Below are positions 1 through 64,000 of a stretch of DNA of 64,000 nt, piece after piece; position 1 is the first letter of the stretch, and the number at the start of each line of letters is the position of its first letter. The stretch is from Thermocatellispora tengchongensis. GTDB lineage: Bacteria; Actinomycetota; Actinomycetes; Streptosporangiales; Streptosporangiaceae. The stretch is taken from NCBI RefSeq assembly GCF_014202315.1, contig NZ_JACHGN010000017.1, positions 124,001 to 188,000 of the forward strand. The letters run 5' to 3'. The translations under genes and the position numbers were made by a program. Under the pieces are notes generated by a model that worked only from the letters and a program-made list of their open reading frames with translations, was not told where the DNA came from and made no database searches.

Positions 1-58
1 GCGTCGTGTTGGTGGACGGCGAGATGGATATGGGCCGCCGCCTCAGGCAACTCGTCGC

Positions 59-817
59 CTACCGGGCGATCTCGTGGCGGGTGGGGTAGGAGGCGATGAT
101 GCCCCGCAGGACCAGGTTGATGCCGGTGAGGAACTGCTCGCGGTCGTCGTGTTCGCGCACTTGGTCGGCGATGGCCCTGATGAACGGGTAGTCATCGGGG
201 TCGAGGTCCTGCCATGCCCCGGCTGCGGTGTCGAGGAACTCGGCGCGTTCGGCTTCGCCCTCAGGCGTCCTCCCGTCGCTGGTGCCGTGCGGTGTGTGGG
301 CGTTCTGGGCGATGGCGCCGAGGAAGTAGTGGACCAGGGTCGAGGTCGTGGCGAACCAGTCGCGTTGCGGCACGCCCAGCGCGCGCATCGGTCGGCCGAT
401 GCTCTCGAAGACCCGTCGTGTCACCGACCCCCAGGGGTTGCGGGTGATCTGCACGGCGACCTGGGCGGCGAGCCAGGGATGTTCGGTGACCGCGTCGAAC
501 AGGCCGAGCGCAACGGCGCGGATCTCGTCCTCGGGCGTGCCCGCGGCCCCCAGGCCCCTTACGGGCGCGGCCGGCTCGGTGGACAGCGCGGCCAGGGCGT
601 CGGCGATGACGCTGTCGATCGCGGCCTCCAGCAGCTCGTTCATGGTGCCGACATGGTGGTAGATCGCGCCGGATCCGGTGGACAGGCGTTCGGTCAGCGT
701 CCGGACCGTCAGCGCGCCCTCCCCTGCCGTGTCCAGCAGCTCGATGGCTGCCTCGACGATGCGCTCGCGGGAGAGCACCTGCCTGCGCCGCTGTGACTGA
801 CGTGGCTGTGTGGCCAT
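59..817 (-). CDS. TetR-family transcriptional regulator
   Basis: 252 aa from ATG 817; a TTG nine codons upstream is possible but less likely. The N-terminal helix-turn-helix spans about residues 17-65 (RERIVEAAIELL, then TVRTLTERL, then GSGAIYHHVG), the normal TetR layout. The C-terminal ligand domain is unassigned. It is divergent from a FAD monooxygenase, and overlapping inverted repeats lie in the gap (846-860). Local repression of the monooxygenase/SnoaL pair is therefore inferred. The effector is unknown. Confidence 0.9.
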   Translation of the reverse strand: MATQPRQSQRRRQVLSRERIVEAAIELLDTAGEGALTVRTLTERLSTGSGAIYHHVGTMNELLEAAIDSVIADALAALSTEPAAPVRGLGAAGTPEDEIRAVALGLFDAVTEHPWLAAQVAVQITRNPWGSVTRRVFESIGRPMRALGVPQRDWFATTSTLVHYFLGAIAQNAHTPHGTSDGRTPEGEAERAEFLDTAAGAWQDLDPDDYPFIRAIADQVREHDDREQFLTGINLVLRGIIASYPTRHEIAR

Positions 818-835
818 GGCCCCATTCTGCCAGGT

Positions 836-877
836 TTGGAGCAAGACTCCAACTTGGAGTACCGTTCCATGTTGGAG
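836..877. promoter_or_regulatory. Probable TetR operator with TTGGAG repeats
   Basis: A perfect 15-bp palindrome, ACTCCAACTTGGAGT, lies at 846-860. It overlaps a second inverted repeat (TTGGAG at 836-841, CTCCAA at 847-852), and a further TTGGAG lies at 872-877. The site is between the divergent TetR and monooxygenase genes, where an autoregulatory operator is expected. Confidence 0.6.
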
Positions 878-973
878 CGACGCACCAATGTCCTGTCAGG
901 GCCTCCCGTGCGGAGGTCCTGATCCGAAGCGCACCGGAACACGCCGGGGCGCGGAACTGGAGGAAGGTCGAAC

Positions 974-2494
974 ATGTTCGACGTCGTGATCGCGGGGGCC
1001 GGACCGGTGGGCTTGTTCCTGGCCGGTGAACTCGCGCTGGCGGACTGCTCGGTCCTGGTACTGGAGCGGGACCAGGAGCCGACCTCGCCGTTGAAGGCGC
1101 TGCCGCTGGGTCTACGGGGCCTGAACGCCGGGTCGGTCGAGGCGTTCTACCGCCGGGGGATGCTGGAAGGACTGCTGAAGGCATCCGGCGTCGACAAGGA
1201 GCAGGTCGGCGTCGAATCCGACGGGCACGAGTCTCCCGCACCCCGTGGCGTGAGCCACTTCGCCGGCATGCGGCTCAACGCGGCCAATATCGACTCCTCC
1301 GCTGTGGAGTACCGGCTGCCCGGCCCGGCGATGGAGGGCATCATGACCAGCCTCGAAGCGGTCGGGACGGTAGTGGAGGAGCGGGCGATCGCCCTCGGCG
1401 CGCAGATCCTGCGGGGGACTCCCGTCGAGGCCGTGACCCAGGACGACGACACCGTTTCCGTGCGGGCCGGCGGGCGGGACTACCAGGCGCGCTGGCTCGT
1501 GGGATGCGACGGCGGACGCAGCACGGTACGCCGGCTCGCGGGCTTCGACTTCGTCGGCACCCAGCCGCTGTTCACCGGCTACGTCGCCCGCGTCACCTTC
1601 GACGACCCGCAGCAGCTGGACCTGGGCTTCAACCTGACGCCGACCGGCATGTACCTGCGGACGCCCTTCGAAGGCCACCTGGGCATGATGGACTTCGACG
1701 GGGGCACCTTCGACCGCTCGCAGCCGCTGACACGCGAACATCTCCAGACGGTCCTGCGCCGGGTCTCCGGCACCGACGCAACAATCAGCGAGGTCCATCT
1801 CGCCTCCAGCTTCACCGATCGCGCGATGCAGACCACGACCTACCGCAACGGCCGCGTCCTGCTCGCCGGTGACGCGGCCCACATCCACTCCCCGCTCGGC
1901 GGCCAGGGACTCAACCTCGGCATCGGCGACGCCATGAACCTCGGCTGGAAGCTCGCCGCGACCGTCCACCAGACCGCGCCCGAGAACCTGCTCGACACCT
2001 ACACCGCCGAGCGTCACCCCGTCGGCGCGGCGATCCTGGACTGGTCACGCGCGCAGGTGGCCACGATGAACCCCGGACCCAACGCGGCGGCCTTGCGGCG
2101 GCTGATCCACGACCTCCTCGACACCCGTGACGGCACCACCCACGTCTTCCGCAACACCTCCGGACTGTCCCACCGCTACGACCTGGGCAGCGACCAGCCG
2201 CTCGTTGGCCGCACCGCCCCCGACTTCCGCTTCTGCGACGGCACCCGCCTCGGTGACCTGCTACGGGACGGACAGGGCGTCACACTCGACTTCACCGGCG
2301 ACCAGCGCTTGCGCGGCACGGCCACGGCCTGGAAGGGGCTGCGCTACGCGGCCGGCCCGGTGAGCGACGACCTCGGATTCGGCGCCCTGCTGATTCGGCC
2401 CGACGGCATCGTCGCCTGGACCGGCGACCACGACCCCGACTCCAATGCCTTTCGGTGCGCCGCGCAACGCTGGTTCGGCGAACCCGCCTCCTGA
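974..2494 (+). CDS. FAD-dependent aromatic monooxygenase (PheA/TfdB, rifampicin-monooxygenase-like)
   Basis: 506 aa. The Rossmann motif GAGPVG is at residues 8-13. The DG motif (CDGGRSTVRR) is near 175, and the GD motif LAGDAAHIHSPLGGQGLN is near 298. These are the signatures of class A flavoprotein hydroxylases. The last ~120 residues (from RTAPDFRF) look like the thioredoxin-fold tail of this family. It should hydroxylate an aromatic or polyketide-like substrate using NAD(P)H and O2; the substrate cannot be read from the sequence. A strong GGAGGAAGG site precedes the ATG. It is followed by a SnoaL-like gene in the same direction. Detoxification of an antibiotic is one option. Confidence 0.85.
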   Translation: MFDVVIAGAGPVGLFLAGELALADCSVLVLERDQEPTSPLKALPLGLRGLNAGSVEAFYRRGMLEGLLKASGVDKEQVGVESDGHESPAPRGVSHFAGMRLNAANIDSSAVEYRLPGPAMEGIMTSLEAVGTVVEERAIALGAQILRGTPVEAVTQDDDTVSVRAGGRDYQARWLVGCDGGRSTVRRLAGFDFVGTQPLFTGYVARVTFDDPQQLDLGFNLTPTGMYLRTPFEGHLGMMDFDGGTFDRSQPLTREHLQTVLRRVSGTDATISEVHLASSFTDRAMQTTTYRNGRVLLAGDAAHIHSPLGGQGLNLGIGDAMNLGWKLAATVHQTAPENLLDTYTAERHPVGAAILDWSRAQVATMNPGPNAAALRRLIHDLLDTRDGTTHVFRNTSGLSHRYDLGSDQPLVGRTAPDFRFCDGTRLGDLLRDGQGVTLDFTGDQRLRGTATAWKGLRYAAGPVSDDLGFGALLIRPDGIVAWTGDHDPDSNAFRCAAQRWFGEPAS

Positions 2495-2589
2495 CGGAAC
2501 CTCCCAGACGACGGCACGGGCGTGCCTCCACACCCGGCATTCCGGCTCCCCGCCAAACCCGGACGCCTTTGCAGGAAAGAGACTTTGTC

Positions 2590-3060
2590 ATGTCGAATGA
2601 ACATCCCACCCAGGCCGAGCTGAACAAGGACGTGGTCCGCCGCTTTTACGAGGCCGTCCTTCGCGTGCCCGGCGGCCCGGACTTCGCCACCATCAGGGAG
2701 CTGGCCGATGAGCAGGAAGTCGAACTCAACTGGGGCCACCCCGACAGCGGCATCCACAAGGGAGCCGCCATCGGGCCGGCGCGGCAGCGGATGCACCGGC
2801 TGACCGGGCTGGACATCGCAGCGATCAGCATCGACGAGCTGATCGCCGACGGCCCGACCCGCGTCGTGGTGGTGGCCACCAACAGCGGTACCGACATCCA
2901 TGGAAACCGGTGGACGATGACCGTCCTCGAACTGGTCGACGTGGTGAACGGCAAGATCACCAAGAAGCGTTCGTTCTACCAGGACACCGCGCTTCTGCGG
3001 GACATCTCGCTCGAACGCGAGGCCACACTCGCGCAAGGCACGGGTGGGTCCAGGGGTTGA
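2590..3060 (+). CDS. SnoaL-like (NTF2-fold) protein
   Basis: 156 aa. The ATG at 2590 was chosen because AGGAAAGAG precedes it; upstream in-frame starts would run into the monooxygenase. The pattern of an N-terminal helix (LNKDVVRRFYEAVLRVP), a central strand region and a long C-terminal sheet (TVLELVDVVNGKITKKRSFYQDTALL) is typical of SnoaL/NTF2-like proteins, which are small cyclases, isomerases or binding proteins. It lies about 95 bp after the monooxygenase and is probably cotranscribed. Its exact reaction is unknown. An insertion-sequence end abuts its stop codon. Confidence 0.75.
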   Translation: MSNEHPTQAELNKDVVRRFYEAVLRVPGGPDFATIRELADEQEVELNWGHPDSGIHKGAAIGPARQRMHRLTGLDIAAISIDELIADGPTRVVVVATNSGTDIHGNRWTMTVLELVDVVNGKITKKRSFYQDTALLRDISLEREATLAQGTGGSRG

Positions 3061-3061
3061 C

Positions 3062-3345
3062 GGCTCTGTCCCGTAATCGGTGGTAGCGCTGGGTGCTCGC
3101 CAGCCAGGCTGGACCATGCTGAAGATCGACGATCTTGTGGGCGTGACGTTTGAAGGGCTGTCTGCCCTGGCCATCGAGGATGTAAGGGACGAGAGCGACC
3201 TCATTCGGGTGATGGCCCGGACGCGCGGCGAGCCGGTGCCGTGCCCGGTGTGCGGGGCGCTGACCGGCCGGGCGCACGGCTACGCCGGCCCGACGGTCAC
3301 GGATGTCCCGGTCGACGGGAGGCGGGTGGTGGTCAGCGCGGCCTG
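3062..3345 (+). pseudogene. ISL3-family transposase 5' remnant with left end
   Basis: The left part of an insertion sequence. GGCTCTGTCCCGTAA, resembling an ISL3 terminal repeat, begins at 3062, two bases past the previous stop. An ATG at 3116 opens a reading frame with MLKIDDLVGVTFEGL and the zinc-finger motif CPVCG typical of ISL3 transposase N-termini. The similarity stops near residue 77, and what follows is not transposase. The DDE catalytic domain and right end are missing, so it is inert. Confidence 0.65.
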
Positions 3346-4054
3346 CACGCCGCCCGCCTCGACCCGGGCGTCGACGCGATGGCGGACGTCGCGGTCATCG
3401 CCGTGGCCGCCGCCCGCCGTGAGCGCCTCCTGGCCGAGCTCGACGCCGAGCGCCCGGCCGACCTGGACCGGGCCCGCGGCCGGGCGGCGCCGGTGCCGTG
3501 ACCGCTGATCGCCGGCGCGCTGCGCGTCTCGGCGGCAGGCCGCGCATCAGGAGTACGCCCGGCTGACACGCGGGGTGCGGCGCCGACGACGTCTGGGCGA
3601 TGCAAGCCGACCTTGCGCTCATCCGGCGCCGAGCCGGCCGCGACGCCACCGGTGCATTCCCCGCTTCACGGCCGGGCAATGGGCGATGAACTGCAGGTCC
3701 GCATGCATGCCGGCGACGGGATGCCGGACTGCATCCGGTGCGGCCGAGGTGTGATCAGGGTGGTGGACCTGCGCCCGCACGGACGCGGTGTGGTCGAGCG
3801 ATCAGAATCAGTCGTCGGCGGTTCGGAGGGATCGACGGCCTGGCGGTGCGGACGGCGCGAGGCTTTGGGATCGGGGATTCGCCGAATCTCGGAAGCGTGA
3901 GGCGAGAACCGTATGATCCGGCGCGAGCCGGCCCGCGCCGGCCCGCGCCGGCATGGCCTCGCTCATGGCGCAGCCGGCGCGGCCACAGGGCGACAAGCAC
4001 CTCAAGCCGGTATCGTCCGCGATCAGCACGCCGTCGCGGTGGCCTGCGGCCTGC
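3346..4054. other. Gene-free debris region
   Basis: About 700 bp between the IS scar and the aldehyde oxidoreductase operon. Short open frames occur on both strands, but none has a convincing start, ribosome site or recognisable domain. One plus-strand stretch (about 3350-3500) keeps a coding-like amino-acid pattern (residues like AVAAARRERLLAELDAERP) with no start codon of its own, so it may be a broken gene. A GCGCCGGCCC tandem repeat sits near 3930-3952. Confidence 0.4.
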
Positions 4055-6226
4055 TCACAACAGCCGGTCCTGGGTGATGGGCAGGGTGCGGATCCGGCGG
4101 CCGGTGGCGTGGAAGACGGCGTTGGCGATGGCGGCGGTCACGCCTGTCATCGGTGTCTCGCCGAATCCGCGTGCTCCGAGCGCGGCGCTCGCCGGGTCGG
4201 GCTTGTCGATGAACGAGACGTCGATGTGGGGCACGTCGGCGTTGACGGGCACGAGGTATCCGGACAGGTTGGCGTTGACGATGCGCGCGGTCGCGGGGTC
4301 GACCAGGGTGTGCTCGCTGAGTGTGAATCCGATGGCCCAGATGGCGCCGCCGATGGCCTGGCTGCGCAGGGTCTTGCGGTTGAGGACCCGTCCGGGGTCG
4401 AAGACGCCGACGATGCGGCTGACGTGGACGCGGCCGGTCCGCGGGTCGATGCGGACCTCGGCGAAGGTGGCGCCTGTGGAGTAGCCGAGGGGGGCGGCCG
4501 GAGGGGTGAGCGTGACCTCGATCGGCCGGCCGTGGGCGCGCAGGACGGCGCGATGGCTGACGCGGCGGCGGGGCTGCTCGCGGTCGAAGAGGTAGCCGTC
4601 GGCCGCGGCGACGCGGGCGGCGGGCAGGCCCTGGAGCGGGCCGGCGGCGGTGGCGAGCGCCATGAGTCGCTCCAGGGCGCGGGTGCCGGCCAGGTTGACG
4701 CCGCTGCCGACGGTGGGCACGGTCGCCGAGGCGCCGGAGGTGTAGGCCTCGGGGAAGTCGGAGTCGCCGAGTTGGAAGGAGACGTCGTAGACGGGCAGGC
4801 CGAGCACGTCGGCGGCGATCTGGGTCATGACGGTGTAGGTGCCGGTGCCGATGTCCTGGGTGGCGGAGCGGACGGTCGCCTTGCCGTCGGTGCCGAGGGT
4901 GACGGTGACGCCGGACCCGGGGCGGCCTCCGGCGGTGTGGGCGGCGGTGGCCATGCCCCAGCCGACCAGCATGTCGCCGTCGCGCATCGAGCCGGGTCGT
5001 GGGTCGCGGCGCGACCAGCCGAAGCGTTCGGCGCCGATCCGGTAGCACTCGCGCAGGTACTTGCTGCCCCAGGGGCGGCCGTCCTCGGGGTTGACGTCGG
5101 CGTGGTTGCGCAGCCGTACCTCGATCGGGTCGAGGTCGAGCTCGTAGGCGAGCTCGTCCAGCGTGCACTCCAGAGCGTGGGCGGTGACGGCCTCGGGCGA
5201 GCGCATGAAGCTCTGCGCGGGCAGGTCCAGGCGGGCCACCCGCTGCACGCTGCGCAGGTTGGGGATGGCGTACAGCATGCGGGTGGGCTCGCTGCTGTTG
5301 AACTGCGTCTGCTCGGTCCTGGAGACCTGCTGCGTGACGATGTGCTCCAGGGCGGTGATCCTGCCGTCGCGCCGGGCGCCGAGGCGGAGCGACTGGACGG
5401 TCTCGGCGCGGTGGCCGTTGGAGGTGTAGGTGTGGGCCCGGGACAGCACCAGTTTGACCGGCCGGCGCAGCCGCCGGGCGACGGCCGCGGTGAGGATCGT
5501 GTGCGGCCAGACCGGGCCCTTGGCGCCGAAGCCGCCGCCGAGGAACGGGGACAGCACCCGGACGTTCTCCAGCGGTATCCCGAACGCCTGGGAGAGCGAA
5601 TGGCGGGTGTTCATCAGGCTCTGGGTGGACTCGAAGACCGTGAGCCGGTCGCCGTCCCAGATGGCCTGGGTCGCCGAGGGTTCGATGGGGTTGTGGTGGT
5701 GGATCGGGGTGTGGAAGGCGGCCTCCAGCCGCACCTGTGCCTGTGCCATCCCGGCGGCGACGTCGCCGCGGGTGAGCTCGTTGGGACCGTCGGAGCCGGG
5801 CGGCGGGACGAACGCCTCGTTCATCACCTCTTCCAGCCGGGACTGGGGGCGTCGCGCGTCATAGGCGACCTCGACGAGGGTCGCGGCGTGCTGGGCCTCC
5901 TCAAGCGTGCGCGCCACGACCAGCGCGACGGGTTGCCCCTGGTGGTGCACGTCGGGGCTCTGCATCGGCAGGTAGCGCTTGAAGAACCCGTGGGTCGGGG
6001 CGGGCACGGTGAGCCGGGGCATGTTCAGGTGGGTGAACACGGCGATCACGCCGGGCGCGGCCTCGGCGCCGGCGGTGTTCACGGCGGTGATCCGGCCTCT
6101 GGCGACCGTGCTCATCACCAGGTAGGCGTGCAGCACTCCACGGACCTGCTGGTCGGCCGCGTACCGGGCGCGGCCAGTCACCTTGGCGAAGCCGTCGATA
6201 CGGGACATGGGCCTGCCGACGATCAT
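4055..6226 (-). CDS. paoC: Molybdopterin-binding subunit of PaoABC-type aldehyde oxidoreductase
   Basis: 723 aa, close to E. coli PaoC (about 730). The ATG at 6226 was chosen because GGGAGGAT precedes it and it overlaps the upstream stop in ATGA. Residues about 10-110 form the aldehyde oxidase a/b hammerhead domain (SRIDGFAKVTGRARYAAD). The molybdopterin-binding domain follows, with the glycine-rich motif LGGGFGAKG and a C-terminal GARGFGETPMTG motif carrying the conserved glutamate. By family it oxidises aldehydes to acids at a molybdenum cofactor. It is the last gene of the three-subunit operon. No PaoD/XdhC-type maturation chaperone lies nearby. Confidence 0.88.
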   Translation of the reverse strand: MIVGRPMSRIDGFAKVTGRARYAADQQVRGVLHAYLVMSTVARGRITAVNTAGAEAAPGVIAVFTHLNMPRLTVPAPTHGFFKRYLPMQSPDVHHQGQPVALVVARTLEEAQHAATLVEVAYDARRPQSRLEEVMNEAFVPPPGSDGPNELTRGDVAAGMAQAQVRLEAAFHTPIHHHNPIEPSATQAIWDGDRLTVFESTQSLMNTRHSLSQAFGIPLENVRVLSPFLGGGFGAKGPVWPHTILTAAVARRLRRPVKLVLSRAHTYTSNGHRAETVQSLRLGARRDGRITALEHIVTQQVSRTEQTQFNSSEPTRMLYAIPNLRSVQRVARLDLPAQSFMRSPEAVTAHALECTLDELAYELDLDPIEVRLRNHADVNPEDGRPWGSKYLRECYRIGAERFGWSRRDPRPGSMRDGDMLVGWGMATAAHTAGGRPGSGVTVTLGTDGKATVRSATQDIGTGTYTVMTQIAADVLGLPVYDVSFQLGDSDFPEAYTSGASATVPTVGSGVNLAGTRALERLMALATAAGPLQGLPAARVAAADGYLFDREQPRRRVSHRAVLRAHGRPIEVTLTPPAAPLGYSTGATFAEVRIDPRTGRVHVSRIVGVFDPGRVLNRKTLRSQAIGGAIWAIGFTLSEHTLVDPATARIVNANLSGYLVPVNADVPHIDVSFIDKPDPASAALGARGFGETPMTGVTAAIANAVFHATGRRIRTLPITQDRLL

Positions 6227-7170
6227 CGAAATCCTCCCAGGATCTGGGCGAGCGCACGCTGCACCAGCTCGACCTTGAACGCGTTGTGCTCGCGCGGTCG
6301 CGCGTCGCGGACCAGGGCCTGTCCGGCGGCCCTGATGCGCTCGTCGGTGAGCGGGCCGCCCTTGAGCGCGGCCTCGGCCTCGGGGGAGCGCCAGGGCCGC
6401 GGCGCCACCCCGCCGAAGGCCAGCCGCACGTCGTCGACCTCGCCGCCGCGCAGCCGTACGGCCGCCGCCACGGAGACCACGGCGAACTCGAAGGTGGCCC
6501 GGTCTCGCAGCTTCAGGTAGCGGGAACGGCTCGCCAAAGTGGTCACCGGCACCTCGATCCCGGTGATCAGTTCCCCGCTTTCGAGCACGTTCTCCCGTTC
6601 GGGCGTGCCCTCGGGCAGCAGGTAGAACTCGGAGATCGGGATGCGCCGCCGATGCGTCACCACGGTCGCCTCCAGCGCGGTCAGCGCGACCGCCAGGTCG
6701 GAGGCGTGCACGGCGATGCAGCGGTCGCTGCCGCCCAGGATGGCGTGCCATCGGTTCTGCCCGTCCTGGGCGGGGCAGCCGCTGCCCGGCCGCCGCTTGT
6801 GACAGGCGAACGCGGTGTCGCGGAAGTACCAGCAGCGGGTGCGCTGGAGCAGGTTGCCGCTGATGGACGCCATGTTGCGGATCTGGGGCGAGGCCGAGTC
6901 CAGCAGGGCCTGCGAGATGACGGGGAGCCGGTGTCGCACGGCCGGGTGGGCGGCGACCTCGGCCATCCGGGCCAGCGCGCCGATGCGCAGCACGCCCGCG
7001 TCCAGGCTGATCCCGCCGAGCGGCAGGGCGTTGATGTCGACGACCCGGTCCGGGGCCTCGACGCCGTCCTTCATCAGGTTGAGCAGGTCGGTTCCCCCGG
7101 CGATGTAGTCGCCCCCGGCGGAGACCGCGTCGCCGGTGCTGGTGGCGCGTACGTAGTCGAAGAGCTTCAT
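6223..7170 (-). CDS. paoB: FAD-binding subunit of PaoABC-type aldehyde oxidoreductase
   Basis: 315 aa, like PaoB (318 aa). The start at 7170 overlaps the paoA stop in ATGA. The FAD motif AGGTDLLNLMK is near residues 24-34. The segment from RTRCWYF to SDRCIAV carries four spaced cysteines (RCW, ACH, GCP, RCI). In PaoB and 4-hydroxybenzoyl-CoA reductase this segment binds an extra [4Fe-4S] cluster. The CO-dehydrogenase flavoprotein C-terminal domain completes the protein. It passes electrons between the iron-sulfur subunit and FAD. Confidence 0.88.
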   Translation of the reverse strand: MKLFDYVRATSTGDAVSAGGDYIAGGTDLLNLMKDGVEAPDRVVDINALPLGGISLDAGVLRIGALARMAEVAAHPAVRHRLPVISQALLDSASPQIRNMASISGNLLQRTRCWYFRDTAFACHKRRPGSGCPAQDGQNRWHAILGGSDRCIAVHASDLAVALTALEATVVTHRRRIPISEFYLLPEGTPERENVLESGELITGIEVPVTTLASRSRYLKLRDRATFEFAVVSVAAAVRLRGGEVDDVRLAFGGVAPRPWRSPEAEAALKGGPLTDERIRAAGQALVRDARPREHNAFKVELVQRALAQILGGFR

Positions 7171-7733
7171 CGGCCGGCCGCCTCGCGGATCGCGTCGACG
7201 ATGTTCGGATAGCAACTGCACCGGCACAGGTTGCCGCTCATCCAGTCGCGGACCTCCTGGTCGGAGCCCGCGTGGCCCTCGGCGACGCAGGCGACCGCGG
7301 ACATGATCTGCCCCGGCGTGCAGATGCCGCACTGGAAGGCGTCGTGCTTGAGGAAAGCGGCCTGCATCGGGTGGAGCTCATCGCCCTCGGCCAGGCCCTC
7401 GATGGTGGTGATCTCGCGGCCTTCCTGCATGACGGCCAGCGTCAGGCAGGACTTGATGCGCTTGCCGTCGGCCAGGACCGTGCAGGCGCCGCACTCGCCT
7501 CGGTCACAGCCCTTCTTGGTGCCGGTCAAGGCCAGCCGCTCGCGGAGCGCGTCGAGCAGGGTCACCCGCGCCTCCACCTCGACCTGATGGCGTTCGCCGT
7601 TCACGAGCAGGGTGATCGCGCCGGAAGGAGCCGCCGCTCCGGCCAGAACGGGCTGGGTCAGCACCGGGGTGATCGCGGCGGCGGTCGCGCCCGCCTTGAG
7701 CACATCGCGTCGAGTGGGTCCGTCTTGAGTCAT
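7167..7733 (-). CDS. paoA: [2Fe-2S] subunit of aldehyde oxidoreductase with Tat signal
   Basis: 188 aa from ATG 7733. The N-terminus carries a twin-arginine signal (TRRDVLKAG followed by a hydrophobic stretch and AGAA), so the whole complex should be exported folded. The plant-type ferredoxin motif CDRGECGACTVL and the second cluster motif CGICTPGQ with CRCSCY are all present. First gene of the paoABC order on this strand, divergent from a LysR gene. Periplasmic here means outside the membrane of a Gram-positive cell. Confidence 0.9.
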   Translation of the reverse strand: MTQDGPTRRDVLKAGATAAAITPVLTQPVLAGAAAPSGAITLLVNGERHQVEVEARVTLLDALRERLALTGTKKGCDRGECGACTVLADGKRIKSCLTLAVMQEGREITTIEGLAEGDELHPMQAAFLKHDAFQCGICTPGQIMSAVACVAEGHAGSDQEVRDWMSGNLCRCSCYPNIVDAIREAAGR

Positions 7734-7771
7734 GCCATGGAGCTTGACCCACAACAGGGGCATGCGTCCAA

Positions 7772-7784
7772 TGCATGTTATGCA
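7772..7784. promoter_or_regulatory. Probable LysR binding site
   Basis: Perfect inverted repeat TGCAT-GTT-ATGCA in the 65-bp gap between paoA and the LysR gene. It contains the T-N11-A arrangement of LysR boxes. A partial repeat (GCATGCG / TGCGCAT) flanks it. It probably controls both divergent genes. Confidence 0.55.
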
Positions 7785-7798
7785 CGTAGGATATGCGC

Positions 7799-8695
7799 AT
7801 GGCGCATGATCTCAATCTGCTCGAAACGCTGGCCGTGCTGCTGGAGGAGCGGCACATCTCCCGGGCCGCCGAGCGGATGCACCTGAGCCAACCGGCGATG
7901 AGCCGCACCTTGCAGCGGCTGCGCGCCATGTTCGGCGACGAACTGCTCGTACGAGCTCCGCAGGGCTACACGCTCACTCCCCGGGCCCGGTCGATCCAGC
8001 ACGAGCTGGCCGACATCCTGCCCCGATTGGACGCCCTGCTGCGCGGCGGCTCCTTCGACCCGGCCGCCGCCACCGACTCCTTCCGCATCGCGCTCACCGA
8101 CTACGCGACCACGCTGCTCGGCCCCGGCATCTTCCAGCCGCTGTTCCATCAGGCGCCCGGTGTGTCGCTCACCGCCAAGCCGCTGGACGAGCAGACCTTC
8201 GCCGACCTCGACAGCGGCCGGCTGGACCTGGCGATCCTCGGCGTCCAGCCGCCCAAGCAGTTGCGGTGGGAGGTGTTGTTCGAGGAGGACCTGGTCTGCG
8301 TGGTCTCGGCCGACCACCCGGTGACCGGCTATCGCATGTCGCTGGCGGACTTCCTCTCCTTCCCGCACGTCGTGGTGGTCATCTTCGGCGAGGAGCAGAC
8401 CGTGGTCGAGCAACGGCTGGCCCAGCTCGGTCATCGCCGGCCGTCCGGCCTGCGGGTGCCGTACTTCTCCGCCGCGGTCACCGCGCTGCCGGGCACGTCG
8501 CTGGTGGCCACGCTGCCTCGCCGGCTGGCCGAGCGGTACGACGCCGATGCCGGCCTGCGCCTTCTGGAGATGCCCGCCGAGTTCTCCCCCTTCCTCTACG
8601 GCATGGCCTGGCATCCCCGGGTCGACGGCGATCCGGCGCACGGCTGGCTGCGAGAGATCGCCAGGCAGGCGGGGCGGGCGCTCAGCCGGGCCTGA
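7799..8695 (+). CDS. LysR-family transcriptional regulator
   Basis: 298 aa. ATG 7799 fits the AGGAT at 7788-7792; another ATG lies two codons upstream. The winged HTH is at residues about 1-60 (LNLLETLAVLLEERHISRAAERMHLSQPAMSRTLQRLR), followed by a substrate-binding domain of the usual length. It is divergent from paoABC, with an inverted repeat in the gap, so it is the likely regulator of aldehyde oxidation. The inducer is unknown, perhaps an aromatic aldehyde. Confidence 0.9.
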   Translation: MAHDLNLLETLAVLLEERHISRAAERMHLSQPAMSRTLQRLRAMFGDELLVRAPQGYTLTPRARSIQHELADILPRLDALLRGGSFDPAAATDSFRIALTDYATTLLGPGIFQPLFHQAPGVSLTAKPLDEQTFADLDSGRLDLAILGVQPPKQLRWEVLFEEDLVCVVSADHPVTGYRMSLADFLSFPHVVVVIFGEEQTVVEQRLAQLGHRRPSGLRVPYFSAAVTALPGTSLVATLPRRLAERYDADAGLRLLEMPAEFSPFLYGMAWHPRVDGDPAHGWLREIARQAGRALSRA

Positions 8696-8795
8696 GCCGG
8701 CGGTCCCCTGGGTCCGGCGGATTGGTCGCCGGCTCGCGGGCATGGCTCACGGCCGAGGCGTTCGCAGGCGCCCCGGCCGTGAAGTCACGGAACGG

Positions 8796-9527
8796 TCAGA
8801 CGATTCCTCCGTTGACGCGCAAAACCTGCCCGTTGACCCACCGGCCAGCGGGGCCCGCCAGGAACGCGACGACCTCGGCGACGTCGTGTGGCGTGCCCAG
8901 GCGCTCCAACGGCGGCTGGGCGGCCAGGCGGGCGACGGCCTCCTCGTCCTTGCCCTTCAGGAACAGGTCGGTGGCGGTGGGGCCCGGGGCCACCGCGTTG
9001 ACCGTGACGTCACGGCCGCGCAGCTCGCGAGCGAGGATCAGGGTCAGCGCCTCCACGCCGCCCTTGGTGGCCGCGTACGCCCCGTAGGCGGGGAAGGCCA
9101 GGCCCACGATCGAGCTGGACAGGTTGATGATCGCGCCGCCCCGCCGTACCCGGCGGACGGCCTGCTGGTCCACCACGAAGGTGCCGCGGAGGTTGGTCCT
9201 GACGACACGGTCGAGGACGGCCAGGTCCATATCGGCCAGCGGAGCCAGCCCCACGATTCCCGCCGCGTGCACGACGACGTCGAGGCCGCCGTAGGTCTGC
9301 TCGGCCAGGTCGAACATGGCCGTCACGGCGGTCTCGTCGGCGACGTCCGCGCGCGCCGCGATCGCGTTCCGCCCGGCCGAGGAGATCTCCGCCACCACCG
9401 ACGCGGCCTTGTCGGCGTTGCCGGCATAGCCGACGACCACGGAGAAGCCGTCTGACGCCAGCCGCGTCGCGACCGCACGGCCGATGCCACGGGAGCCGCC
9501 CGTGACGAGGGCGACCCTGTCGTTCAT
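8796..9527 (-). CDS. Short-chain dehydrogenase/reductase
   Basis: 243 aa. Classical SDR: TGGSRGIG cofactor motif at residues 9-16, catalytic Ser in NLSSS, and YAATK (YxxxK) near 150. The C-terminus ends VNGGIV. The start overlaps the DUF3500 stop in ATGA, so it is the last gene of the HupE-DUF3500-SDR operon. An NADP-type preference is suggested by the basic residue in the first motif. The substrate is unknown. Confidence 0.85.
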   Translation of the reverse strand: MNDRVALVTGGSRGIGRAVATRLASDGFSVVVGYAGNADKAASVVAEISSAGRNAIAARADVADETAVTAMFDLAEQTYGGLDVVVHAAGIVGLAPLADMDLAVLDRVVRTNLRGTFVVDQQAVRRVRRGGAIINLSSSIVGLAFPAYGAYAATKGGVEALTLILARELRGRDVTVNAVAPGPTATDLFLKGKDEEAVARLAAQPPLERLGTPHDVAEVVAFLAGPAGRWVNGQVLRVNGGIV

Positions 9528-10588
9528 GATGAGACCCCGTAGTCGCTCTGCTTGTCGCGGAAGATCGAGTGGTAGTGGACCTCGTCGCCGCTGCCGGTCT
9601 GCTCCTGGTTGGAGAACTCGATCCACAACCGCGGGCCGTCGAGCCGCAGGTAGGCCCCCTGGTCGTCCGGCCGGATGGAGCCTCCCCAGGCGAGGTGGGT
9701 GGAGCCGTACTGGGAGACGTACTCCCGCATCAGCGCCTCGGCGACCCGCTCGTCGCTGTCGCCCACCCAGTTGCGGATCAGGGCGGTGACCTGCTCCTGC
9801 TGCGCCGCGGGCAGGTCCGAGACCCGCACGCCCTGAGCGGGGGCGGGGAAGCGGCCGTCGTCTCCCGCGCCGACCATGATGTCGGAGAAGACGCCCTCCA
9901 GCCGGGCCCGATCCCGCACCTCGGGGGGAAGGGCGGCCAGCAGGGAGAAGACCGAGTCGGCCTCGTCGCGGAGCGGTTCCACTCGCCGGCCCGCGACCTC
10001 GAACCAGCGCGGATCGACCCCGGTGAAGGCGGGGGTGGGGCTGACGCGGCCACCGGCGTAGGTGGTCGTCACGCCCAGATGGTGGCCGCCGATCTGGACG
10101 GTGAAGCGCTCGGTCCGGCTGGGCCGGCCGAAGAAGGCGATGAAGTTGAGTTCGGAGCCGAAGGAGGTGTTCCCGCCGCCGCGCTGGTTGAGCACGTTCC
10201 CCGCGGCGATGATGCCCTGCAACTCGGCGAAGCCGTCCTCCGACAGCATGGCCTCGGCCACGCCCATCGCGGCGGCCTGCTGCTCCTGCGAGAGATCGCC
10301 GATGCGCAGCCCGTTGCGGCTGCCGTCGCGGCCCACGGGCAGGTTCGACCATTCACGCATGGTCGCCAGGTCGTCGCGGTCGTAGAGCACGTTCTCACGC
10401 TGCTCGGCGGAGAGCGTGGCCAGGAAGGTCTCGGCGGCGGCGACCACCGTCTCGGTGGCCCCCTCGACGGTGGGGCCGCCGGTCACCGGGTTGGGCCGGC
10501 TCTGGGGCAGGCTCGGCGCGGGGGCCGTGGCCGGCTGTGCGGAGCAGGCGGTGGCGAGCAGGGCGATTCCTGCCAGGGCTTTTCTCAT
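9524..10588 (-). CDS. DUF3500 lipoprotein
   Basis: 354 aa. A short signal (MRKALAGIALLATAC) with a lipobox cysteine at residue 15 predicts a membrane-anchored extracellular protein. The rest resembles the DUF3500 family, including a region rich in GGHHLGV and the C-terminal pattern WIEFSNQEQTGSGDEVHYHSIFRD. DUF3500 has no firmly assigned activity. It is overlapped on both sides by ATGA junctions with the HupE-like gene and the SDR, so the three are made together. The conserved His-rich GGHHLG and HYHS motifs could bind metal, which is my inference. Confidence 0.75.
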   Translation of the reverse strand: MRKALAGIALLATACSAQPATAPAPSLPQSRPNPVTGGPTVEGATETVVAAAETFLATLSAEQRENVLYDRDDLATMREWSNLPVGRDGSRNGLRIGDLSQEQQAAAMGVAEAMLSEDGFAELQGIIAAGNVLNQRGGGNTSFGSELNFIAFFGRPSRTERFTVQIGGHHLGVTTTYAGGRVSPTPAFTGVDPRWFEVAGRRVEPLRDEADSVFSLLAALPPEVRDRARLEGVFSDIMVGAGDDGRFPAPAQGVRVSDLPAAQQEQVTALIRNWVGDSDERVAEALMREYVSQYGSTHLAWGGSIRPDDQGAYLRLDGPRLWIEFSNQEQTGSGDEVHYHSIFRDKQSDYGVSS

Positions 10589-11814
10589 GACGTTCTCCAG
10601 ATGGCGGTTCTGCGGAAGAGGTCGGCGACCGCGAGCGCCGCCAGTGCGACGGCGACGATCGCCGGGTGGGCGGTCAGGACGTCCACGACCGGCTGCAGCG
10701 GGTTGGTCCAGCCGATGGCGCGTTCTGCGGCCCAGGTCAGGGCGAAGGCCAGGCCCGCCGCCGCGGCGGCCTGGCGTACGCGGGCGTAGTGGCGGCCCTT
10801 GGCCAGGACCAGCAGTGACGGCAGGACCAGCGCCACCACCAGGAGCTGGGCCAGCTCCACGCCGAGGTTGAAGGCCAGCAGGGTCAGCGGGTCGGGCCCG
10901 CCGCCGAGGTCGCGCAGCAGACCGGCGAAGGCCATGCCGTGCACCAGGCCGAAGCCCGCGGCGAGCGGCACCTCGCCGCCGCGGACGCGCGGACGCCAGG
11001 CGTGCACGGCGGAGGCGGCGACCGACAGGGCGATGACGACCTCGACCCACCGGGTGTCGAACTGCCAGCCGCCCAGCGTGACCCCGGCCAGGGTGAGCGA
11101 GTGCCCCACGGTGAACGCGGTGACCACCTCGAGCGAACGTCCGATCGCCGGGGCGGGCAGCAGGAGCATGGCCAGGAAGAGCAGGTGGTCGAAGCCCTCC
11201 AGGACGTGGGCGGTGCCGGCGAGGAGGGTGGCCGCGAAGCCGCCGTCCGGCCCGGAGACGGTGAGGCTGCCGGTGTGGTGGTTGAAGGTGCCGGCCGGCC
11301 GCAGCCGGGGTTCGTCCAGCGTGCCGCCGGTCCGTCCGAGGTAGAGGTGCACGTCGTGGGTGAGCACCTCGCGCAGGATGACGTCGGCGGCAACGGTCAG
11401 GTCGCTGGTGTCGGGCTCCCCCGGCGGCCGGAGGCGGAACGGCACGCTGATCGCCGGCTCGGCGTTCACGGTCGTCGCGGTGGGGGCGCCGAAGGTCTCC
11501 TGCCAGATCCCGTTCGGCCCCCGCACCGTCAGGCGATCGGCGAGGTAGGCGGCCAGCGGGCCGTCCTCGGGCTTCCAGGCCAGCTCCAGTTGATCCTCGG
11601 GCAGGTGGACGGCTCCGGAGACGCCGTCGGGACGGACGTCCAAAACCAGTGCGGTGGATCCGGGCGGGTGCGCCGCGGCCTCGCCCGCGGTCATCAGCAG
11701 CGCGGCCACGGCGGCGCAGAGCAGCACGGCCGTCCGGCGGGCCGCGAGCATCGGGGCCGGCCCGGCGCGGCCGAGTCCGCTCAGCCAGGCCCGTCTGCTG
11801 GGGCAGGTGTCCAT
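10585..11814 (-). CDS. HupE/UreJ_2-family membrane protein
   Basis: 409 aa from ATG 11814, with AGGAG seven bases upstream; a GTG two codons earlier is less likely. A signal or first TM segment is followed by an extracellular domain of about 200 residues. After it come about six TM helices with the family motifs GxxHxxEGFDHLLFL and GHSLTL (around residues 225-260) and a conserved FGLVHGMAFAGLL. HupE/UreJ proteins are linked to nickel or cobalt uptake. This longer type with an N-terminal domain is uncharacterised. First gene of a three-gene operon, divergent from TetR. Confidence 0.8.
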   Translation of the reverse strand: MDTCPSRRAWLSGLGRAGPAPMLAARRTAVLLCAAVAALLMTAGEAAAHPPGSTALVLDVRPDGVSGAVHLPEDQLELAWKPEDGPLAAYLADRLTVRGPNGIWQETFGAPTATTVNAEPAISVPFRLRPPGEPDTSDLTVAADVILREVLTHDVHLYLGRTGGTLDEPRLRPAGTFNHHTGSLTVSGPDGGFAATLLAGTAHVLEGFDHLLFLAMLLLPAPAIGRSLEVVTAFTVGHSLTLAGVTLGGWQFDTRWVEVVIALSVAASAVHAWRPRVRGGEVPLAAGFGLVHGMAFAGLLRDLGGGPDPLTLLAFNLGVELAQLLVVALVLPSLLVLAKGRHYARVRQAAAAAGLAFALTWAAERAIGWTNPLQPVVDVLTAHPAIVAVALAALAVADLFRRTAIWRTS

Positions 11815-11849
11815 GAGCACGCTCCTGTAACTTCGCTAAACAACCTCTA

Positions 11850-11913
11850 TAACGAGAGTATGTATAACGCTGTTCTAGGAGCGATGGCAAATGCGTATAA
11901 TCGCGTTATGAGC
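11850..11913. promoter_or_regulatory. Promoter/operator region between HupE operon and TetR
   Basis: An AT-rich stretch with repeated TATAACG (about 11850 and 11866) and the near-palindrome ATAATCGCGTTAT at 11897-11909, which runs into the TetR start codon. The repeats fit a TetR site covering divergent promoters. I cannot fix the exact -35/-10. Confidence 0.4.
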
Positions 11914-12609
11914 AAGGAGCCGGCTCCACGTCAGCGCATCCTCGACGTCACCATCGAGCTGCTGGAGTCCAAAGGCGTCGAGGGCGTCTCGGTCCGCGAC
12001 GTGTGCGAGCGGGCCGGCGTCAAGGCCCCGACGGTCTACCACCACTTCGGCGACAAGGACGGCCTGCTCGAAGCCGTCGTCACCGCCGGCTTCGAGCGCT
12101 ACCTGGAGGAGAAGCGCAAGCGCGCGCCCTCCGGTGACCCTGTGGCCGACCTGTGCCGCGGCTGGGACGGCCACGTCGAGTTCGGCGTCACCCACCCGGC
12201 CTTCTACGCGCTCATGTACGGCACGCCCCGCCCCGCCAAGCGACACCCGGCCGCCCTGGAGGGCGAGGAGATCCTGACCGAGCTGGTCCGGCGCATCGCC
12301 GAGGCCGGACGCCTGCTGCTGCCAACCCCCGAGGTGGTGCACATCGTCCACTCGGCCACCGTCGGCACGACCCTCACCCTCATCACCGAGCCCGAGGCGC
12401 CCGGCGCCGAGCACCTGTCCCAGCGTGTGCGCGACGCCGTCTTCGCCTCGGTCATCTCCGGATACGGCCACCCGGCCGAGCGGCGCGACGGCCTCGCCCG
12501 GCAGGCGCTGACCCTGCTCGTCACGCTCTCGGCCCAGTCCGAAGGCGTGCCGCTCACCGGAGGCGAGCGGGCACTGCTGGCCGAACTACTCGGAAAGCTG
12601 GCCGTGTAA
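11908..12609 (+). CDS. TetR-family transcriptional regulator
   Basis: 233 aa from ATG 11908 (MSKEPAPRQRIL). The HTH is at residues about 8-52 (RILDVTIELLESKGVEGVSVRDVCERAGVKAPTVYHHFGDKDGLL). The C-terminal domain resembles those of TetR regulators that sense small molecules. The gene is divergent from the HupE-DUF3500-SDR operon, which it probably represses. The TGTAAC-ATC-GTTACA inverted repeat overlapping its stop (12605-12619) separates it from the convergent ABC genes. Confidence 0.88.
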   Translation: MSKEPAPRQRILDVTIELLESKGVEGVSVRDVCERAGVKAPTVYHHFGDKDGLLEAVVTAGFERYLEEKRKRAPSGDPVADLCRGWDGHVEFGVTHPAFYALMYGTPRPAKRHPAALEGEEILTELVRRIAEAGRLLLPTPEVVHIVHSATVGTTLTLITEPEAPGAEHLSQRVRDAVFASVISGYGHPAERRDGLARQALTLLVTLSAQSEGVPLTGGERALLAELLGKLAV

Positions 12610-12619
12610 CATCGTTACA
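12605..12619. terminator. Small inverted repeat between convergent genes
   Basis: Perfect TGTAAC-ATC-GTTACA repeat that includes the TetR stop codon and sits just past the end of the ABC ATPase gene. The stem is only 6 bp and there is no T-run, so a termination role is only a guess. Confidence 0.3.
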
Positions 12620-12622
12620 TTG

Positions 12623-13396
12623 TCAGAGGGCCGCATCCAGCAGGCAGCGAGGGGTCCCGTGCAGTTCGTCCATGACCACCCGCCCGGCCACGCCGAACAC
12701 GTCGGCCAGGAGTTGCGGTGTGATCACCTCTGTCGGCTTGCCGTCGGCCCAGACCCGTCCCTCGTGGAGTGCGACGATGCGTTCGGCGAAGCGGGCCGCG
12801 TGGTCCAGTTCGTGCAGGACGGTCACGACGGTGAGGCCGCGCGCCTCGCGCAGGGTGCGCACGAGTTCGAGGACCTCCAACTGGTGGCGGATGTCCAGGT
12901 GGGCGGTCGGCTCGTCCAGGAGCAGGATGCCGGTGTTCTGGGCCACGGCGAGCGCGAGCCGTACGCGCTGGCGCTCGCCCCCCGACAGCGTGTCGAGGAC
13001 GCGGTCGGCGAGATGGGCGACTCCGGCCAGTTCCAGCGCCTCGTCCATGGAGTCCGACTCCCACAGCAGCCCCAGCGGTCCCCGGTGCGGATACCGTCCC
13101 TGCCGCACGAGCTCGCGGACGGTGAGCGCCGGGACGGGCGGCAGGGTCTGGTGCAGGACCGCCAGCCGCTGGGCCACCTGCCGGCGCGACAGGGACGCCA
13201 GCTCCGTACCGCCGAGCAGGATCCGGCCGGACGACGGCTTGAGCAGGCCCGCGATCAGGCGCAGCAGCGTGCTCTTGCCGCACCCGTTCACGCCGACCAG
13301 GGCGACGAACTCGCCGGCTTCGACGGTCAGGTCGATCCCGGCCAGGACCGGGCGGGTGGCGTACGAGAAGTGCAGGTCCTGGACCATCACGCTCAT
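12623..13396 (-). CDS. Metallophore ABC transporter ATPase (FecE-like)
   Basis: 257 aa. Walker A GVNGCGKST is at residues about 35-43, the signature LSGGERQR near 138, and Walker B ILLLDEPTAHLD near 158. It belongs to the BtuD/FecE type that pairs with FecCD permeases. The start overlaps the upstream permease stop in ATGA. It energises uptake of a metal-chelate delivered by the binding lipoprotein at the head of the operon. Confidence 0.92.
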   Translation of the reverse strand: MSVMVQDLHFSYATRPVLAGIDLTVEAGEFVALVGVNGCGKSTLLRLIAGLLKPSSGRILLGGTELASLSRRQVAQRLAVLHQTLPPVPALTVRELVRQGRYPHRGPLGLLWESDSMDEALELAGVAHLADRVLDTLSGGERQRVRLALAVAQNTGILLLDEPTAHLDIRHQLEVLELVRTLREARGLTVVTVLHELDHAARFAERIVALHEGRVWADGKPTEVITPQLLADVFGVAGRVVMDELHGTPRCLLDAAL

Positions 13397-14394
13397 TGAG
13401 ATCTTCCCAGTCTGATCAGGACGGCGGAGCCGGCCAGTGCGGTGATCACACCGGCCGGGACGCCGAGCCGGTGCGTGCCGTTGAGAAAATGCCCGGCGAG
13501 CTGGGCGAGGCTGTCCGCGCCTGCGAGCGCGACGGCCCCGGCGACGGCGGCGGTCAGGACGCGGCCGCCCAGCCTGCGGGCGACGTGCGGGGCGACCAGA
13601 CCGACGAAGGCGATCGCCCCCGCCAGGCTGGCCGCGCCGGCGGTCAGCGCGATGGCCACGGTCAGCGCGATGGCCCGGCCGAGGGCGGGGTGCAGGCCGA
13701 GCGAGGCGGCGTGATCGTCGCTGGGCGCCAGGACGGCCAGCAGGCCCGAGCAGGCCCACGCCAGGGCGATGCCGCCGGCGATCCACCAGGAGGCGAAGGT
13801 CAGGTGTTCCCACACCCGCCCCTCCACCGAGCCGATCAGCCAGCGCAGCGCGTTACCGAACCTGCTGGGCTGGTAGGCCAGCAGCATCGTGGTCAGCCCG
13901 GCCAGCAGCGCGCTGCCCAGCAGGCCGTGGACCACCAGATGGGCCGGATCGCGGCCGGCCGAGAGCAACCAGGTGACCCCGCCGCCCAGCGCGCCCCCGG
14001 CCAGCGCGGCGAGCAGGGCACCGGCCGCGGAGTCGGCGGGGAACAGGCCGAGGGTGAGCCCGCCCAGGATGCCGAGCACCGCGCCGGGGTTCACGCCGGA
14101 GAACTCCGGCGCGGCCAGTGAATTGCGCAGCGTCGCCTGCAGCACGTACCCGGAGACGCCCAGGGCCGCCCCGGTGAGCAGCGCGGTGAGCAGCCGGGGC
14201 ACACCGAGCTCCCACACGATCTTCTCGGCCTGGCCGTCGGCGGCGCTGTCGAGCAGACCCGCGATGGCGCCGATCGGCTGCCCGGAGACGAGCAGGTGCG
14301 TGGCCGCGACCACCGCGAGCAGCACCGCCGCCGTGGCCACCCGGCCGAACCTGGCCGTACGCGCGCCGGGCGCCGGCCTGGTCGTGAGCGTCAT
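13393..14394 (-). CDS. FecCD-family metallophore permease
   Basis: 333 aa with about ten hydrophobic segments. It shows the FecCD hallmarks (VPRLLTALLTGAALGVSGYVLQATLRNSLAAPEFSGVNPGA, and GAIAFVGLVAPHVARRL near the C-terminus). The start overlaps the preceding permease stop in ATGA. It is probably the second half of a permease heterodimer. Confidence 0.92.
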   Translation of the reverse strand: MTLTTRPAPGARTARFGRVATAAVLLAVVAATHLLVSGQPIGAIAGLLDSAADGQAEKIVWELGVPRLLTALLTGAALGVSGYVLQATLRNSLAAPEFSGVNPGAVLGILGGLTLGLFPADSAAGALLAALAGGALGGGVTWLLSAGRDPAHLVVHGLLGSALLAGLTTMLLAYQPSRFGNALRWLIGSVEGRVWEHLTFASWWIAGGIALAWACSGLLAVLAPSDDHAASLGLHPALGRAIALTVAIALTAGAASLAGAIAFVGLVAPHVARRLGGRVLTAAVAGAVALAGADSLAQLAGHFLNGTHRLGVPAGVITALAGSAVLIRLGRSQ

Positions 14395-15404
14395 GCTGAA
14401 CCCCGCTTTCGCAGCAGGACGGCCCCCGTCAGGACGCCGGCCAGGGCCGTCCACGCGCCAAGAGGGGTCTCCACCGGGGCGAACGCCAGCCGCGCCGCCA
14501 CGTCGGCGGTCATGGTGACCAGTGCGCCCAGCGCGGCCGACCACGGCAGCCAGCTCCGGACCCCCGCGTGCGGGCGCAGCCGCCGGGCGACCACCGGCGC
14601 CAGGAACCCCACCCATGCGATGGGACCGCAGGGTCCCGTCACGGCGCCGATCAGCAGGGTCGCCACCGCCAGGACCCCCAGCCGGGCCCGGTTCACCCGG
14701 CTGCCGAGGGAGGCAGCCGCGTCGTCGCCCAGCCGCAGCAGGCCGAGCGCGGGGACGCAGAGCACGATGAGCGGGATCGCGACGGCGAACCACGGCAGCG
14801 TCCTGGCGGTCTGCTCCCACATCAGGCCGGACAGGCTGCCGACGAGATAGCGGAAGAGCATGTCGTACTGGAGGCGGTCGGCGGTGGCCATCACGGCCAG
14901 CAGCAACGCCTGGATCGCGGTCGAGACGGCGGCGCCGATCAGCAGGACGCCTCCGGCGCTCCGCCCGGATCGGGCCGCGGCCAGCGTGGCCAGCCCGCCG
15001 AGCGCGGCGCCCAGCAGGCCCGCCAGCGGGTACAGCGGGGGCGGCACGGGCAGCGCCCACACCACGCACACGCTCACGGCCAGCGCGGCCCCGGTCGAGA
15101 CGCCGAGCATCTCCGGGACGGCGAGCGGGTTCCGAAGCGACTCCTGTAGGAGGAGCCCGGCCGTGCCGATGGCCGCGCCGCCGAGCAGGCCGATCAGCAC
15201 GCGTGGGACGCGCAGCTCCCAGACCACGACGTGCGCGATCGAGTCCGGCGCGATGGACAGGAGGTTCTGGGGGGACACGAAGGGCGTGCCCAGGCACAAT
15301 CCGGCCAGCGCCACTGCGGCGAGGCCGAGTCCGGCCACCCATGGCGCGAGCGTGAAGGGGCGCCCGGCGGTGTCCGCCGGGCGCCCGTCGAGCGCAGTGC
15401 TCAT
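14391..15404 (-). CDS. FecCD-family metallophore permease
   Basis: 337 aa from ATG 15404, overlapping the binding-protein stop in ATGA. It shows the same family motifs (VPRVLIGLLGGAAIGTAGLLLQESLRNPLAVPEMLGVSTGA, and GPIAWVGFLAPVVARRL). With the next gene it should form the membrane channel of a BtuCD/FecCDE-type importer. Confidence 0.92.
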   Translation of the reverse strand: MSTALDGRPADTAGRPFTLAPWVAGLGLAAVALAGLCLGTPFVSPQNLLSIAPDSIAHVVVWELRVPRVLIGLLGGAAIGTAGLLLQESLRNPLAVPEMLGVSTGAALAVSVCVVWALPVPPPLYPLAGLLGAALGGLATLAAARSGRSAGGVLLIGAAVSTAIQALLLAVMATADRLQYDMLFRYLVGSLSGLMWEQTARTLPWFAVAIPLIVLCVPALGLLRLGDDAAASLGSRVNRARLGVLAVATLLIGAVTGPCGPIAWVGFLAPVVARRLRPHAGVRSWLPWSAALGALVTMTADVAARLAFAPVETPLGAWTALAGVLTGAVLLRKRGSA

Positions 15405-16420
15405 CCGGCGGCCTTGGCCAGCGCCTCGTCCAGGATGATGCCGAACGCCCTGGTGCCGCGGCCCGACGCCCACAGCTCGGTCGGCACCTCGTACACCTTG
15501 CCCGCCGCCACTGCGGGCACGCGCTTCCACACCGGGTTGTCCTTGTAGTGCTCGCTGACCGAGGTGCCGAAGGACTGGATGAAGATGACCTGGGGCGCCT
15601 TGGCCAGGATCTCCTCGATGCTGTACGCCTGCGCGGTCTCGAAGCCGCCGCCCTTGCTGGGCCAGGGGTAGGCGAAGAACTGCGACATGAAGTGGCCCAG
15701 CACGTCCTCGGTGGTGTTCACGCCGATCGCGGTGCCGCCGTACATGGCCAGGACCGGCTTTTTGTCCAGCCCTGCGGCCTTGGCCCGGGTGAGCCCGTCG
15801 GCGAGCTTGGCGCGGAAGCGCGTCTCGGCCGCCGCCTGCTGCTGCCCCCGGTCGGTGAGCTGGGCGAGCGCGCGCAGGTAGCCGATCGAGTCGTCGTACG
15901 ACTTCACCTGGACCACCCACAGCGGCGCGAACTTCTCCACGGCGGTCCTGAGCTGGTCGTGCACCCCGGCCAGGCCGATCACCAGGTCCGGCTTCGCCTC
16001 GGCGATCTTCGCGACGTCCTCGCCGCCGAAACTGCCGGGGATGACGGGGACGTCGGCGCCCTTCGCCCCCAGGTAATCGGGGCGGGACAGCAGCTTGGGG
16101 GTCGTGGTGGCCACCGGTGCCAGGCCCAGCTCGACGAGGGCGTCGTCGCACAGGCCGGTCAGGCACACCACGCGCTCGGGCTTCTTCTTCAGCGTGAACG
16201 TCTTGCCGTGCGGGTCGGTGACGGTCAGGGCGGCGCTGACCGCGGTGACCGGAGCGGGGGTCACCGCGGCGGCTTGCGGGGTCGCCGGAACGGCGGTGCC
16301 GGTACGGGGGTCGCTCTGACCACAGGACGCCACCAGGGCGAGCGGGACGACGGCGATGAGGGACCGCCTCATCGCCGCCCAGAAGCGCTGCCCGCCGAGG
16401 GAGAGAGCGCCGCGGCGCAT
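15401..16420 (-). CDS. Metallophore-binding lipoprotein (PF01497-type)
   Basis: 339 aa. ATG 16420 was chosen because GGAGG lies five bases upstream; earlier in-frame starts would cross the regulatory boxes. The signal ends in a lipobox (ALVASC, cysteine near residue 35). A bilobal periplasmic-binding domain follows (PERVVCLTGLCDDALVELGLAPVAT, then AKPDLVIGLAG). First gene of the fec-like operon. The ligand is a metal chelate; the Zur-like boxes upstream make a zinc-chelate plausible. Confidence 0.9.
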   Translation of the reverse strand: MRRGALSLGGQRFWAAMRRSLIAVVPLALVASCGQSDPRTGTAVPATPQAAAVTPAPVTAVSAALTVTDPHGKTFTLKKKPERVVCLTGLCDDALVELGLAPVATTTPKLLSRPDYLGAKGADVPVIPGSFGGEDVAKIAEAKPDLVIGLAGVHDQLRTAVEKFAPLWVVQVKSYDDSIGYLRALAQLTDRGQQQAAAETRFRAKLADGLTRAKAAGLDKKPVLAMYGGTAIGVNTTEDVLGHFMSQFFAYPWPSKGGGFETAQAYSIEEILAKAPQVIFIQSFGTSVSEHYKDNPVWKRVPAVAAGKVYEVPTELWASGRGTRAFGIILDEALAKAAG

Positions 16421-16434
16421 GGGACCTCCAGGTG

Positions 16435-16449
16435 TGAAAACCATTATCA
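16435..16449. promoter_or_regulatory. Zur-like box 1
   Basis: TGAAAACCATTATCA matches the actinobacterial Zur-type palindrome (TGAAAATGATTTTCA, quoted from memory) at 12 of 15 positions. It lies 15 bp before the binding-lipoprotein start on the other strand. It does not look like the DmdR/IdeR iron box (TTAGGTTAGGCTAACCTAA). Confidence 0.6.
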
Positions 16450-16460
16450 ACACTAGACGG

Positions 16461-16475
16461 TGAAAATAGTTATCA
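16461..16475. promoter_or_regulatory. Zur-like box 2
   Basis: TGAAAATAGTTATCA, also 12 of 15 to the same pattern, begins 26 bp after the start of box 1. Together they cover the divergent promoters of the uptake operon and the ABC pair. Confidence 0.6.
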
Positions 16476-16535
16476 TTTACGCTCACTTCGCATCAAGGGC
16501 GAATCATGCCTCCATGGGATCGGAAAGGACAGCGA

Positions 16536-18164
16536 GTGATCGTTCATCGCCGGCTGCTGCAACTGGCCGGCAGCGTGCGCGGGCCCATCGCGGCCTGCGT
16601 GGGGCTGGGCCTGGCCGTCAGCGCCGCGTACGTCGCCCAGGCCGTCCTGCTCGCCGCGGCCCTGGCGGCCCTGGTGCGCGGGGACGCCATGGCCGCGGTG
16701 CGCCTGCTGGCCTGGGCCCTGGCGGTGATCGCGTCACGGGCGGCGCTCCTGTGGGCCAGGGAGGCCGTGACGGTGTGGGCGGGCGGGCTGGTCAAGGCCA
16801 GGCTGCGCGACCGGCTGATCGTCCACCTGGGCCGGCTGGGGCCCGCTCACCTGACCGGCGCCCGCACCGGGAACGTGCAGACCACACTGGTCGAGGGCGT
16901 GGAGGGGCTCGACCCGTACTTCAGCCGGTACCTGCCGCAGGTCGTCGTCACCTTCTGCGTGCCGGTGGCGCTGGTCGGCTGGCTGTTCACGGTCAACGCG
17001 CCGGCTGCGGCGGTGCTCGCCGTGGCGGTGGCAGGGGTCCTGATCATTCCCCGGTTCTGGGACGCGACGCTGCTGCGGCGGGGACGCGGCCGATGGGCCG
17101 CGTTCGCCGCGCTCGCCTCCGACTACCTGGAGGCGATGCAGGGCATGGCGACGCTGCGGGCGTTCGGCGCCGTCGGCACACTCGGCACGCGGCTTGCCGG
17201 ACGCGCCCACGACCTCTACCTGACCACCATGCGTCAGCTCAGGATCTCGCTGGTGGAGACCGGGATCAGCGCGTTCTTCGTCCAGGCGGGCACGGCCGCG
17301 GCCGTCCTCGCCGCCACGACCGCGGGCAGCGCGTGGGAGGTGTTCGCGGTCCTGATGATCGCCATGGAGTGCTTCCGCCCGGTGAAGAACCTCTCCGAAG
17401 CCTGGCACGCCGGATATCTCGGGATCACGGCGGTCGATGGCATCGAGGCCCTGCTGTCGGCGTCCCCGGCCGTGGAGGACCGGGGAACGCGGCGCGACTT
17501 CCCGGCGGCGCCCGCCATCACGTTCGAGCAGGTCACCTTCACCTATCCGGGCTCCGACCGGCCCGCCGTCCGCGACGTGTCCTTCACCGTCGAGCCGGGC
17601 AGCACGGTCGCCCTGGTCGGACCGTCCGGCGCCGGCAAGAGCACGCTCGCCGCCCTCCTGCAACGCCACCACGACCCCGACCAGGGGAGGATCACCATCG
17701 GCGGAGTCGACGTACGCGACCTCACGCTCGACACCCTGCGCGGCGGCGTCGCCGTCGTGGCGCAGGACACCTACCTCTTCCACGGCACCGTGGCCGAGAA
17801 CCTGCGTCTGGCCAGGCCCGACGCCGGGGACGAGGACCTGGTCGCCGCCGCCGGGCTGGCCGCCGCCCACGACTTCATCACCGAGCTGCCCGACGGCTAC
17901 GACACGCCGCTGGGGGAGCGCGGGGCGACGCTGTCGGGCGGGCAGCGGCAGCGCCTGGCCATCGCGCGGGCGCTGCTGGCCGACGCCCCCGTCCTGGTGC
18001 TCGACGAGGCCACCTCGCACGTCGACGCGCGCACCGAGCAGGCCCTGTCCGAGGTACGGCGCGGCCGTACCTGCCTGGTGATCGCCCACCGGCCCGACAC
18101 CATCCGGCAGGCAGACCATGTGGTGACCCTGGAGAACGGCACCCTACTGGAGACCGTGGCATGA
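16536..18164 (+). CDS. ABC transporter permease/ATPase, first half of IrtAB/YbtPQ-like pair
   Basis: 542 aa from GTG 16536, which has GGAAAGGA six bases upstream; ATG 16506 lacks a clear site. An exporter-type membrane domain of six TM helices covers roughly the first 310 residues. The ATPase domain follows, with Walker [10 protein letters not shown], signature [10 protein letters not shown] and Walker [10 protein letters not shown]. Exporter-fold pairs next to FecBCDE genes are typically importers of metal-siderophores at the inner membrane (IrtAB, YbtPQ). CydDC is the other relative. Its stop overlaps the partner start in ATGA. Confidence 0.85.
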
Positions 18165-19819
18165 ACCCGTCCATCCGCTGGCTGGCCGGCGCCGTCGGCG
18201 CGCACCGACGGGCCTTCGTCTCCACCCTCGTCTCGAACCTGCTGGGACAGCTTGCGGCACTCGGCGCGACCGTGACCGGCGCCTGGCTCGTCGGCCGGGT
18301 GATCAGCGGGCAGAGCGCGCCGCTCGACCTGGTCGGCGCGGTACTCGGCGGGCTGGTCGCCGTGGCCACGCTGGCCGCCTGGTGGGAGACCTACGTCGCG
18401 CACGACCTGGCGTACCTGGTGCTGGCGAGGCTGAGAGGCCAGGTGTACGACGCGATCGCCAGGATCGCTCCGGCCCGCCTGCTCGGCCGCCGCAGCGGCG
18501 ACCTGTCCGCGGCCGTGCTGTCGGACATCGAGACCCTGGAGTGGTTGTTCGCGCACACTCTGGCGCAGCTCATCACGGCCGGCACGGTGCTGATGGCCGG
18601 CAGCGTGGCCGCGGCGATGATCGATCCGCTGCTGCTGACGGTATCGCTGCCGCTGGCCGTGTGCGTGGTGGCCGTGCCGCTGTGGTTCCGCAAGGCTTCG
18701 CGCCGGCAAGGCGACGAGCTGCGGGCCGCCACCGCCGAGCTGACCTCCGACGTCATCGACACCGTCCAGGGCATGCCCGAGCTCGCGGCCTTCCGCGCGC
18801 TGGAACGCCGCAGGGACCTGCTGGCGCGCAAGACCCGCCGGCTGGCCCGCGCCCAGGCGGCCAACGCGGCCCGCGGCGGATTGGAGGCGGCCCTCACCGA
18901 CCTGCTCCTCGCCGTCGCGGCGGCCGGGACGCTGCTCCTGGTCGCCACGGCGATTCGCACCCCGGCCGACGCCCCGGTCGCCATGGTGCTGGCCGCCGGC
19001 GCCCTGGGCCCCGCGGCCCAGGTGGCGCTGCTGCTCAAGGAGTACGGCACGCTGCGTGCGGCGGCCGATCGCGTGCACACGCTGGTCACCGCGCCCGCCA
19101 ACGTGTCCCCGCCGCGCGAGGTCCTCCCGGTGTCCGCCGAGCCGGACGTGGTCTTCGAGGACGTGCGCTTCCGGTACACCCCGGACGGGCCCGAAGTGCT
19201 GCGCGGGGTTTCCTTCCGCATTCCGTATGGCAAGACGGTCGCCCTGGTCGGCGCCTCGGGGGCGGGCAAGTCGACCTGCGTGTCGCTCCTGCTGCGCTAT
19301 TGGGACCCGGACGGCGGGCGCATCCTGGTGGGCGGCGTGCCGCTGCCGCGGATCGCCGAACCGCACCGGCACGTCACGGTGGTGCCGCAGGACGTGCGCC
19401 TGTTCGCCGGCACGATCGAAGAGAACGTCCGGCTCGGCGCCCCCGGTGCCGACGCGGCGGTCGCCCTGCGCACCGCCCAGCTCACCATCGACCCGGAGCT
19501 GCCGGTCGGCGAGCGAGGCGCGACCCTCTCCGGCGGCCAGCGTGCCCGGGTGGCCATCGCCCGGGCGCTCGCCACGGGCGCGCCGGTGCTCGTGCTGGAC
19601 GAGGCGGTGGCCAACCTCGACACCGACAACGAGGCCCGCCTCACCGAGGCGCTCCGGCAAGCCGCCGCGGGACGGGCCACGCTCGTCATCGCCCATCGCC
19701 TGTCCACCATCCGCCAAGCCGATCACATCGTGCTGCTGGAAGAGGGACGGGTCGCCGCCGAAGGCTCCTACGACGAGCTCGGCGAGCGGTTGTCCCACCT
19801 GTTCGCACCCCGCCCGTGA
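18161..19819 (+). CDS. ABC transporter permease/ATPase, second half of IrtAB/YbtPQ-like pair
   Basis: 552 aa. Six TM helices in the first ~300 residues, then Walker A GASGAGKST, signature LSGGQRARVA, Walker B VLVLDEAVANLD and an H-loop histidine (IAHRLST). The ATPase domain is intact, so both halves should hydrolyse ATP. The ATGA overlap with the first half indicates equal production and a heterodimer. Substrate inferred from context: the same metallophore as the adjacent binding protein. Confidence 0.87.
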   Translation: MNPSIRWLAGAVGAHRRAFVSTLVSNLLGQLAALGATVTGAWLVGRVISGQSAPLDLVGAVLGGLVAVATLAAWWETYVAHDLAYLVLARLRGQVYDAIARIAPARLLGRRSGDLSAAVLSDIETLEWLFAHTLAQLITAGTVLMAGSVAAAMIDPLLLTVSLPLAVCVVAVPLWFRKASRRQGDELRAATAELTSDVIDTVQGMPELAAFRALERRRDLLARKTRRLARAQAANAARGGLEAALTDLLLAVAAAGTLLLVATAIRTPADAPVAMVLAAGALGPAAQVALLLKEYGTLRAAADRVHTLVTAPANVSPPREVLPVSAEPDVVFEDVRFRYTPDGPEVLRGVSFRIPYGKTVALVGASGAGKSTCVSLLLRYWDPDGGRILVGGVPLPRIAEPHRHVTVVPQDVRLFAGTIEENVRLGAPGADAAVALRTAQLTIDPELPVGERGATLSGGQRARVAIARALATGAPVLVLDEAVANLDTDNEARLTEALRQAAAGRATLVIAHRLSTIRQADHIVLLEEGRVAAEGSYDELGERLSHLFAPRP

Positions 19820-19896
19820 GCCGACGGGGACGGGAGCTGTCCCAGCGGATGCACCGGACCGCCCAGTGGCCGCTGTCGCTGCCGGTCTCGCTGAGC
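19820..19896. other. Short convergent gap
   Basis: 77 bp between the ABC pair and the convergent sigma gene. A CAGCGG..CCGCTG repeat is present but I see no clear terminator. Confidence 0.3.
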
Positions 19897-20889
19897 TCAG
19901 CGGGTCACCACGGTCTCCCGCTCCACATGCGACAACTTCTCGGGATTACGCACGTGGTAGGCGCCGGTGACGTAGCCGTTCTCCACGCGCACCGCCACCA
20001 CTCCGTCGATCTCCCCATCGACCCGTACGAGCAGCCCGGGGCCGCCATTGATCTGAACCAGCTCGACCGACCGTTCCGCGTCGCGCTTCCACCAGCCGAC
20101 GGCCAGCAGGCGAGCCACGTTGTCGATCCCCACGACGGGCCGCAGCAGGGCGTGCCTGACCCCGCCGCCGTCGCTCAGGGCGACGACGTCCGGCGCGAGG
20201 ACGTCGAGCAGGCTCTGCAACTCGCCGGTTTCGACCGCTCGCTTGAAGGCCTGGAGCACGGCCCGGGTCTCGGCCGGGGAGGCGATGCCGCGTGGCCGGC
20301 GCGCGGCGACGTGCGCCCGCGCCCGGTAGGCGATCTGGCGTACCGCGGACGGGCTCTTGTCGACGGCTTCGGCGATCTCGTCGTAGTCCAGATCGAACAC
20401 CTCGCGCAGCACGAACACCGCCCGCTCGGTCGGCTGCAGCGTCTCCAGCACCAGCAGCATCGCCATGGAGACGCTCTCGGCGAGCTCGACGTCCTCGGCC
20501 ACGTCGGGCGCGGTCAGCAACGGCTCGGGCAGCCACGGCCCGACGTAGGACTCCTTGCGCCGGCCGAGCACGCGTAGCCGGTCCAGCGCCTGCCGGGTGA
20601 CGATCCGCACCAGATAGGCGCGCTTCTCCCGCACGGTGTCGAGATCGACGTCCACCCATCGCAGCCAGGTCTCCTGTAGGACGTCCTCGGCGTCGGCGGC
20701 CGAGCCGAGCATCTCGTAGGCGACGGTGAACAGCAGGTTGCGGTGGGCGACGAACGCCTGGGTGGCGGAGTCCACAGAGTCCACAGAGTCCACAGAGTCC
20801 ACAGAGTCCACGGAGTCCACGGAGTCGACGTGGTCGGCACGATCGAGCGGCTCGGCCGGGTCCGCACGTCGTTCGCTCCGCTCGGTCAT
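19897..20889 (-). CDS. sigJ: ECF41-type RNA polymerase sigma factor with fused SnoaL-like domain
   Basis: 330 aa from ATG 20889 (AGGAG upstream). Sigma region 2 covers about residues 42-110 and region 4 about 150-200, followed by a C-terminal SnoaL-like domain. The ECF41 hallmarks are present: WLPEP in the linker, DGGG in the C-terminal domain and NPEKL (consensus NPDKL) near the end. In this family the C-terminal domain replaces an anti-sigma factor. It is divergent from genes of the classes ECF41 factors are known to control. Unusual N-terminus: seven V-D-S repeats at residues 21-41. The symbol is by family resemblance. Confidence 0.92.
   Translation of the reverse strand: MTERSERRADPAEPLDRADHVDSVDSVDSVDSVDSVDSVDSATQAFVAHRNLLFTVAYEMLGSAADAEDVLQETWLRWVDVDLDTVREKRAYLVRIVTRQALDRLRVLGRRKESYVGPWLPEPLLTAPDVAEDVELAESVSMAMLLVLETLQPTERAVFVLREVFDLDYDEIAEAVDKSPSAVRQIAYRARAHVAARRPRGIASPAETRAVLQAFKRAVETGELQSLLDVLAPDVVALSDGGGVRHALLRPVVGIDNVARLLAVGWWKRDAERSVELVQINGGPGLLVRVDGEIDGVVAVRVENGYVTGAYHVRNPEKLSHVERETVVTR
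20768..20830. repeat. Seven-copy 9-bp tandem repeat inside the sigma gene
   Basis: GAGTCCACA in head-to-tail copies: four identical, two with final G, and one GAGTCGACG. Read on the minus strand it encodes Val-Asp-Ser seven times, just before sigma region 2. Because the unit is 9 bp, gain or loss of copies keeps the reading frame. Confidence 0.95.
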
Positions 20890-20978
20890 GCCCCGCTCCT
20901 GCCTGTTCGTTCTCAGCATTGCCACACGCACAAGACGTGTGTCCCCACCGCGTTGTAACACCCACGGCGGGTGGCCTA

Positions 20979-20985
20979 TGTCACA
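20979..20985 (+). promoter_or_regulatory. Possible ECF41 -35 element
   Basis: TGTCACA lies 103 bp before the carboxymuconolactone-decarboxylase-like start and matches the -35 sequence described for ECF41 target promoters. The expected CGTC -10 is not at normal spacing (the nearest is at 21015, 29 bp on), so the assignment is tentative. Confidence 0.4.
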
Positions 20986-21087
20986 CGGCCGCGCTGTTAC
21001 GGGGATCGGGGCGCCGTCGTCTCGTGGTCGTCAGGACGCCGCGCGAACGATCCGTACGGCAATACGACGAGAAGGGACGTCTTCCCC

Positions 21088-21585
21088 ATGTCCACGCCCA
21101 CGACGACCGGCCAGCGGTCGCGCATGCCCAACCCCCTCCCCTTCCTCCCCGAGCTGGCGGAAGTCGCCGAAGGTCTGCACAAAGCCCTCCAGAACGGCGC
21201 GATTCCGCAGACCACCATCCACCTGCTGCACCTTCGCGCCGGGCAGCTCCTCGGCAGCACGTACTTCACCATCAGGGAAACCGGCAACCTGCGCAGGATC
21301 GGGGAATCGGAGGAGCGCATCACCGCCGTGGCCACCTGGCGGGACGCCACCTGCTTCACCGACGCCGAACGGATCGCGCTGGAACTCGTGGAGGCGGTCC
21401 TCACCCCGAACCCGTCCGGGGAACGCGTCCCCGACGAGCTGTACGCCAGGGCGTCGGCGCACTACGACGACAAGGCGATGTGGACGCTCATCATGGCGAT
21501 CTCCCACATCGGTTTCTTCACCCCCGCCGCGCTCATCGCCAAGCCGATCCCCGGCATGCCCCCCGGCCAGAACTACACCGAGTAA
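21088..21585 (+). CDS. Carboxymuconolactone decarboxylase/AhpD-like protein
   Basis: 165 aa from ATG 21088 (GAAGGGA upstream). The helical CMD fold is visible from PFLPELAEVAEGLHKAL to the C-terminus. The usual AhpD CxxC is absent: HLLHLRAGQLLGSTYFT stands where the motif would be, so peroxidase activity by a Cys pair is unlikely. ECF41 sigma genes are typically next to CMD, oxidoreductase or epimerase genes, and this is the CMD member. The next gene starts 15 bp on. Confidence 0.85.
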   Translation: MSTPTTTGQRSRMPNPLPFLPELAEVAEGLHKALQNGAIPQTTIHLLHLRAGQLLGSTYFTIRETGNLRRIGESEERITAVATWRDATCFTDAERIALELVEAVLTPNPSGERVPDELYARASAHYDDKAMWTLIMAISHIGFFTPAALIAKPIPGMPPGQNYTE

Positions 21586-21599
21586 GGAAGGCACCCAGC

Positions 21600-22352
21600 A
21601 TGAGCATCACCACGTTCGCGGTGGCGGGAGCGACCGGGCGGCTGGGCCGCCACGTCGTGGACGTCCTGACCGAGCGGGGACACCAGGTCGTGCCGATGTC
21701 CCGCGCCACCGGCGTGGACATCATCACCGGTGAGGGCCTCGCCGAGGCCCTCACCGGGGTCGAGGTCATCATCGACGTCGCCTCCTGGCACTCCTCCGAC
21801 CAGGACGCCGCGACGGAGTTCTTCCGTACGTCGGCCCGCAACCTGCACGAGTACGGCCACCAGGCGGGGGTCGCCCAGATCACCATGGCGTCCATCATCG
21901 GCGCGGACAAGGCCACCGCCGGTTTCCTCGCCGCCAAGAAAGTGCACGAGGAACGTCTCCTGTCCGGTCCGCTCCCCGTCCGCATCCTGCGGGCCGCGCA
22001 GTTCCACGAGTTCGTCGGCCGGCTTCTGGACTGGCAGCAGGGCGAGGTCGCCTACCTCCCGGCCCTGCCCACCCAGCTCGTGGCCTGCCGCACCGTGGCC
22101 GAGGAACTGGTCGACCTGGCCACCGCCCCCGCCGCCCCCGGTACGCCGATCCCCGAGATCGCCGGCCCCCGCAAGGAGATCATGGCGGAGGCGGCCCAGC
22201 TTCTCGGCGCCCGCCGGGGCATCAAGGTCGTCGGCGTCGACGGGTCCGGCATGCCCGATGCCGAGCTGGCCGCCAACGGCGCCTTCCTGCCCGGCCCGCA
22301 CGCCAAGCTCGCCGGACCCACCTTCCAGGAGTGGCTCGACACCCAGCCCTGA
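21600..22352 (+). CDS. NAD(P)-binding epimerase/NmrA-like protein
   Basis: 250 aa. The N-terminal Rossmann motif GATGRLGRHVVDVL is near residues 10-23. The middle part (GVEVIIDVASWHSSDQDAATEFFRTSARNL) is typical of atypical SDR/NmrA-type proteins. No YxxxK catalytic pair is seen, so it may be a sensor or a reductase with unusual chemistry. AAGGAAGG precedes the start. It is in one operon with the CMD-like gene under probable ECF41 control, and ended by a strong hairpin. Confidence 0.82.
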   Translation: MSITTFAVAGATGRLGRHVVDVLTERGHQVVPMSRATGVDIITGEGLAEALTGVEVIIDVASWHSSDQDAATEFFRTSARNLHEYGHQAGVAQITMASIIGADKATAGFLAAKKVHEERLLSGPLPVRILRAAQFHEFVGRLLDWQQGEVAYLPALPTQLVACRTVAEELVDLATAPAAPGTPIPEIAGPRKEIMAEAAQLLGARRGIKVVGVDGSGMPDAELAANGAFLPGPHAKLAGPTFQEWLDTQP

Positions 22353-22362
22353 GCCGGCCTTG

Positions 22363-22406
22363 CCCTTGTTCTCGGAACTCCGCCATCCGGAGCCCGAGAA
22401 CAAGGG
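22363..22406 (+). terminator. Nested hairpin after the ECF41 target operon
   Basis: Perfect 13-bp stem (CCCTTGTTCTCGG with CCGAGAACAAGGG) around an inner CTCCG/CGGAG stem, 10 bp past the stop. No T-tract follows. It probably terminates the operon or protects its RNA end. Confidence 0.7.
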
Positions 22407-22507
22407 CTCCCCGAGCGCGAGAGAGGCTCCACCGCCGAGATCGTCGGCCTGCCGGCCAAGACCCGCGCCTGACGGTCCCACACGATCACCGGACGAAAGG
22501 ACAGACG

Positions 22508-23701
22508 ATGACGCAAGCCCCGGAATTGCCGCTGCACATGCGGAGGAACGGGCTCAACCCAGTCGAGGACCTGGCCCGGGCTCGCGACAGCGAGGGTGTG
22601 GTGCGGGTGACTACGCCGTTCGGCGTGCCCGCGTACGTGATCTGCCGCCATGAGGACGTTCGCCAGGTGCTGGCGGATCCGGCCCGGTTCAGCAGCGCCC
22701 TGACACCGCTCCCGGGGTCCGGGCAGATGAACGCCGACGAACCGGCCAAGATGCGGGCCGGGCAGCTGATCGGATTCGACCCGCCCGAGCACACGCGGTT
22801 GCGCCGGATGCTCACCCCGGAGTTCACGGTACGGCGGATGCGCAGGCTGGAGCCGCGGATCACCGAGATCGTCCAGACGGCTCTGGACGATCTGGAGCGG
22901 GCCGGCAAGCCGGCCGATCTGGTGGAGCACTTCGCGCTGCCGGTGCCGTCGCTGGTGATCTGCGAGCTGCTGGGCGTGCCGCATGCCGACCGCGCCGAGT
23001 TCCACGAGCGCGCCGTGCGCCTGCTGGACACCTCCTTGCCGATGGAGCGGCGCGTCGTGGCGCAGCGGGAGGACCGCGCCTACATGGCCGGCCTGGTGGC
23101 CCGTGCCCAGGCGGACCCGGGCGAGGACATGCTGGGCATGCTGGTGCGCGAGCACGGCCACGGTCTCAGTACCGACGAGCTGATCGGCATCGCGGGACTT
23201 CTGCTGCTGGCCGGGCATGAGACGACCTCGAACATGCTCGGCCTGGGCACCCTGGCCCTGCTCCGGCACCCGGACCAGCTGGCGATGATCCGCGACGATC
23301 CGGCGCGGGTCGAGCCGGCCGTCGAGGAGCTGTTGCGCTGGCTGTCCGTCGTGCAGTCGCTGCCGCCGCGCACGACCACGACGGATGTGGAGATCGCCGG
23401 GCATGCCATCCCCGCCGGCTCGCTCGTGATCTGCTCGTTCCCTGCCGCCAACCGCGATCCTGTCTTCGTCGGCGATCCCGAGACACTCGACATCACCCGG
23501 GGAGCCGCCGGCCACGTCGCCTTCGGCCATGGTGTGCACCACTGCCTCGGGGCGCCGCTGGCGCGGATGGAGATGCGCATCGCCTTCCCGGCACTGTTGC
23601 GGCGCTTCCCCGGCCTCGCCCTGGCCGATCCGTACGAGCAGGTGGACTACCGCGTCTTCAGCCTCGTGTACGGCGTGAACACGCTGCGGGTGACCTGGTG
23701 A
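22508..23701 (+). CDS. Cytochrome P450 (CYP105/107-like)
   Basis: 397 aa, soluble bacterial type. The oxygen-binding I helix has AGHETT near 238. The ExxR motif is in EELLR near 278, and the heme loop FGHGVHHCLGAPLAR near 340-354 has the ligand cysteine. Residue spacing is normal. AAAGGACAG precedes the ATG. A small membrane protein gene follows at once. No ferredoxin gene is adjacent, so it must borrow its redox partners. The substrate is unknown. Confidence 0.92.
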   Translation: MTQAPELPLHMRRNGLNPVEDLARARDSEGVVRVTTPFGVPAYVICRHEDVRQVLADPARFSSALTPLPGSGQMNADEPAKMRAGQLIGFDPPEHTRLRRMLTPEFTVRRMRRLEPRITEIVQTALDDLERAGKPADLVEHFALPVPSLVICELLGVPHADRAEFHERAVRLLDTSLPMERRVVAQREDRAYMAGLVARAQADPGEDMLGMLVREHGHGLSTDELIGIAGLLLLAGHETTSNMLGLGTLALLRHPDQLAMIRDDPARVEPAVEELLRWLSVVQSLPPRTTTTDVEIAGHAIPAGSLVICSFPAANRDPVFVGDPETLDITRGAAGHVAFGHGVHHCLGAPLARMEMRIAFPALLRRFPGLALADPYEQVDYRVFSLVYGVNTLRVTW

Positions 23702-23757
23702 GCAGGCAGCCGGCACCTCACCCGTCCGGCACCCCGACCACCAAGGAGAGTGATCCC

Positions 23758-24183
23758 ATGTCAACGTCGGCCGAGCTCCCCTCCTCTGTTCATGCGAAGC
23801 GGCCCGTGCGTCCCCGGTTCTTCGGCCTGATGAAGGCGAGCACGGCGTTCCTGGCCGCCACGCTGCTGGTGCAGGGGATCACCGCTGGGCAGCTCCTGTC
23901 CGGCGAGGGCAGCCGCCAGTTGCACCATGCCATCTGCCCCATCGTCACGGTCGCGATGGTTCTGCAGATCATCGCCGCGTTCCTGGTGTGGCGGGCAGGC
24001 CGCGGATCAGCGCGGTACCTGGCCGTCAGCGCGCTCCTGATGGTGCTGATCAGTGTCCAGTTCGTGGTCGGTGGAAGCGGCGACCTCGCCGTCCACGTCC
24101 CTCTCGGCGTAGCGCTGTTCGGCGCGAGCGCCGTCCTGGCGGCACAGGTATGGTTGCCCCGCCCGGCCCACACCGCCGGCTGA
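23758..24183 (+). CDS. Four-helix membrane protein
   Basis: 141 aa from ATG 23758 (AAGGAG nearby). A GTG at 23698 overlapping the P450 stop would add 20 residues. Four hydrophobic segments are seen at about 30-50, 62-82, 92-110 and 114-132. A His pair lies before segment 2 (LHHAICP) and a His in segment 4 (VHVPLG), a pattern compatible with heme or metal binding. It resembles the DUF6220 kind of small actinobacterial membrane protein, but I am not sure. Its position suggests cotranscription with the P450. Confidence 0.7.
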   Translation: MSTSAELPSSVHAKRPVRPRFFGLMKASTAFLAATLLVQGITAGQLLSGEGSRQLHHAICPIVTVAMVLQIIAAFLVWRAGRGSARYLAVSALLMVLISVQFVVGGSGDLAVHVPLGVALFGASAVLAAQVWLPRPAHTAG

Positions 24184-24193
24184 ACTCAGAGGC

Positions 24194-24500
24194 GTCAGCC
24201 TCGCCGCCGCCGCCTTCCTGGCCACCCCGCGCACGGCCAACCCCGACACCCCCCGCGCCCACGCCTCGGCCATCGACCGCGTCACCGCACTGCTCGGCCG
24301 CGACCGGCCGCTCGCCGACGTCACCGACACCGAGATCGGTGCCGCGCTCACCGAGCTGTGGGTCCGATGCGCGCCGGCGACCCGGAACCGCAACCGCGCC
24401 GCCCTCGCCTCCTGGCTGACCTGGTGCCAGACCAAGAAGCACTGGGCCGCCCGTCGGTCCCGGCCGAGGCCGAACGCCGCAAGGAGAGCCCCCGGCTGCG
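24194..24500 (+). pseudogene. Tyrosine-recombinase N-terminal fragment
   Basis: With no start codon, this frame reads as the core-binding (SAM-like) domain of a phage-type integrase: TPRAHASAIDRVTALLGRD, then DVTDTEIGAALTELW, then ATRNRNRAALASWLTWCQ. A frameshift near 24460 moves the continuing similarity (SVPAEAERRKE) to another frame, and then it stops. No catalytic residues remain. Confidence 0.6.
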
Positions 24501-24544
24501 CGGGCACGTGCTTCGCCCCCCCAGGTCCGTCAAGGGATGCTTGC

Positions 24545-24575
24545 AACACGGGCGGCCTGGTGGGCCGCCCGTGTT
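24545..24575. terminator. Bidirectional hairpin terminator
   Basis: Perfect 13-bp stem AACACGGGCGGCC / GGCCGCCCGTGTT with a 5-base loop, 15 bp beyond the stop of the minus-strand NDH-2 gene. It probably ends that transcript. Confidence 0.7.
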
Positions 24576-24589
24576 CTGCAGGGCGGGGA

Positions 24590-25771
24590 CTATGCCGCCG
24601 GGGTGGGGGTTTCCTGGGCGCGGGGGAAGAAGGGAAGTTCGATGTGGACGCGGTCGGCGGCGGCGAGGATCATTGAGGCGTCATCTACCGGCGGCTGGAT
24701 CGCCTGGTTGATCCGCTGCTTGATGTACTTGCCGTCGGCGCCGACGGCCATGACTCTGCGGTCCCAGCCGCGGGTGAAGATCCCTCCCGCGCCGCCCAGG
24801 TCCAGGCAGGTGACGTAGGGACCGGGGGTGAAGTCGCGCGGCGGGATGCCGAGCAGGTCGGCCGCGGCGTTGTAGCCGGCGACCTTGCCGAGCGGGGTGG
24901 TGTGCTGGCAGGCCTGCATGACGGTGTGCTCGGCGTCGAAGGCCGCCGCGGCGGTGTCGCCGGCGACGAAGACCTCGGGAAGAGCGCGCAAGTGACGGTC
25001 GACCGGCACCCGGCCGAGATGGTCGAGTTCGCCGGAGATCTGCCGGGTGAGCTCGCTGGCCCGCATGCCCACCGACCAGACCACCGCGTCCGCCGGAACC
25101 TTGGTGCCGTCGGACAGGACGGCGTATCCGTCGCCCACCTCCTCCAGCGTCGTTCCAAGGCGCCGTTCGACCCCCAGTTCGTCCAAGGCCGCTTCGATGG
25201 CCGCGCGCGGGCCCGGGCCGAGTTGCTCTCCGACCGCCTGCGCCCGATCCACCAGCAGCACCCGGCCGCGGGCGGCGAGTTCGGTCGCGGCCTCCAGGCC
25301 GGTGAACCCGGCACCGACCACCACGACCGAGTAGGTCTTCCGGCCACGCAAATGGTCGGCGAGACGACGGGCCGCCTCCAGAGTGTCGATGTCGAAGAGC
25401 CGTTCGTTGCCGGGCAGGTCCCGCGGCCGGACGAGCGCGCTGCCCGCCGCCAGGACCAGGCGGTCATAGACGATCTCCTCACCGCCTGCCACCACCACTC
25501 GCCGGTCGGTGTCGATCGTGCTCACCCAGGCCCGCAGGTGCTGGACCCCGATCGGGCCGAGGATCCTACTCAGCGCGACCTTAGCCAGCTCCGGCTCCGG
25601 CTCGTACAGTCGCGGCCGCAGCACCAGATGCTCGTTCGGCGTGATGAGCGTGATGCGCAGGTCCGCGCCGGTGCCCGTGTCCGCGTGCATGGTGCGGGTA
25701 CGTGCCAGCGCCGCTCCCGCCGCGCTCCACACACCCGCGAAACCGCCTCCGATGATCACAACGCGTGCCAT
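24590..25771 (-). CDS. FAD-dependent NADH dehydrogenase-like oxidoreductase (NDH-2 type)
   Basis: 393 aa from ATG 25771. It has an FAD motif IGGGFAG at residues 6-12, a second NAD motif VGAGFTGLEAATEL near 155 and VFVAGDTAAAA near 285, the two-dinucleotide layout of NDH-2/sulfide-quinone-type enzymes. No C-terminal TM helix is evident. ECF41 sigma factors commonly neighbour oxidoreductases, and the remains of one lie just upstream, so this gene was probably its target. It appears intact. A 5' hairpin precedes it. Confidence 0.82.
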   Translation of the reverse strand: MARVVIIGGGFAGVWSAAGAALARTRTMHADTGTGADLRITLITPNEHLVLRPRLYEPEPELAKVALSRILGPIGVQHLRAWVSTIDTDRRVVVAGGEEIVYDRLVLAAGSALVRPRDLPGNERLFDIDTLEAARRLADHLRGRKTYSVVVVGAGFTGLEAATELAARGRVLLVDRAQAVGEQLGPGPRAAIEAALDELGVERRLGTTLEEVGDGYAVLSDGTKVPADAVVWSVGMRASELTRQISGELDHLGRVPVDRHLRALPEVFVAGDTAAAAFDAEHTVMQACQHTTPLGKVAGYNAAADLLGIPPRDFTPGPYVTCLDLGGAGGIFTRGWDRRVMAVGADGKYIKQRINQAIQPPVDDASMILAAADRVHIELPFFPRAQETPTPAA

Positions 25772-25792
25772 CGTGTCGTCCTCTCTCAGCCG

Positions 25793-25819
25793 CGCCCCCA
25801 CCGGGGATCGGTGGGGGCG
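25793..25819. other. Hairpin upstream of NDH-2
   Basis: Perfect 10-bp stem CGCCCCCACC / GGTGGGGGCG with a 7-base loop, between the sigma-factor remnant and the NDH-2 start. It could be an intergenic terminator or an RNA structure of the oxidoreductase leader. Confidence 0.55.
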
Positions 25820-25841
25820 ACAGGGAGACAAGACGGCGGGT

Positions 25842-25880
25842 TCAGATGTGACCGACGCGCTCCAGCTTCTTGGGATTGAC
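25842..25880 (-). pseudogene. C-terminal scrap of a second ECF41 sigma factor
   Basis: The last ~13 codons read LVNPKKLERVGHI then stop. This matches the NPDKL end motif of ECF41 sigma factors; compare NPEKLSHV in the intact one at 19.9 kb. Nothing else of the gene survives. Upstream on this strand the sequence switches to a glycosidase fragment in another frame. Confidence 0.55.
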
Positions 25881-26105
25881 CAGTCTCCGCCGGCACGCAT
25901 GTAGCGGAACTTCACATCGCGGTAGAAATGGTCGGCGGGTCCCGACGCGTTCTCGGTCATGCCGTAAACCCAGCCCGAGGCCCTGTAGGTGGGGGAGCCG
26001 CCGGCGGGGGAGAAGTTCACAGTGATCGACTGGTCGTCGGCCTGGGCCGGCGGGGCGGTGATGAGGACGGACGAGGCGATGAGCGTGCCTGCGGCCAGAC
26101 AGCCT
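25880..26105 (-). pseudogene. N-terminal fragment of a secreted glycoside hydrolase
   Basis: The frame reads a signal-peptide end (GTLIASSVLITAPPAQA) followed by a mature start with SITVNFSPAGG, ASGWVYGMTENASGPADHF and VKFRYMRAGG. This is the opening of a secreted (GH39-like) glycosidase as seen in Streptomyces-type genomes. It breaks off after about 75 residues at the sigma scrap. The family is assigned by recall only. Confidence 0.45.
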
Positions 26106-26275
26106 GCAGTTCCTCGGCATGACGCAGGTGGCGGATGCCGGTCTCGACACCGGCGGCGGCACAGTAGCCCTGCCAGCGGTGGTGGGCGGCGTCGTACGAC
26201 AGCGGCCCCGCCGGCGCCGTTGATGCCGGCCCGGAACAACGGGCCTGAGGTGTAGCCGGCGGGTACGAGCACCCA
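26105..26275 (-). pseudogene. Tyrosine-recombinase C-terminal fragment
   Basis: Two frames joined by a single-base shift near 26200 give SGPLFRAGINGAGG, then LSYDAAHHRWQGYCAAAGV, then GIRHLRHAEELQA. The HxxR-type box (RHLRH) of integrases is recognisable. The final catalytic tyrosine is lost where the glycosidase fragment begins. It lies on the opposite strand to the N-terminal piece at 24.2 kb. Confidence 0.6.
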
Positions 26276-26504
26276 CCGGGAGCACCGGTACCCAGACCCG
26301 GATGGGACGGGACAAGTCCCTCAATCGGGATGGTGCCCGCGACGCTCCGTGTCGCAAACCGACATCAGCGCAGGTCAAAGGAATATTGCGTGGTGTCCTG
26401 GTCGACCTGGTGCCGCGCCGTTTCCATGGTTGTCGGAAGCGGCCCTCTCAACGGACGAACCTACGCCAGGCGGTGGTTTCCGGCGTACTGCCGGTGCCAT
26501 TGCT
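26276..26504. other. Non-coding stretch before PadR
   Basis: About 230 bp between the recombinase scrap and the PadR operators, with lower GC than the surroundings. The open frames here lack starts and ribosome sites. I see nothing recognisable. Confidence 0.35.
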
Positions 26505-26541
26505 CCACTACTCAGTGGTACCGTATAGTGGTACTCAGTAC
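26505..26541. promoter_or_regulatory. Probable PadR operators
   Basis: CCACT-ACTC-AGTGG at 26505-26518 and the 11-bp palindrome GTACTCAGTAC at 26531-26541 share TACTCAGT, repeated 23 bp apart (about two helical turns). They lie directly before the padR start region. Autorepression is likely. Confidence 0.55.
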
Positions 26542-26571
26542 TACAAAGTAGCAGGATCGATGAGGGCCACG

Positions 26572-26898
26572 ATGGACGACCTGACGGAGATGCTCAAGGG
26601 CACGCTAGAGGGCTGCGTGCTGGAGATCATCGGCGGCGAGGAGACGTACGGGTACGCCATCACGCGCCGGCTGAACGAACTCGGCTTCGCCGACGTCGTC
26701 GAGGGGACGGTTTACACCATCCTGCTGCGGCTGGAGAAGAAAGGGCTCGTCCAGGTGACGAAACGACCGTCCGCGCAGGGCCCGCCGCGCAAGTTCTATG
26801 CGCTCAACGACGCGGGACGCGAAGAACTCGCGATGTTCTGGGCGAAATGGGAGTACGTCTCATCACGGATCGACAAGCTCAAGGAGGGCGGCCGATGA
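26572..26898 (+). CDS. PadR-family transcriptional regulator
   Basis: 108 aa from ATG 26572 (GAGGG five bases upstream); ATG 26560 is an alternative. Winged helix with the PadR signature: LKGTLEGCVLEIIGGEETYGYAITRRL, then VEGTVYTILLRLEKKGLV and PPRKFYALNDAGREEL. Length matches the short PadR subfamily-1 members. It overlaps the next gene in ATGA. PadR proteins next to DUF1048 genes and DrrAB-type ABC genes usually repress that exporter. Confidence 0.9.
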   Translation: MDDLTEMLKGTLEGCVLEIIGGEETYGYAITRRLNELGFADVVEGTVYTILLRLEKKGLVQVTKRPSAQGPPRKFYALNDAGREELAMFWAKWEYVSSRIDKLKEGGR

Positions 26899-27251
26899 GC
26901 TTCTGGGAGACCATCACAGGCAGCGATCTCACCAGGGAATGGAAGGCGTTCGAAGTCCGGGCCGCGGCACTGCCGGCCGACTACCGGGCGGCGTGGGAAG
27001 AGATCAAGGGTCATCTTTTTCCCTACGCGGACTTCACCGGCCGCAACCTGATGCCGATTCTCGACAATGCTCTGGGGCTGCTCGAAGAGACGGCGGCCGA
27101 AGGGCAGAGCATTCACGAGGTGCTGGGTGACGACATCGGGGGCTTCTGTACGGCGCTGGCCGGCGGAGCAGGGGCTCGGAACTTTCGCGACCGGTGGCGC
27201 GAGCAGTTGAACAGGAACGTCGCGAGGAAACTGGGCCGGCTGGGAGGCTGA
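26895..27251 (+). CDS. DUF1048-family protein
   Basis: 118 aa. All-helical DUF1048-type sequence (LTREWKAFEVRAAALPADYRAAWEEIKGHLF, then GDDIGGFC). No TM helix. DUF1048 proteins have no known activity but accompany PadR regulators of exporters. It overlaps PadR by four bases. Confidence 0.8.
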   Translation: MSFWETITGSDLTREWKAFEVRAAALPADYRAAWEEIKGHLFPYADFTGRNLMPILDNALGLLEETAAEGQSIHEVLGDDIGGFCTALAGGAGARNFRDRWREQLNRNVARKLGRLGG

Positions 27252-27252
27252 C

Positions 27253-27579
27253 GTGGGCATCCGGGACATCATCGAGGGCAAGAAGCAGTGGCGGGCGCAC
27301 ATGGCGCGGGTGAAGGCGCTCCCGCCGGACTATCAGATCGTCTACAAGGAGATGCAGAAGTACCTCTTCAAGGTTGGACCGATCGACCTGCTTGACGGGT
27401 CACTGCTGCCAGGCATCGTCGATTTCTTCGAGGAGGGTGTCGCGACCGGCAAGGGAGTCCTGGAACTCATCGGCAACGACGTCGCCGCCTTCTGCGACGG
27501 CCTGATCAAGGACTCGCCCACCTTCGCGGCCATCTACCAGGAGTCCATCAGCGGGAAACCCGGCACCGCCGAGAAGTAA
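27253..27579 (+). CDS. DUF1048-family protein, second copy
   Basis: 108 aa from GTG 27253, one base after the stop of the first copy. It shares the same plan (IIEGKKQWRAHMARVKALPPDYQIVYKEMQKYLF, then GNDVAAFC) at moderate identity, so the pair is an old tandem duplication. They may form a heteromer. Confidence 0.8.
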   Translation: MGIRDIIEGKKQWRAHMARVKALPPDYQIVYKEMQKYLFKVGPIDLLDGSLLPGIVDFFEEGVATGKGVLELIGNDVAAFCDGLIKDSPTFAAIYQESISGKPGTAEK

Positions 27580-28145
27580 CACCCGTCAACCCAAGGCACC
27601 GGGGGGCGCCTTGACCATCGGGACGTCGTTGTCGTGCCGCCCGGACGCCCCTGGCGAGCTGAGCAGCTTGTAGGCGCGCCTGCGGGTGAAAACGGAGTTC
27701 CTCGAGGACAGCGAGCCGGGCGGCTCAACGTGTAGGTACTGCCCGCGACTGTTGCGGGCCGGCGTGCATCTGGCGGCCCTGATCGGCCGCAGGCACTGGA
27801 TCGGGCCAACGCCGAGCTGAGCAAGTCGTGCCCGCCAATCGACCTGACGCAGGTCAAACTCCAACATCTCGAAGCGCTCGTAGACCTCGAGCAGCCCGAC
27901 GGCCACCTGCGTGTCTTCTGCGATCAGGCGCTTGAACGGGCCCCCGGGAGGGTGCTGGAACACCCGCCGAGGCCGCGCCCGCGACAGCAGAGCGCGTCGG
28001 GGGAGGACCCGGTGGAGTTCGCCGAGGCGTTTCTTGCGAACTACCCGCAGGGTCAGTGAATCCGCCGGGAGCGAAAACGGCCGACCAACGCCATCAATCG
28101 CGTCACGAGCGACAAGCCATGACGAAACAGAGAACGGATATCTGA
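27580..28145. other. Degraded stretch between DUF1048 genes and the ABC exporter
   Basis: About 560 bp. A plus-strand frame (about 27805-28059) has coding-like composition (DLTQVKLQHLEALVDLEQPDGHLRVFCDQALE, ending EAFLANYPQG then stop) but no proper start, and its upstream part lies in another frame. I do not recognise the family. It seems to be a frameshifted gene remnant inserted in a formerly tighter operon. Confidence 0.4.
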
Positions 28146-28925
28146 ATGACAGCCACTAAGGCCCGAGGGCCTGTGATCCATGTGCAGGGCCTGGAGAAGT
28201 CGTACAAGGAGCTGCGTGTGCTGCGCGGTGTGGACTTCGACGTGGCGCGGGGCAGTATTTTCGCCCTGCTCGGCTCGAACGGGGCGGGCAAGACCACGGT
28301 CGTGAAGATCCTGTCCACGCTGCTCAAGGCCGACGCGGGCACGGCCGGCGTCAACGGCTTCGACGTCGCCACGCAGGCCGCGGCCGTACGCGAGTCCATC
28401 AGCCTCACCGGACAGTTCGCCGCCGTCGACGAGATCCTCAGCGGGCGCGAGAACCTTGCGCTGATCGCCCGGTTACGGCACCTCAAGAACCCGGGCAAGA
28501 TCGCCGACGACCTGCTCGCCCGGTTCTCCCTGACCGACGCCGGCGCCCGGAAGGTGTCCACGTACTCGGGAGGCATGCGCCGCCGCCTCGACATCGCGAT
28601 GAGCCTCATCGGCAACCCGCCGGTCATCTTCCTCGACGAGCCGACGACCGGGCTTGACCCCCAGGCGCGCATCGAGGTGTGGCAGGCCGTCAAGGAACTC
28701 GCCGCCCAGGGCACGACGGTGCTGCTCACGACGCAGTACCTGGACGAGGCCGAACAGCTCGCCGACCGGATCGCGATCCTCCACGAGGGCCGAATCCTCG
28801 TCAACGGAACCCTCGCCGAACTCAAGCAGCTGCTCCCTCCCGCCAAGGTCGAATACGTCGAGAAGCAGCCGACCCTGGAGGACGTCTTCCTCACCCTCGT
28901 CGGCGACAACGGCAAGAACGCGTAA
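28146..28925 (+). CDS. DrrA-type ABC exporter ATPase
   Basis: 259 aa. Walker A GSNGAGKTT near 44, signature YSGGMRRRL near 143, and Walker B VIFLDEPTTGLD near 163. The C-terminal tail is shorter than in DrrA (about 330 aa) but retains PTLEDVFLTLVG, the normal end of this type. It is probably a drug or lipid exporter ATPase repressed by the upstream PadR. The permease starts 10 bp on. Confidence 0.92.
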   Translation: MTATKARGPVIHVQGLEKSYKELRVLRGVDFDVARGSIFALLGSNGAGKTTVVKILSTLLKADAGTAGVNGFDVATQAAAVRESISLTGQFAAVDEILSGRENLALIARLRHLKNPGKIADDLLARFSLTDAGARKVSTYSGGMRRRLDIAMSLIGNPPVIFLDEPTTGLDPQARIEVWQAVKELAAQGTTVLLTTQYLDEAEQLADRIAILHEGRILVNGTLAELKQLLPPAKVEYVEKQPTLEDVFLTLVGDNGKNA

Positions 28926-28934
28926 GGAACCACG

Positions 28935-29696
28935 ATGACCAAGCACTTCTTCGGCGACACCACCGCCTTGCTGGGACGCTCCCTGCGCCACATCACCCGC
29001 AGCCCGGACACCATCATCACGACCGCGGTCATGCCGATCGCCATGATGCTGATGTTCGTCTACGTGTTCGGCGGCGCGATCAACGTAGGGGGAGCTTCGT
29101 ATGTGAATTACATGCTGCCCGGCATCCTGCTCATCACGATCGCCTCGGGCATCGCCTACACCGCGTTCCGGCTCTTCATGGACATGAAGACCGGCATCTT
29201 CGAGCGCTTCCAGTCCATGCCGATCGCACGGTCGTCGGTGCTGTGGGCGCACGTGCTGACCTCGCTGGTCGCCAACCTCGTCTCGCTCGTGGTCGTCGTG
29301 CTCGTCGCCCTGCTGATGGGCTTTCGCTCGGGGGCCGAACTGGCGGCCTGGCTTTCCGTCGCCGGCATCCTGATCCTGTTCACCCTGGCATTGACGTGGA
29401 TCGCCGTCATCCCCGGCCTGACCGCCAAGACCATGGAAGGCGCGAGCGCGTTCTCCTACCCGCTCATCTTCCTGCCCTTCCTCAGCTCGGCCTTCGTGCC
29501 CACCGCCACCATGCCCGGCCCGCTGCGCGCCTTCGCCGAGCACCAGCCGGTGACCTCCATCGTCAACGCCATCCGCGCCCTGTTCACCGAGCAGCCGGTC
29601 GGCACCGACCTCTGGATCGCCCTGGCCTGGTGTGTGGGAATCCTCATCGTCGCCTACGTCTTCGCCATGACCGCCTACCGCCGCAAGATCTCCTAG
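28935..29696 (+). CDS. DrrB-type ABC-2 permease
   Basis: 253 aa with six TM segments of the ABC-2 family (ITTAVMPIAMMLMFVYVFGGAI first, VLWAHVLTSLVANLVSLVVVVLVALLMGF mid, KTMEGASAFSYPLIFLPFLSSAFVP near the conserved loop). It is paired with the ATPase in one transcript. Substrate unknown; family members export anthracyclines and lipids. Confidence 0.92.
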   Translation: MTKHFFGDTTALLGRSLRHITRSPDTIITTAVMPIAMMLMFVYVFGGAINVGGASYVNYMLPGILLITIASGIAYTAFRLFMDMKTGIFERFQSMPIARSSVLWAHVLTSLVANLVSLVVVVLVALLMGFRSGAELAAWLSVAGILILFTLALTWIAVIPGLTAKTMEGASAFSYPLIFLPFLSSAFVPTATMPGPLRAFAEHQPVTSIVNAIRALFTEQPVGTDLWIALAWCVGILIVAYVFAMTAYRRKIS

Positions 29697-30020
29697 CTAC
29701 CTGCACGGTTTCCTCACCGGCTCTCCGAACTGGACCGGCCGCTCTCACCTCGCGCTCTCTGACATCGACCCGGCAACCGGACGGCCCGAGCCCGGCCTAG
29801 CCCGTGCTGACCCACTGGATCGTGCTCAACGAGGAATGCAGATCTGCGGCCCTCGTCCTTCTCAGACCCTTCTTGATTGTCGATGCGGCGGATCCGGACA
29901 CCCGGTGGGGCGGTCGGCTGATCCTTTTCACGCCTCGGGTCCCTCGGGTCCGAGGTCATGTGGTCGCAGAACGCGGGACGAATACACGAGAGAACAAGAG
30001 CGTCGTGGCCCCGGCCTTTC
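29697..30020. other. Intergenic stretch
   Basis: About 320 bp between the convergent permease and oxidoreductase genes. Several short frames are open, but none has a ribosome site or a familiar sequence. No clear terminator hairpin was found. Confidence 0.35.
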
Positions 30021-30980
30021 CTAGAGGTCGATGACGACCTTTCCGTGCACGTGGCGCCCCGCCTGAAGCTCGACCGCGGCGCGGATCTGCTCGACCGGAA
30101 AGGTTGCCGCGATCGGCACCCGGAGGCGGCCCGCCGCAACCAGGCCGGCGATCTCCGCCAGGGCGCTCTGGGGTGCGTTGGCGCCGTTCGCCGGCGTGAT
30201 CCCGTCGATCTGGGCGGCAATGGTGGTGATGCGCTCGTCGGGTACGCCAAGGTCGCGTGCCGCCTGCGCCGTGTCCGTCCCGTGCAGGTCCATGGCCGCA
30301 GTGACGCCGGCGGGAGCCAGCGCACGGACCCGGTCGGCCAGGCCATCGCCATAGGCGACCGGCTCGGCCCCCAGGGCGCGCAGGGCATCGGCCGAGGTTG
30401 CCGACCCCGTCCCGATCACTCGCGCGCCCGCGAGGCGCGCGAGCTGGACGGCGAACACGCCTACCCCGCCTCCCGCGCCGCCGATGAGCACCGTGTCGCC
30501 CGCGCCCGGGTTGACCACGGCCAGAGCTGCGGCCGCCGTGCGGCCCGCGATGGTGAGGGTGGCAGCGGTGCGGTCGTCGACGCCGTCAGGGGTACGGTGC
30601 GCCTCGCCGCCCGCCACGATGGTCCCCGCCTCGTCCACGACGACGTAGTCGGCGACCGCGCGGGACAGGGCGCCGCCGAACACCCGGTCACCGGCCACGA
30701 ACTGGCGCACGCCGTCACCGACCTGATCCACGACCCCGGCATAGTCGGTGCCGAACCCGCACGGCAGGCTCAAGCCGAATCGCGCGGCGGTCTGTGCGTC
30801 AGAGGTCATGAACCAGTCCATCGGGTTCAGGCCGGCCGCGGTGACCCGCACGCGGATCTGTCCCGAGCCGGCCTGCGGCACGGGTACCTCGCGGATGCTC
30901 AGGGCCTCCGGTCCGCCGAACGACTCGAACTGGACCGCCCGGCTCGTGGTCGCCGGCGTGTTGGGGCTTGGTTCTTTCAT
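30021..30980 (-). CDS. NADP-dependent quinone-oxidoreductase-like protein
   Basis: 319 aa from ATG 30980 (AGGAGACAGGTGAG upstream). Medium-chain dehydrogenase fold: GroES-like part to about residue 130, then a Rossmann domain with GGAGGGVGVFAVQLA. The zinc-binding cysteines of alcohol dehydrogenases are absent, so it belongs to the zinc-free QOR/zeta-crystallin branch. It should reduce quinones or enones with NADPH. It is divergent from a TetR gene with a perfect operator between them. Confidence 0.88.
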   Translation of the reverse strand: MKEPSPNTPATTSRAVQFESFGGPEALSIREVPVPQAGSGQIRVRVTAAGLNPMDWFMTSDAQTAARFGLSLPCGFGTDYAGVVDQVGDGVRQFVAGDRVFGGALSRAVADYVVVDEAGTIVAGGEAHRTPDGVDDRTAATLTIAGRTAAAALAVVNPGAGDTVLIGGAGGGVGVFAVQLARLAGARVIGTGSATSADALRALGAEPVAYGDGLADRVRALAPAGVTAAMDLHGTDTAQAARDLGVPDERITTIAAQIDGITPANGANAPQSALAEIAGLVAAGRLRVPIAATFPVEQIRAAVELQAGRHVHGKVVIDL

Positions 30981-31014
30981 GCTCACCTGTCTCCTGGAGC
31001 AGCTCGTGAGACGT

Positions 31015-31034
31015 AAACGGACTATGCTCCGTTT
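31015..31034. promoter_or_regulatory. TetR operator
   Basis: AAACGGACTATGCTCCGTTT: perfect 7-bp arms with a 6-bp spacer, centred between the oxidoreductase and TetR genes. A third half-site (TCCGTTT) lies at 31068-31074, at the TetR start. It probably represses both genes. Confidence 0.7.
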
Positions 31035-31073
31035 GTATGACCTCAACCTAGCACAAGTGGAGCGTGATCCGTT

Positions 31074-31676
31074 TTGGCCGCCGCAGAGACCCGTAGACCG
31101 CGGGCGGACGCGACCCGCAACCGCCAACAGCTGCTGGACGTGGCGACCCGCATGTTCGCTTCGGCCGAGACCGAGCCGTCGATGCGCGCGATCGCCAACG
31201 AAGCCGGGGTCGGCATCGCCACTCTCTACCGGCACTTCCCCACCCGCGAGTCGCTGGTCGACGCGGTCTACCGGGACCAGGTCTCGCGGCTCACCGCCGG
31301 CGCCCGTGAGCTACTCGCCCAGCTCGACCCGCCCGCGGCGCTGCGACGCTGGATGGACCTGTTCGGGGAGTGGATCGCGACCAAGAACGGGATGCTCGAC
31401 ACGCTGCTCGCGATGGTCGAATCGGGTGAGATCGCCCATGCCCACACCCGGACCGAGCTGCTGGCGGCCATCGAGGACATCCTTGAGGCCGGCCGCACGA
31501 GCGGGGAACTCCGCGCCGACGTCCCCGCCGAAGACATCGCTGCCGCTCTCATCGGCATCTTCACCGTGGCCGGCTCGCCCGAGCACGAAGCGATGGCGGC
31601 TCGCCTGCTGAACCTCCTGATGGACGGACTCCGGTCCTCCCCATGCGGGCAACCGAGGGCGGCTGAGCGAGAGTGA
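31074..31676 (+). CDS. TetR-family transcriptional regulator
   Basis: 200 aa from TTG 31074, preceded by GTGGAGCG. HTH at residues about 16-60 (RNRQQLLDVATRMFASAETEPSMRAIANEAGVGIATLYRHFPTRESLV). The C-terminal part resembles the TetR_C_33 type seen beside SDR and quinone-reductase genes. The half operator at its own start supports autorepression. Confidence 0.88.
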   Translation: MAAAETRRPRADATRNRQQLLDVATRMFASAETEPSMRAIANEAGVGIATLYRHFPTRESLVDAVYRDQVSRLTAGARELLAQLDPPAALRRWMDLFGEWIATKNGMLDTLLAMVESGEIAHAHTRTELLAAIEDILEAGRTSGELRADVPAEDIAAALIGIFTVAGSPEHEAMAARLLNLLMDGLRSSPCGQPRAAERE

Positions 31677-31798
31677 AGAGGCAGCCGCGGAGATAGAGCG
31701 AGGGTGTCCATGCTCGGGTTGTGACGACCGAGCCGGACACCTTCGCAACCGCGCTGTACGTGAAGCCGGCGGAGATATCCCCGGCGCGATGAGGTCTG

Positions 31799-32707
31799 TC
31801 AAACCGGGATCGACGACACCGAGGAGAGCAGCCCGTCGATTTCCTGCGGGCTTGGCGGCGCCGCGCCCTCCCGGGTGCACACCACGGCCGCCGCCGCGCA
31901 TCCGCGGCGCAACGCGTCGCGGACCCGATCCACGGTGAACTCGCCGTCGCCGAGAACCGCGAGATAGGCCGCGGTGAAGGTGTCGCCCGCGCCGACCGTG
32001 TCGACGAGATCGACGACGGGAGCGGGGCAGGTGATCACCGTGTCACCGAGGATCGCCGTCGCGCCGTCGCCGCCCTGGGTCACCACGACCAGGCGCTCTC
32101 CAGGCCACGCCGCCCAGCGTGTCGCCGCGTCCAGGTCCGGCTCGCCGGGATACAGCCAGGCCAGATCCTCCGCGCTGACCTTGACCAGCCGCGAGAGCCG
32201 TACGCACTCCTCGACCAGCTTCAGCGCGGGCTCCCGGTCGCCGATGAGCGAGGGGCGGATATTGGGGTCGTAGGAGACGACGACCCCCGACTGGGCCGCC
32301 GCCTGCATCACCTCCCGGACATGCGCGGCCCCGGGCCCGGCGAGCGTGGCCAGCGATCCGGTGTGCAGGCAGGTGACGCCGTCGAGCGAGACCGGGCCGG
32401 AAAAGCGCCAGTCGAACCGGAAGTCGTAGGACGCAGAGCCGTCGGCGCCGATCCTGGCGAAGGCCAGGCTGGTCGCGCCGCCGGGGACGAGATCGCCGTG
32501 CCCGACGCCGTGCCGGCCGAGATGGTCACGGAGCAGTTCACCGAAGAAGTCGCCGCCGATCTCGCTGGCGAATCTGACCGGTTGCCCGAGCGTGGCCAGT
32601 GCCACCGCGACGTTGAGCGGGCTGCCTCCCGGGACGGCGCTGAACCGCCATGCGCCGGGCGAGCCGATCAGGTCGACGATGCTCTCGCCGATCACCAGGA
32701 ACGTCAT
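31799..32707 (-). CDS. Fructokinase-like PfkB sugar kinase
   Basis: 302 aa from ATG 32707 (GGGAGGGC upstream). PfkB signatures: GGSPLNVAVALATLG near 27-41, and the catalytic motif DTVGAGDTFTAAYLA near 248-262 with its Asp. It phosphorylates a hexose with ATP; fructose is favoured by context, as the divergent operon encodes a sugar importer and inulin-type glycosidases. A LacI-type palindrome lies 35 bp upstream. Confidence 0.85.
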   Translation of the reverse strand: MTFLVIGESIVDLIGSPGAWRFSAVPGGSPLNVAVALATLGQPVRFASEIGGDFFGELLRDHLGRHGVGHGDLVPGGATSLAFARIGADGSASYDFRFDWRFSGPVSLDGVTCLHTGSLATLAGPGAAHVREVMQAAAQSGVVVSYDPNIRPSLIGDREPALKLVEECVRLSRLVKVSAEDLAWLYPGEPDLDAATRWAAWPGERLVVVTQGGDGATAILGDTVITCPAPVVDLVDTVGAGDTFTAAYLAVLGDGEFTVDRVRDALRRGCAAAAVVCTREGAAPPSPQEIDGLLSSVSSIPV

Positions 32708-32741
32708 GTGCCCTCCCTCGTGCCGGCGACATGGTGACACG

Positions 32742-32759
32742 TGCTGAATCGATTCTGCA
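32742..32759. promoter_or_regulatory. LacI-type operator before the fructokinase
   Basis: TGCTGAATCGATTCTGCA has a perfect GAATCGATTC core and near-perfect outer arms. Nearly the same sequence (TGCTGAATCGTTTC) lies before the LacI gene at 40.9 kb, so that regulator is the likely ligand. Confidence 0.6.
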
Positions 32760-32834
32760 AGACCGCGGGCGGGTTCCAGGGAAATTACGACAAGGTTTCC
32801 GACGCCCTCTTGACCGGGCCCGACACGGAGGCTT

Positions 32835-32850
32835 ACGTTTGCGCAAACGT
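32835..32850. promoter_or_regulatory. LacI-type operator before the sugar ABC operon
   Basis: Perfect 16-bp palindrome ACGTTTGCGCAAACGT, 60 bp upstream of the binding-protein gene. The central CG and TTGCGCAA core are typical LacI/GalR sites. Confidence 0.7.
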
Positions 32851-32910
32851 TTTTGCTCAGCGGCGGTTGGGGTGCACCGCATGAGCCCCGGGCTGACGGG
32901 AGAGAGCACC

Positions 32911-34215
32911 ATGTCTCACAACTCAGGCCTGTCCCGACGCGACCTGTTGAAGTGGACGGGCGTGTCGGGTCTGGCGGTAATGGCCACCGCATGCGGCGCC
33001 GGCGGTACGACGAGCGGATCGGGCGCGGGCGGCGCCAAGGCACTCAGCGTTCTGGTCGAGGCGGGTGGCAAGGCGGAGCTGACGAAGATCGCCGAGGCGT
33101 TCACCGAGAAGACCGGCGCGAAGGTGACGTTCATCGAGCTGCCGTACGACGGCCTGTTCAACCGGCTGTCCAGCGAGCTTTCCTCCGGCACCCTCAGCTT
33201 CGACGTGGCGGCGCTGGACGCGATCTGGCTGACCGCGTTCGCCGGGGCCGTACGCCCCCTGACCGAGCTGTTCACCGCGGACGTGAAGGCCGACCTGTTC
33301 CCCGCCCTGGTGACCGAGGCACAGGTCGGCGGGCAGTTCGTCGGCATGCCGGTGTGGACGAACGCCGAAATCCTCTTCTACCGCAAGGACCTGTTCGAGG
33401 ACGCCGGCGAGCAGGCCGCCTTCAAGAAGAAACACGGCTACGAGCTCGCCCCGCCCACGACCTGGGAGCAGTTCAACGACGCGGCGGCGTTCTTCACCCG
33501 CGACGGCAAGCTGTACGGCACCGACGTCAAAGGCGCGGTCGAGACCGAATTCCTCGCGCACGTGCTGCAGGCCGGGTCACCGGGCGTGGTCCTGGACGCC
33601 ACCGGCCAGGTCATCATCGACAACGAGCAGCACCTGAAGGCGCTGACGTTCTACAGCGACCTCGACAACAAGCTCAAGGTGAGCCCGCCCGGTGCCGAGC
33701 AGCTCGACTGGGCGGGTGCGCAGAACCTGTTCAACCAGGGCAAGACGGCGATGATGCGGTTCTGGGCGCACGCGTTCCCGCTCATCCCGAAGGACTCCCC
33801 GGTGCACGGCAAGGTCGGCGTCGCCCCCATGATCGGCGGAGCGGCGGGCGTGGCGGGCATCCCCGGCCCCTGGTACCTGTCGGTGCCCAAGGCCACCAAG
33901 CAGGCCGACCTGGCCACCGAGTTCGTCAAGTTCGCCTACGACAACAACGCGATGGCGATCGAGTCCTCGCTCGGGCTGGCCGCGCGGAAGTCGGCATTCG
34001 AGCAGTACGCCGACAAGCCCGGCTACGAGCACTTCGAGCCGCTGCTGGAGACCCTCAACGCGACGGCCACCAAGCCGCGCCCCGCGACGGCCAAATGGCA
34101 GCAGATCGTGGACACCGTGCTGATCCCGACACTGCAGCAGTCGCTCACCCCGGACGCCGACTACGCGGCCCTGCTGGCCGCCGCCAAGGGCAAGGTCCAG
34201 AGCCTTGCCCAGTAG
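32911..34215 (+). CDS. Sugar ABC transporter substrate-binding lipoprotein
   Basis: 434 aa. ATG 32911 with GGGAGAG upstream. The N-terminus is a Tat lipoprotein signal: SRRDLLKW, then a hydrophobic stretch and a lipobox ending at ATAC. The mature part has the family-1 binding-protein fold (LSVLVEAGGKAELTKIAEAFTEKTGAKVTFIELPYDGL). First gene of the importer operon. Given the neighbours, a fructan-derived oligosaccharide or difructose anhydride is the expected ligand. Confidence 0.9.
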   Translation: MSHNSGLSRRDLLKWTGVSGLAVMATACGAGGTTSGSGAGGAKALSVLVEAGGKAELTKIAEAFTEKTGAKVTFIELPYDGLFNRLSSELSSGTLSFDVAALDAIWLTAFAGAVRPLTELFTADVKADLFPALVTEAQVGGQFVGMPVWTNAEILFYRKDLFEDAGEQAAFKKKHGYELAPPTTWEQFNDAAAFFTRDGKLYGTDVKGAVETEFLAHVLQAGSPGVVLDATGQVIIDNEQHLKALTFYSDLDNKLKVSPPGAEQLDWAGAQNLFNQGKTAMMRFWAHAFPLIPKDSPVHGKVGVAPMIGGAAGVAGIPGPWYLSVPKATKQADLATEFVKFAYDNNAMAIESSLGLAARKSAFEQYADKPGYEHFEPLLETLNATATKPRPATAKWQQIVDTVLIPTLQQSLTPDADYAALLAAAKGKVQSLAQ

Positions 34216-35200
34216 TACGCATCCGACCGTGGGCCGGGCCGATCCCCGGCTCCCCGGCGGCGACGTCCGGGCCGGTGATGATCACCTCCGGCACCGGCGG
34301 CGCCGGCCCGGTCGCGGGCTCACCGACGACCGGTTCGCGCTGGCGCTGATGGCTCCGGCGGCGGTGTTCCTGGCGGTGTTCGTCGGCTGGCCTCTGGTCA
34401 AGCTGATCGTGGACAGCCTGTACGACATCGCCCCGCTGGCCGGGACGCGCGAGTTCGCCGGTCTGGGCAACTACGGCGAGGCGCTGACCTCGCCCGGGTT
34501 CCTCGGCGCCGCCGGTCGTACGGCCCTGTACACGATGCTCGTGGTCACGCTGGAGTTCACCCTCGGCCTGGCGGTGGCCCTGCTGTTCAACGCGTTGGGC
34601 AGGCGGGCGAGGTGGATCCGGACCTTGTTCCTGTACCCGCTGATGATCGCCCCCGTTGTCGCCGGCCTGCTGTGGCGGTTCCTGCTGATCGACAACTTCG
34701 GCATCGTCAACGAGCTGCTCACCCGGCTGGGGATCATCGGCGGGCCCGACGCGATCGGCTGGCTGAGCGACCCGGACATCGTGCTGTTCTCGGTGGCGCT
34801 GCCGGACATCTGGCTGACCACGTCGTTCATGGCTCTGGTGCTGTTCGCCGGGCTGCAGAACATCCCGGGCGACGTGCTGGAGGCCGCCCGCCTCGACGGC
34901 AGCGGGCCCTGGCACACGCTCACCCGGGTGACGCTGCCGCTGCTGCGGCCGGTCATCGCCGTAGCGCTCGTCGTACGCGGCATCGACGCGGCGCGGGCCT
35001 TCGACGTGATCCTCATCCAGACCAACGGCGGCCCGCAGTCGGCCTCCGAGACGCTCAGCCTGCTCATCTACCGCACGATGGTGCGCTTCGGCGAGCCCGG
35101 GCTCGCCAGCGCCATGGGCACCCTCTACCTGATCGCGATGCTGGGCGTGGCGCTGATCGCGGTCGCCACCATCTGGCGGCCGGGGAAGGTGGTGCGATGA
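34205..35200 (+). CDS. Sugar ABC transporter permease (MalF/UgpA type)
   Basis: 331 aa if TTG 34205 is the start (overlapping the binding protein by 11 bases); GTG 34229 is another option. The N-terminal ~45 residues are Arg-rich and may be partly untranslated. Six TM segments, with the EAA loop GDVLEAARLDGSGPWHTLTRVTLPLLRP facing the ATPase. The ATPase gene is absent here; a shared MsiK-like ATPase elsewhere is usual in actinomycetes. Confidence 0.88.
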   Translation: MPSSTHPTVGRADPRLPGGDVRAGDDHLRHRRRRPGRGLTDDRFALALMAPAAVFLAVFVGWPLVKLIVDSLYDIAPLAGTREFAGLGNYGEALTSPGFLGAAGRTALYTMLVVTLEFTLGLAVALLFNALGRRARWIRTLFLYPLMIAPVVAGLLWRFLLIDNFGIVNELLTRLGIIGGPDAIGWLSDPDIVLFSVALPDIWLTTSFMALVLFAGLQNIPGDVLEAARLDGSGPWHTLTRVTLPLLRPVIAVALVVRGIDAARAFDVILIQTNGGPQSASETLSLLIYRTMVRFGEPGLASAMGTLYLIAMLGVALIAVATIWRPGKVVR

Positions 35201-36024
35201 CCTCGCGCACGAGCACCCGGACGCTGCTGTGGGCGCTGCTGGCCAGCATCGTCGTGCTGTACGCGTTCCCGTTCGGCTACCTCGTCCTGACCTCGCTGAA
35301 ACCGCCCACCGACGCCATCGCCGTGCCACCGACGGTGCTGCCCAAGGCATGGAGCCTGGAGAACTACGGCACCGCCCTGGCCACGCCCGGCGTGATCCCC
35401 TCGTTCATCAACAGCACGTCCACCGCTGTGATCAGCACGGTGCTGTCGGTCCTGCTCGCGGTCCCGGCCGCGTACGGGATCACCCGCTACGGGACGGCGA
35501 GCGGGCGGATCTTCGTCATGCTCGCCCTGGTCACCCGGATGGTGCCGCCGGTCGCCGTCGGGGTCCCGCTGGTCAACCTGATGAGCAGAGCGGGCATCAC
35601 CGACACGCCGACCGCGCTCGCCCTGGCCCACACGACGATCTCGCTGCCGCTGTCGATCTGGCTGATGGCGAGCTTCTTCGAGGCCGTGCCGTCCAGTCTG
35701 GAGGAGGCGGCGCAGGTCGACGGCTGCTCCCGGCTGCAGGCGATGGTGCGGGTCGTGGTGCCGGTCGTCGGCGGCGGCATCGCGGTGACGGCGATCTTCG
35801 CGTTCCTCGCGTCCTGGAACGAGTTCCTGTTCGCGCTGCTGCTCACGGCGGTGCGGGCACAGACGACGCCGATCGTCATCGCCAACTTCCAGACCCAGTA
35901 CGGCCTGCAATGGGGGCCCATGACCGCACTGGCCACCCTGTACTCGGTCCCCGTCGTCCTGTTCACCCTGCTGCTCCAGCGGCGGATCGTCGCGGGCATG
36001 ACCCTCGGCGCCGTCAAGGGCTGA
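35197..36024 (+). CDS. Sugar ABC transporter permease (MalG/UgpE type)
   Basis: 275 aa; the start overlaps the first permease in ATGA. Six TM segments and the EAA loop SSLEEAAQVDGCSRLQAMVRVVVPVV. It forms the transmembrane heterodimer with the preceding protein. It is followed 28 bp on by the GH172-like gene, which makes the importer and that enzyme one transcript. Confidence 0.92.
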   Translation: MTSRTSTRTLLWALLASIVVLYAFPFGYLVLTSLKPPTDAIAVPPTVLPKAWSLENYGTALATPGVIPSFINSTSTAVISTVLSVLLAVPAAYGITRYGTASGRIFVMLALVTRMVPPVAVGVPLVNLMSRAGITDTPTALALAHTTISLPLSIWLMASFFEAVPSSLEEAAQVDGCSRLQAMVRVVVPVVGGGIAVTAIFAFLASWNEFLFALLLTAVRAQTTPIVIANFQTQYGLQWGPMTALATLYSVPVVLFTLLLQRRIVAGMTLGAVKG

Positions 36025-36051
36025 CAGTCATATCACGAAAGGTGCACGTCC

Positions 36052-37173
36052 ATGCAGTTCTGGCAGCCGACTAGCCCGCTGGCGGGGCTTCCCCGGGTCA
36101 AGGCCGGCAGGTCGCTGCGGTCCTCAAGCTGGGACCGTACCGGCGGCAACCGCGACTTCGCCGTCGTCCCCCCTGGCGAGACCCACGTGCTGGCCGACAT
36201 CGAGGGCAGCGGGATCATCGAGCACATCTGGCTGACCACACGGTGCTACTCGGAGAAGTACCTGCGCAAGCTGGTCATCGAGATGTACTGGGACGGCGAG
36301 GACAACCCGAGCGTACGCAGTCCGCTCGGCGACTTCTTCGGCGTCGGCCACGCCACCTGCACGCACTACGTGTCGCTGCCGCTGAGCATGGTCTTCGGCC
36401 CGCGCCGCGGCCCCAAGGGCCCGTTCGCCGCGGCGATGAACTGCTACTTCCCCATGCCGTTCGGCTCGCACGCCAGGATCGTGCTGCGCAACGAGAGCGA
36501 CATGCCGGTGGAGAACTTTTTCTACTACGTCGACTACGAGCTCACCAAGGAGCCGATCCCCGACGACATGGGCCGATTCCACGCCTACTACCGGCAGGAG
36601 AAGCCCTGTCAGAAGGTCGTGCACCCCGCCGGCGCGGAGAACCCGCCGCCGTGGGAGCTGCCGGGCGTCAACCTCACCGGGGACGACAACTACGTCATCC
36701 TGGACGCCACCGGCACCGGGCACTACGTCGGCTGCGTGCTGAGCATCGACAACTTCGACGCCTCCAACCAGCGGTTCACCTGGCCGGGCGAGGGCGACGA
36801 CATGATCTTCATCGATGGCGAGCAGTGGCCGCCGTCCCTGCACGGCACCGGCACCGAGGACTACTTCAACGCCGCGTGGGGATTTCCCAGCGGGGCGTAC
36901 GCCGGGCCGTACCACGGGATCTCGCTGGCCGGCAGCCCGCAGGAGCACTTCGGCCTGTGGAGTATGTACCGCTTCCACATCGAGGATCCGGTTCGCTTCA
37001 CCAAGTCCATCCGCGTCACCATTGAGCATGGTCACGCCAACGACCAGGGCAACGACTACTCCAGCGTCGCGTACTGGTACCAGCTCCACCCGCACGCCCC
37101 TCACGCCGACCTCCCGCCGGTCGAAGAGCGGCTGCCGCGCCGGTGGCCCGAGCACGGCCTCTGGGACGAGTGA
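36052..37173 (+). CDS. DUF2961/GH172-family glycosidase
   Basis: 373 aa, no signal peptide, so cytoplasmic. It shows the DUF2961 pattern: LADIEGSGIIEHIWLT near 46-62, SPLGDFFGVGHA near 90-101, and the invariant HGTGTEDYFNAAWGF near 264-278 with the Glu-Asp pair. GH172 members hydrolyse difructose dianhydride I or D-arabinofuranosides. An inulin-to-anhydride enzyme three genes downstream favours the first. It is the fourth gene of the importer operon, so its substrate should be what the importer delivers. Confidence 0.82.
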   Translation: MQFWQPTSPLAGLPRVKAGRSLRSSSWDRTGGNRDFAVVPPGETHVLADIEGSGIIEHIWLTTRCYSEKYLRKLVIEMYWDGEDNPSVRSPLGDFFGVGHATCTHYVSLPLSMVFGPRRGPKGPFAAAMNCYFPMPFGSHARIVLRNESDMPVENFFYYVDYELTKEPIPDDMGRFHAYYRQEKPCQKVVHPAGAENPPPWELPGVNLTGDDNYVILDATGTGHYVGCVLSIDNFDASNQRFTWPGEGDDMIFIDGEQWPPSLHGTGTEDYFNAAWGFPSGAYAGPYHGISLAGSPQEHFGLWSMYRFHIEDPVRFTKSIRVTIEHGHANDQGNDYSSVAYWYQLHPHAPHADLPPVEERLPRRWPEHGLWDE

Positions 37174-37233
37174 TGCGACCGATCACGCCATCGAGGGATC
37201 CCCCAGAGGACAGCGAAGGATAGGAGAGACGCG

Positions 37234-38265
37234 GTGACCAGGCGGCCGAGCATCCGTGACGTCGCGCGCGAGGCAGGCGTGTCCATCACGACCGTCTCTC
37301 GCGCCCTCAACGACGTCGAGGGCTCCCGACTCCCCGATGACACCCGTCGCCGGGTGCGCGAGACGGCCGAACGGCTGGGGTACGCCCCCAACAAAATGGC
37401 GCGTGGCCTGCGCACCCAGCGCAGCCACATGCTCGGGATGATCAGCGATCACATCGCGACCACCCCGCACGCCGGCCGGCTGATCCTCGGCGCCCAGGAG
37501 GTCGCGATGACCCGAGGGTGGGCGTTGATGCTCATCAACACCGGAGGAGACCCGGCCGCGGAGGCCCGCGGCATCCAGGCGCTGCACCAGCAACAGGTCG
37601 ACGGGGTGCTGTACGCCACGATGTACCACCGCATCGTCGAGGTCCCGTCCGCGCTGCGCGCTCTCCCGCTGGTCCTGGCCGACGCCCGGACCGAAGGCGA
37701 CGGGCCGCCCGCCGTGGTCCCGGACGAGGTCCAGGGAGGGTACGACGCCACCCGGGAACTGCTGGAGCACGGCCACCGGCACGTGGGACTCGCCCTCAAC
37801 AGCGACGACGTTCCCGCCACCCACGGCCGCCTGCGCGGTTACCGCCAGGCGCTGGAGGAGGCGGGCATCGCCTACGATCCGGAACTCGTCGTGCAGGAGG
37901 AGTCCGAGTCCACCGGCGGCTATCTCGCCTGCCGCAGGCTGCTGGAGCGCACGCCCCGGCCCACCGCGATCTTCTGCTACAACGACCGCATGGCCATGGG
38001 GGCCTACCGCGCGGCCGCCGAAATCGGTCTGCGCATCCCCGCCGATGTCTCCGTCGTCGGCTTCGACAACCAGGAGTACATCGCCGACGGTCTGTATCCC
38101 GGCCTCACCACACTGCAACTGCCCCACTACGAAATGGGCGCCTGGGCCGTCAACCGCCTCATGGAGCTGATCGACGACCCCGCCCGGAACGCGGGCGACG
38201 TCCCTGCACGGACACTGCCCTGCCCCCTCATCCGCCGGTCCTCGGTCGCGGCACCGCCCGCCTGA
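37234..38265 (+). CDS. LacI-family transcriptional regulator (LacI-1)
   Basis: 343 aa from GTG 37234 (AGGAGAG upstream). HTH at residues 3-50 (PSIRDVAREAGVSITTVSRALNDVEG) and hinge, then a periplasmic-binding-like effector domain (VDGVLYATMYHRIVEVPSAL; PTAIFCYNDRMAMGAYRAA). It is paralogous to the regulator at 40.9 kb, and the two share blocks over the whole length. It lies inside the fructan operon and may sense fructose or inulobiose. Confidence 0.92.
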   Translation: MTRRPSIRDVAREAGVSITTVSRALNDVEGSRLPDDTRRRVRETAERLGYAPNKMARGLRTQRSHMLGMISDHIATTPHAGRLILGAQEVAMTRGWALMLINTGGDPAAEARGIQALHQQQVDGVLYATMYHRIVEVPSALRALPLVLADARTEGDGPPAVVPDEVQGGYDATRELLEHGHRHVGLALNSDDVPATHGRLRGYRQALEEAGIAYDPELVVQEESESTGGYLACRRLLERTPRPTAIFCYNDRMAMGAYRAAAEIGLRIPADVSVVGFDNQEYIADGLYPGLTTLQLPHYEMGAWAVNRLMELIDDPARNAGDVPARTLPCPLIRRSSVAAPPA

Positions 38266-38299
38266 GGCCCGCCGGCGTCACCACCGGAAAGGTCATTTC

Positions 38300-39259
38300 G
38301 TGCTGCGTCTCGACGACCACTGGGTCTGGGACTTCTGGCTCGCCGACGACGGCGAGACCTACCATCTGTACTTCCTCAAGGCGCCCAAGGCGATCGGCGA
38401 CCCCGACCAGCGCCACTGGAACGTCTCGATCGGCCACGCCGTATCCGCCGACCTCACCGACTGGACCGTACTCCCGGACGCCCTGGCCCCCAGCGTTCGT
38501 CCCGCCTTCGACGACTACACCACCTGGACCGGCTCGGTCGTCCGGGCCGACGACGGCACCTGGCACATGTTCTACACCGGCACCAGCCACGCAGAACGCG
38601 GCCTGAAGCAACGCATCGGCCTGGCCACCTCGGATGACCTGCACACCTGGCGCAAGCATGGCACGGCAGCGATCCTGGAAAGCGATCAGCGCTGGTACGA
38701 GCGACTCCACACGGGGGAGTGGCCCGACGAGGCATGGCGCGACCCCTGGGTCTTCCGCGACCCGGGCGGCGACGGCTGGCACATGCTCATCACCGCCCGC
38801 TCCCCGGTCGGCGACCCCGACCAGCGCGGTGTGATCGGCCACGCCCGCTCCCACGACCTGCTCGATTGGGAGGCACAACCCCCGCTCAGCGCACCCGGCA
38901 CCGGCTTCGGCCACCTGGAGGTCCCCCAGGTGGAGATCGTCGACGGCAGCCCCGTGCTGCTGTTCTCGTGTCTGCGCACCGAGCTGGCGCGGGAACGGCG
39001 CCTGGCCGGGGAACGCGGCGGCGTCTGGGTCGTCGAACCGGGCGACCTGCTCGGGCCGTACGACCCGAGCAAGGCGCGGCGCCTCACCGAGGAGTCCCTC
39101 TACAGCGGCCGCATCGTCCGGGATCGCGCGGGCGCCTGGGTCCTGCTCGCCTTCCGCCACACCGACGACGGCGGCTTCATCGGCGAGATCACCGACCCGA
39201 TCTTCGTGTGCCGCGATCCGGCTCACGGCCTGCGCGGCACCCAACCGCTCCCGATGTGA
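38300..39259 (+). CDS. GH32/GH68-like beta-fructosidase
   Basis: 319 aa from GTG 38300 (GGAAAGG upstream), no signal peptide. A five-bladed clan GH-J type protein: VWDFWLADDG near residues 8-17 with the probable nucleophile Asp, WTGSVV near 74, WRDPWVFRD near 147-155 (the RDP motif) and LEVPQVE near 212 with the acid/base Glu. It probably cleaves short beta-fructosides such as inulobiose inside the cell, downstream of the GH172-like protein. Assignment to GH32 rather than GH68 or GH43 is uncertain. Confidence 0.72.
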   Translation: MLRLDDHWVWDFWLADDGETYHLYFLKAPKAIGDPDQRHWNVSIGHAVSADLTDWTVLPDALAPSVRPAFDDYTTWTGSVVRADDGTWHMFYTGTSHAERGLKQRIGLATSDDLHTWRKHGTAAILESDQRWYERLHTGEWPDEAWRDPWVFRDPGGDGWHMLITARSPVGDPDQRGVIGHARSHDLLDWEAQPPLSAPGTGFGHLEVPQVEIVDGSPVLLFSCLRTELARERRLAGERGGVWVVEPGDLLGPYDPSKARRLTEESLYSGRIVRDRAGAWVLLAFRHTDDGGFIGEITDPIFVCRDPAHGLRGTQPLPM

Positions 39260-39318
39260 CGGTCACACTCAGCAGACCGTCTGACGGCCTTCGGCAAAGC
39301 CGGCGAGGCGCGACCTGC

Positions 39319-39355
39319 GCATGCCGGTACCGCCGGCCGGCAGGTACCGGCATGC
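39319..39355. other. Perfect 13-bp hairpin before the GH91 gene
   Basis: GCATGCCGGTACC pairs with GGTACCGGCATGC around an 11-base GC-rich loop, 80 bp before the GH91 start. It may terminate the upstream operon or act as an RNA control element of GH91. No T-run follows. Confidence 0.65.
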
Positions 39356-39435
39356 TCCAGGGCCGGACCTCAGCCCGGCGAACTCCACCTGTCCCCTTCC
39401 ACCGGGTTTCGCTTCTCACCCCCAGGAGGAACCGC

Positions 39436-40761
39436 ATGACCCAGAAGGATTCCGACCTCAACCGGCGCGTGCTGCTCAGAGCGTCTACCGTCGGCGCGGC
39501 GGCGGCCGGCATGGCCGTGTTATCGGCCCCGTCCGCCGCATCCGCCGAGGCCGGGCCGTCCAGGGGGTACGACGTCACGACCTGGCGCCACTCCACCAAC
39601 CCGGCCATCACCTGCTACACCGACATCGGCGCGCTGATCAACGACATCATCGCCGACATCAAGACCCGCCAGCCCAGCCAATCCTCGAAGCCCGGCGCGG
39701 TGATCTACATCCCGCCGGGCGACTACCCGCTCAAGACCAGGGTCACCGTCGACGTCAGCTACCTCACCATCAGGGGCGACGGCCACGGCTTCGCCTCCTC
39801 CAGCATCCGATACAACGCCGGAGACACCTCGGCCTGGCACGAGATCTGGCCGGGCGGCAGCCGGATCCGGGTCGAGAACACCGACGGCGAAAGCGAGGCA
39901 TTCCTCGTCTCCCGCAGCGGGGATCCACGGCTGAGCTCGGTCGTCTTCGACAACTTCTGCCTCGACGGGATCTCCTTCACGCCGAACCAGAACTCCTACG
40001 CCAACGGCAAGGTGGGGATCCGGGTCGACACGGCCAACGACGCCTTCCGCATCGAACGGATGGGGTTCGTCTACCTTGAGCGCGCGCTGATCGTGCGGGA
40101 CGCGGACGCGCTGAGCGTGCGCGGCAACTTCATCGCCGAATGCGGGAGCTGCGTGGAGCTGATCGGCTCCGGGCAGGCGTCGAAGGTCACCGACAACCAT
40201 ATCGGCGCGGGCTACATCGGCTACTCGATCTTCGCCGAACAGCACCAGGGGCTGCTGATCGCCGGGAACAACATCTTCCCCCGCGGCAAGAGCCTGGTTC
40301 ACCTCCGCAACACCAACCGATCGTCCATCACAGGCAACCGGCTGCACGGCTTCTACCCCGGAATGCTCGATTCGGATGGGATCAACAAGGAGAACCTCAT
40401 CAGCGGCAACCACTTCCGGAGGGAACCGGAACCCTGGGGGCCGATGCAGCCGTACGACAACGGCAAGGACGACCTGTACGGGCTGATCCACCTGCGCGGT
40501 GACGGCAACATGGTCACCGGCAACCTCTTCGCCTACGACGTCGCCCCCGCCAAGATCAAACCTTCCGGCGCGGAACCTACCATGATCCTGGTCGCCACCG
40601 GATCCGGCAACCATGTGTCCAACAACAGCGTGGTCAGCAACGTCGCGGTGAACGCCGTGGTGCTCGATGAGAGCACGCACGGCACCAAGGTGATCGACAG
40701 CGCCACCGCCTCACAGTTCGTCACCTACGCCGCGGACTACACCTTCCGCGCCACCCCCTGA
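39436..40761 (+). CDS. Inulin fructotransferase (GH91), difructose-anhydride forming
   Basis: 441 aa, the length of known inulin fructotransferases. A Tat signal (NRRVLLRAS, then AAAAGMAVLSAPSAASAEA) predicts secretion. The mature sequence resembles the Arthrobacter/Bacillus enzymes throughout: YDVTTWRHSTNP, SDIGALINDIIADIKTRQ-like block, IYIPPGDYPLKTRVTVDVSYLTI, DPRLSSVVFDNFCLDGISFTPNQNSY, GFVYLERALIVRDADALSV. Right-handed parallel beta-helix with repeated N-rich turns. It converts inulin ends to difructose anhydride (I or III; not decidable here). AGGAGG precedes the ATG. Confidence 0.85.
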   Translation: MTQKDSDLNRRVLLRASTVGAAAAGMAVLSAPSAASAEAGPSRGYDVTTWRHSTNPAITCYTDIGALINDIIADIKTRQPSQSSKPGAVIYIPPGDYPLKTRVTVDVSYLTIRGDGHGFASSSIRYNAGDTSAWHEIWPGGSRIRVENTDGESEAFLVSRSGDPRLSSVVFDNFCLDGISFTPNQNSYANGKVGIRVDTANDAFRIERMGFVYLERALIVRDADALSVRGNFIAECGSCVELIGSGQASKVTDNHIGAGYIGYSIFAEQHQGLLIAGNNIFPRGKSLVHLRNTNRSSITGNRLHGFYPGMLDSDGINKENLISGNHFRREPEPWGPMQPYDNGKDDLYGLIHLRGDGNMVTGNLFAYDVAPAKIKPSGAEPTMILVATGSGNHVSNNSVVSNVAVNAVVLDESTHGTKVIDSATASQFVTYAADYTFRATP

Positions 40762-40883
40762 GCCGCAGCAGGGCAGGGGCGCCTCCGCCGGCCGCGGCAG
40801 AGCATGCCCCGAGGTCCCGGGCCGGTGCCCGCGACATGTGACACGTCGGAAACGGACCCTTGCCACATGTCCGCGCCGGGATG

Positions 40884-40911
40884 AAGAATCGATTTGCTGA
40901 ATCGTTTCTTC
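40884..40911. promoter_or_regulatory. Tandem LacI-type half-sites before LacI-2
   Basis: AAGAATCGATTTG at 40884-40896 abuts TGCTGAATCGTTTCTTC at 40895-40911, right before the ribosome site. The second matches the operator in front of the fructokinase. Autoregulation is likely. Confidence 0.55.
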
Positions 40912-40921
40912 AAGGAGAATG

Positions 40922-41944
40922 ATGCAAAAGCCACGGATCAAGGACGTCGCAGCACGAGCGGGCGTGGGCGTCTCCACAGTGTCCGTGGTCCTGAACAACG
41001 TCGAGGGCGCGCGCGTCAGCCCCGAGACCCGGGAGCGCATCCTGTCCGCCGCCCGCGCCCTCGGCTACACCTCCAACCCGATCGCCCGCAGCCTTCGCAC
41101 ACGCAGGACCCAAACGATCGGCTTCGTCGGCGATGACATAGCGACCACCCCGTTCGCCGGGCGGATGATCCAGGGAGCTCAGGACGCGGCCTGGCAGGCC
41201 GGCTACCTGCTGTTCCTGGTGAACACCGGAGGCGAGCACGCGCTTGAGCGCCACGCCGTCCGGGCGCTGCTCGACCGGCGGGTCGACGGTGTCATCTACG
41301 CCACCATGTACCACCGGCACGTCGAGATCCCCGAGATGCTGGGCGACGTGAGCACCGTCGTACTGGACGCCTGCCCCACCAACGGCTCTGTGCCGTACGT
41401 CGTGCCCGACGAACGCGGCGGCGCGGCTGCGGCGGTGGGCGAACTTCTCCGCGCGGGTCACCGGCGGATCGGGTTCGCCACCGAGTCGCTGGAGGTTCCG
41501 GCGGCATCCGGACGCCTGGCCGGCTACCACGAAACGCTGGCCGCGGCCAGGATCCCCGCCGACCCGGAGCTCGTCGTGGCCGAGCACGGCGACACGACCG
41601 GAGGTTACCGGGCGGCGACGCGCCTTTTCGATCTCGGCGAACGGCCGACCGCGATCTTCTGCTACAACGACCGGATGGCGATGGGGTGCTACCGCGCCGC
41701 GGCCGAACGCGGCCTGCGCATCCCCTACGACCTGTCCGTCGTCGGGTACGACGATCAGGACCTGATCGCACCCGAACTGTCCCCGGCACTCACGACCGTC
41801 GCCCTGCCTCACTACGAGATGGGGACGTGGGCGGTCCGCCGGCTGCTGGAGCTCATCCGGGACGACCCCGAGCAGAGTGCGCAGGGACATCTCATGCCGT
41901 GCCCGCTGGTCAGGCGGGACTCGGTGGGGCCGCCGCCGCGGTGA
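40922..41944 (+). CDS. LacI-family transcriptional regulator (LacI-2)
   Basis: 340 aa from the second of two adjacent ATGs (AAGGAG five bases upstream). HTH PRIKDVAARAGVGVSTVSVVLNNVEGARV, and an effector domain with RVDGVIYATMYHRHVEIP and PTAIFCYNDRMAMGCYRAAAERGL, nearly the same as LacI-1. The operator match at 32.74 kb suggests that it controls the fructokinase and perhaps the importer. Confidence 0.92.
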   Translation: MQKPRIKDVAARAGVGVSTVSVVLNNVEGARVSPETRERILSAARALGYTSNPIARSLRTRRTQTIGFVGDDIATTPFAGRMIQGAQDAAWQAGYLLFLVNTGGEHALERHAVRALLDRRVDGVIYATMYHRHVEIPEMLGDVSTVVLDACPTNGSVPYVVPDERGGAAAAVGELLRAGHRRIGFATESLEVPAASGRLAGYHETLAAARIPADPELVVAEHGDTTGGYRAATRLFDLGERPTAIFCYNDRMAMGCYRAAAERGLRIPYDLSVVGYDDQDLIAPELSPALTTVALPHYEMGTWAVRRLLELIRDDPEQSAQGHLMPCPLVRRDSVGPPPR

Positions 41945-42117
41945 GACGCGGCGGCGGACAGGGGGCTCCTATGGCGCGTCCGCTTCGCATCTCCCGTCAT
42001 CGGCGGCGGCCGGCACCTCATTGACGAGGCTTGTGCCCGTAGGATGGCCGGCTGGATCTGATCGCTCGTCCAGCAGGGCCACCGCCGATCCCGTACGACA
42101 CGAGAGGCACAGCACGA

Positions 42118-42822
42118 ATGGTCATCCGCGACGCCACCGCACTCGATGACCCGGTGGGCGCATCACTGCGCGGTCACCATGCGCACCTTGCCCGCCGGTT
42201 CGGCGAGGCCGTCACCTACCAGCCGGGAGTCGCGACCTTCTCCGCGGTGACCGCCGATCCGGGTCCGCAGGAGTGGGCCGACCTCGCCCGGCTGCTCGGC
42301 CGGGGCGAGCTCGCCGACATGTTCGGTTGCCCGGCGACGCCGCCGCCGGACTGGGAGCCGGTCTTCGTCCTCGAAGGCCGTCAGATGATCTGGCCCGGCG
42401 GCAGCCGCCCCGATCACCTGCCTGGCGGGACCGGCACCGGGGTGGTCGAACTGGGCGCGGACAGCGTGCCCGAGATGCTCGACCTCGTCGCGCGGGCGCA
42501 GCCGGGGCCGTTCTGGCCGCGCACGCGCGAGCTCGGCACCTATCTCGGCGTGCGCGACAACGGCACGTTGGTGGCGATGGCGGGCGAGCGGCTCCGGCCG
42601 CCGGGGTGGACCGAGATCAGCGCCGTCTGCACCGCCCCGGAGGCACGCGGGCGCGGCTACGCCGCCCGTCTGGTGAGCGCGCTCGTCGCGCGGATCGTGG
42701 CGCGCGGCGAACGTCCCTTTCTGCACGTGGCCGAGGCGAACACCGGCGCGATCGCCCTTTACGAAGGGCTCGGCTTCGAGACCCGCAAGCCCGTGACCTT
42801 CCGGGGCTTCCGCACTCCGTGA
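42118..42822 (+). CDS. GNAT-family N-acetyltransferase
   Basis: 234 aa. The GNAT domain is C-terminal (from about residue 120), with acetyl-CoA motif VCTAPEARGRGYAARLVSALVARI near 179-202 and FLHVAEANTGAIALYEGLGFETR after it. The N-terminal ~110 residues are a second, GNAT-like or family-specific part. Substrate unknown. It stands alone between the fructan locus and the convergent mycofactocin cluster. Confidence 0.85.
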   Translation: MVIRDATALDDPVGASLRGHHAHLARRFGEAVTYQPGVATFSAVTADPGPQEWADLARLLGRGELADMFGCPATPPPDWEPVFVLEGRQMIWPGGSRPDHLPGGTGTGVVELGADSVPEMLDLVARAQPGPFWPRTRELGTYLGVRDNGTLVAMAGERLRPPGWTEISAVCTAPEARGRGYAARLVSALVARIVARGERPFLHVAEANTGAIALYEGLGFETRKPVTFRGFRTP

Positions 42823-42863
42823 CGGCTGTGCGGGAAACGCTGGTCAGCGGGGAAGCGTGCGGC

Positions 42864-44294
42864 TCAGGACGGCGGCACCGGTGGCGATGGCGGCGTCAAC
42901 GACCACCGGATGTCCGGCAGCAGCGCTCTGAGGGAGCGGCCCTTGATCGCGCCGTACCACAGGCCGGCCCCGTACGCGGCGTCGTCGAGGCGGCGGGCGA
43001 GGGCGAACCGGAACGGGTCGAGGTGGGCCCCGGTCCGGCGCAGGTCGGACACCGTGTCGAGCAGCGCCGCCGCGGCCACGGCCCGGCGCGTCCGGCGGGA
43101 GAACAGGCAGCCGAGCGCGGCCAGGGGCCACCAGTGGCGCAGCAGGAGCGCGGTGACCTGCCAGGCCGAGGCCACGGCGCCGTCGGCGGTCAGGACCAGC
43201 GCCAGCCGTACCGGGTGGTCGCTGCGGGCGAGCTTGGCCGACATCCGCGCCGCCGCCACGGCGAAGATCAGCGCGGCGACCGGGGCGGACCAGCGCCGCT
43301 GGGCCAGCAGCGCCAGGGCGAAGGCCGCGCTCCACGGGGTGAGCACGGCGGGGGCCACGTCCCGGCCGTGCCGCCGGGCCAGCAGGTCGGCGCCGGTGCC
43401 GTAGAACGCCTTGCGGCCCAGCCAGTCGGCGACGTCCGTACGGTGCTCGTGCCGCACGGTCGCGGCCGGCTCGTAGCGCACCCGCCATCCCGCGCCCGCG
43501 AGCCGCCACACCAGGTCCACGTCCTCGCCCACCCGCATCTCCGCGCTGAACCCCGCCCCGAGCGCGTCCACTCGGGCCAGGAGGCAGGCGCTGGGCACCC
43601 AGGAGACGGGCGCGCGGGGGCGGACGATCCCGGGCTCGATCCCCAGGTCCAGCGAGGAGCGCGCGTCCTCGTAGCGGCGGATCCACCGATCCCCGCCCGG
43701 CAGGCGCAGGCCCAGCACCCGCGGCGCGGCCACCGCCACGCGCGGGTCGGCGAAGTGCCGCAGCAGGGCCTCCAGCGCGCCGGGTTCCAGCACCACGTCG
43801 GAGTCGGCGAACAGCACGTACGGGGTGGTCACCCGGCGCAGCCCCGCGTTGCGGGCTCCGGCCGGCCCCAGGTTCTCGGCCAGCGGGACGAGGCCGGCCC
43901 CGTGCGCCGCCGCCACCCGCGCGACGGCCTCCGGGCGGGCCGAGGCGTCGTCCACCACGATCACCCGGTGCCGGCCGCCCAGGTTGGCCAGCAGCCGGTC
44001 CAGCGCGTGCGGGCGGTCGCGGACCGGGATCACCACCGTCACCTGCGACGGGTCGCCGTCGGGCAACTCGGCCACGATCGGGTCGGCCATGCCGATCTCC
44101 AGCAGCCGGTCGGCCAGCAGGGCCGAGGCGCGGTCGCGGACCCGGATCGTGCGGCCGGTGAGCAGTTTCCTGGCCGTCCTGCTCAGGTGGACCACACGGG
44201 TGGGCGCGCCGCCGACCAGGGTCCGGCCGCCGTCGCGCACGCGTACGCGCCGGTTCAGCCGCACCGCGAACCCCTCGGGCAGCGGGCCGGTCAC
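42864..44294 (-). CDS. mftF: Mycofactocin glycosyltransferase MftF
   Basis: 476 aa. The start GTG 44294 overlaps the SDR stop in GTGA. GT-A family 2 domain: TVVIPVRDRPHALDRLLANLGG near 80-101, VIVVDDAS, DSDVVLEPGALEALL, then RVGEDVDLVWRLAGAGW. C-terminal hydrophobic segments (AFALALLAQRRWSAPVAALIFAV) and about 470 aa length fit MftF. It adds beta-1,4-linked glucoses to the premycofactocin core. Last gene of the cluster. Confidence 0.92.
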   Translation of the reverse strand: MTGPLPEGFAVRLNRRVRVRDGGRTLVGGAPTRVVHLSRTARKLLTGRTIRVRDRASALLADRLLEIGMADPIVAELPDGDPSQVTVVIPVRDRPHALDRLLANLGGRHRVIVVDDASARPEAVARVAAAHGAGLVPLAENLGPAGARNAGLRRVTTPYVLFADSDVVLEPGALEALLRHFADPRVAVAAPRVLGLRLPGGDRWIRRYEDARSSLDLGIEPGIVRPRAPVSWVPSACLLARVDALGAGFSAEMRVGEDVDLVWRLAGAGWRVRYEPAATVRHEHRTDVADWLGRKAFYGTGADLLARRHGRDVAPAVLTPWSAAFALALLAQRRWSAPVAALIFAVAAARMSAKLARSDHPVRLALVLTADGAVASAWQVTALLLRHWWPLAALGCLFSRRTRRAVAAAALLDTVSDLRRTGAHLDPFRFALARRLDDAAYGAGLWYGAIKGRSLRALLPDIRWSLTPPSPPVPPS

Positions 44295-45100
44295 GGGGTG
44301 AACCCCCCGTCGGCCGAGACCACCGAGCCGTTGACCACGGCCCCGGCCGGGGAGCAGCAAAAGGCGATCACCTCGGCGATCTCGGCGGGCTCGATCAGGC
44401 GGCGCAGCAACTGCGAGCCGGCGAACTCCTCGGTGTCGTCCAGGCCGTAGACCCCGGCGGTGGCGGTGAGCATGTCGGTGCGGGTCGAGCCGGGGGAGAC
44501 CGCGGCGGCGGTGACGCCGGTGCCCACCAGGTCGGCCGCGAGCCCGCGCACCAGCCCGGCCACGGCGTGCTTGGCCGCGTTGTACGCCGCCAGCCGGAAC
44601 AGCCCGTGCGTCGCGGCGGCCGAGGCGACCGCGACGAACCGGCACCCGCCCGGCTCGGGCCCGGCCAGCATGTGCGGCACGCACACCGCCGCCGTGTGCC
44701 ACACCCCGGCGACGTCCACCTGCCACAGGGTGTCCAGGTGCTCGGGCGGGGTCTCCCACAGCGGCAGCCCGCCGGCGATGACCGCCGCGGCGGCCACGGC
44801 CGCGTCGAGCCGGCCGAACCGGTCCACCGCGGCGGCGGCGGCCTCGGCCAGGGCCTCGCGGTCGCGCACGTCGGCGACGTACGGCACGATCGTGTCCGGG
44901 TGCTCCGCGGCCAGCGACTTCAGGTCGGCGACGGTCGCGAGCGGGTAGGCGACGCCCGGCGGCCGGTCCGGACCGTCGCCGGCGCAGGAGTCCACGGCGA
45001 CCACCCGGTAGCCCTGGGCGCACAGGGCGCGCACGGTGGCGGCCCCGATCCCGCGGGCCGCCCCGGTCACCAGCGCGACCCGCCCGCTCACGTCCGCCAC
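44291..45100 (-). CDS. Mycofactocin-coupled short-chain dehydrogenase
   Basis: 269 aa from GTG 45100 (GGAGG upstream), overlapping mftE by 13 bases. SDR with TGAARGIG, YNAAK and a long insertion after the first strand (VDSCAGDGPDRPPGVAYPLATVADLKSLAAE). That insertion marks SDRs with a non-exchangeable NAD whose electrons leave through mycofactocin. It probably oxidises a secondary alcohol. Confidence 0.88.
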   Translation of the reverse strand: MADVSGRVALVTGAARGIGAATVRALCAQGYRVVAVDSCAGDGPDRPPGVAYPLATVADLKSLAAEHPDTIVPYVADVRDREALAEAAAAAVDRFGRLDAAVAAAAVIAGGLPLWETPPEHLDTLWQVDVAGVWHTAAVCVPHMLAGPEPGGCRFVAVASAAATHGLFRLAAYNAAKHAVAGLVRGLAADLVGTGVTAAAVSPGSTRTDMLTATAGVYGLDDTEEFAGSQLLRRLIEPAEIAEVIAFCCSPAGAVVNGSVVSADGGFTP

Positions 45101-45843
45101 GCCGCCTCCTCCGCGCGCAGCAGGCATCCGCTGCCGTCCGCCCGCCCGTGCCCGGCCCGCCCGGCCACGTCCGCGGCCATGCGGTCCAGCAGGTGCCGCC
45201 CGTACTCGGCGGAAGCCGCGGTCGGGTCGCCCAGCACGCCGGACGGCGACACGCCCGCGACGCCCCGGGCCACCAGGCCGGGCATCAGCTCGGCGAGCGG
45301 GGCCGAAACGCCCGGCTCGGCGCGGGACATGTTCACCAGCTCCGGGGCGAGGTGCAGCATGAGCGAGGTCTCGGCGTGCCCGGCGTGGGAGTCGGTGCCC
45401 GCGGCGTCACCGGTCTCGCACGGCGTCCACGCCACGTCGTGCCCCTCCTGCCGCAGATGCGCGACCGCGGCGGCGAGGGGGCGCAGGTTGCCGCCGTGCC
45501 CGTTCACGATCACCGTGCGGCCCGCCCACCCCGACAGCGAGCGGACCAGCTCCACCAGCAGGAACCGCAGCGCCTCGGCGCCGATCGACGCGGTGCCGGG
45601 GAAGCCCTGGTGCTCGCCGCTGGCGCCGTAGGCGACGGCCGGCGCCACCAGGACGTTCAGATCCGGCCGCGCCCGGCGCAGGCGTGCCGCCGCGGCCTCG
45701 GCCACCGCCGTGGCGATCGTGGTGTCGGTGTGCAGCGGCAGGTGCGGCCCGTGCTGCTCGGTGGAGCCGAGCGGCACCAGCACGCACGGCGAGGGCGGCA
45801 GCGCCGTCCAGGAGTGGTCCGCGAGGCCGGGCCGGGACGCCAT
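45088..45843 (-). CDS. mftE: Mycofactocin precursor peptide peptidase MftE
   Basis: 251 aa, creatininase family. Metal-binding pattern: VPLGSTEQHGPHLPLHTDT near 21-39, NGHGGN near 114, and HAGHAETSLML near 151. In the pathway it releases the C-terminal dipeptide-derived part of the MftC-processed precursor. Start ATG 45843, one base from the mftD stop. Confidence 0.93.
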   Translation of the reverse strand: MASRPGLADHSWTALPPSPCVLVPLGSTEQHGPHLPLHTDTTIATAVAEAAAARLRRARPDLNVLVAPAVAYGASGEHQGFPGTASIGAEALRFLLVELVRSLSGWAGRTVIVNGHGGNLRPLAAAVAHLRQEGHDVAWTPCETGDAAGTDSHAGHAETSLMLHLAPELVNMSRAEPGVSAPLAELMPGLVARGVAGVSPSGVLGDPTAASAEYGRHLLDRMAADVAGRAGHGRADGSGCLLRAEEAAWRT

Positions 45844-45844
45844 G

Positions 45845-47020
45845 CTACGCGCCGATCTCGCGGGTGAACCCCGGCGGGATCACCACGTCCCCGGGCCCCA
45901 GGTCGTGGACGGAGGCGCGGCCCAGGCCCAGCAGTGCCGAGTCGATGCCGTTGCGCATGATGTCCAGCACGTTCTCCACCCCGGCCTGGCCGTTGGCCGC
46001 CAGGCCCCACAGGTAGGCGCGCCCGATCATCACCGCCCGCGCGCCGAGCGCGAGCGCCTTGACGACGTCGCCGCCGCGCCGTACGCCGCCGTCGAGCAGC
46101 ACCTCCACCTGGTCGCCGACCGCGGCGGCGATGCCCGGCAGCAGCCGGATCGTGGCCGGTGTGCCGTCCAGGTTGTTGCCGCCGTGATTGGACACCGATA
46201 TCGCCGTGGCGCCGGCGTCCACCGCGCGGCGGGCGTCGTCGATGCGCGAGATGCCCTTGAGCATGAACGGGCCGTCCCATCGCTCCCGCATCCACCGCAC
46301 GTCCTCCCAGGTGGGGGGCGGGGTCTGCATCCACTCGCCGTACGCGCCGAAGAACGTGGGCGGCCGCTGTCCGGCCGGGACCACGTTCGGCACGGTCAGG
46401 TCGGGCAGGCGGCCGGTTCTGGCGTACGTGAGCAGCCACTGCGGCCTGGCCAGGCCCTGCGGTGCGAACCGGGCGATCGCCTTCAGGTCGAGCCGTTCGG
46501 GAATCCACGGGGAGCCCCAGTCGCGGCCGTGGGAGAACGTCCAGTCCAGCGTGACGATCAGGCCCTTGGCCCCGGCCGCGCGGGCGCGCTCCATCTGCGC
46601 GGCCATCTGGTCCTTGGTGCCCATCCAGTACATCTGGAAGAAGGTCTGCGGGTTGGCCGCCACGACCTCCTCCACCGGCTTGCTCGCGAAGTTGCTCAGC
46701 CCCATGGCGGTCCCGCGCGCCGCCGCCGCGCGGGCGACGGCCACCTCGCCGTCGGGGTGCACGGCCTGCACCCCGGTGGGCGAGATGATCACCGGCAGCG
46801 AGATCTGCTGCCCCATCACCGTGGTGGCGAGGTCGCGCTTGGCCGGCAGGTCGGCCACGTGCGGAGCGAAGCCGAGCGCCGCGAACGCCTCCATGTTGTC
46901 GCGGTACGTCCGGCCGCGCTCCGAGCCGGCCAGCAGCGCCTTGTACACCGACGGCGGCAGGTGACGGCGGGCCCTGCGCTGTGCCTCGGCCACCGTCTCG
47001 AACCATGCGTTGCGGGCCAT
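45845..47020 (-). CDS. mftD: Mycofactocin biosynthesis FMN-dependent deaminase MftD
   Basis: 391 aa, FMN alpha-hydroxy-acid oxidase fold: SLPVIISPTGVQAVHPDGEVAVARAAAARGT near 72-102, SVSNHGGNNLDGT near 270 (His of the active site), and VLLDGGVRRGGDVVKALALGARAVMIGR near 300. MftD oxidatively deaminates the cyclised dipeptide to the redox-active alpha-keto product (premycofactocin). Confidence 0.94.
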   Translation of the reverse strand: MARNAWFETVAEAQRRARRHLPPSVYKALLAGSERGRTYRDNMEAFAALGFAPHVADLPAKRDLATTVMGQQISLPVIISPTGVQAVHPDGEVAVARAAAARGTAMGLSNFASKPVEEVVAANPQTFFQMYWMGTKDQMAAQMERARAAGAKGLIVTLDWTFSHGRDWGSPWIPERLDLKAIARFAPQGLARPQWLLTYARTGRLPDLTVPNVVPAGQRPPTFFGAYGEWMQTPPPTWEDVRWMRERWDGPFMLKGISRIDDARRAVDAGATAISVSNHGGNNLDGTPATIRLLPGIAAAVGDQVEVLLDGGVRRGGDVVKALALGARAVMIGRAYLWGLAANGQAGVENVLDIMRNGIDSALLGLGRASVHDLGPGDVVIPPGFTREIGA

Positions 47021-47039
47021 GGAACCCTCTTTCTCGTGG

Positions 47040-48566
47040 TCAGGCGTCGGGGGAAGGGACGAATCCGGCCAGCGGGCTCTCCGCGCACGCCCGCGCCGGC
47101 GGGACGTCGGGGGACGGGCGGCGGCCGATGCGCACCGGGACCGGGCGGCTCCGGGGCCGGCGGGAGTGGTCCTGGCTGGGCCGGGGCGGGGTGCGGCCGG
47201 CCGCCGCGAGCGCGTCGCGGGCGTGCCCCTGAACGCACTCGGGGTCGGGCCCGTCCAGCGGCAGGCCGGTGAAGAACTTGGCCGCCATGCAGCCGCCCCG
47301 GCAGGAGTCGAAGAACCGGCAGCCGGTGCAGGCGCCGGAGGTCTGCGGCTCGCGCAGCTCGCGGAACAGCTCCGACCCGCGCCACACCCCGGCGAACCCG
47401 CCGTCGGTGAGCACGTTGCCGGCGCGGAAGGTGTCGTGGATCGCGAACGGGCAGGCGTAGACGTCGCCGACCGGGTCGATCAGGCACACCACCCGGCCCG
47501 CGCCGCACAGGTTCAGCCCGGGCAGCGACTCGCCGTACCCGGCCAGGTGGAAGAAGGAGTCGCCGGTCAGCACGTCCTCGCCGGCCCGCAGCAGCCACTC
47601 GTACAGCTCGCGCTGCTGCCCGGCCGTGGGGTGCAGCTCGTCCCACACGTCGGCGCCGCGGCCGGACGGGCGCAGCCGGGTGAGCCGGAGCGTCGCGCCG
47701 CGGGCGTCGGCGATGGCCTTGAACGCGTCGAGCTGGGAGACGTTCTCGCGGGTCATCACCACCGACAGCTTGGCGTCGGCGAACCCGGCCTCGGCCAGGT
47801 TGTCCAGCGCGCGGATCGCGGTCGCGTACGAGCCCGCCCCGCGCACCCGGTCGTTGACCTCGGCGGTGGCGCCGTCCAGCGAGACCTGCACGTCCACGTA
47901 GTCCATGCCCGCCAGAGCCCGCGCGCGCTCGGGGGTGATGCGCACGCCGTTGGTGGAGAACTTCACCCCCACCCGGTGGGCGACGGCGTACTCCAGCAGG
48001 TGCCAGAAGTCCGGCCGCACGGTCGGCTCGCCGCCGCCGATGTTGACGTAGAAGACCTGCATGGCCTGCAGCTCGTCGATGACCGCCTCGCACTGCGCGG
48101 TGGTCAGCTCGCGCGAGTCGCGCCTCCCGGAGGAGGACAGGCAGTGCACGCAGGACAGGTTGCAGGCGTAGGTAAGCTCCCAGGTCAGGCAGATGGGCGC
48201 GGCCAGCCCCTCCTCGAAGCGGCGGGCGAGCGACGCGCTCGCCCCCCGGGCGGCCGCCGTCTTCGCGGGCGTTCCGGGGGCGACCGGGGCCGGGGCGGTA
48301 CGGGGCCGGATCATGTCGGCCGACGCCAGCCCGCGCAGCGCGCCGGCGTACGCGGGCCACTGCTCGGCGGGCACCCCCGCCTCGGCCAGCGCGCCGCGGG
48401 CGTCGGGGTGGGCGGCGAGCGCGCGCACCACCGCGGCCAGCTCGCCCCGCTTGAGGAAGGTCAGCCGCCGGTTGCCGAAGTGGTAGGCCAGCGCCCCGAA
48501 CGGCTCGGGGCGCAGCGCCACGCCGGGGGACAGCTCCCAGGCGACGTCCAGCGGGTTCGCGGTCAT
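47040..48566 (-). CDS. mftC: Fused mycofactocin chaperone and radical SAM maturase (MftB-MftC)
   Basis: 508 aa in one frame. Residues 1-88 match MftB, the precursor-binding wing (MTANPLDVAWELSPGVALRPEPFGALAYHFGNRRLTFLKRG). A Pro/Ala linker of about 25 residues follows, then MftC with CNLSCVHC (Cys 135, 139, 142) for the [4Fe-4S] cluster, GGGEPTVRPDF, and the SPASM cysteines CTGCRFFDSCRGGC. In most genomes mftB and mftC are separate. The only internal ATG (48314, Met85) has no ribosome site. A ~45-residue basic, Pro-rich C-terminal tail is present. Confidence 0.9.
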   Translation of the reverse strand: MTANPLDVAWELSPGVALRPEPFGALAYHFGNRRLTFLKRGELAAVVRALAAHPDARGALAEAGVPAEQWPAYAGALRGLASADMIRPRTAPAPVAPGTPAKTAAARGASASLARRFEEGLAAPICLTWELTYACNLSCVHCLSSSGRRDSRELTTAQCEAVIDELQAMQVFYVNIGGGEPTVRPDFWHLLEYAVAHRVGVKFSTNGVRITPERARALAGMDYVDVQVSLDGATAEVNDRVRGAGSYATAIRALDNLAEAGFADAKLSVVMTRENVSQLDAFKAIADARGATLRLTRLRPSGRGADVWDELHPTAGQQRELYEWLLRAGEDVLTGDSFFHLAGYGESLPGLNLCGAGRVVCLIDPVGDVYACPFAIHDTFRAGNVLTDGGFAGVWRGSELFRELREPQTSGACTGCRFFDSCRGGCMAAKFFTGLPLDGPDPECVQGHARDALAAAGRTPPRPSQDHSRRPRSRPVPVRIGRRPSPDVPPARACAESPLAGFVPSPDA

Positions 48567-48579
48567 GTCGGGTGGCCGC

Positions 48580-48684
48580 TCAGTAGACGCCGCACATGCC
48601 GTCGATGGACACCTCTTCGAGCAGGGTCTCCTCGGTGAGCTCCTCGGGCGCGGTCTGGTCGGCGGCGGTGATCCGGTCGTCCAT
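48580..48684 (-). CDS. mftA: Mycofactocin precursor peptide MftA
   Basis: 34-residue peptide. It ends IDGMCGVY, with the Val-Tyr pair that MftC decarboxylates and links. GAGGAG lies six bases before ATG 48684. It is rich in Glu/Thr in the leader (EELTEETLLEEVS), as in known MftA. It lies 13 bp before the MftB-MftC gene. Confidence 0.97.
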   Translation of the reverse strand: MDDRITAADQTAPEELTEETLLEEVSIDGMCGVY

Positions 48685-48797
48685 TGCAACTCCTCGGGGG
48701 GTGAGGGGAGCCGCGAATTGCGGCATCGAGTGCAATAAGGATTAAATGACACCGAGGGCAGAAAAGGAAGCCCTCGTGCCGGAACTGCTACCTTCTG

Positions 48798-49427
48798 GTG
48801 CTTGTGAACGCGGGGCAGACCCGGGGCCGCCGCCCCACCACCGACCACGCCGCGATCGAGCGGGCCGCCTTCCGGCTCTTCGCCGAGCGGGGCTTCGAGG
48901 AGACCACGGTGGACGCCATCGCCGAAGCGGCCGGGATCGCGCGGCGCACGCTGTTCCGCTACTACCCCTCCAAGAACGACATCCCCTGGGGCCGGTTCGA
49001 GGCCGGGCTGGCGCACCTGCGCGAGTTCCTGCGCGCCATGCCCCACGACATCCCGGTCTGGCGGGCGGTGCACCGGGCCGTGCTCGACTTCAACCGGCTC
49101 GACGAGGCGGCGGTCCCGCAGCACCGCGAGCGCATGCGGCTGCTGCTCACGACCCCCGCGCTCCAGGCCCACTCCGCCCTGAAGTACGCCGCCTGGCGCC
49201 GGGTCATCGCCGAGTACGTCGCGGTCCGTCGCGGCCTGTCGCCCGACGACCTGCTGCCGCGCACGGTCGGGCACGTCAGCCTGGGCATGGCGCTGTCGGC
49301 GTACGAGCAGTGGCTCGACAGCGAGGACCTGTCGCTGTCCGAACTGCTGGACTCCGCGCTGTCGGGCCTGCGCCTGTACCTGTGCGAGGATCACGACGGC
49401 CGTCACCCCGCGGCGGGCGGCGGGTAG
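48798..49427 (+). CDS. mftR: Mycofactocin regulator MftR (TetR family)
   Basis: 209 aa from GTG 48798; GTG 48804 is also possible. The HTH reads TTDHAAIERAAFRLFAERGFEETTVDAIAEAAGIARRTLFRYYPSKNDIPWG, strikingly like MftR of mycobacteria. It is divergent from mftA with about 110 bp between, so it should repress the cluster. Confidence 0.9.
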   Translation: MLVNAGQTRGRRPTTDHAAIERAAFRLFAERGFEETTVDAIAEAAGIARRTLFRYYPSKNDIPWGRFEAGLAHLREFLRAMPHDIPVWRAVHRAVLDFNRLDEAAVPQHRERMRLLLTTPALQAHSALKYAAWRRVIAEYVAVRRGLSPDDLLPRTVGHVSLGMALSAYEQWLDSEDLSLSELLDSALSGLRLYLCEDHDGRHPAAGGG

Positions 49428-49491
49428 ACCGCCCTGGCCGCGGTGAGGACGAACGCGGTGCTCCGCTGACGTGCCGATCAGCCGGGCTCGC

Positions 49492-50637
49492 TCACTCTCC
49501 GATGACCGGATCTCCACCGCTGCCGGACCCGGAGGCGCCATGGCCGTCACCAGACGGACTCATCTGGCGAATCTCCGGCGCATGACCGTGGCCGGTGTCG
49601 TGGGGGATCAGACGGCAGGGCACCTCGGTCCCCGTGGCGGTGCCGCCCGTGGATTCGCGTATCACCAGGACGGCGGCGCAGGGGTCCGGCTCGGCCGGCA
49701 GCGGCCGGACTCCCAGCTCGTGCAGCGCGGACGCGGCGGCTTCGCGGCCGGCGGCCGCGGCGTCGATGCGCACGCTGGTGAGGGTCGGCACGACCACGCG
49801 GGCCAGGGGGCTGTCGTCGTGCCCGATCACGGCGAGTCGCTCGGGGATCGCGATGCCGGCCCGGAGCGCGGCCCCGGCGACCATGGCGGCGACGTAGTCG
49901 TTGCAGGCGACGACCGCGGTGCAGCCCGCCTCCACCCACGCCCGGACGGCGCGGTCCGCCGATCCGTCGGCGACGTCCACGACGCGTTCGCCGGCGAACT
50001 CCATGCCATGGAACGCGGCCCGCGCCGCCACTTTCCGGGCCTTGTCCCGGCTCACCGCGGCCAGCCGGGGATCGGGCGAGCCGGCGTACGCGATCCGCCG
50101 GTGCCCCCGTTCGCGCAGATGATCGACCTGCAGATGCAGGGTGATGGCGAGCCAGTGGGCGCTGTGCCGTATGTACTGGTCGGGCGTGGGGAAGAGCTTG
50201 GAGACCCCGTTCGCGCGTATCCCGGCCTGCTGGTCGTCGTCGAAGGGGGCGAAGCCCATCACCAGGTCGGCGTGCAGGCGCTCCCAGAGCGGCCGGGCGT
50301 GGCTGTCCTCGCGCGGGCTCCACGTCACCAGCGAGTAGCCCGCCTCGTCCAGGGCCTTGGCGAACTCCTCCACCAGTCGGCCGTGGGCGTAGTCCATCGG
50401 CCAGTCCGGCAGCACGAGCAGCACGATCTCGCTGCGCCCTCGGGCCAGCGCGCGCGCCGCGCTGTTCGGGCGGTATCCGAGGGCGATCGCCGCGTCGAGC
50501 ACTCGCTGGCGGGTGGCCTCGGAGATGGTCTGGCCCGGGGTGTCGTTCAGAACGAACCCGACGGTCGCTCGCGAGACCCCCACCGCCTGTGCCACATCGG
50601 CGGCCGTCACCTGACGCCTGGGTTCCAAGACTGTCAC
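49492..50637 (-). CDS. LacI-family transcriptional regulator (LacI-3)
   Basis: 381 aa from GTG 50637; a start 22 codons upstream (about 50703) is also open, and AAGGAG is only three bases from the GTG. HTH RRQVTAADVAQAVGVSRATVGFVLNDTPGQTI, then a LacI effector domain. It has an atypical long C-terminal tail (from about residue 345) rich in Gly, Ser and Asp. It is not closely related to LacI-1 or LacI-2. A perfect operator lies upstream. Target unknown. Confidence 0.87.
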   Translation of the reverse strand: MTVLEPRRQVTAADVAQAVGVSRATVGFVLNDTPGQTISEATRQRVLDAAIALGYRPNSAARALARGRSEIVLLVLPDWPMDYAHGRLVEEFAKALDEAGYSLVTWSPREDSHARPLWERLHADLVMGFAPFDDDQQAGIRANGVSKLFPTPDQYIRHSAHWLAITLHLQVDHLRERGHRRIAYAGSPDPRLAAVSRDKARKVAARAAFHGMEFAGERVVDVADGSADRAVRAWVEAGCTAVVACNDYVAAMVAGAALRAGIAIPERLAVIGHDDSPLARVVVPTLTSVRIDAAAAGREAAASALHELGVRPLPAEPDPCAAVLVIRESTGGTATGTEVPCRLIPHDTGHGHAPEIRQMSPSGDGHGASGSGSGGDPVIGE

Positions 50638-50701
50638 AGGCTCCTTCGCATCGCAGTGAACGGCACCTTGCGGGCTCTGCTCAGGCAACTTATAGTCCTG
50701 C

Positions 50702-50717
50702 ACTAGCGGGCGCTAGT
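50702..50717. promoter_or_regulatory. LacI-3 operator
   Basis: ACTAGCG-GG-CGCTAGT, a perfect inverted repeat about 65 bp before the LacI-3 start. The spacing fits autorepression. Confidence 0.6.
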
Positions 50718-50889
50718 AAACACCGCGCACCCAGGTGCGCACGGTGCTCTCACGCAGAGGTGAAAATGGCGGCGATCGGCGAAGTGTTCCACTCGCGCCC
50801 TCGCATGCCCGCCTTCACGGCACGACGGAAGACTCCGGGTGACGGCATGGCGCAGCCCGGCACCGCGGAGAGATGGGGCCCGGCTCCGG

Positions 50890-51288
50890 CTACCAGGTCA
50901 GCAGTGCCACCTCCGCCGCGGCGGCGGGCTCGGCGGCGGCACGGCGCGACCCCGCCTGCCTGCCCCGCCGGTGCCGAGGCCGCGCGGGAGCATCGCCGAC
51001 CGCGCGCGGCGAGGGGGCGATCGTCCACAGCTCGTCGATCAGTTCGCGCAGCGCTTCCCGCTGCAGGCAGTAGTAGTAGTTGCGCCCGCGCTTGCGCACC
51101 TCGATCAGGCCGGCCTGCGCCAGGATCTTGGTGTGGTAGGAGATCGTGGGCTTGGACACGGGGAGCGTGTCCTCAAGGACGCTGCACGCCAGTTCGTCCG
51201 CCTGGGCGATCTGCTGGATGATGCTCCAGCGGATCGGGTCGCCCAGTGCCTTGAACATTTCCGCCGCGGCAGCCGGCTCGTGGGACAA
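50890..51288 (-). CDS. ArsR-family transcriptional regulator
   Basis: 132 aa from TTG 51288 with GGGAGGGG upstream. Winged HTH of the ArsR kind (AAEMFKALGDPIRWSIIQQIAQADELACSVL, then SKPTISYHTKILAQAGLIEVRKRGRNYYYCL). Metal-binding cysteine motifs (CVC) are absent, so it may sense something else. The Ala/Arg-rich C-terminal tail is low complexity. It is divergent from the catabolic genes. Confidence 0.85.
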   Translation of the reverse strand: MSHEPAAAAEMFKALGDPIRWSIIQQIAQADELACSVLEDTLPVSKPTISYHTKILAQAGLIEVRKRGRNYYYCLQREALRELIDELWTIAPSPRAVGDAPARPRHRRGRQAGSRRAAAEPAAAAEVALLTW

Positions 51289-51322
51289 AGTGCCCCTCCC
51301 TTACTGGTCCCGACCTGACGTC

Positions 51323-51344
51323 GATTATTAGGCAACTATCAATC
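51323..51344. promoter_or_regulatory. Possible ArsR operator
   Basis: GATTATTAG-GCAA-CTATCAATC: 9-bp arms agreeing at 7 of 9 positions, 35 bp upstream of the ArsR start. An AT-rich island in otherwise GC-rich DNA. Confidence 0.45.
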
Positions 51345-51502
51345 TACCCCAGGCGTCCGGATCGCTCGATCGCGCCCATCCGATTCGGCGGCCACGCCCA
51401 ACACGCGGTCGGCCGCGGTGCCGGGGACGTGCTGCCTCCGTTGCCCGAAGGGCGTAAGCTTCCTCCGGTCCCAGTGAAGAAGACCTGAGGAAGGAAGGTC
51501 GG

Positions 51503-52300
51503 ATGACGGTCGGCTCCGCAGACGCGGTGGTGGTGACGGAGCCCGCGCCCGGCGTCCGGTTGCTGACTCTCAACCGACCGGACGTGCGTAACGCGATGAC
51601 GGCGGACATGACGACGGCCTGGAACCGGGCCATCGACGCCGTGGCCGCGGATCGTGAGACGCGGGTGCTGATCGTCACCGGTGCGGGCAGCTCGTTCTGC
51701 TCGGGCGCCGACCTCTCCTGGCTCGACCAGGGCGCCGCCGAGGACATCACCACCGACCGGCTCCGCGACCGGATGCTGCCGTTCTATCGCAGCTGGCTGC
51801 GCCCGCGCTCCCTGCCGTTCCCGGTCATCGCCGCGGTGAACGGCCCCGCCGTCGGCGCGGGCGTCTGCCTCGCGCTGGCCTGCGATCTCCGCTTCGCCAG
51901 CACGACCGCGCGCTTCAGCACCCCGTTCATCTACCTCGGCACCCACGGCGGCATGGCCGCGACCTGGCTGCTGCCGGAGGCGATCGGCGTCTCCCGCGCC
52001 CGCGAGATGCTCTACACCGGCCGTGAGGTCTCCGGGGAGGAGGCCCTGAGCTGGGGCCTGGTGGCGGGGGTCAGCGACAACGTGCTCGACCACGCCATGG
52101 GCGTGGCCACCCGGATCGCGGAGGCCGGCCCGATCGCGCTGCGGCTGACGAAGACCGGGCTCGAACAGTCAGCAGCCGGGCTGGAGGCCGCCATCCAGTG
52201 GGAGGCCCTGGCCCAGCCCGTCACGATGACGACCGCCGACCTGCACGAGGGCATCCAGGCCGTCCGCCAGCACCGCGCACCGCGCTTCCAGGGCCGCTGA
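51503..52300 (+). CDS. Enoyl-CoA hydratase/isomerase
   Basis: 265 aa, crotonase fold. Oxyanion-hole stretches GAGSSFCSGADLSWL near 54-68 and NGPAVGAGVCLALACDLRFAS near 113-133. One of the two usual catalytic glutamates (position 144-like) is replaced: FIYLGTHGGMAATWLLPEAIG. It may therefore be an isomerase or have altered chemistry. GAGGAAGGAAGG precedes the start. Confidence 0.85.
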   Translation: MTVGSADAVVVTEPAPGVRLLTLNRPDVRNAMTADMTTAWNRAIDAVAADRETRVLIVTGAGSSFCSGADLSWLDQGAAEDITTDRLRDRMLPFYRSWLRPRSLPFPVIAAVNGPAVGAGVCLALACDLRFASTTARFSTPFIYLGTHGGMAATWLLPEAIGVSRAREMLYTGREVSGEEALSWGLVAGVSDNVLDHAMGVATRIAEAGPIALRLTKTGLEQSAAGLEAAIQWEALAQPVTMTTADLHEGIQAVRQHRAPRFQGR

Positions 52301-52326
52301 CGCCCCTTCAGGCCCGCCCGCCCCGA

Positions 52327-52650
52327 TCACGATTCCACCGGGCCGGAGACCCCCGCGGACTTTCCATTGGCCGCCGGTCGCACCTCACCGGCGGAGACGT
52401 CCGTCCGGACCCCGTGCTCGAAGGCGAACCGCCGCGGGACTGCCCGGTACACGGGATCGGCGTCATCGAGTGGTCGCCGGCCGTCGTCGGTGAGCTCGGC
52501 CAGGATGAAGCGCGCGTGGCCGGGGCGGGCACCCGCCGCAACGCTCTCCGGCGCTCCAGGGGCGCGGCGAGGCGCGAGAGGCGGGACGCGGCGATCGTCC
52601 CGGTGCGCCATCGGACGCGGACGCGTGTCCGGCCCGTCCCGTGATCTCAC
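52327..52650 (-). CDS. Hypothetical protein, doubtful
   Basis: 107-residue frame in the ~430-bp gap before the aldehyde dehydrogenase. The middle (RFILAELTDDGRRPLDDADPVYRAVPRRFAFEHGV) is coding-like, but there is no ribosome site and no recognised family. It may be the tail of a degraded gene. The rest of 52301-52718 holds nothing I can name. Confidence 0.25.
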   Translation of the reverse strand: MRSRDGPDTRPRPMAHRDDRRVPPLAPRRAPGAPESVAAGARPGHARFILAELTDDGRRPLDDADPVYRAVPRRFAFEHGVRTDVSAGEVRPAANGKSAGVSGPVES

Positions 52651-52707
52651 TGCGGCTGGTCACTCTCGACGTGGCGCCATGCCGCCCCCTACACTCAGAT
52701 GATCTGA

Positions 52708-52720
52708 CAGTTTTAGAAAT
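52708..52720. promoter_or_regulatory. AGTTTTAGAAAT element before the aldehyde dehydrogenase
   Basis: AT-rich AGTTTTAGAAAT right at the start of the aldehyde dehydrogenase frame. The reverse complement of the element before the 3-hydroxyacyl-CoA dehydrogenase reads AGTTTTAAAAAT. Shared control is possible. Confidence 0.4.
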
Positions 52721-52733
52721 GTGGATGGGTTGC

Positions 52734-54191
52734 ATGTCGCGCGGGGACGGAAGCACGCTCTTCATAGACGGAAAGTGGACCGGCGCCGACGACGGCCGCA
52801 CGTTCGAGGTGACCGACCCGAGTACCGGCGCCGTCATCGGCCGCGCCGCCGACGCGGCCGGGGCGGAGACGGACCGGGCCATCGCGGCGGCCGAGGCCGC
52901 CTTCCCGGCCTGGAGCCGGGAGACCGCATACCGGCGGGCCGAGGCGCTGCGCTCCGCCCACGCCCTGATGCTCGGACGGCAGGAGGACCTGGCGGCGCTG
53001 ATGACCCTGGAGCAGGGCAAACCGCTCAAGGCCGCCCGCAACGAGGTCCGGTACGCCGCCGACTTCCTGGAGTGGTTCGCCGAGGAGGCCAAGCGGGTCT
53101 ACGGCACCACCATCCCCTCCTCGCGGGCCGAGCAGCGCTTCGTCGTGATGCGCCAGCCGGTCGGCGTGGTCGCCGGCATCACGCCGTGGAACTACCCGAT
53201 CTCGATGATCACCCGCAAGGTGGCCCCGGCGCTCGCCGCGGGGTGCACGATCGTGGTCAAGCCGGCGGAGCAGACGCCGCTGTGCGCGGCGGCGGTGTTC
53301 GAGATCCTGTCGGACGCGGGGCTGCCCGCGGGGGTGGCCAACCTCGTCACCACCAGCCGTCCCGGCGCCGTGGGCGACCGGTTCGTACGCTCGCCCGTGG
53401 TGCGCAAGCTGACCTTCACCGGCTCCACGGAGGTGGGCAAGATGCTGGGGGGCCGCGCCACCGCCGCGACCATGAAACGGCTGTCCATGGAACTCGGCGG
53501 GCACGCGCCCTTCATCGTGTTCGGCGACGCCGACCCGGCGCACGCCGCCAAGGGCGCTGCGCTGGTGAAGTTCCTCAACGGCGGGCAGGCGTGCATCTGC
53601 CCGAACCGCATCTACGTACAGCGGTCCATCATGGACGCGTTCTCCGACGCCCTGGTGGAACGGGTGCGGCGGCTCCGGGTGGGCCCCGGGAACCGGGACG
53701 GTGTGGACGTCGGGCCGCTGGTAGACGGCGCGGCCCTGGACAAGGTGCGCGGGCACGTGGAGGACGCGGCCCGCAAGGGCGCCCGGATCCTGGTCGGCGG
53801 CGAGCGGCTGACCGAAGGGGAGCTGGGCGGCGGCAACTTCTTCGCCCCGACCGTGCTCGGTGGCGTCGATGAGACGATGCGGATCTATCGCGAGGAGACC
53901 TTCGGGCCCGTCGCCGCCCTCATCCCCTTCGACGACGAGGCCGAGGCCATCGGGCTCGCCAACGACACCGAGTACGGCCTCGCCTCCTACGTCTACACCA
54001 GGGACCTCGGCCGCGCCGTGCGCGTCTCCGAGGCCCTGCGCTTCGGCATCGTGGGCGTCAACGACATCAACCCGACGGCCGCCGCCGCACCGTTCGGCGG
54101 CGTGGGGATCAGCGGCCTGGGACGCGAGGGCGGCGCCCAAGGCATCGACGAATACCTCGACGTCAAGCTGGTCGGGCTCGCGGTCTCCTGA
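52734..54191 (+). CDS. Aldehyde dehydrogenase (succinate-semialdehyde-dehydrogenase-like)
   Basis: 485 aa from ATG 52734; two upstream ATGs (52719, 52725) are in frame and no strong ribosome site decides. NAD(P) fold with PWNYPISMITRKVAPALAAGCTIVVKPAEQTP, the catalytic Glu in SMELGGHAPFIV near 250 and the catalytic Cys in NGGQACICPNR near 284. It is close to GabD-type enzymes in length and motifs. It oxidises an aldehyde intermediate of the catabolic block; the actual substrate is unknown. Confidence 0.88.
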   Translation: MSRGDGSTLFIDGKWTGADDGRTFEVTDPSTGAVIGRAADAAGAETDRAIAAAEAAFPAWSRETAYRRAEALRSAHALMLGRQEDLAALMTLEQGKPLKAARNEVRYAADFLEWFAEEAKRVYGTTIPSSRAEQRFVVMRQPVGVVAGITPWNYPISMITRKVAPALAAGCTIVVKPAEQTPLCAAAVFEILSDAGLPAGVANLVTTSRPGAVGDRFVRSPVVRKLTFTGSTEVGKMLGGRATAATMKRLSMELGGHAPFIVFGDADPAHAAKGAALVKFLNGGQACICPNRIYVQRSIMDAFSDALVERVRRLRVGPGNRDGVDVGPLVDGAALDKVRGHVEDAARKGARILVGGERLTEGELGGGNFFAPTVLGGVDETMRIYREETFGPVAALIPFDDEAEAIGLANDTEYGLASYVYTRDLGRAVRVSEALRFGIVGVNDINPTAAAAPFGGVGISGLGREGGAQGIDEYLDVKLVGLAVS

Positions 54192-54244
54192 CACCTGGGC
54201 CGCCCGCGACGGCGGTACCCGTTTCGCACAAGGTAGGACGGTTC

Positions 54245-54553
54245 ATGAAACTGACAGTGGGTCAGACGTTGGTGAGCACCGTGGACACGACCGCGATGAT
54301 CGTCGTGCGATGCCCGGAGGAGGAACTGACCGTGACGTGCGGCGGCCGGGAGATGGTGCCCCAGGGCGCCGCCCCTGCCGCCGCGCCCGGAACCGGCACG
54401 GCCGAGGGCGGCGGCGCTCAGCTCGGCAAGCGCTACACGGTCGAGGGCGTCGCCGTCGAACTCCTCTGCGTCAAGCCGGGCACGCATCCTGTGGCCGTTG
54501 ACGGTGTGCCGGTGTCCGTGAAGGCCGCCAAGCCCCTGCCCGCTTCGGACTGA
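54245..54553 (+). CDS. Small conserved protein of unknown function
   Basis: 102 aa. Probable all-beta protein with two cysteine-bearing segments (VVRCPEEELTVTCGG near 21-35, LLCVKPG near 74) and a Gly/Ala-rich loop between them. C-terminus KAAKPLPASD. From memory, similar sequences occur beside acyl-CoA ligase and dehydrogenase genes in actinobacteria, function unreported. Cys pairs could bind zinc or iron (inference). It starts 54 bp after the aldehyde dehydrogenase. Confidence 0.65.
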   Translation: MKLTVGQTLVSTVDTTAMIVVRCPEEELTVTCGGREMVPQGAAPAAAPGTGTAEGGGAQLGKRYTVEGVAVELLCVKPGTHPVAVDGVPVSVKAAKPLPASD

Positions 54554-54578
54554 CCCCGCGGGCACATCCCACCCGGCC

Positions 54579-54597
54579 CCGGCGCGCTGTGCGCCGG
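54579..54597 (+). terminator. GC-rich hairpin after the small protein gene
   Basis: CCGGCGC-GCTGT-GCGCCGG, perfect 7-bp stem, 26 bp beyond the stop. No T-run; weak terminator at best. Confidence 0.45.
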
Positions 54598-54648
54598 CGG
54601 TTGGTGTGCCTTCGCCCCCGGAACCGCAGGGGGTTTCCCATAAAGAAA

Positions 54649-54670
54649 GATAGAAATTTTTAAAACTATC
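54649..54670. promoter_or_regulatory. Operator-like AT-rich repeat before the 3-hydroxyacyl-CoA dehydrogenase
   Basis: GATAG and CTATC arms flank 12 A/T bases, an island in GC-rich DNA. It overlaps an element shared with the aldehyde dehydrogenase promoter. It probably marks the promoter of the 54.8 kb operon. Confidence 0.5.
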
Positions 54671-54803
54671 GTGCTATGGTGCACATGGCCGCGAGCCCCT
54701 GATCGGTGCGACGGCGGAGGCGTCCGCGGTTCGCGCGCACGGCCGGGGAGCGACGGCGCGGCGAGCGGGCCGGCCGGACATCGCTGGAGGAGGCTCTACG
54801 AAC

Positions 54804-55658
54804 ATGCAGATCAAGAAGGTCGCCGTCGTCGGCTGCGGGGTGATGGGGACCGGCATCATCCAGGTCGCCGCGCAGGCCGGGTTCGAGGCGGTCGGCGTGG
54901 AGAAGGACGAGGGCGGTGTCGCGCGGGCCGACGGCCGGATCCGGGCCGGGCTCGAATCCGCCGTCGCGCGCGGCAAGATCTCGCAGGAGCAGGCCGAGGA
55001 GGCGGGGGAGCGTTACACCCTCACCACCGACCTGGACGAGATCGGGCAGGCCGACCTCGTGGTCGAGGCCGTGTACGAGGACCTGGAGCTGAAGCGGGCC
55101 CTGCTCGGCGGCATCGACGGGGTCGTCGGGGCCGGCACCCTGATCGCCTCCAACACCTCGACGATCCCGCTGGTCGTCCTGGCCGGGGCCACCGGCAGGG
55201 CCGAGCGGGTGGTCGGGCTGCACTTCTTCAACCCCGTGCCGGCGATGCGGCTCGTCGAGGTGATCCGCACGCCGATCACCGAGCCGGAGTGCGTCGAGGC
55301 CGTGACCGGGTTCGCTCGGACGCTCGGCAAGAGCCCGGTCCTGGTCAACGACGTGCCCGGCTTCGTGGGCAACCTGCTGATCGTGCCGTACCTGCTGGAC
55401 GCGATCCGCGCCTTCGAACGCGGCGTGGCCGACATGGAGTCGATCGACTCGGTGATCACACTGGGGTTCAACCACAGGATGGGGCCGTTCCGGCTCAGCG
55501 ACCTCATCGGCCTGGACATCGTGCACGACATGGCGGTGTCGATGTACGAGGAGTACAAGGACCCGCGGTACTTCCCGCCGCCGCTGCTCAAGCAGTACGT
55601 ACGGCTCGGCCGGCTGGGACGCAAGACGGGACGGGGGTTCTACTCCTATGCCGGATGA
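54804..55658 (+). CDS. 3-hydroxybutyryl-CoA dehydrogenase-like protein
   Basis: 284 aa, full length. NAD motif GCGVMGTGI at residues 10-18. Catalytic region with HFFNPVPAMRLVEVIRT (His near 140), ASNTSTIPL, and the C-terminal all-helical domain ending GRKTGRGFYSYAG. It oxidises (S)-3-hydroxyacyl-CoA to the ketone. First gene of a long operon. Confidence 0.92.
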   Translation: MQIKKVAVVGCGVMGTGIIQVAAQAGFEAVGVEKDEGGVARADGRIRAGLESAVARGKISQEQAEEAGERYTLTTDLDEIGQADLVVEAVYEDLELKRALLGGIDGVVGAGTLIASNTSTIPLVVLAGATGRAERVVGLHFFNPVPAMRLVEVIRTPITEPECVEAVTGFARTLGKSPVLVNDVPGFVGNLLIVPYLLDAIRAFERGVADMESIDSVITLGFNHRMGPFRLSDLIGLDIVHDMAVSMYEEYKDPRYFPPPLLKQYVRLGRLGRKTGRGFYSYAG

Positions 55659-55713
55659 GGCGCCCGCCCCCAGGCCCCGACCGGGCCGAGGTGACGGCGA
55701 CAAGGAGAGGCCA

Positions 55714-56046
55714 GTGGCCAAGGCATTGATGCTCACCTGGACCAGCCCGGCGTCCGGGGACGCCGAGGCGTTCGAGGAGTGGTACACCACCACCCACATC
55801 CCGGACGTGCGCGCCGCGATCCCCTCGGTCACGAGAGTGACCCGGTACGAACTCGTCGACCCGGCCGCGGCGGGACCGTCGAACCGGTACCTGGCCGTCT
55901 ACGAGCTGGACGAGGACGACGTGCGGGACGCCGCGGCGAAACTGTCGCAAGCCGTCGGCGCGGGCCGGGTCACCTCCGAGGGTGTGGACCTGACCGGGAA
56001 CCCGCCGCGGATCGAGTTCTACGTACGGCGCGGGCCCGAGGACTGA
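55714..56046 (+). CDS. Small dimeric alpha/beta-barrel (EthD/DUF4286-like) protein
   Basis: 110 aa from GTG 55714 (AAGGAGAGG upstream). The pattern ALMLTWTSPASGDAEAFEEWYTTTHIPDV with EWYxxxHIPDV is that of EthD/DUF4286 ferredoxin-like dimers, small enzymes or binding proteins often found in aromatic or sterol catabolism. Function unknown here. Confidence 0.75.
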   Translation: MAKALMLTWTSPASGDAEAFEEWYTTTHIPDVRAAIPSVTRVTRYELVDPAAAGPSNRYLAVYELDEDDVRDAAAKLSQAVGAGRVTSEGVDLTGNPPRIEFYVRRGPED

Positions 56047-56056
56047 GGAGAACACC

Positions 56057-56989
56057 GTGAAGAAGGTCGTCAAACGCACCGGTGACCACGGCATCGGGCA
56101 GATGGTCCATGTCGTGCACATGACCGACGACGTCCAGGCGCTGCGCGCGTTCTACGAGGACGTGATGGGCGGGGTGGTGTTCATGGGCGTGGACGAGCCG
56201 AACTACCTGCCGATCGAGGATCGCTACGCCAATCTGATCATGGTCGGGGATCTGTGCGTGGAGACGATGGCGCCGAGGATGCCGCCCGACGTCACCAAGC
56301 CGGTCGGCAGGTTCTACTCCAGGTTCGGCCGGCACCTGCACTCGGTGGGGTACAAGGTGGACGACCTGACGGGCCTGGCGGACCGCCTCATCCGAAAGGG
56401 CGTCTACATCGGCAAACCCGGTGGCGGGCGGCTGGAGAAGGCCGATCCGGACACGATGTACTTCTTCCCGAGCCCTCGCGACACCGCCGGGCTCATGGTC
56501 GAGCTGTGCGGCATGGACATGCCGGGCGAGCCGCGGGATCTGGACATGTGGTCCTCGCTGGTGCGGCTGTGGCGGACGCATCCGCTGACCATCGAGCGCT
56601 TCTCCTATGTGACGCTCGGGGTCAGGGACCTGGAGTCGGCGGTGAAGACGTACGTCGACGTCATGCAGGCGGTCCCGATCCAGGCCGGGACGGATCAGGA
56701 CCTGGGGGCGAGGTACCAGACCCTCCAGCTCGGCGACTGCCTGCTCCAGCTCGCCGAGCCGCTGAACGGCGAGTGCGACCTCGGCCGGCATGTCGAGCAG
56801 TGGGGCAACATGATCTACAGCCTCCGGTTCAAGGTCCTCGACATCGACTCCGCCGTGTCCTGGCTGTCCAAGCACGGTGTGCGCACCCGGCGCATCCGCG
56901 ACGGCCTGGTCGTGACCGACGTCCGCGACACCTTCGGCGCGCCGATCTTCTTCGGCACGGAGGAGATCGAGGGCGACCCCTTCGTTTAG
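56057..56989 (+). CDS. Two-domain VOC (glyoxalase/dioxygenase-fold) protein
   Basis: 310 aa. Two vicinal-oxygen-chelate modules (residues about 17-160 and 185-300). Candidate metal ligands: HVVHMTDDVQALRAFYEDVMGG start, HLHSVGYKV and MVELCGMDM in module 1. In module 2 the His is not obvious (ERFSYVTLGVRDLESAVKTYVDVM). It may be an extradiol dioxygenase, isomerase or binding protein. It begins 10 bp after the EthD-like gene. Confidence 0.75.
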   Translation: MKKVVKRTGDHGIGQMVHVVHMTDDVQALRAFYEDVMGGVVFMGVDEPNYLPIEDRYANLIMVGDLCVETMAPRMPPDVTKPVGRFYSRFGRHLHSVGYKVDDLTGLADRLIRKGVYIGKPGGGRLEKADPDTMYFFPSPRDTAGLMVELCGMDMPGEPRDLDMWSSLVRLWRTHPLTIERFSYVTLGVRDLESAVKTYVDVMQAVPIQAGTDQDLGARYQTLQLGDCLLQLAEPLNGECDLGRHVEQWGNMIYSLRFKVLDIDSAVSWLSKHGVRTRRIRDGLVVTDVRDTFGAPIFFGTEEIEGDPFV

Positions 56990-56999
56990 ATAGTTCGAT

Positions 57000-57023
57000 A
57001 CATTGACGCCTTTCTATCAATGT
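57000..57023. promoter_or_regulatory. Inverted repeat before the acyl-CoA dehydrogenases
   Basis: ACATTGA and TCAATGT, perfect arms with a 10-bp spacer, between the VOC gene stop and the next ribosome site. Typical of a TetR-type (FadR/KstR-like) operator. No such regulator is encoded next to it in this window. Confidence 0.5.
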
Positions 57024-57075
57024 GATCTGCTTGGCACGTCGGCCCACCGGCACGATGACGCAAGGAAGTGTCCCG

Positions 57076-58200
57076 ATGGACCCTGAACTCTCCCCGGACC
57101 AGAAGCTCTTCGAGGCCGCCGCGAAGGACTTCCTGGACAAGGAGTACCCCCTCGACCGCATCCGCAGGATGGACGCCGGCGCCGGCTTCGACCGCGACTG
57201 GTGGCGGCGGGGCGCCGAACTCGGCTGGACGGCCATGCTCGTCCCGGAGGAACTCGGCGGCGGCAGTGTCTCCGGCGAGGGAGTGCGCGACCTCGCGCTC
57301 CTGGCCGAGGTGCTCGGAGCCGGCGTCGCCCCCGGGCCGCTGCTCGCGACGAACACCGTGCTCGCCGGGCTGGTGGCCGCGCACGGCACCGGGCCGGACC
57401 ACAGCGCGGCGATCGAGTCGCTGGTCTCCGGGGAGGCCGTGGCGACCTGGGCGGTCTACGAGCCGGGCCGGCAGTGGGCGCCGCTGGAGCCGGGGCTCAC
57501 GGCCAGGCCGGCGGAGGGCGGCTTCCGCCTCGACGGCGTCAAGGACCGCGTGGAGGCCGCCGGCGACGCCGACCTGTTCCTGGTCACCGCCGCGACGCCG
57601 CAGGGCACGGCGCAGTTCCTGGTCCCGGCCGCCACCCCGGGCGTGACCGTCGAGCGGCAGTGGAGCCTTGACCTCGCCCGGCACCACGGGGCGGTGCGCT
57701 TCGACGGCGTGCGCGTCGATGAGGCGGCCATGGTGGGGCGGCCCGGCGCCGGCGAGGTGGTGGAACGGCAGACGCAGGTCGCGCTGGTGATCCAGTGCGC
57801 CGAGGTGTGCGGCGGGCTCGACCGGGTCTTCGAGATGACCACCCAGTGGGCCCGCGACAGGTACACCTTCGGCCGCCCGATCGCCTCCTACCAGGCGCTC
57901 AAACACCGTTTCGCCGACATGCGGACCTGGCTGGAGGCATGCCACGCGACGACCGCGGCGGCGGCGTCGGCCGTACAGGAGGGCTCGGCCGGCGCCGCCG
58001 AGCCGGTGAGCACCGCCAAGTCGTACGTCGGCGACAGGTCGCTGGCGATCCTGCAGGACTGCGTGCAGATCCACGGCGGGATCGGGCTCACCTGGGAGCA
58101 CGACCTGCACCTGTACCTGCGCCGGGCCACGTCGAACCGGTCCCTGTACGGGACCCCGCAGGACCACCGTCGGCGCCTCGCCGACCTCGCATCGCTCTGA
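57076..58200 (+). CDS. Acyl-CoA dehydrogenase
   Basis: 374 aa from ATG 57076 (AAGGAAG upstream). The three-part ACAD fold is visible, with LGWTAMLVPEELGGG near 52-66 and TFGRPIASYQALKHRFADM near 260. The usual catalytic Glu is not certain (…IHGGIGLTWEHDLHLYLRRA near 335). Steroid and cyclic acyl catabolism often use such pairs as heteromers, and the second gene follows 13 bp on. Confidence 0.88.
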   Translation: MDPELSPDQKLFEAAAKDFLDKEYPLDRIRRMDAGAGFDRDWWRRGAELGWTAMLVPEELGGGSVSGEGVRDLALLAEVLGAGVAPGPLLATNTVLAGLVAAHGTGPDHSAAIESLVSGEAVATWAVYEPGRQWAPLEPGLTARPAEGGFRLDGVKDRVEAAGDADLFLVTAATPQGTAQFLVPAATPGVTVERQWSLDLARHHGAVRFDGVRVDEAAMVGRPGAGEVVERQTQVALVIQCAEVCGGLDRVFEMTTQWARDRYTFGRPIASYQALKHRFADMRTWLEACHATTAAAASAVQEGSAGAAEPVSTAKSYVGDRSLAILQDCVQIHGGIGLTWEHDLHLYLRRATSNRSLYGTPQDHRRRLADLASL

Positions 58201-58213
58201 GAGGCCGACATCG

Positions 58214-59452
58214 ATGACCGATGGCACGACCGAAAGCGTCGAGTCGTTCCGGCTGCGCGCGCGGGCCTGGCTGGCCGCGAACATGCCGCGCGCCGAGGAG
58301 AGCGCGCCCGCGCCCGGCGATGAGCTGGAGGCATGGCACCGCGCCCGGGAACTGCAGCGCAAGCTGTACGAGGGCGGATTCGCCGGCATCTGCTATCCGG
58401 CCGAGTACGGCGGCCTCGGGCTCACCCCCGCCCACCAGCGGGCCTTCACCGAGGAGGCCGACGGCTACGAGATGCCCCTGCTGCTGAACATCCCGACGCT
58501 CAGCATCTGCCTGCCGACCATCCTGGACATGGGCTCGGAGGAGCACAAGCGCGAGCACATCGGGGCCGTGCTGCGGGGCGAGGAGGTCCTGGTGCAGTTC
58601 CTGTCCGAGCCCAGCGGCGGCTCGGACCTGGCCGGCCTGCTGACCAGGGCCGAGCTCGACGGCGACACCTGGATCCTCAACGGGGCCAAGACCTGGAGCT
58701 CCTCGGCCTACGCCGGCGACTACGCGTTGTGCCTGGCGCGCACCGATCCCACCGTGCCCAAGCACCACGGGCTGACGATGTTCCTGATGCCCACCAAGGG
58801 CGAGGGCATCACGATGAACCGGGTCGCGATGGTGGACGGCACGGCGGAGTTCTGCGAGGAGTTCTTCGACAACGTACGGCTCCCGGCCTCGGCCGTCGTC
58901 GGCGAGGTCAACGGCGGGTGGGCCGTGGCGACCAGGCAGCTCTACCACGAGCGCACCGCGATGGGCGGCGGGTCCCCCTACGTCAGCGGCCGGGGCTTCG
59001 CCCCGAGCAGGAAGCTGCCGACCCCCATCGACGTCGCCCGCGCCGCCGGCCGGGCCGGCGATCCGGAGGTGCGGGAACTGATCGGAGAGTGGCTGGCGAC
59101 GTCCACGGTCTCCGGACAGACGGCCGCCCGGGTGACGCGGGCCATCGCGGGCGGCCACCTCCCTCCGGCCGCGGCCTCGCTGATGCGCCTGATGGGCGCG
59201 GAGGCCATGCGCCTGGAACGGGACGTGGCGATGCGGGTCGCCGGCGCCTGCGCGGCGGTCGCCGCCGGCGACGAGCCCGGCGTCCTGGGCGAGGCGGGCA
59301 TCGGCTACCTGATGCGGCAGGGCAGCAGCCTGGGCGGCGGCAGCGTCGAGATGTCGCGCAACATCGTCAGCGAAAGGCTGCTCGGCATGCCGCGCGAGTA
59401 CGCCGCCGACCGCGGCGTGCCCTTCAACCAGGTCAGGAGGGGCCGTGCCTGA
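58214..59452 (+). CDS. Acyl-CoA dehydrogenase, second of pair
   Basis: 412 aa. N-terminal helical domain, middle strand domain (FLSEPSGGSDLAGLLTRAELDGDTWILNGAKTWSSSAYAGDYALCLART) and C-terminal bundle (YLMRQGSSLGGGSVEMSRNIVSERLLGMPRE). It probably forms an alpha2beta2 FadE-type enzyme with the previous protein, one carrying the base and the other the FAD. Inference from pairing; residues need a structural alignment. Confidence 0.9.
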   Translation: MTDGTTESVESFRLRARAWLAANMPRAEESAPAPGDELEAWHRARELQRKLYEGGFAGICYPAEYGGLGLTPAHQRAFTEEADGYEMPLLLNIPTLSICLPTILDMGSEEHKREHIGAVLRGEEVLVQFLSEPSGGSDLAGLLTRAELDGDTWILNGAKTWSSSAYAGDYALCLARTDPTVPKHHGLTMFLMPTKGEGITMNRVAMVDGTAEFCEEFFDNVRLPASAVVGEVNGGWAVATRQLYHERTAMGGGSPYVSGRGFAPSRKLPTPIDVARAAGRAGDPEVRELIGEWLATSTVSGQTAARVTRAIAGGHLPPAAASLMRLMGAEAMRLERDVAMRVAGACAAVAAGDEPGVLGEAGIGYLMRQGSSLGGGSVEMSRNIVSERLLGMPREYAADRGVPFNQVRRGRA

Positions 59453-59473
59453 CCCGAGCCGCGGGGCCGCGGG

Positions 59474-61009
59474 ATGAACCTGGCGACGATCCTCGACATG
59501 GTCGCCGAGGGGATGCCGGACCGGGTCCTCATCGGCGACCGCGACGGCGGCCTGACCGCCGCCGGCCTGCGCGCCAAGGCGCTCGCCGGGGCGCGGCACA
59601 TCGTCGCGTCCGGCGCCGACCGGCTGGTGTACCTCGGGCCCAACGGCCCCGGCTTCCCGGTCGCGCTGTTCGCCGCGGTGTTCGCGGGCGTGCCGTTCCT
59701 GCCGCTGAACTACCGGCTCGGCGACCGGCAGCTCGCCGAGGTGCTCGACCGGCAGGGCAGGCCCCTGGTCGCCACCGACACGCCGGAGCGGGTGCCGGGG
59801 CGCGAGACCGTCCCGGCCGGCTTCTTCGCCGACATTGCCCCAGACGACACTCCCCCCGGCGACACTGCCCCCGCTGACCTTGCCCCCGACGAGATGCCGT
59901 TCGCGGCGGTCACCCCGCACCCCGACTCGGTCGCGGTCCTGCTCATGACGAGCGGCACGACGGCGGCGCCGAAGAGCGCCGTGCTGCGGCACCGCAACCT
60001 GGCGGCGTACATCTTCGGCTCGGTGGAGTTCGCCGCGGCCTCCGAGACGGACGCGGCGCTGGTCAGCGTCCCGCCGTACCACATCGCGGCGGTGGCCAAC
60101 GCGCTGTCCAACATCTACAGCGGCCGCCGCATCGTCTACCTGGACAGGTTCACCCCGGACGCCTGGCTGGACCTGGTGGAGGAGCAGCGCGTCACCCACG
60201 CGATGGTCGTGCCGACCATGCTGGTGCGCATCGTGGCCGAGCTGCGGGAACGCGGCCGGCAGGGCCCGGAGAGCCTGCGGACGATATCGTACGGCGGCGC
60301 GAAGATCGCCGGTGAGGTCGTGGAGCAGGCGCTGCGGCTGTTCCCGCGAGCCGGGTTCGTCAACGCCTACGGCCTGACGGAAACGGCGTCGTCGATCGCG
60401 GTGCTCGGCCCGGAGGACCACCGGGAGGCCGTGGCCGGCGACGACCCGGCGGTGCGGGCCCGGCTCGGCTCGGTGGGGCGCCCCCTGCCGTCGGTGGAGA
60501 TCCAGGTGCACGACCCCGACGGCAACCCGTGCCCGCCGGGCGTGGAGGGCGACATCGTCGCCCGCGGCCCCCAGATCGCCGGCGAGTACCTGGAAGCGGG
60601 ACGCGCGGTCCGGCCCGACGGCTGGTTCCCCACCCGCGACCGCGGCTACCTGGACGAGGCCGGCTTCCTGTTCGTACGCGGCAGGGCCGACGACACGATC
60701 ATCCGCGGCGGCGAGAACATCGCCCCCGCCGAGATCGAGGACGTCCTGGTCAGGCACCCGGCCGTCCTCGACTGCGTGGTGGCCGGCATCCCCGACGTCG
60801 AGTGGGGGCAGCGCATCGGCGCCTTCGTCGTCGTACGGCCCGGCCACGCCCCCGGCGAGGACGACCTGCGCGCCTGGGTCCGCGAGCGTCTGCGCGGCTC
60901 GAAGACCCCCGACGACCTGGTGTTCGTGGACGAGCTGCCGACCTCGCCCACCGGAAAGATCCTGCGACGCGAGCTCGTCGCGCTACTCGACGCCGGCGAA
61001 GCGGTGTGA
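59474..61009 (+). CDS. Acyl-CoA ligase (AMP-forming)
   Basis: 511 aa. P-loop-like LLMTSGTTAAPKSAV near 157-171, GYGLTETAS-type motif as VNAYGLTETASSIAVL near 296, and the lid motif YLDEAGFLFVRGRADDTIIRGGENIAPAEIEDVL with the terminal catalytic Lys in SPTGKILRREL. It activates a carboxylate to its CoA ester. Residues 118-141 are an odd Asp/Pro/Ala repeat insertion between domains. Confidence 0.9.
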   Translation: MNLATILDMVAEGMPDRVLIGDRDGGLTAAGLRAKALAGARHIVASGADRLVYLGPNGPGFPVALFAAVFAGVPFLPLNYRLGDRQLAEVLDRQGRPLVATDTPERVPGRETVPAGFFADIAPDDTPPGDTAPADLAPDEMPFAAVTPHPDSVAVLLMTSGTTAAPKSAVLRHRNLAAYIFGSVEFAAASETDAALVSVPPYHIAAVANALSNIYSGRRIVYLDRFTPDAWLDLVEEQRVTHAMVVPTMLVRIVAELRERGRQGPESLRTISYGGAKIAGEVVEQALRLFPRAGFVNAYGLTETASSIAVLGPEDHREAVAGDDPAVRARLGSVGRPLPSVEIQVHDPDGNPCPPGVEGDIVARGPQIAGEYLEAGRAVRPDGWFPTRDRGYLDEAGFLFVRGRADDTIIRGGENIAPAEIEDVLVRHPAVLDCVVAGIPDVEWGQRIGAFVVVRPGHAPGEDDLRAWVRERLRGSKTPDDLVFVDELPTSPTGKILRRELVALLDAGEAV

Positions 61010-61043
61010 CCGGCCGGCCCACCCCGGCAGACAGGAGAGAGCA

Positions 61044-61814
61044 GTGGAACTGAACGCGGCGTCGGCCCTGGTGACCGGCGGAGCGGGGGGATTCGGCCAG
61101 GCCACGGTGCGGCGGCTCGTCGCCGCCGGGGTCAAGGTCGTCATAGCCGACCTCGACGCGGACAAGGGCAAGGCGTTCGAGGAGGCCCTGGGCGCGGACA
61201 AGGTCCGCTTCGTGCAGACCGACGTCACCGACGAGGACTCCGTGCTCGCCGCGGTGGACGCCGCGGCCGGGCTGGGCGCGCTGCGCGCGGCGGTGGTCGT
61301 GCACGGCGGGCCCGCCGCGGGGCGGCGCATCGTGAACCGGAAGGGCGAGCCCTACCCGCTGGAGACCTTCCGGCGCACGGTCGACATCTTCCTCAGCGGC
61401 ACCTTCAACGTGATGAGCAAGGCCGCGGCGGCCATGACGCGCAACGACCCCCTGGACTCCGGCCAGCGCGGCGTCGTCATCACCACCGCGTCCATCGCCG
61501 GGTTCGAGGGCCAGGTCGGCCAGACCGACTACTCCGCCGCGAAGGGCGGCGTGATCGGCCTGACCCTGACCGCCGCGCGCGACCTCGCGCCGGCCGGCGT
61601 CCGGATCATGTGCATCGCGCCGGGGACGTTCTTCACCCCGGCGTACGGGATGAGCGAGGAGGAGGCCCAGGCCAAGTGGGGCCCCGCCGTGCCGAACCCC
61701 AAGCGCATGGGCCACGCGGACGAGTACGCCAGGCTCGCCATGCAGATCATCGACAACGACTACCTCAACGGCGAGGTCATCCGGATCGACGGCGCCCTGC
61801 GCTTCAACATCTAG
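61044..61814 (+). CDS. SDR, 17-beta-HSD10/3-hydroxyacyl-CoA dehydrogenase-like
   Basis: 256 aa. TGGAGGFG cofactor motif, ASIAG, YSAAKGGV. It resembles the HSD10 (HADH2) group that oxidises branched 3-hydroxyacyl-CoA, including the loop VHGGPAAGRRIVNRKG. No mycofactocin-type insertion. Follows the ligase by 34 bp. Confidence 0.85.
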   Translation: MELNAASALVTGGAGGFGQATVRRLVAAGVKVVIADLDADKGKAFEEALGADKVRFVQTDVTDEDSVLAAVDAAAGLGALRAAVVVHGGPAAGRRIVNRKGEPYPLETFRRTVDIFLSGTFNVMSKAAAAMTRNDPLDSGQRGVVITTASIAGFEGQVGQTDYSAAKGGVIGLTLTAARDLAPAGVRIMCIAPGTFFTPAYGMSEEEAQAKWGPAVPNPKRMGHADEYARLAMQIIDNDYLNGEVIRIDGALRFNI

Positions 61815-61817
61815 CCG

Positions 61818-62681
61818 ATGCGGGGCGCAGACATGAGCGAGCACGTGAGCGCGCCGGGCGGTGTCGTCCGCCGCGTCGGCTTCATCGGGCTCGGCAGCCA
61901 GGGCGGGCCGATGGCGCGCAGGATCGCCGAGTCCGGCTTCCCCACCACGCTGTGGGCCCGCCGCCCGGCCGCCGTGGAGCCCTTCGCGGACACCCCCGCG
62001 GCCGTGGCCGCCTCGCCCGCCGAGCTGGGCGCCGCCTGCGACCTGGTGTGCGTCTGCGTCGTGGACGACGCCGGCGTCGAAGAGGTGGTCGGCGGCGTGC
62101 TGCCGGAAATGGCCGAGGGCGGCATCATCGCGGTGCACAGCACCGTGCACCCCGACACCTGCCGCCGCCTCGCCGAGCGGGCGGCGGCCCGGGGAGTCGA
62201 TCTCGTGGACGCGCCCGTCAGCGGCGGGGGAGAGGCCGCGCTGCGCGGGCGCCTGCTGGTGATGGCGGGCGGCGACGCGCGTGCGGTGGAGGCGTGCCGG
62301 CCGGTCTTCGAGACCTACGGCAGCCCGGTCCTGCATCTCGGCGGCGTGGGCGCGGGCCAGCTCGCGAAGATCCTCAACAACTTCCTGCTGACCGCGAACC
62401 TCGCCGCGGCCGACGGCGCGTACACGCTGGGCCGCGCGCTCGGCGTCGATCCCGCGCAGTTCGCCGAGGTGGTCGCGCACGGGTCGGGCGCCAGCTTCGC
62501 GGCGGCGCGGCTCCTTCCCCGCTCGGGGTTCGACCTGGGGGCGATGGCCCAGCACGCCGGGCCGCTGCTGCGCAAGGACGTGCGCCTGCTCGCCGACCTG
62601 GCCGACGCGGCGGGGGCCAAGGCCGTGGCCGCGATCGACGCGGCCGACGCCGCGCTCGCCGCGATGGGGCATCCCCGATGA
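61818..62681 (+). CDS. 3-hydroxyisobutyrate dehydrogenase-like NAD(P) oxidoreductase
   Basis: 287 aa (an internal ATG at 61833 would shorten it by five residues). Beta-hydroxyacid dehydrogenase fold: VGFIGLGSQGGPMARRIAESGF near 19-40, DAPVSGGGEAAL near 133, and the catalytic Lys region GQLAKILNNFLLTANL near 182. The next gene is a diverged copy. Confidence 0.85.
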   Translation: MRGADMSEHVSAPGGVVRRVGFIGLGSQGGPMARRIAESGFPTTLWARRPAAVEPFADTPAAVAASPAELGAACDLVCVCVVDDAGVEEVVGGVLPEMAEGGIIAVHSTVHPDTCRRLAERAAARGVDLVDAPVSGGGEAALRGRLLVMAGGDARAVEACRPVFETYGSPVLHLGGVGAGQLAKILNNFLLTANLAAADGAYTLGRALGVDPAQFAEVVAHGSGASFAAARLLPRSGFDLGAMAQHAGPLLRKDVRLLADLADAAGAKAVAAIDAADAALAAMGHPR

Positions 62682-62710
62682 CGGCCGGCCGGACAGGAGG
62701 AGGAACGCGC

Positions 62711-63562
62711 ATGCGCGTGGGGTTCGCCGGCGCCGGCCGCATCGGCCGCCCGATGGTGCGGCGTCTCCTCGCCGCCGGTCACGCCGTGCGCGTCTTCGCC
62801 CGCACCGACGCGGCCCGGCGGGCCCTGGCCGGCGACGGCGCGGAAGTCGTGCCCGCCCTGACCGGGATCGCCGGCGGAGCCGACGCGGTCGTCGTGTGCG
62901 TGCACACCGACGAGCAGGTCCGGCAGGTCTGCCTCGACGGCGGCGTCGTCGCCGCGCTGCCGGCCGGAGCCGTCCTGGTCGTGCACACCACCGGGAGCCC
63001 GCGCACGGCCGAGGAACTGGCCCGGGCCGCGGCGGAGCGCGACGCCCTGGTGGTGGACGCGCCCGTCAGCGGCGGCCCCCACGACGTCGAGGCCGGGCGG
63101 GTGACCCTGTTCGCCGGCGGCGCCGGCGCCGCGATGGCCCGGGCCATGCCGGTCCTCACCGCGTACGGCGACCCGGTGCTGCACGTCGGCCCCGAAGGGG
63201 CGGGGCAGCGGGTCAAGCTGATCAACAACGCGGTCTTCGCGGCCAACATCGGCCTGCTGGCCCACGCCGTCGAGCTCGCGGCGCACCTCGGCCTGGAGGA
63301 GACGGCCGTGATCCAGGCCCTCCAGCACGGCAGCGGCGCCAGCCGGGCGCTCGCCGGGATCGGCGCGCACGGCACCGTGGCCGGCTTCGCCCGTGCCGTG
63401 GGCGAGTTCGTCGGCAAGGACGTCGCCATCGTGCGGGACGTCGCATGCGAACTGGGCGGCGACCTCGGCCCGCTGGGCGCCGCGCACCAGGTCCTGGCCG
63501 GTCTGCTCACCGAGCCCGGGCAGGCACGCGCGCTCGCCTCGGCGCCCGGCCCCGCGCGCTGA
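62711..63562 (+). CDS. 3-hydroxyisobutyrate dehydrogenase-like protein, second copy
   Basis: 283 aa from ATG 62711 (AGGAGGAGGAA upstream); ATG 62678 overlapping the previous stop is an alternative. Same plan as its neighbour: GFAGAGRIGRPMVRRLLAAGH, DAPVSGGPHDVEAGRV, GQRVKLINNAVFAANI. It probably acts on a related hydroxyacid. Confidence 0.87.
   Translation: MRVGFAGAGRIGRPMVRRLLAAGHAVRVFARTDAARRALAGDGAEVVPALTGIAGGADAVVVCVHTDEQVRQVCLDGGVVAALPAGAVLVVHTTGSPRTAEELARAAAERDALVVDAPVSGGPHDVEAGRVTLFAGGAGAAMARAMPVLTAYGDPVLHVGPEGAGQRVKLINNAVFAANIGLLAHAVELAAHLGLEETAVIQALQHGSGASRALAGIGAHGTVAGFARAVGEFVGKDVAIVRDVACELGGDLGPLGAAHQVLAGLLTEPGQARALASAPGPAR

Positions 63563-64000
<438 letters not shown>

Follow-up and report, generated by a model that had tools for sequence, protein, structure and literature searches.

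Does a reading frame that joins the mycofactocin chaperone MftB to the radical SAM enzyme MftC encode a working single-chain maturase, or does it reflect an accident of one assembly? The question is raised by the window, a stretch of 64,000 nucleotides of the Thermocatellispora tengchongensis genome, which carries a complete mycofactocin (mft) cluster: mftA, mftB and mftC (fused), mftD, mftE and mftF were all matched (Table 1). As separate proteins, MftB is reported to bind the precursor MftA at ∼120 nM, but MftC only at ∼2 µM (PMC5264612), and both MftC reactions are described as depending on MftB (PMC8728441). PqqD follows the same pattern, with values of 0.39 µM for PqqA and 4.5 µM for PqqE (PMC10906245).

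Table 1. Features of the mycofactocin cluster and of the mftBC product, in window coordinates.
Feature	Position	Strand	Details
mftF glycosyltransferase	42864..44294	minus	TIGR03965 427 bits on 42864-44285
mycofactocin-coupled SDR	44291..45127	minus	TIGR04504 396.2 bits, NF040491 392.8 bits
mftE, creatininase-like peptidase	45088..45843	minus	TIGR03964 304.8 bits
mftD, pre-mycofactocin synthase	45845..47020	minus	TIGR03966 714.5 bits
mftBC (fused MftB-MftC)	47040..48566	minus	508 aa, ATG start, TGA stop
MftC C-terminal tail	47043..47213	minus	residues 452-508; conserved DHS and C-A-E-S-P-L motifs
MftC radical SAM/SPASM domain	47214..48221	minus	residues 116-451, TIGR03962 646.6 bits
linker	48222..48299	minus	residues 90-115, between TIGR03967 and TIGR03962 matches
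MftB (RiPP recognition element) domain	48300..48548	minus	residues 7-89, TIGR03967 100.7 bits
mftA, precursor	48580..48684	minus	34 aa, ending IDGMCGVY; TIGR03969 50.8 bits, Pfam PF23709
mftR, TetR-family regulator, divergent	48798..49427	plus	TIGR03968 277.9 bits

Architecture of mftBC and its relatives

Translation of the minus strand from 48566 to 47040 (stop codon included) gave 508 residues without an internal stop. The NCBIfam profile for MftB, TIGR03967, was matched by residues 7-89 over positions 3-85 of its 85 (100.7 bits against a cut-off of 33), and that for MftC, TIGR03962, by residues 116-451 over positions 3-338 of 339 (646.6 bits against a cut-off of 265); the product thus carries whole-model, above-cut-off matches to both proteins. 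Pfam placed Radical_SAM at residues 130-279 and SPASM at 354-416. The radical SAM CX3CX2C motif reads CNLSCVHC (135-142), and cysteines 354, 372, 413, 416, 422, 426 and 444 supply the seven of the SPASM motif, given as CX9-15GX4C-CX2CX5CX3C-C (PMC6231123), so that both cysteine signatures of an MftC are present. The MftB core residues R, P, E, F, G, A, L, Y, R and L are conserved to 97-100% in 34 fused sequences and, at the same positions, to 96-100% in 143 separate ones. A first-pass annotation of this DNA had proposed that MftB and MftC are fused in one protein through a Pro/Ala linker of ∼25 residues. Both points held: a single frame covers the two profiles nearly end to end, and the linker between them is 26 residues long (90-115; TAPAPVAPGTPAKTAAARGASASLAR) and rich in Ala, Pro and Thr. 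The 34-residue local MftA which it had named was likewise found (48684-48580; TIGR03969, 50.8 bits). The window's mftE is the only above-cut-off mftE match in a profile search of its own genome, and the start of mftF was read by eye from the translation as a GTG at 44294.

The tails of MftC proteins, fused or separate, are variable and hold two conserved motifs outside TIGR03962: D-[HR]-[ST] is present in 166 of 175 distinct tails and C-x(1-3)-P-L in 150, and a single cysteine occurs in 149 of the 175.

An AlphaFold2 model of the mftBC product, built from 72 sequences, was of middling confidence (mean pLDDT 69.9, pTM 0.67), and its domain packing is not firm. The N-terminal part, four strands followed by three helices (residues 10-82), was mostly confident, with the MftB domain divided into strands at 10-38 and helices at 41-82. 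Much of the radical SAM barrel core was confident as well, but the SPASM part and the tail were not. Linker residues 95-110 were modelled with a pLDDT below 50, as would be expected of a flexible tether. The best fold matches in the PDB were SuiB (5v1s; Z 24.0, rmsd 7.1 over 355 residues) and SkfB (Z 23.3, rmsd 6.0 over 338 residues), in alignments that extend from the N-terminal domain to SPASM/Twitch (model residues 10-416 and 14-410 respectively); the large rmsd values imply that the placement of the two domains either differs or is poorly predicted. PqqE, which has no recognition element, ranked below them (Z 20.6, rmsd 3.8 over 286 residues), as did CteB (Z 18.9-19.2), whose match covers the barrel only and is silent on CteB's recognition element. 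A sequence search of our PDB copy returned no solved MftB or MftC, the nearest entry being PqqE (E 5e-15). As modelled, mftBC combines a recognition-element fold, a radical SAM domain and SPASM/Twitch in one chain, the arrangement of SuiB, SkfB and CteB.

Fusions of a recognition element to a radical SAM enzyme are familiar from these three proteins (PMC6231123, PMC10906245), and RRE-Finder is reported to have found such elements fused repeatedly across RiPP classes. SuiB, SkfB and CteB share with mftBC the order recognition element, radical SAM, SPASM/Twitch, but differ from it in substrate and chemistry. Their recognition elements are joined to the barrel by 5 (SuiB), 9 (SkfB) and 22 residues (CteB, printed as 'CteA'; PMC6231123), whereas our model predicts 43 residues (83-125) between helix 67-82 and strand 126-130 of mftBC. 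The PqqC-PqqD fusion of Methylorubrum extorquens resembles mftBC in that a recognition-element chaperone is fused to an enzyme of a cofactor pathway; PqqD is joined there, however, to PqqC, which is described as taking no part in the first step, and not to the radical SAM enzyme PqqE (PMC10906245). With the separate MftB and MftC of mycobacteria and most other actinobacteria sampled, mftBC has in common both full profiles, the cluster and the precursor ending; it differs in being one polypeptide, with a 26-residue linker and no Shine-Dalgarno-preceded mftC start at the junction. What appears to be new here is the single-chain form of the mycofactocin maturase, fusions of recognition elements to radical SAM enzymes being known as such. 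No mention of an MftB-MftC fusion was found in the parts of the open-licence mycofactocin literature that our search covered (including PMC3023750, PMC12710340, PMC7470986, PMC8728441, PMC11778925, PMC5264612 and PMC9012708), and databases may already show the fused proteins as two-domain entries.

Recurrence and origins of the fusion

A survey of mftB-mftC fusions across genomes, as proposed in the first-pass annotation, found this architecture in 11 genomes of the window's family, in 87 Nocardia genomes and in one metagenome-assembled genome. Within the family, which by the names of its members corresponds to Streptosporangiaceae in the broad GTDB sense, MftB was present in 86 of 341 genomes (88 places), among them Acrocarpospora pleiomorpha (G063, L084), Planobispora rosea (G233, L085) and Planobispora longispora (G232, L086), and was fused to MftC in 11 of these 86 (11 of the 88 places). 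The family fusions span seven genus codes (g1, g4, g28, g72, g73, g79 and g80), the window's own genus being represented by one genome; genus g73 holds both forms, fused in G125 and separate in G124. A long open frame alone is insufficient as proof of fusion, and a few fusions may have been missed where a contig end truncates the frame. Inspection of the DNA at all 13 family places with a frame of at least 440 residues found 11 fused; in G171, one stop codon lies between the genes. On contig 60 of G083 (L059, L182), an MftB match of 95 bits lies in an open frame of 742 residues, and no MftC was found in the 6.5 kb around this match.

The samples drawn at higher ranks overlap with that of the family and with one another. 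The order sample, whose 345 genomes almost coincide with those of the family, yielded no additional long frame. MftB was found in 113 of 394 genomes of the class sample, where 7 of the 12 frames of at least 440 residues were fused, five of them in the window's family and two in g100 (Nocardia). The phylum sample had MftB in 53 of 396 genomes and four fusions among six such frames, including a single new one in the Actinomycetota metagenome-assembled genome G986.

Fusions were also counted in Nocardia, where MftB occurs in 129 of 150 genomes (138 places) and MftC in 129. A fusion was called when the MftB and MftC matches lay on one contig, in phase and in frames of equal length; by this rule, 87 of the 129 MftB-positive genomes are fused. 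Inspection of the DNA at eight of the 87 called places (L064, L067, L184, L186, L188, L190, L200 and L201) found all of them fused, whereas none of the 14 places inspected among the remaining 51 with MftB was; a contig end truncates one of these 51, in G1107, and leaves its status uncertain. MftB outside a fused frame was present in 46 genomes, and both forms in four. Twenty named Nocardia loci from a tblastn set were also all fused, some of them in genomes already counted. This set, the best 80 loci to the fused query among the matches listed, contains 24 fusions and is biased to fused or in-frame pairs; it served for names and trees, not for prevalence.

MftB and MftC were separate at 143 distinct junctions. 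The window's fusion is not unique, given the seven genus codes and the 87 of 129 Nocardia genomes. With so many separate pairs, one of which (G124) shares a genus code with a fused one (G125), the fusion is dispensable for function.

A tree of MftC domains with 167 rows, from which near-identical rows had been dropped beforehand, contained three changes between fused and separate. A second tree of 63 rows, picked after the larger one had been seen, grouped the family fusions in one clade (98/94) and the Nocardia fusions in another (100/100), with the fused metagenome-assembled genome standing apart from both. Bootstrap trees of these 63 rows gave three changes over the whole 5-95% range. Neither fused clade contained a separate row, and the separate pairs of Nocardia in the trees lie elsewhere. 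A single origin of the two main fused clades was ruled out on the 63-row tree, in which their forced union was rejected (p-AU 0.0064). The third origin concerns the one metagenome-assembled genome (L126 = L166), which sits on a long branch at a weak fork (85/60). Judged from these trees, the single-chain maturase appears, with good support, to have evolved at least twice, and probably three times.

The neighbours of the two clades suggest different routes. In L045, one of the nearest separate relatives within the window's family, the genes form a coupled pair that overlaps in an ATGA, which places them in different frames and is preceded by a GGAGGAGAAG stretch; neither the overlap nor the stretch is seen at the window junction. 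The family fusion therefore probably arose through a short indel. Among the neighbours of Nocardia, Rhodococcus koreensis, Gordonia lacunae and Williamsia limnetica carry both genes in one frame with a single stop between them, so that loss of the stop may possibly have produced the Nocardia fusion. Relatives in g42, under the same family code as these in-frame pairs, have the two genes in different frames. Separate pairs of the one-stop, in-frame kind, each one stop loss away from fusion, were seen in Pseudonocardia, Amycolatopsis, Prauserella, Saccharomonospora and others; they make up 26 of 197 loci (including L109, L111-L117, L120, L121, L123 and L125), with copies kept and in a set biased to in-frame pairs.

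Copy number, junction starts and alternative explanations

The fused frame carries an above-cut-off MftC in all 14 fused genomes tested, and in 13 of them this is the only such MftC. Likewise, a single MftC match (E 1e-100 or better) is present in 80 of the 87 Nocardia genomes with the fusion. Most fused genomes therefore offer only the fused chain as a candidate for the two roles. Of the seven Nocardia genomes with an extra MftC match, four carry a separate MftB as well, whereas the Nocardia MftB search listed no second match in the other three (G1161, G1194 and G1195). The extra MftC-like matches of G1194 (C1:19949-20800) and G1195 (C1:3923861-3924739) are divergent, scoring 390 and 419 bits over profile positions 6-300, and that of G1161 (C190:35403-36293) is partial, with 552 bits over positions 42-338.

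The exception among the 14 is the genome of the window itself: it also encodes a separate mftB/mftC pair, and the fusion is thus not this cell's only route. The second cluster, on contig 20 (L063, 8500-13060), comprises mftA2, separate mftB2 and mftC2, mftD2 and mftF2. Its MftC is 71% and its MftB 60% identical to the window's proteins, and in the MftC tree it groups with G281 of the window's family and with Streptomyces ochraceiscleroticus. The 18 kb inspected around this cluster yielded no mftE, and contig 6 holds two creatininase-like matches of lower score; the two coexisting systems may share MftE. A gene resembling iron-containing alcohol dehydrogenases, named by eye, adjoins the contig-20 cluster.

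Since one fused and one separate system, with MftC proteins of different lineages, occur together in this genome, the main role of fusion might be to keep two mycofactocin systems in a cell insulated from each other, and not to make either of them faster. We consider this unlikely: only one MftC is present in 13 of the 14 fused genomes tested and a separate MftB in only four of the 87 fused Nocardia genomes, so insulation cannot be the general reason for the fusion.

More improbable still is that the frame gives two products, with MftC also made alone by internal initiation alongside the fused chain. An in-frame ATG (48314) does lie close to the junction, and the first-pass annotation had pointed out that it lacks a ribosome site. 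That observation is correct, as no Shine-Dalgarno sequence precedes 48314 at the window junction. This ATG encodes M85, the Met of a D-M-I motif located at the end of the MftB domain and invariant in 13 aligned fused proteins. The M85 column holds Met in 97% of 34 fused MftB sequences, compared with 71% of 143 separate ones. For a conserved MftB residue the absence of a ribosome site is expected, and on sequence grounds a domain residue would explain this ATG better than a lost start. A product initiated there would, by the model, begin beside the last MftB strand (E86-88). On the identity of the residue and the missing Shine-Dalgarno we reject 48314 as an internal start, and no other in-frame start was found at the window's MftB-MftC junction.

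Junctions were also scored for an in-frame start with a GGAG, GAGG or AGGA core 4-16 bases upstream, after removal of identical junctions and of loci without an MftB or MftC match. Such starts were present at 3 of 38 distinct fused junctions versus 113 of 143 distinct separate ones. The three fused exceptions, which offer internal initiation its other support, are all from Nocardia (L097, L186 and L190), and internal starts may be used at these loci; the window's junction is not among them.

An error of frame or assembly, or a decaying pseudogene whose work is done by the contig-20 pair, can safely be set aside even though that second pair is complete, as like architecture is found in 10 more family genomes that have no other above-cut-off MftC, the catalytic cysteines of mftBC are intact, and the contig-20 cluster lacks an mftE within 18 kb while the window holds the only one above cut-off. 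The hidden frameshift or stop that had been named as grounds for refutation was not borne out, there being no internal stop and the same architecture in many genomes; recurrence in 11 family and 87 Nocardia genomes with many linker lengths, all in frame, makes a frameshift artefact very unlikely, and we reject it.

Linkers and the proposed working of the tethered enzyme

Measured from profile to profile, linkers span 23-90 residues in the 38 distinct fused junctions (median 31) and 24-88 residues at the 87 Nocardia places (median 29), with none below 23 in either set. If the separate pairs were simply joined, 93 of 143 would fall below 23 residues, in sums that are rough because the start of separate MftC was set by rule. 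For the nearest separate sisters, joined lengths would be 20-38 residues in the family (six loci) and 14-37 near Nocardia (13 loci, nine of them below 23). Part of the linker floor may therefore be inherited; inheritance may explain the floor of the family, and less so that of Nocardia, in a comparison of only two or three origins. Third-position GC is 0.85 in linkers and 0.89 in MftC (44 loci, copies kept), which is weakly consistent with coding. By eye, the long Nocardia linkers of L097 and L190 contain repeated GTGAGCGAGCGTCAGCGAG-like stretches and the linkers of genus g72 (L049, L050) GTAAQ-like peptide repeats; linkers seem to lengthen as short repeats are inserted. We suggest only tentatively, and could well be wrong, that joining MftB covalently to MftC is a stable arrangement that recurs and depends on a tether of minimum length, reached from two or three origins, probably by two routes.

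Collectively, one frame, the absence of a competing start at the junction and a sole MftC in 13 of 14 genomes support the earlier proposal of a single-chain maturase. We are confident that mftBC encodes such a predicted mycofactocin maturase, in which the weak contact between MftB and MftC has been made covalent in a build like that of SuiB and SkfB.

We infer that translation yields the whole fused chain, that this chain is an active enzyme, and that tethering works through a higher local concentration. As the RiPP recognition element at the N-terminus, the MftB domain would bind the MftA leader, and the flexible Ala/Pro linker of ∼26 residues would hold MftB permanently beside the radical SAM/SPASM active site of MftC. 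The leader would stay on MftB while the C-terminal Val-Tyr of MftA enters the barrel for two SAM-dependent turns, first oxidative decarboxylation, then C-C cross-linking, and MftB and MftC would not have to meet as free proteins. The fusion would turn their weak (∼2 µM) contact into an intramolecular one; a linker this long should keep MftB near MftC at a local concentration far above 2 µM. With one MftB and one MftC in 13 fused genomes, there would be no free MftB to escort the peptide to MftE or MftD, and where no free MftB is made, the cycle would end by product release rather than by chaperone exchange.

The difficulty in the study of MftC is to keep the weak three-part MftA-MftB-MftC complex together. 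A natural single-chain form, present in several genera, would be a ready construct for crystallography or cryo-EM, and its linkers of 23-90 residues provide a natural length series for how leader binding reaches the radical site. If a minimum tether is indeed needed, MftB would act only with MftC in the fused lineages, and the attached MftB would have to swing between loading and docking positions. The repeated fusion itself points to MftC as the essential partner of MftB.
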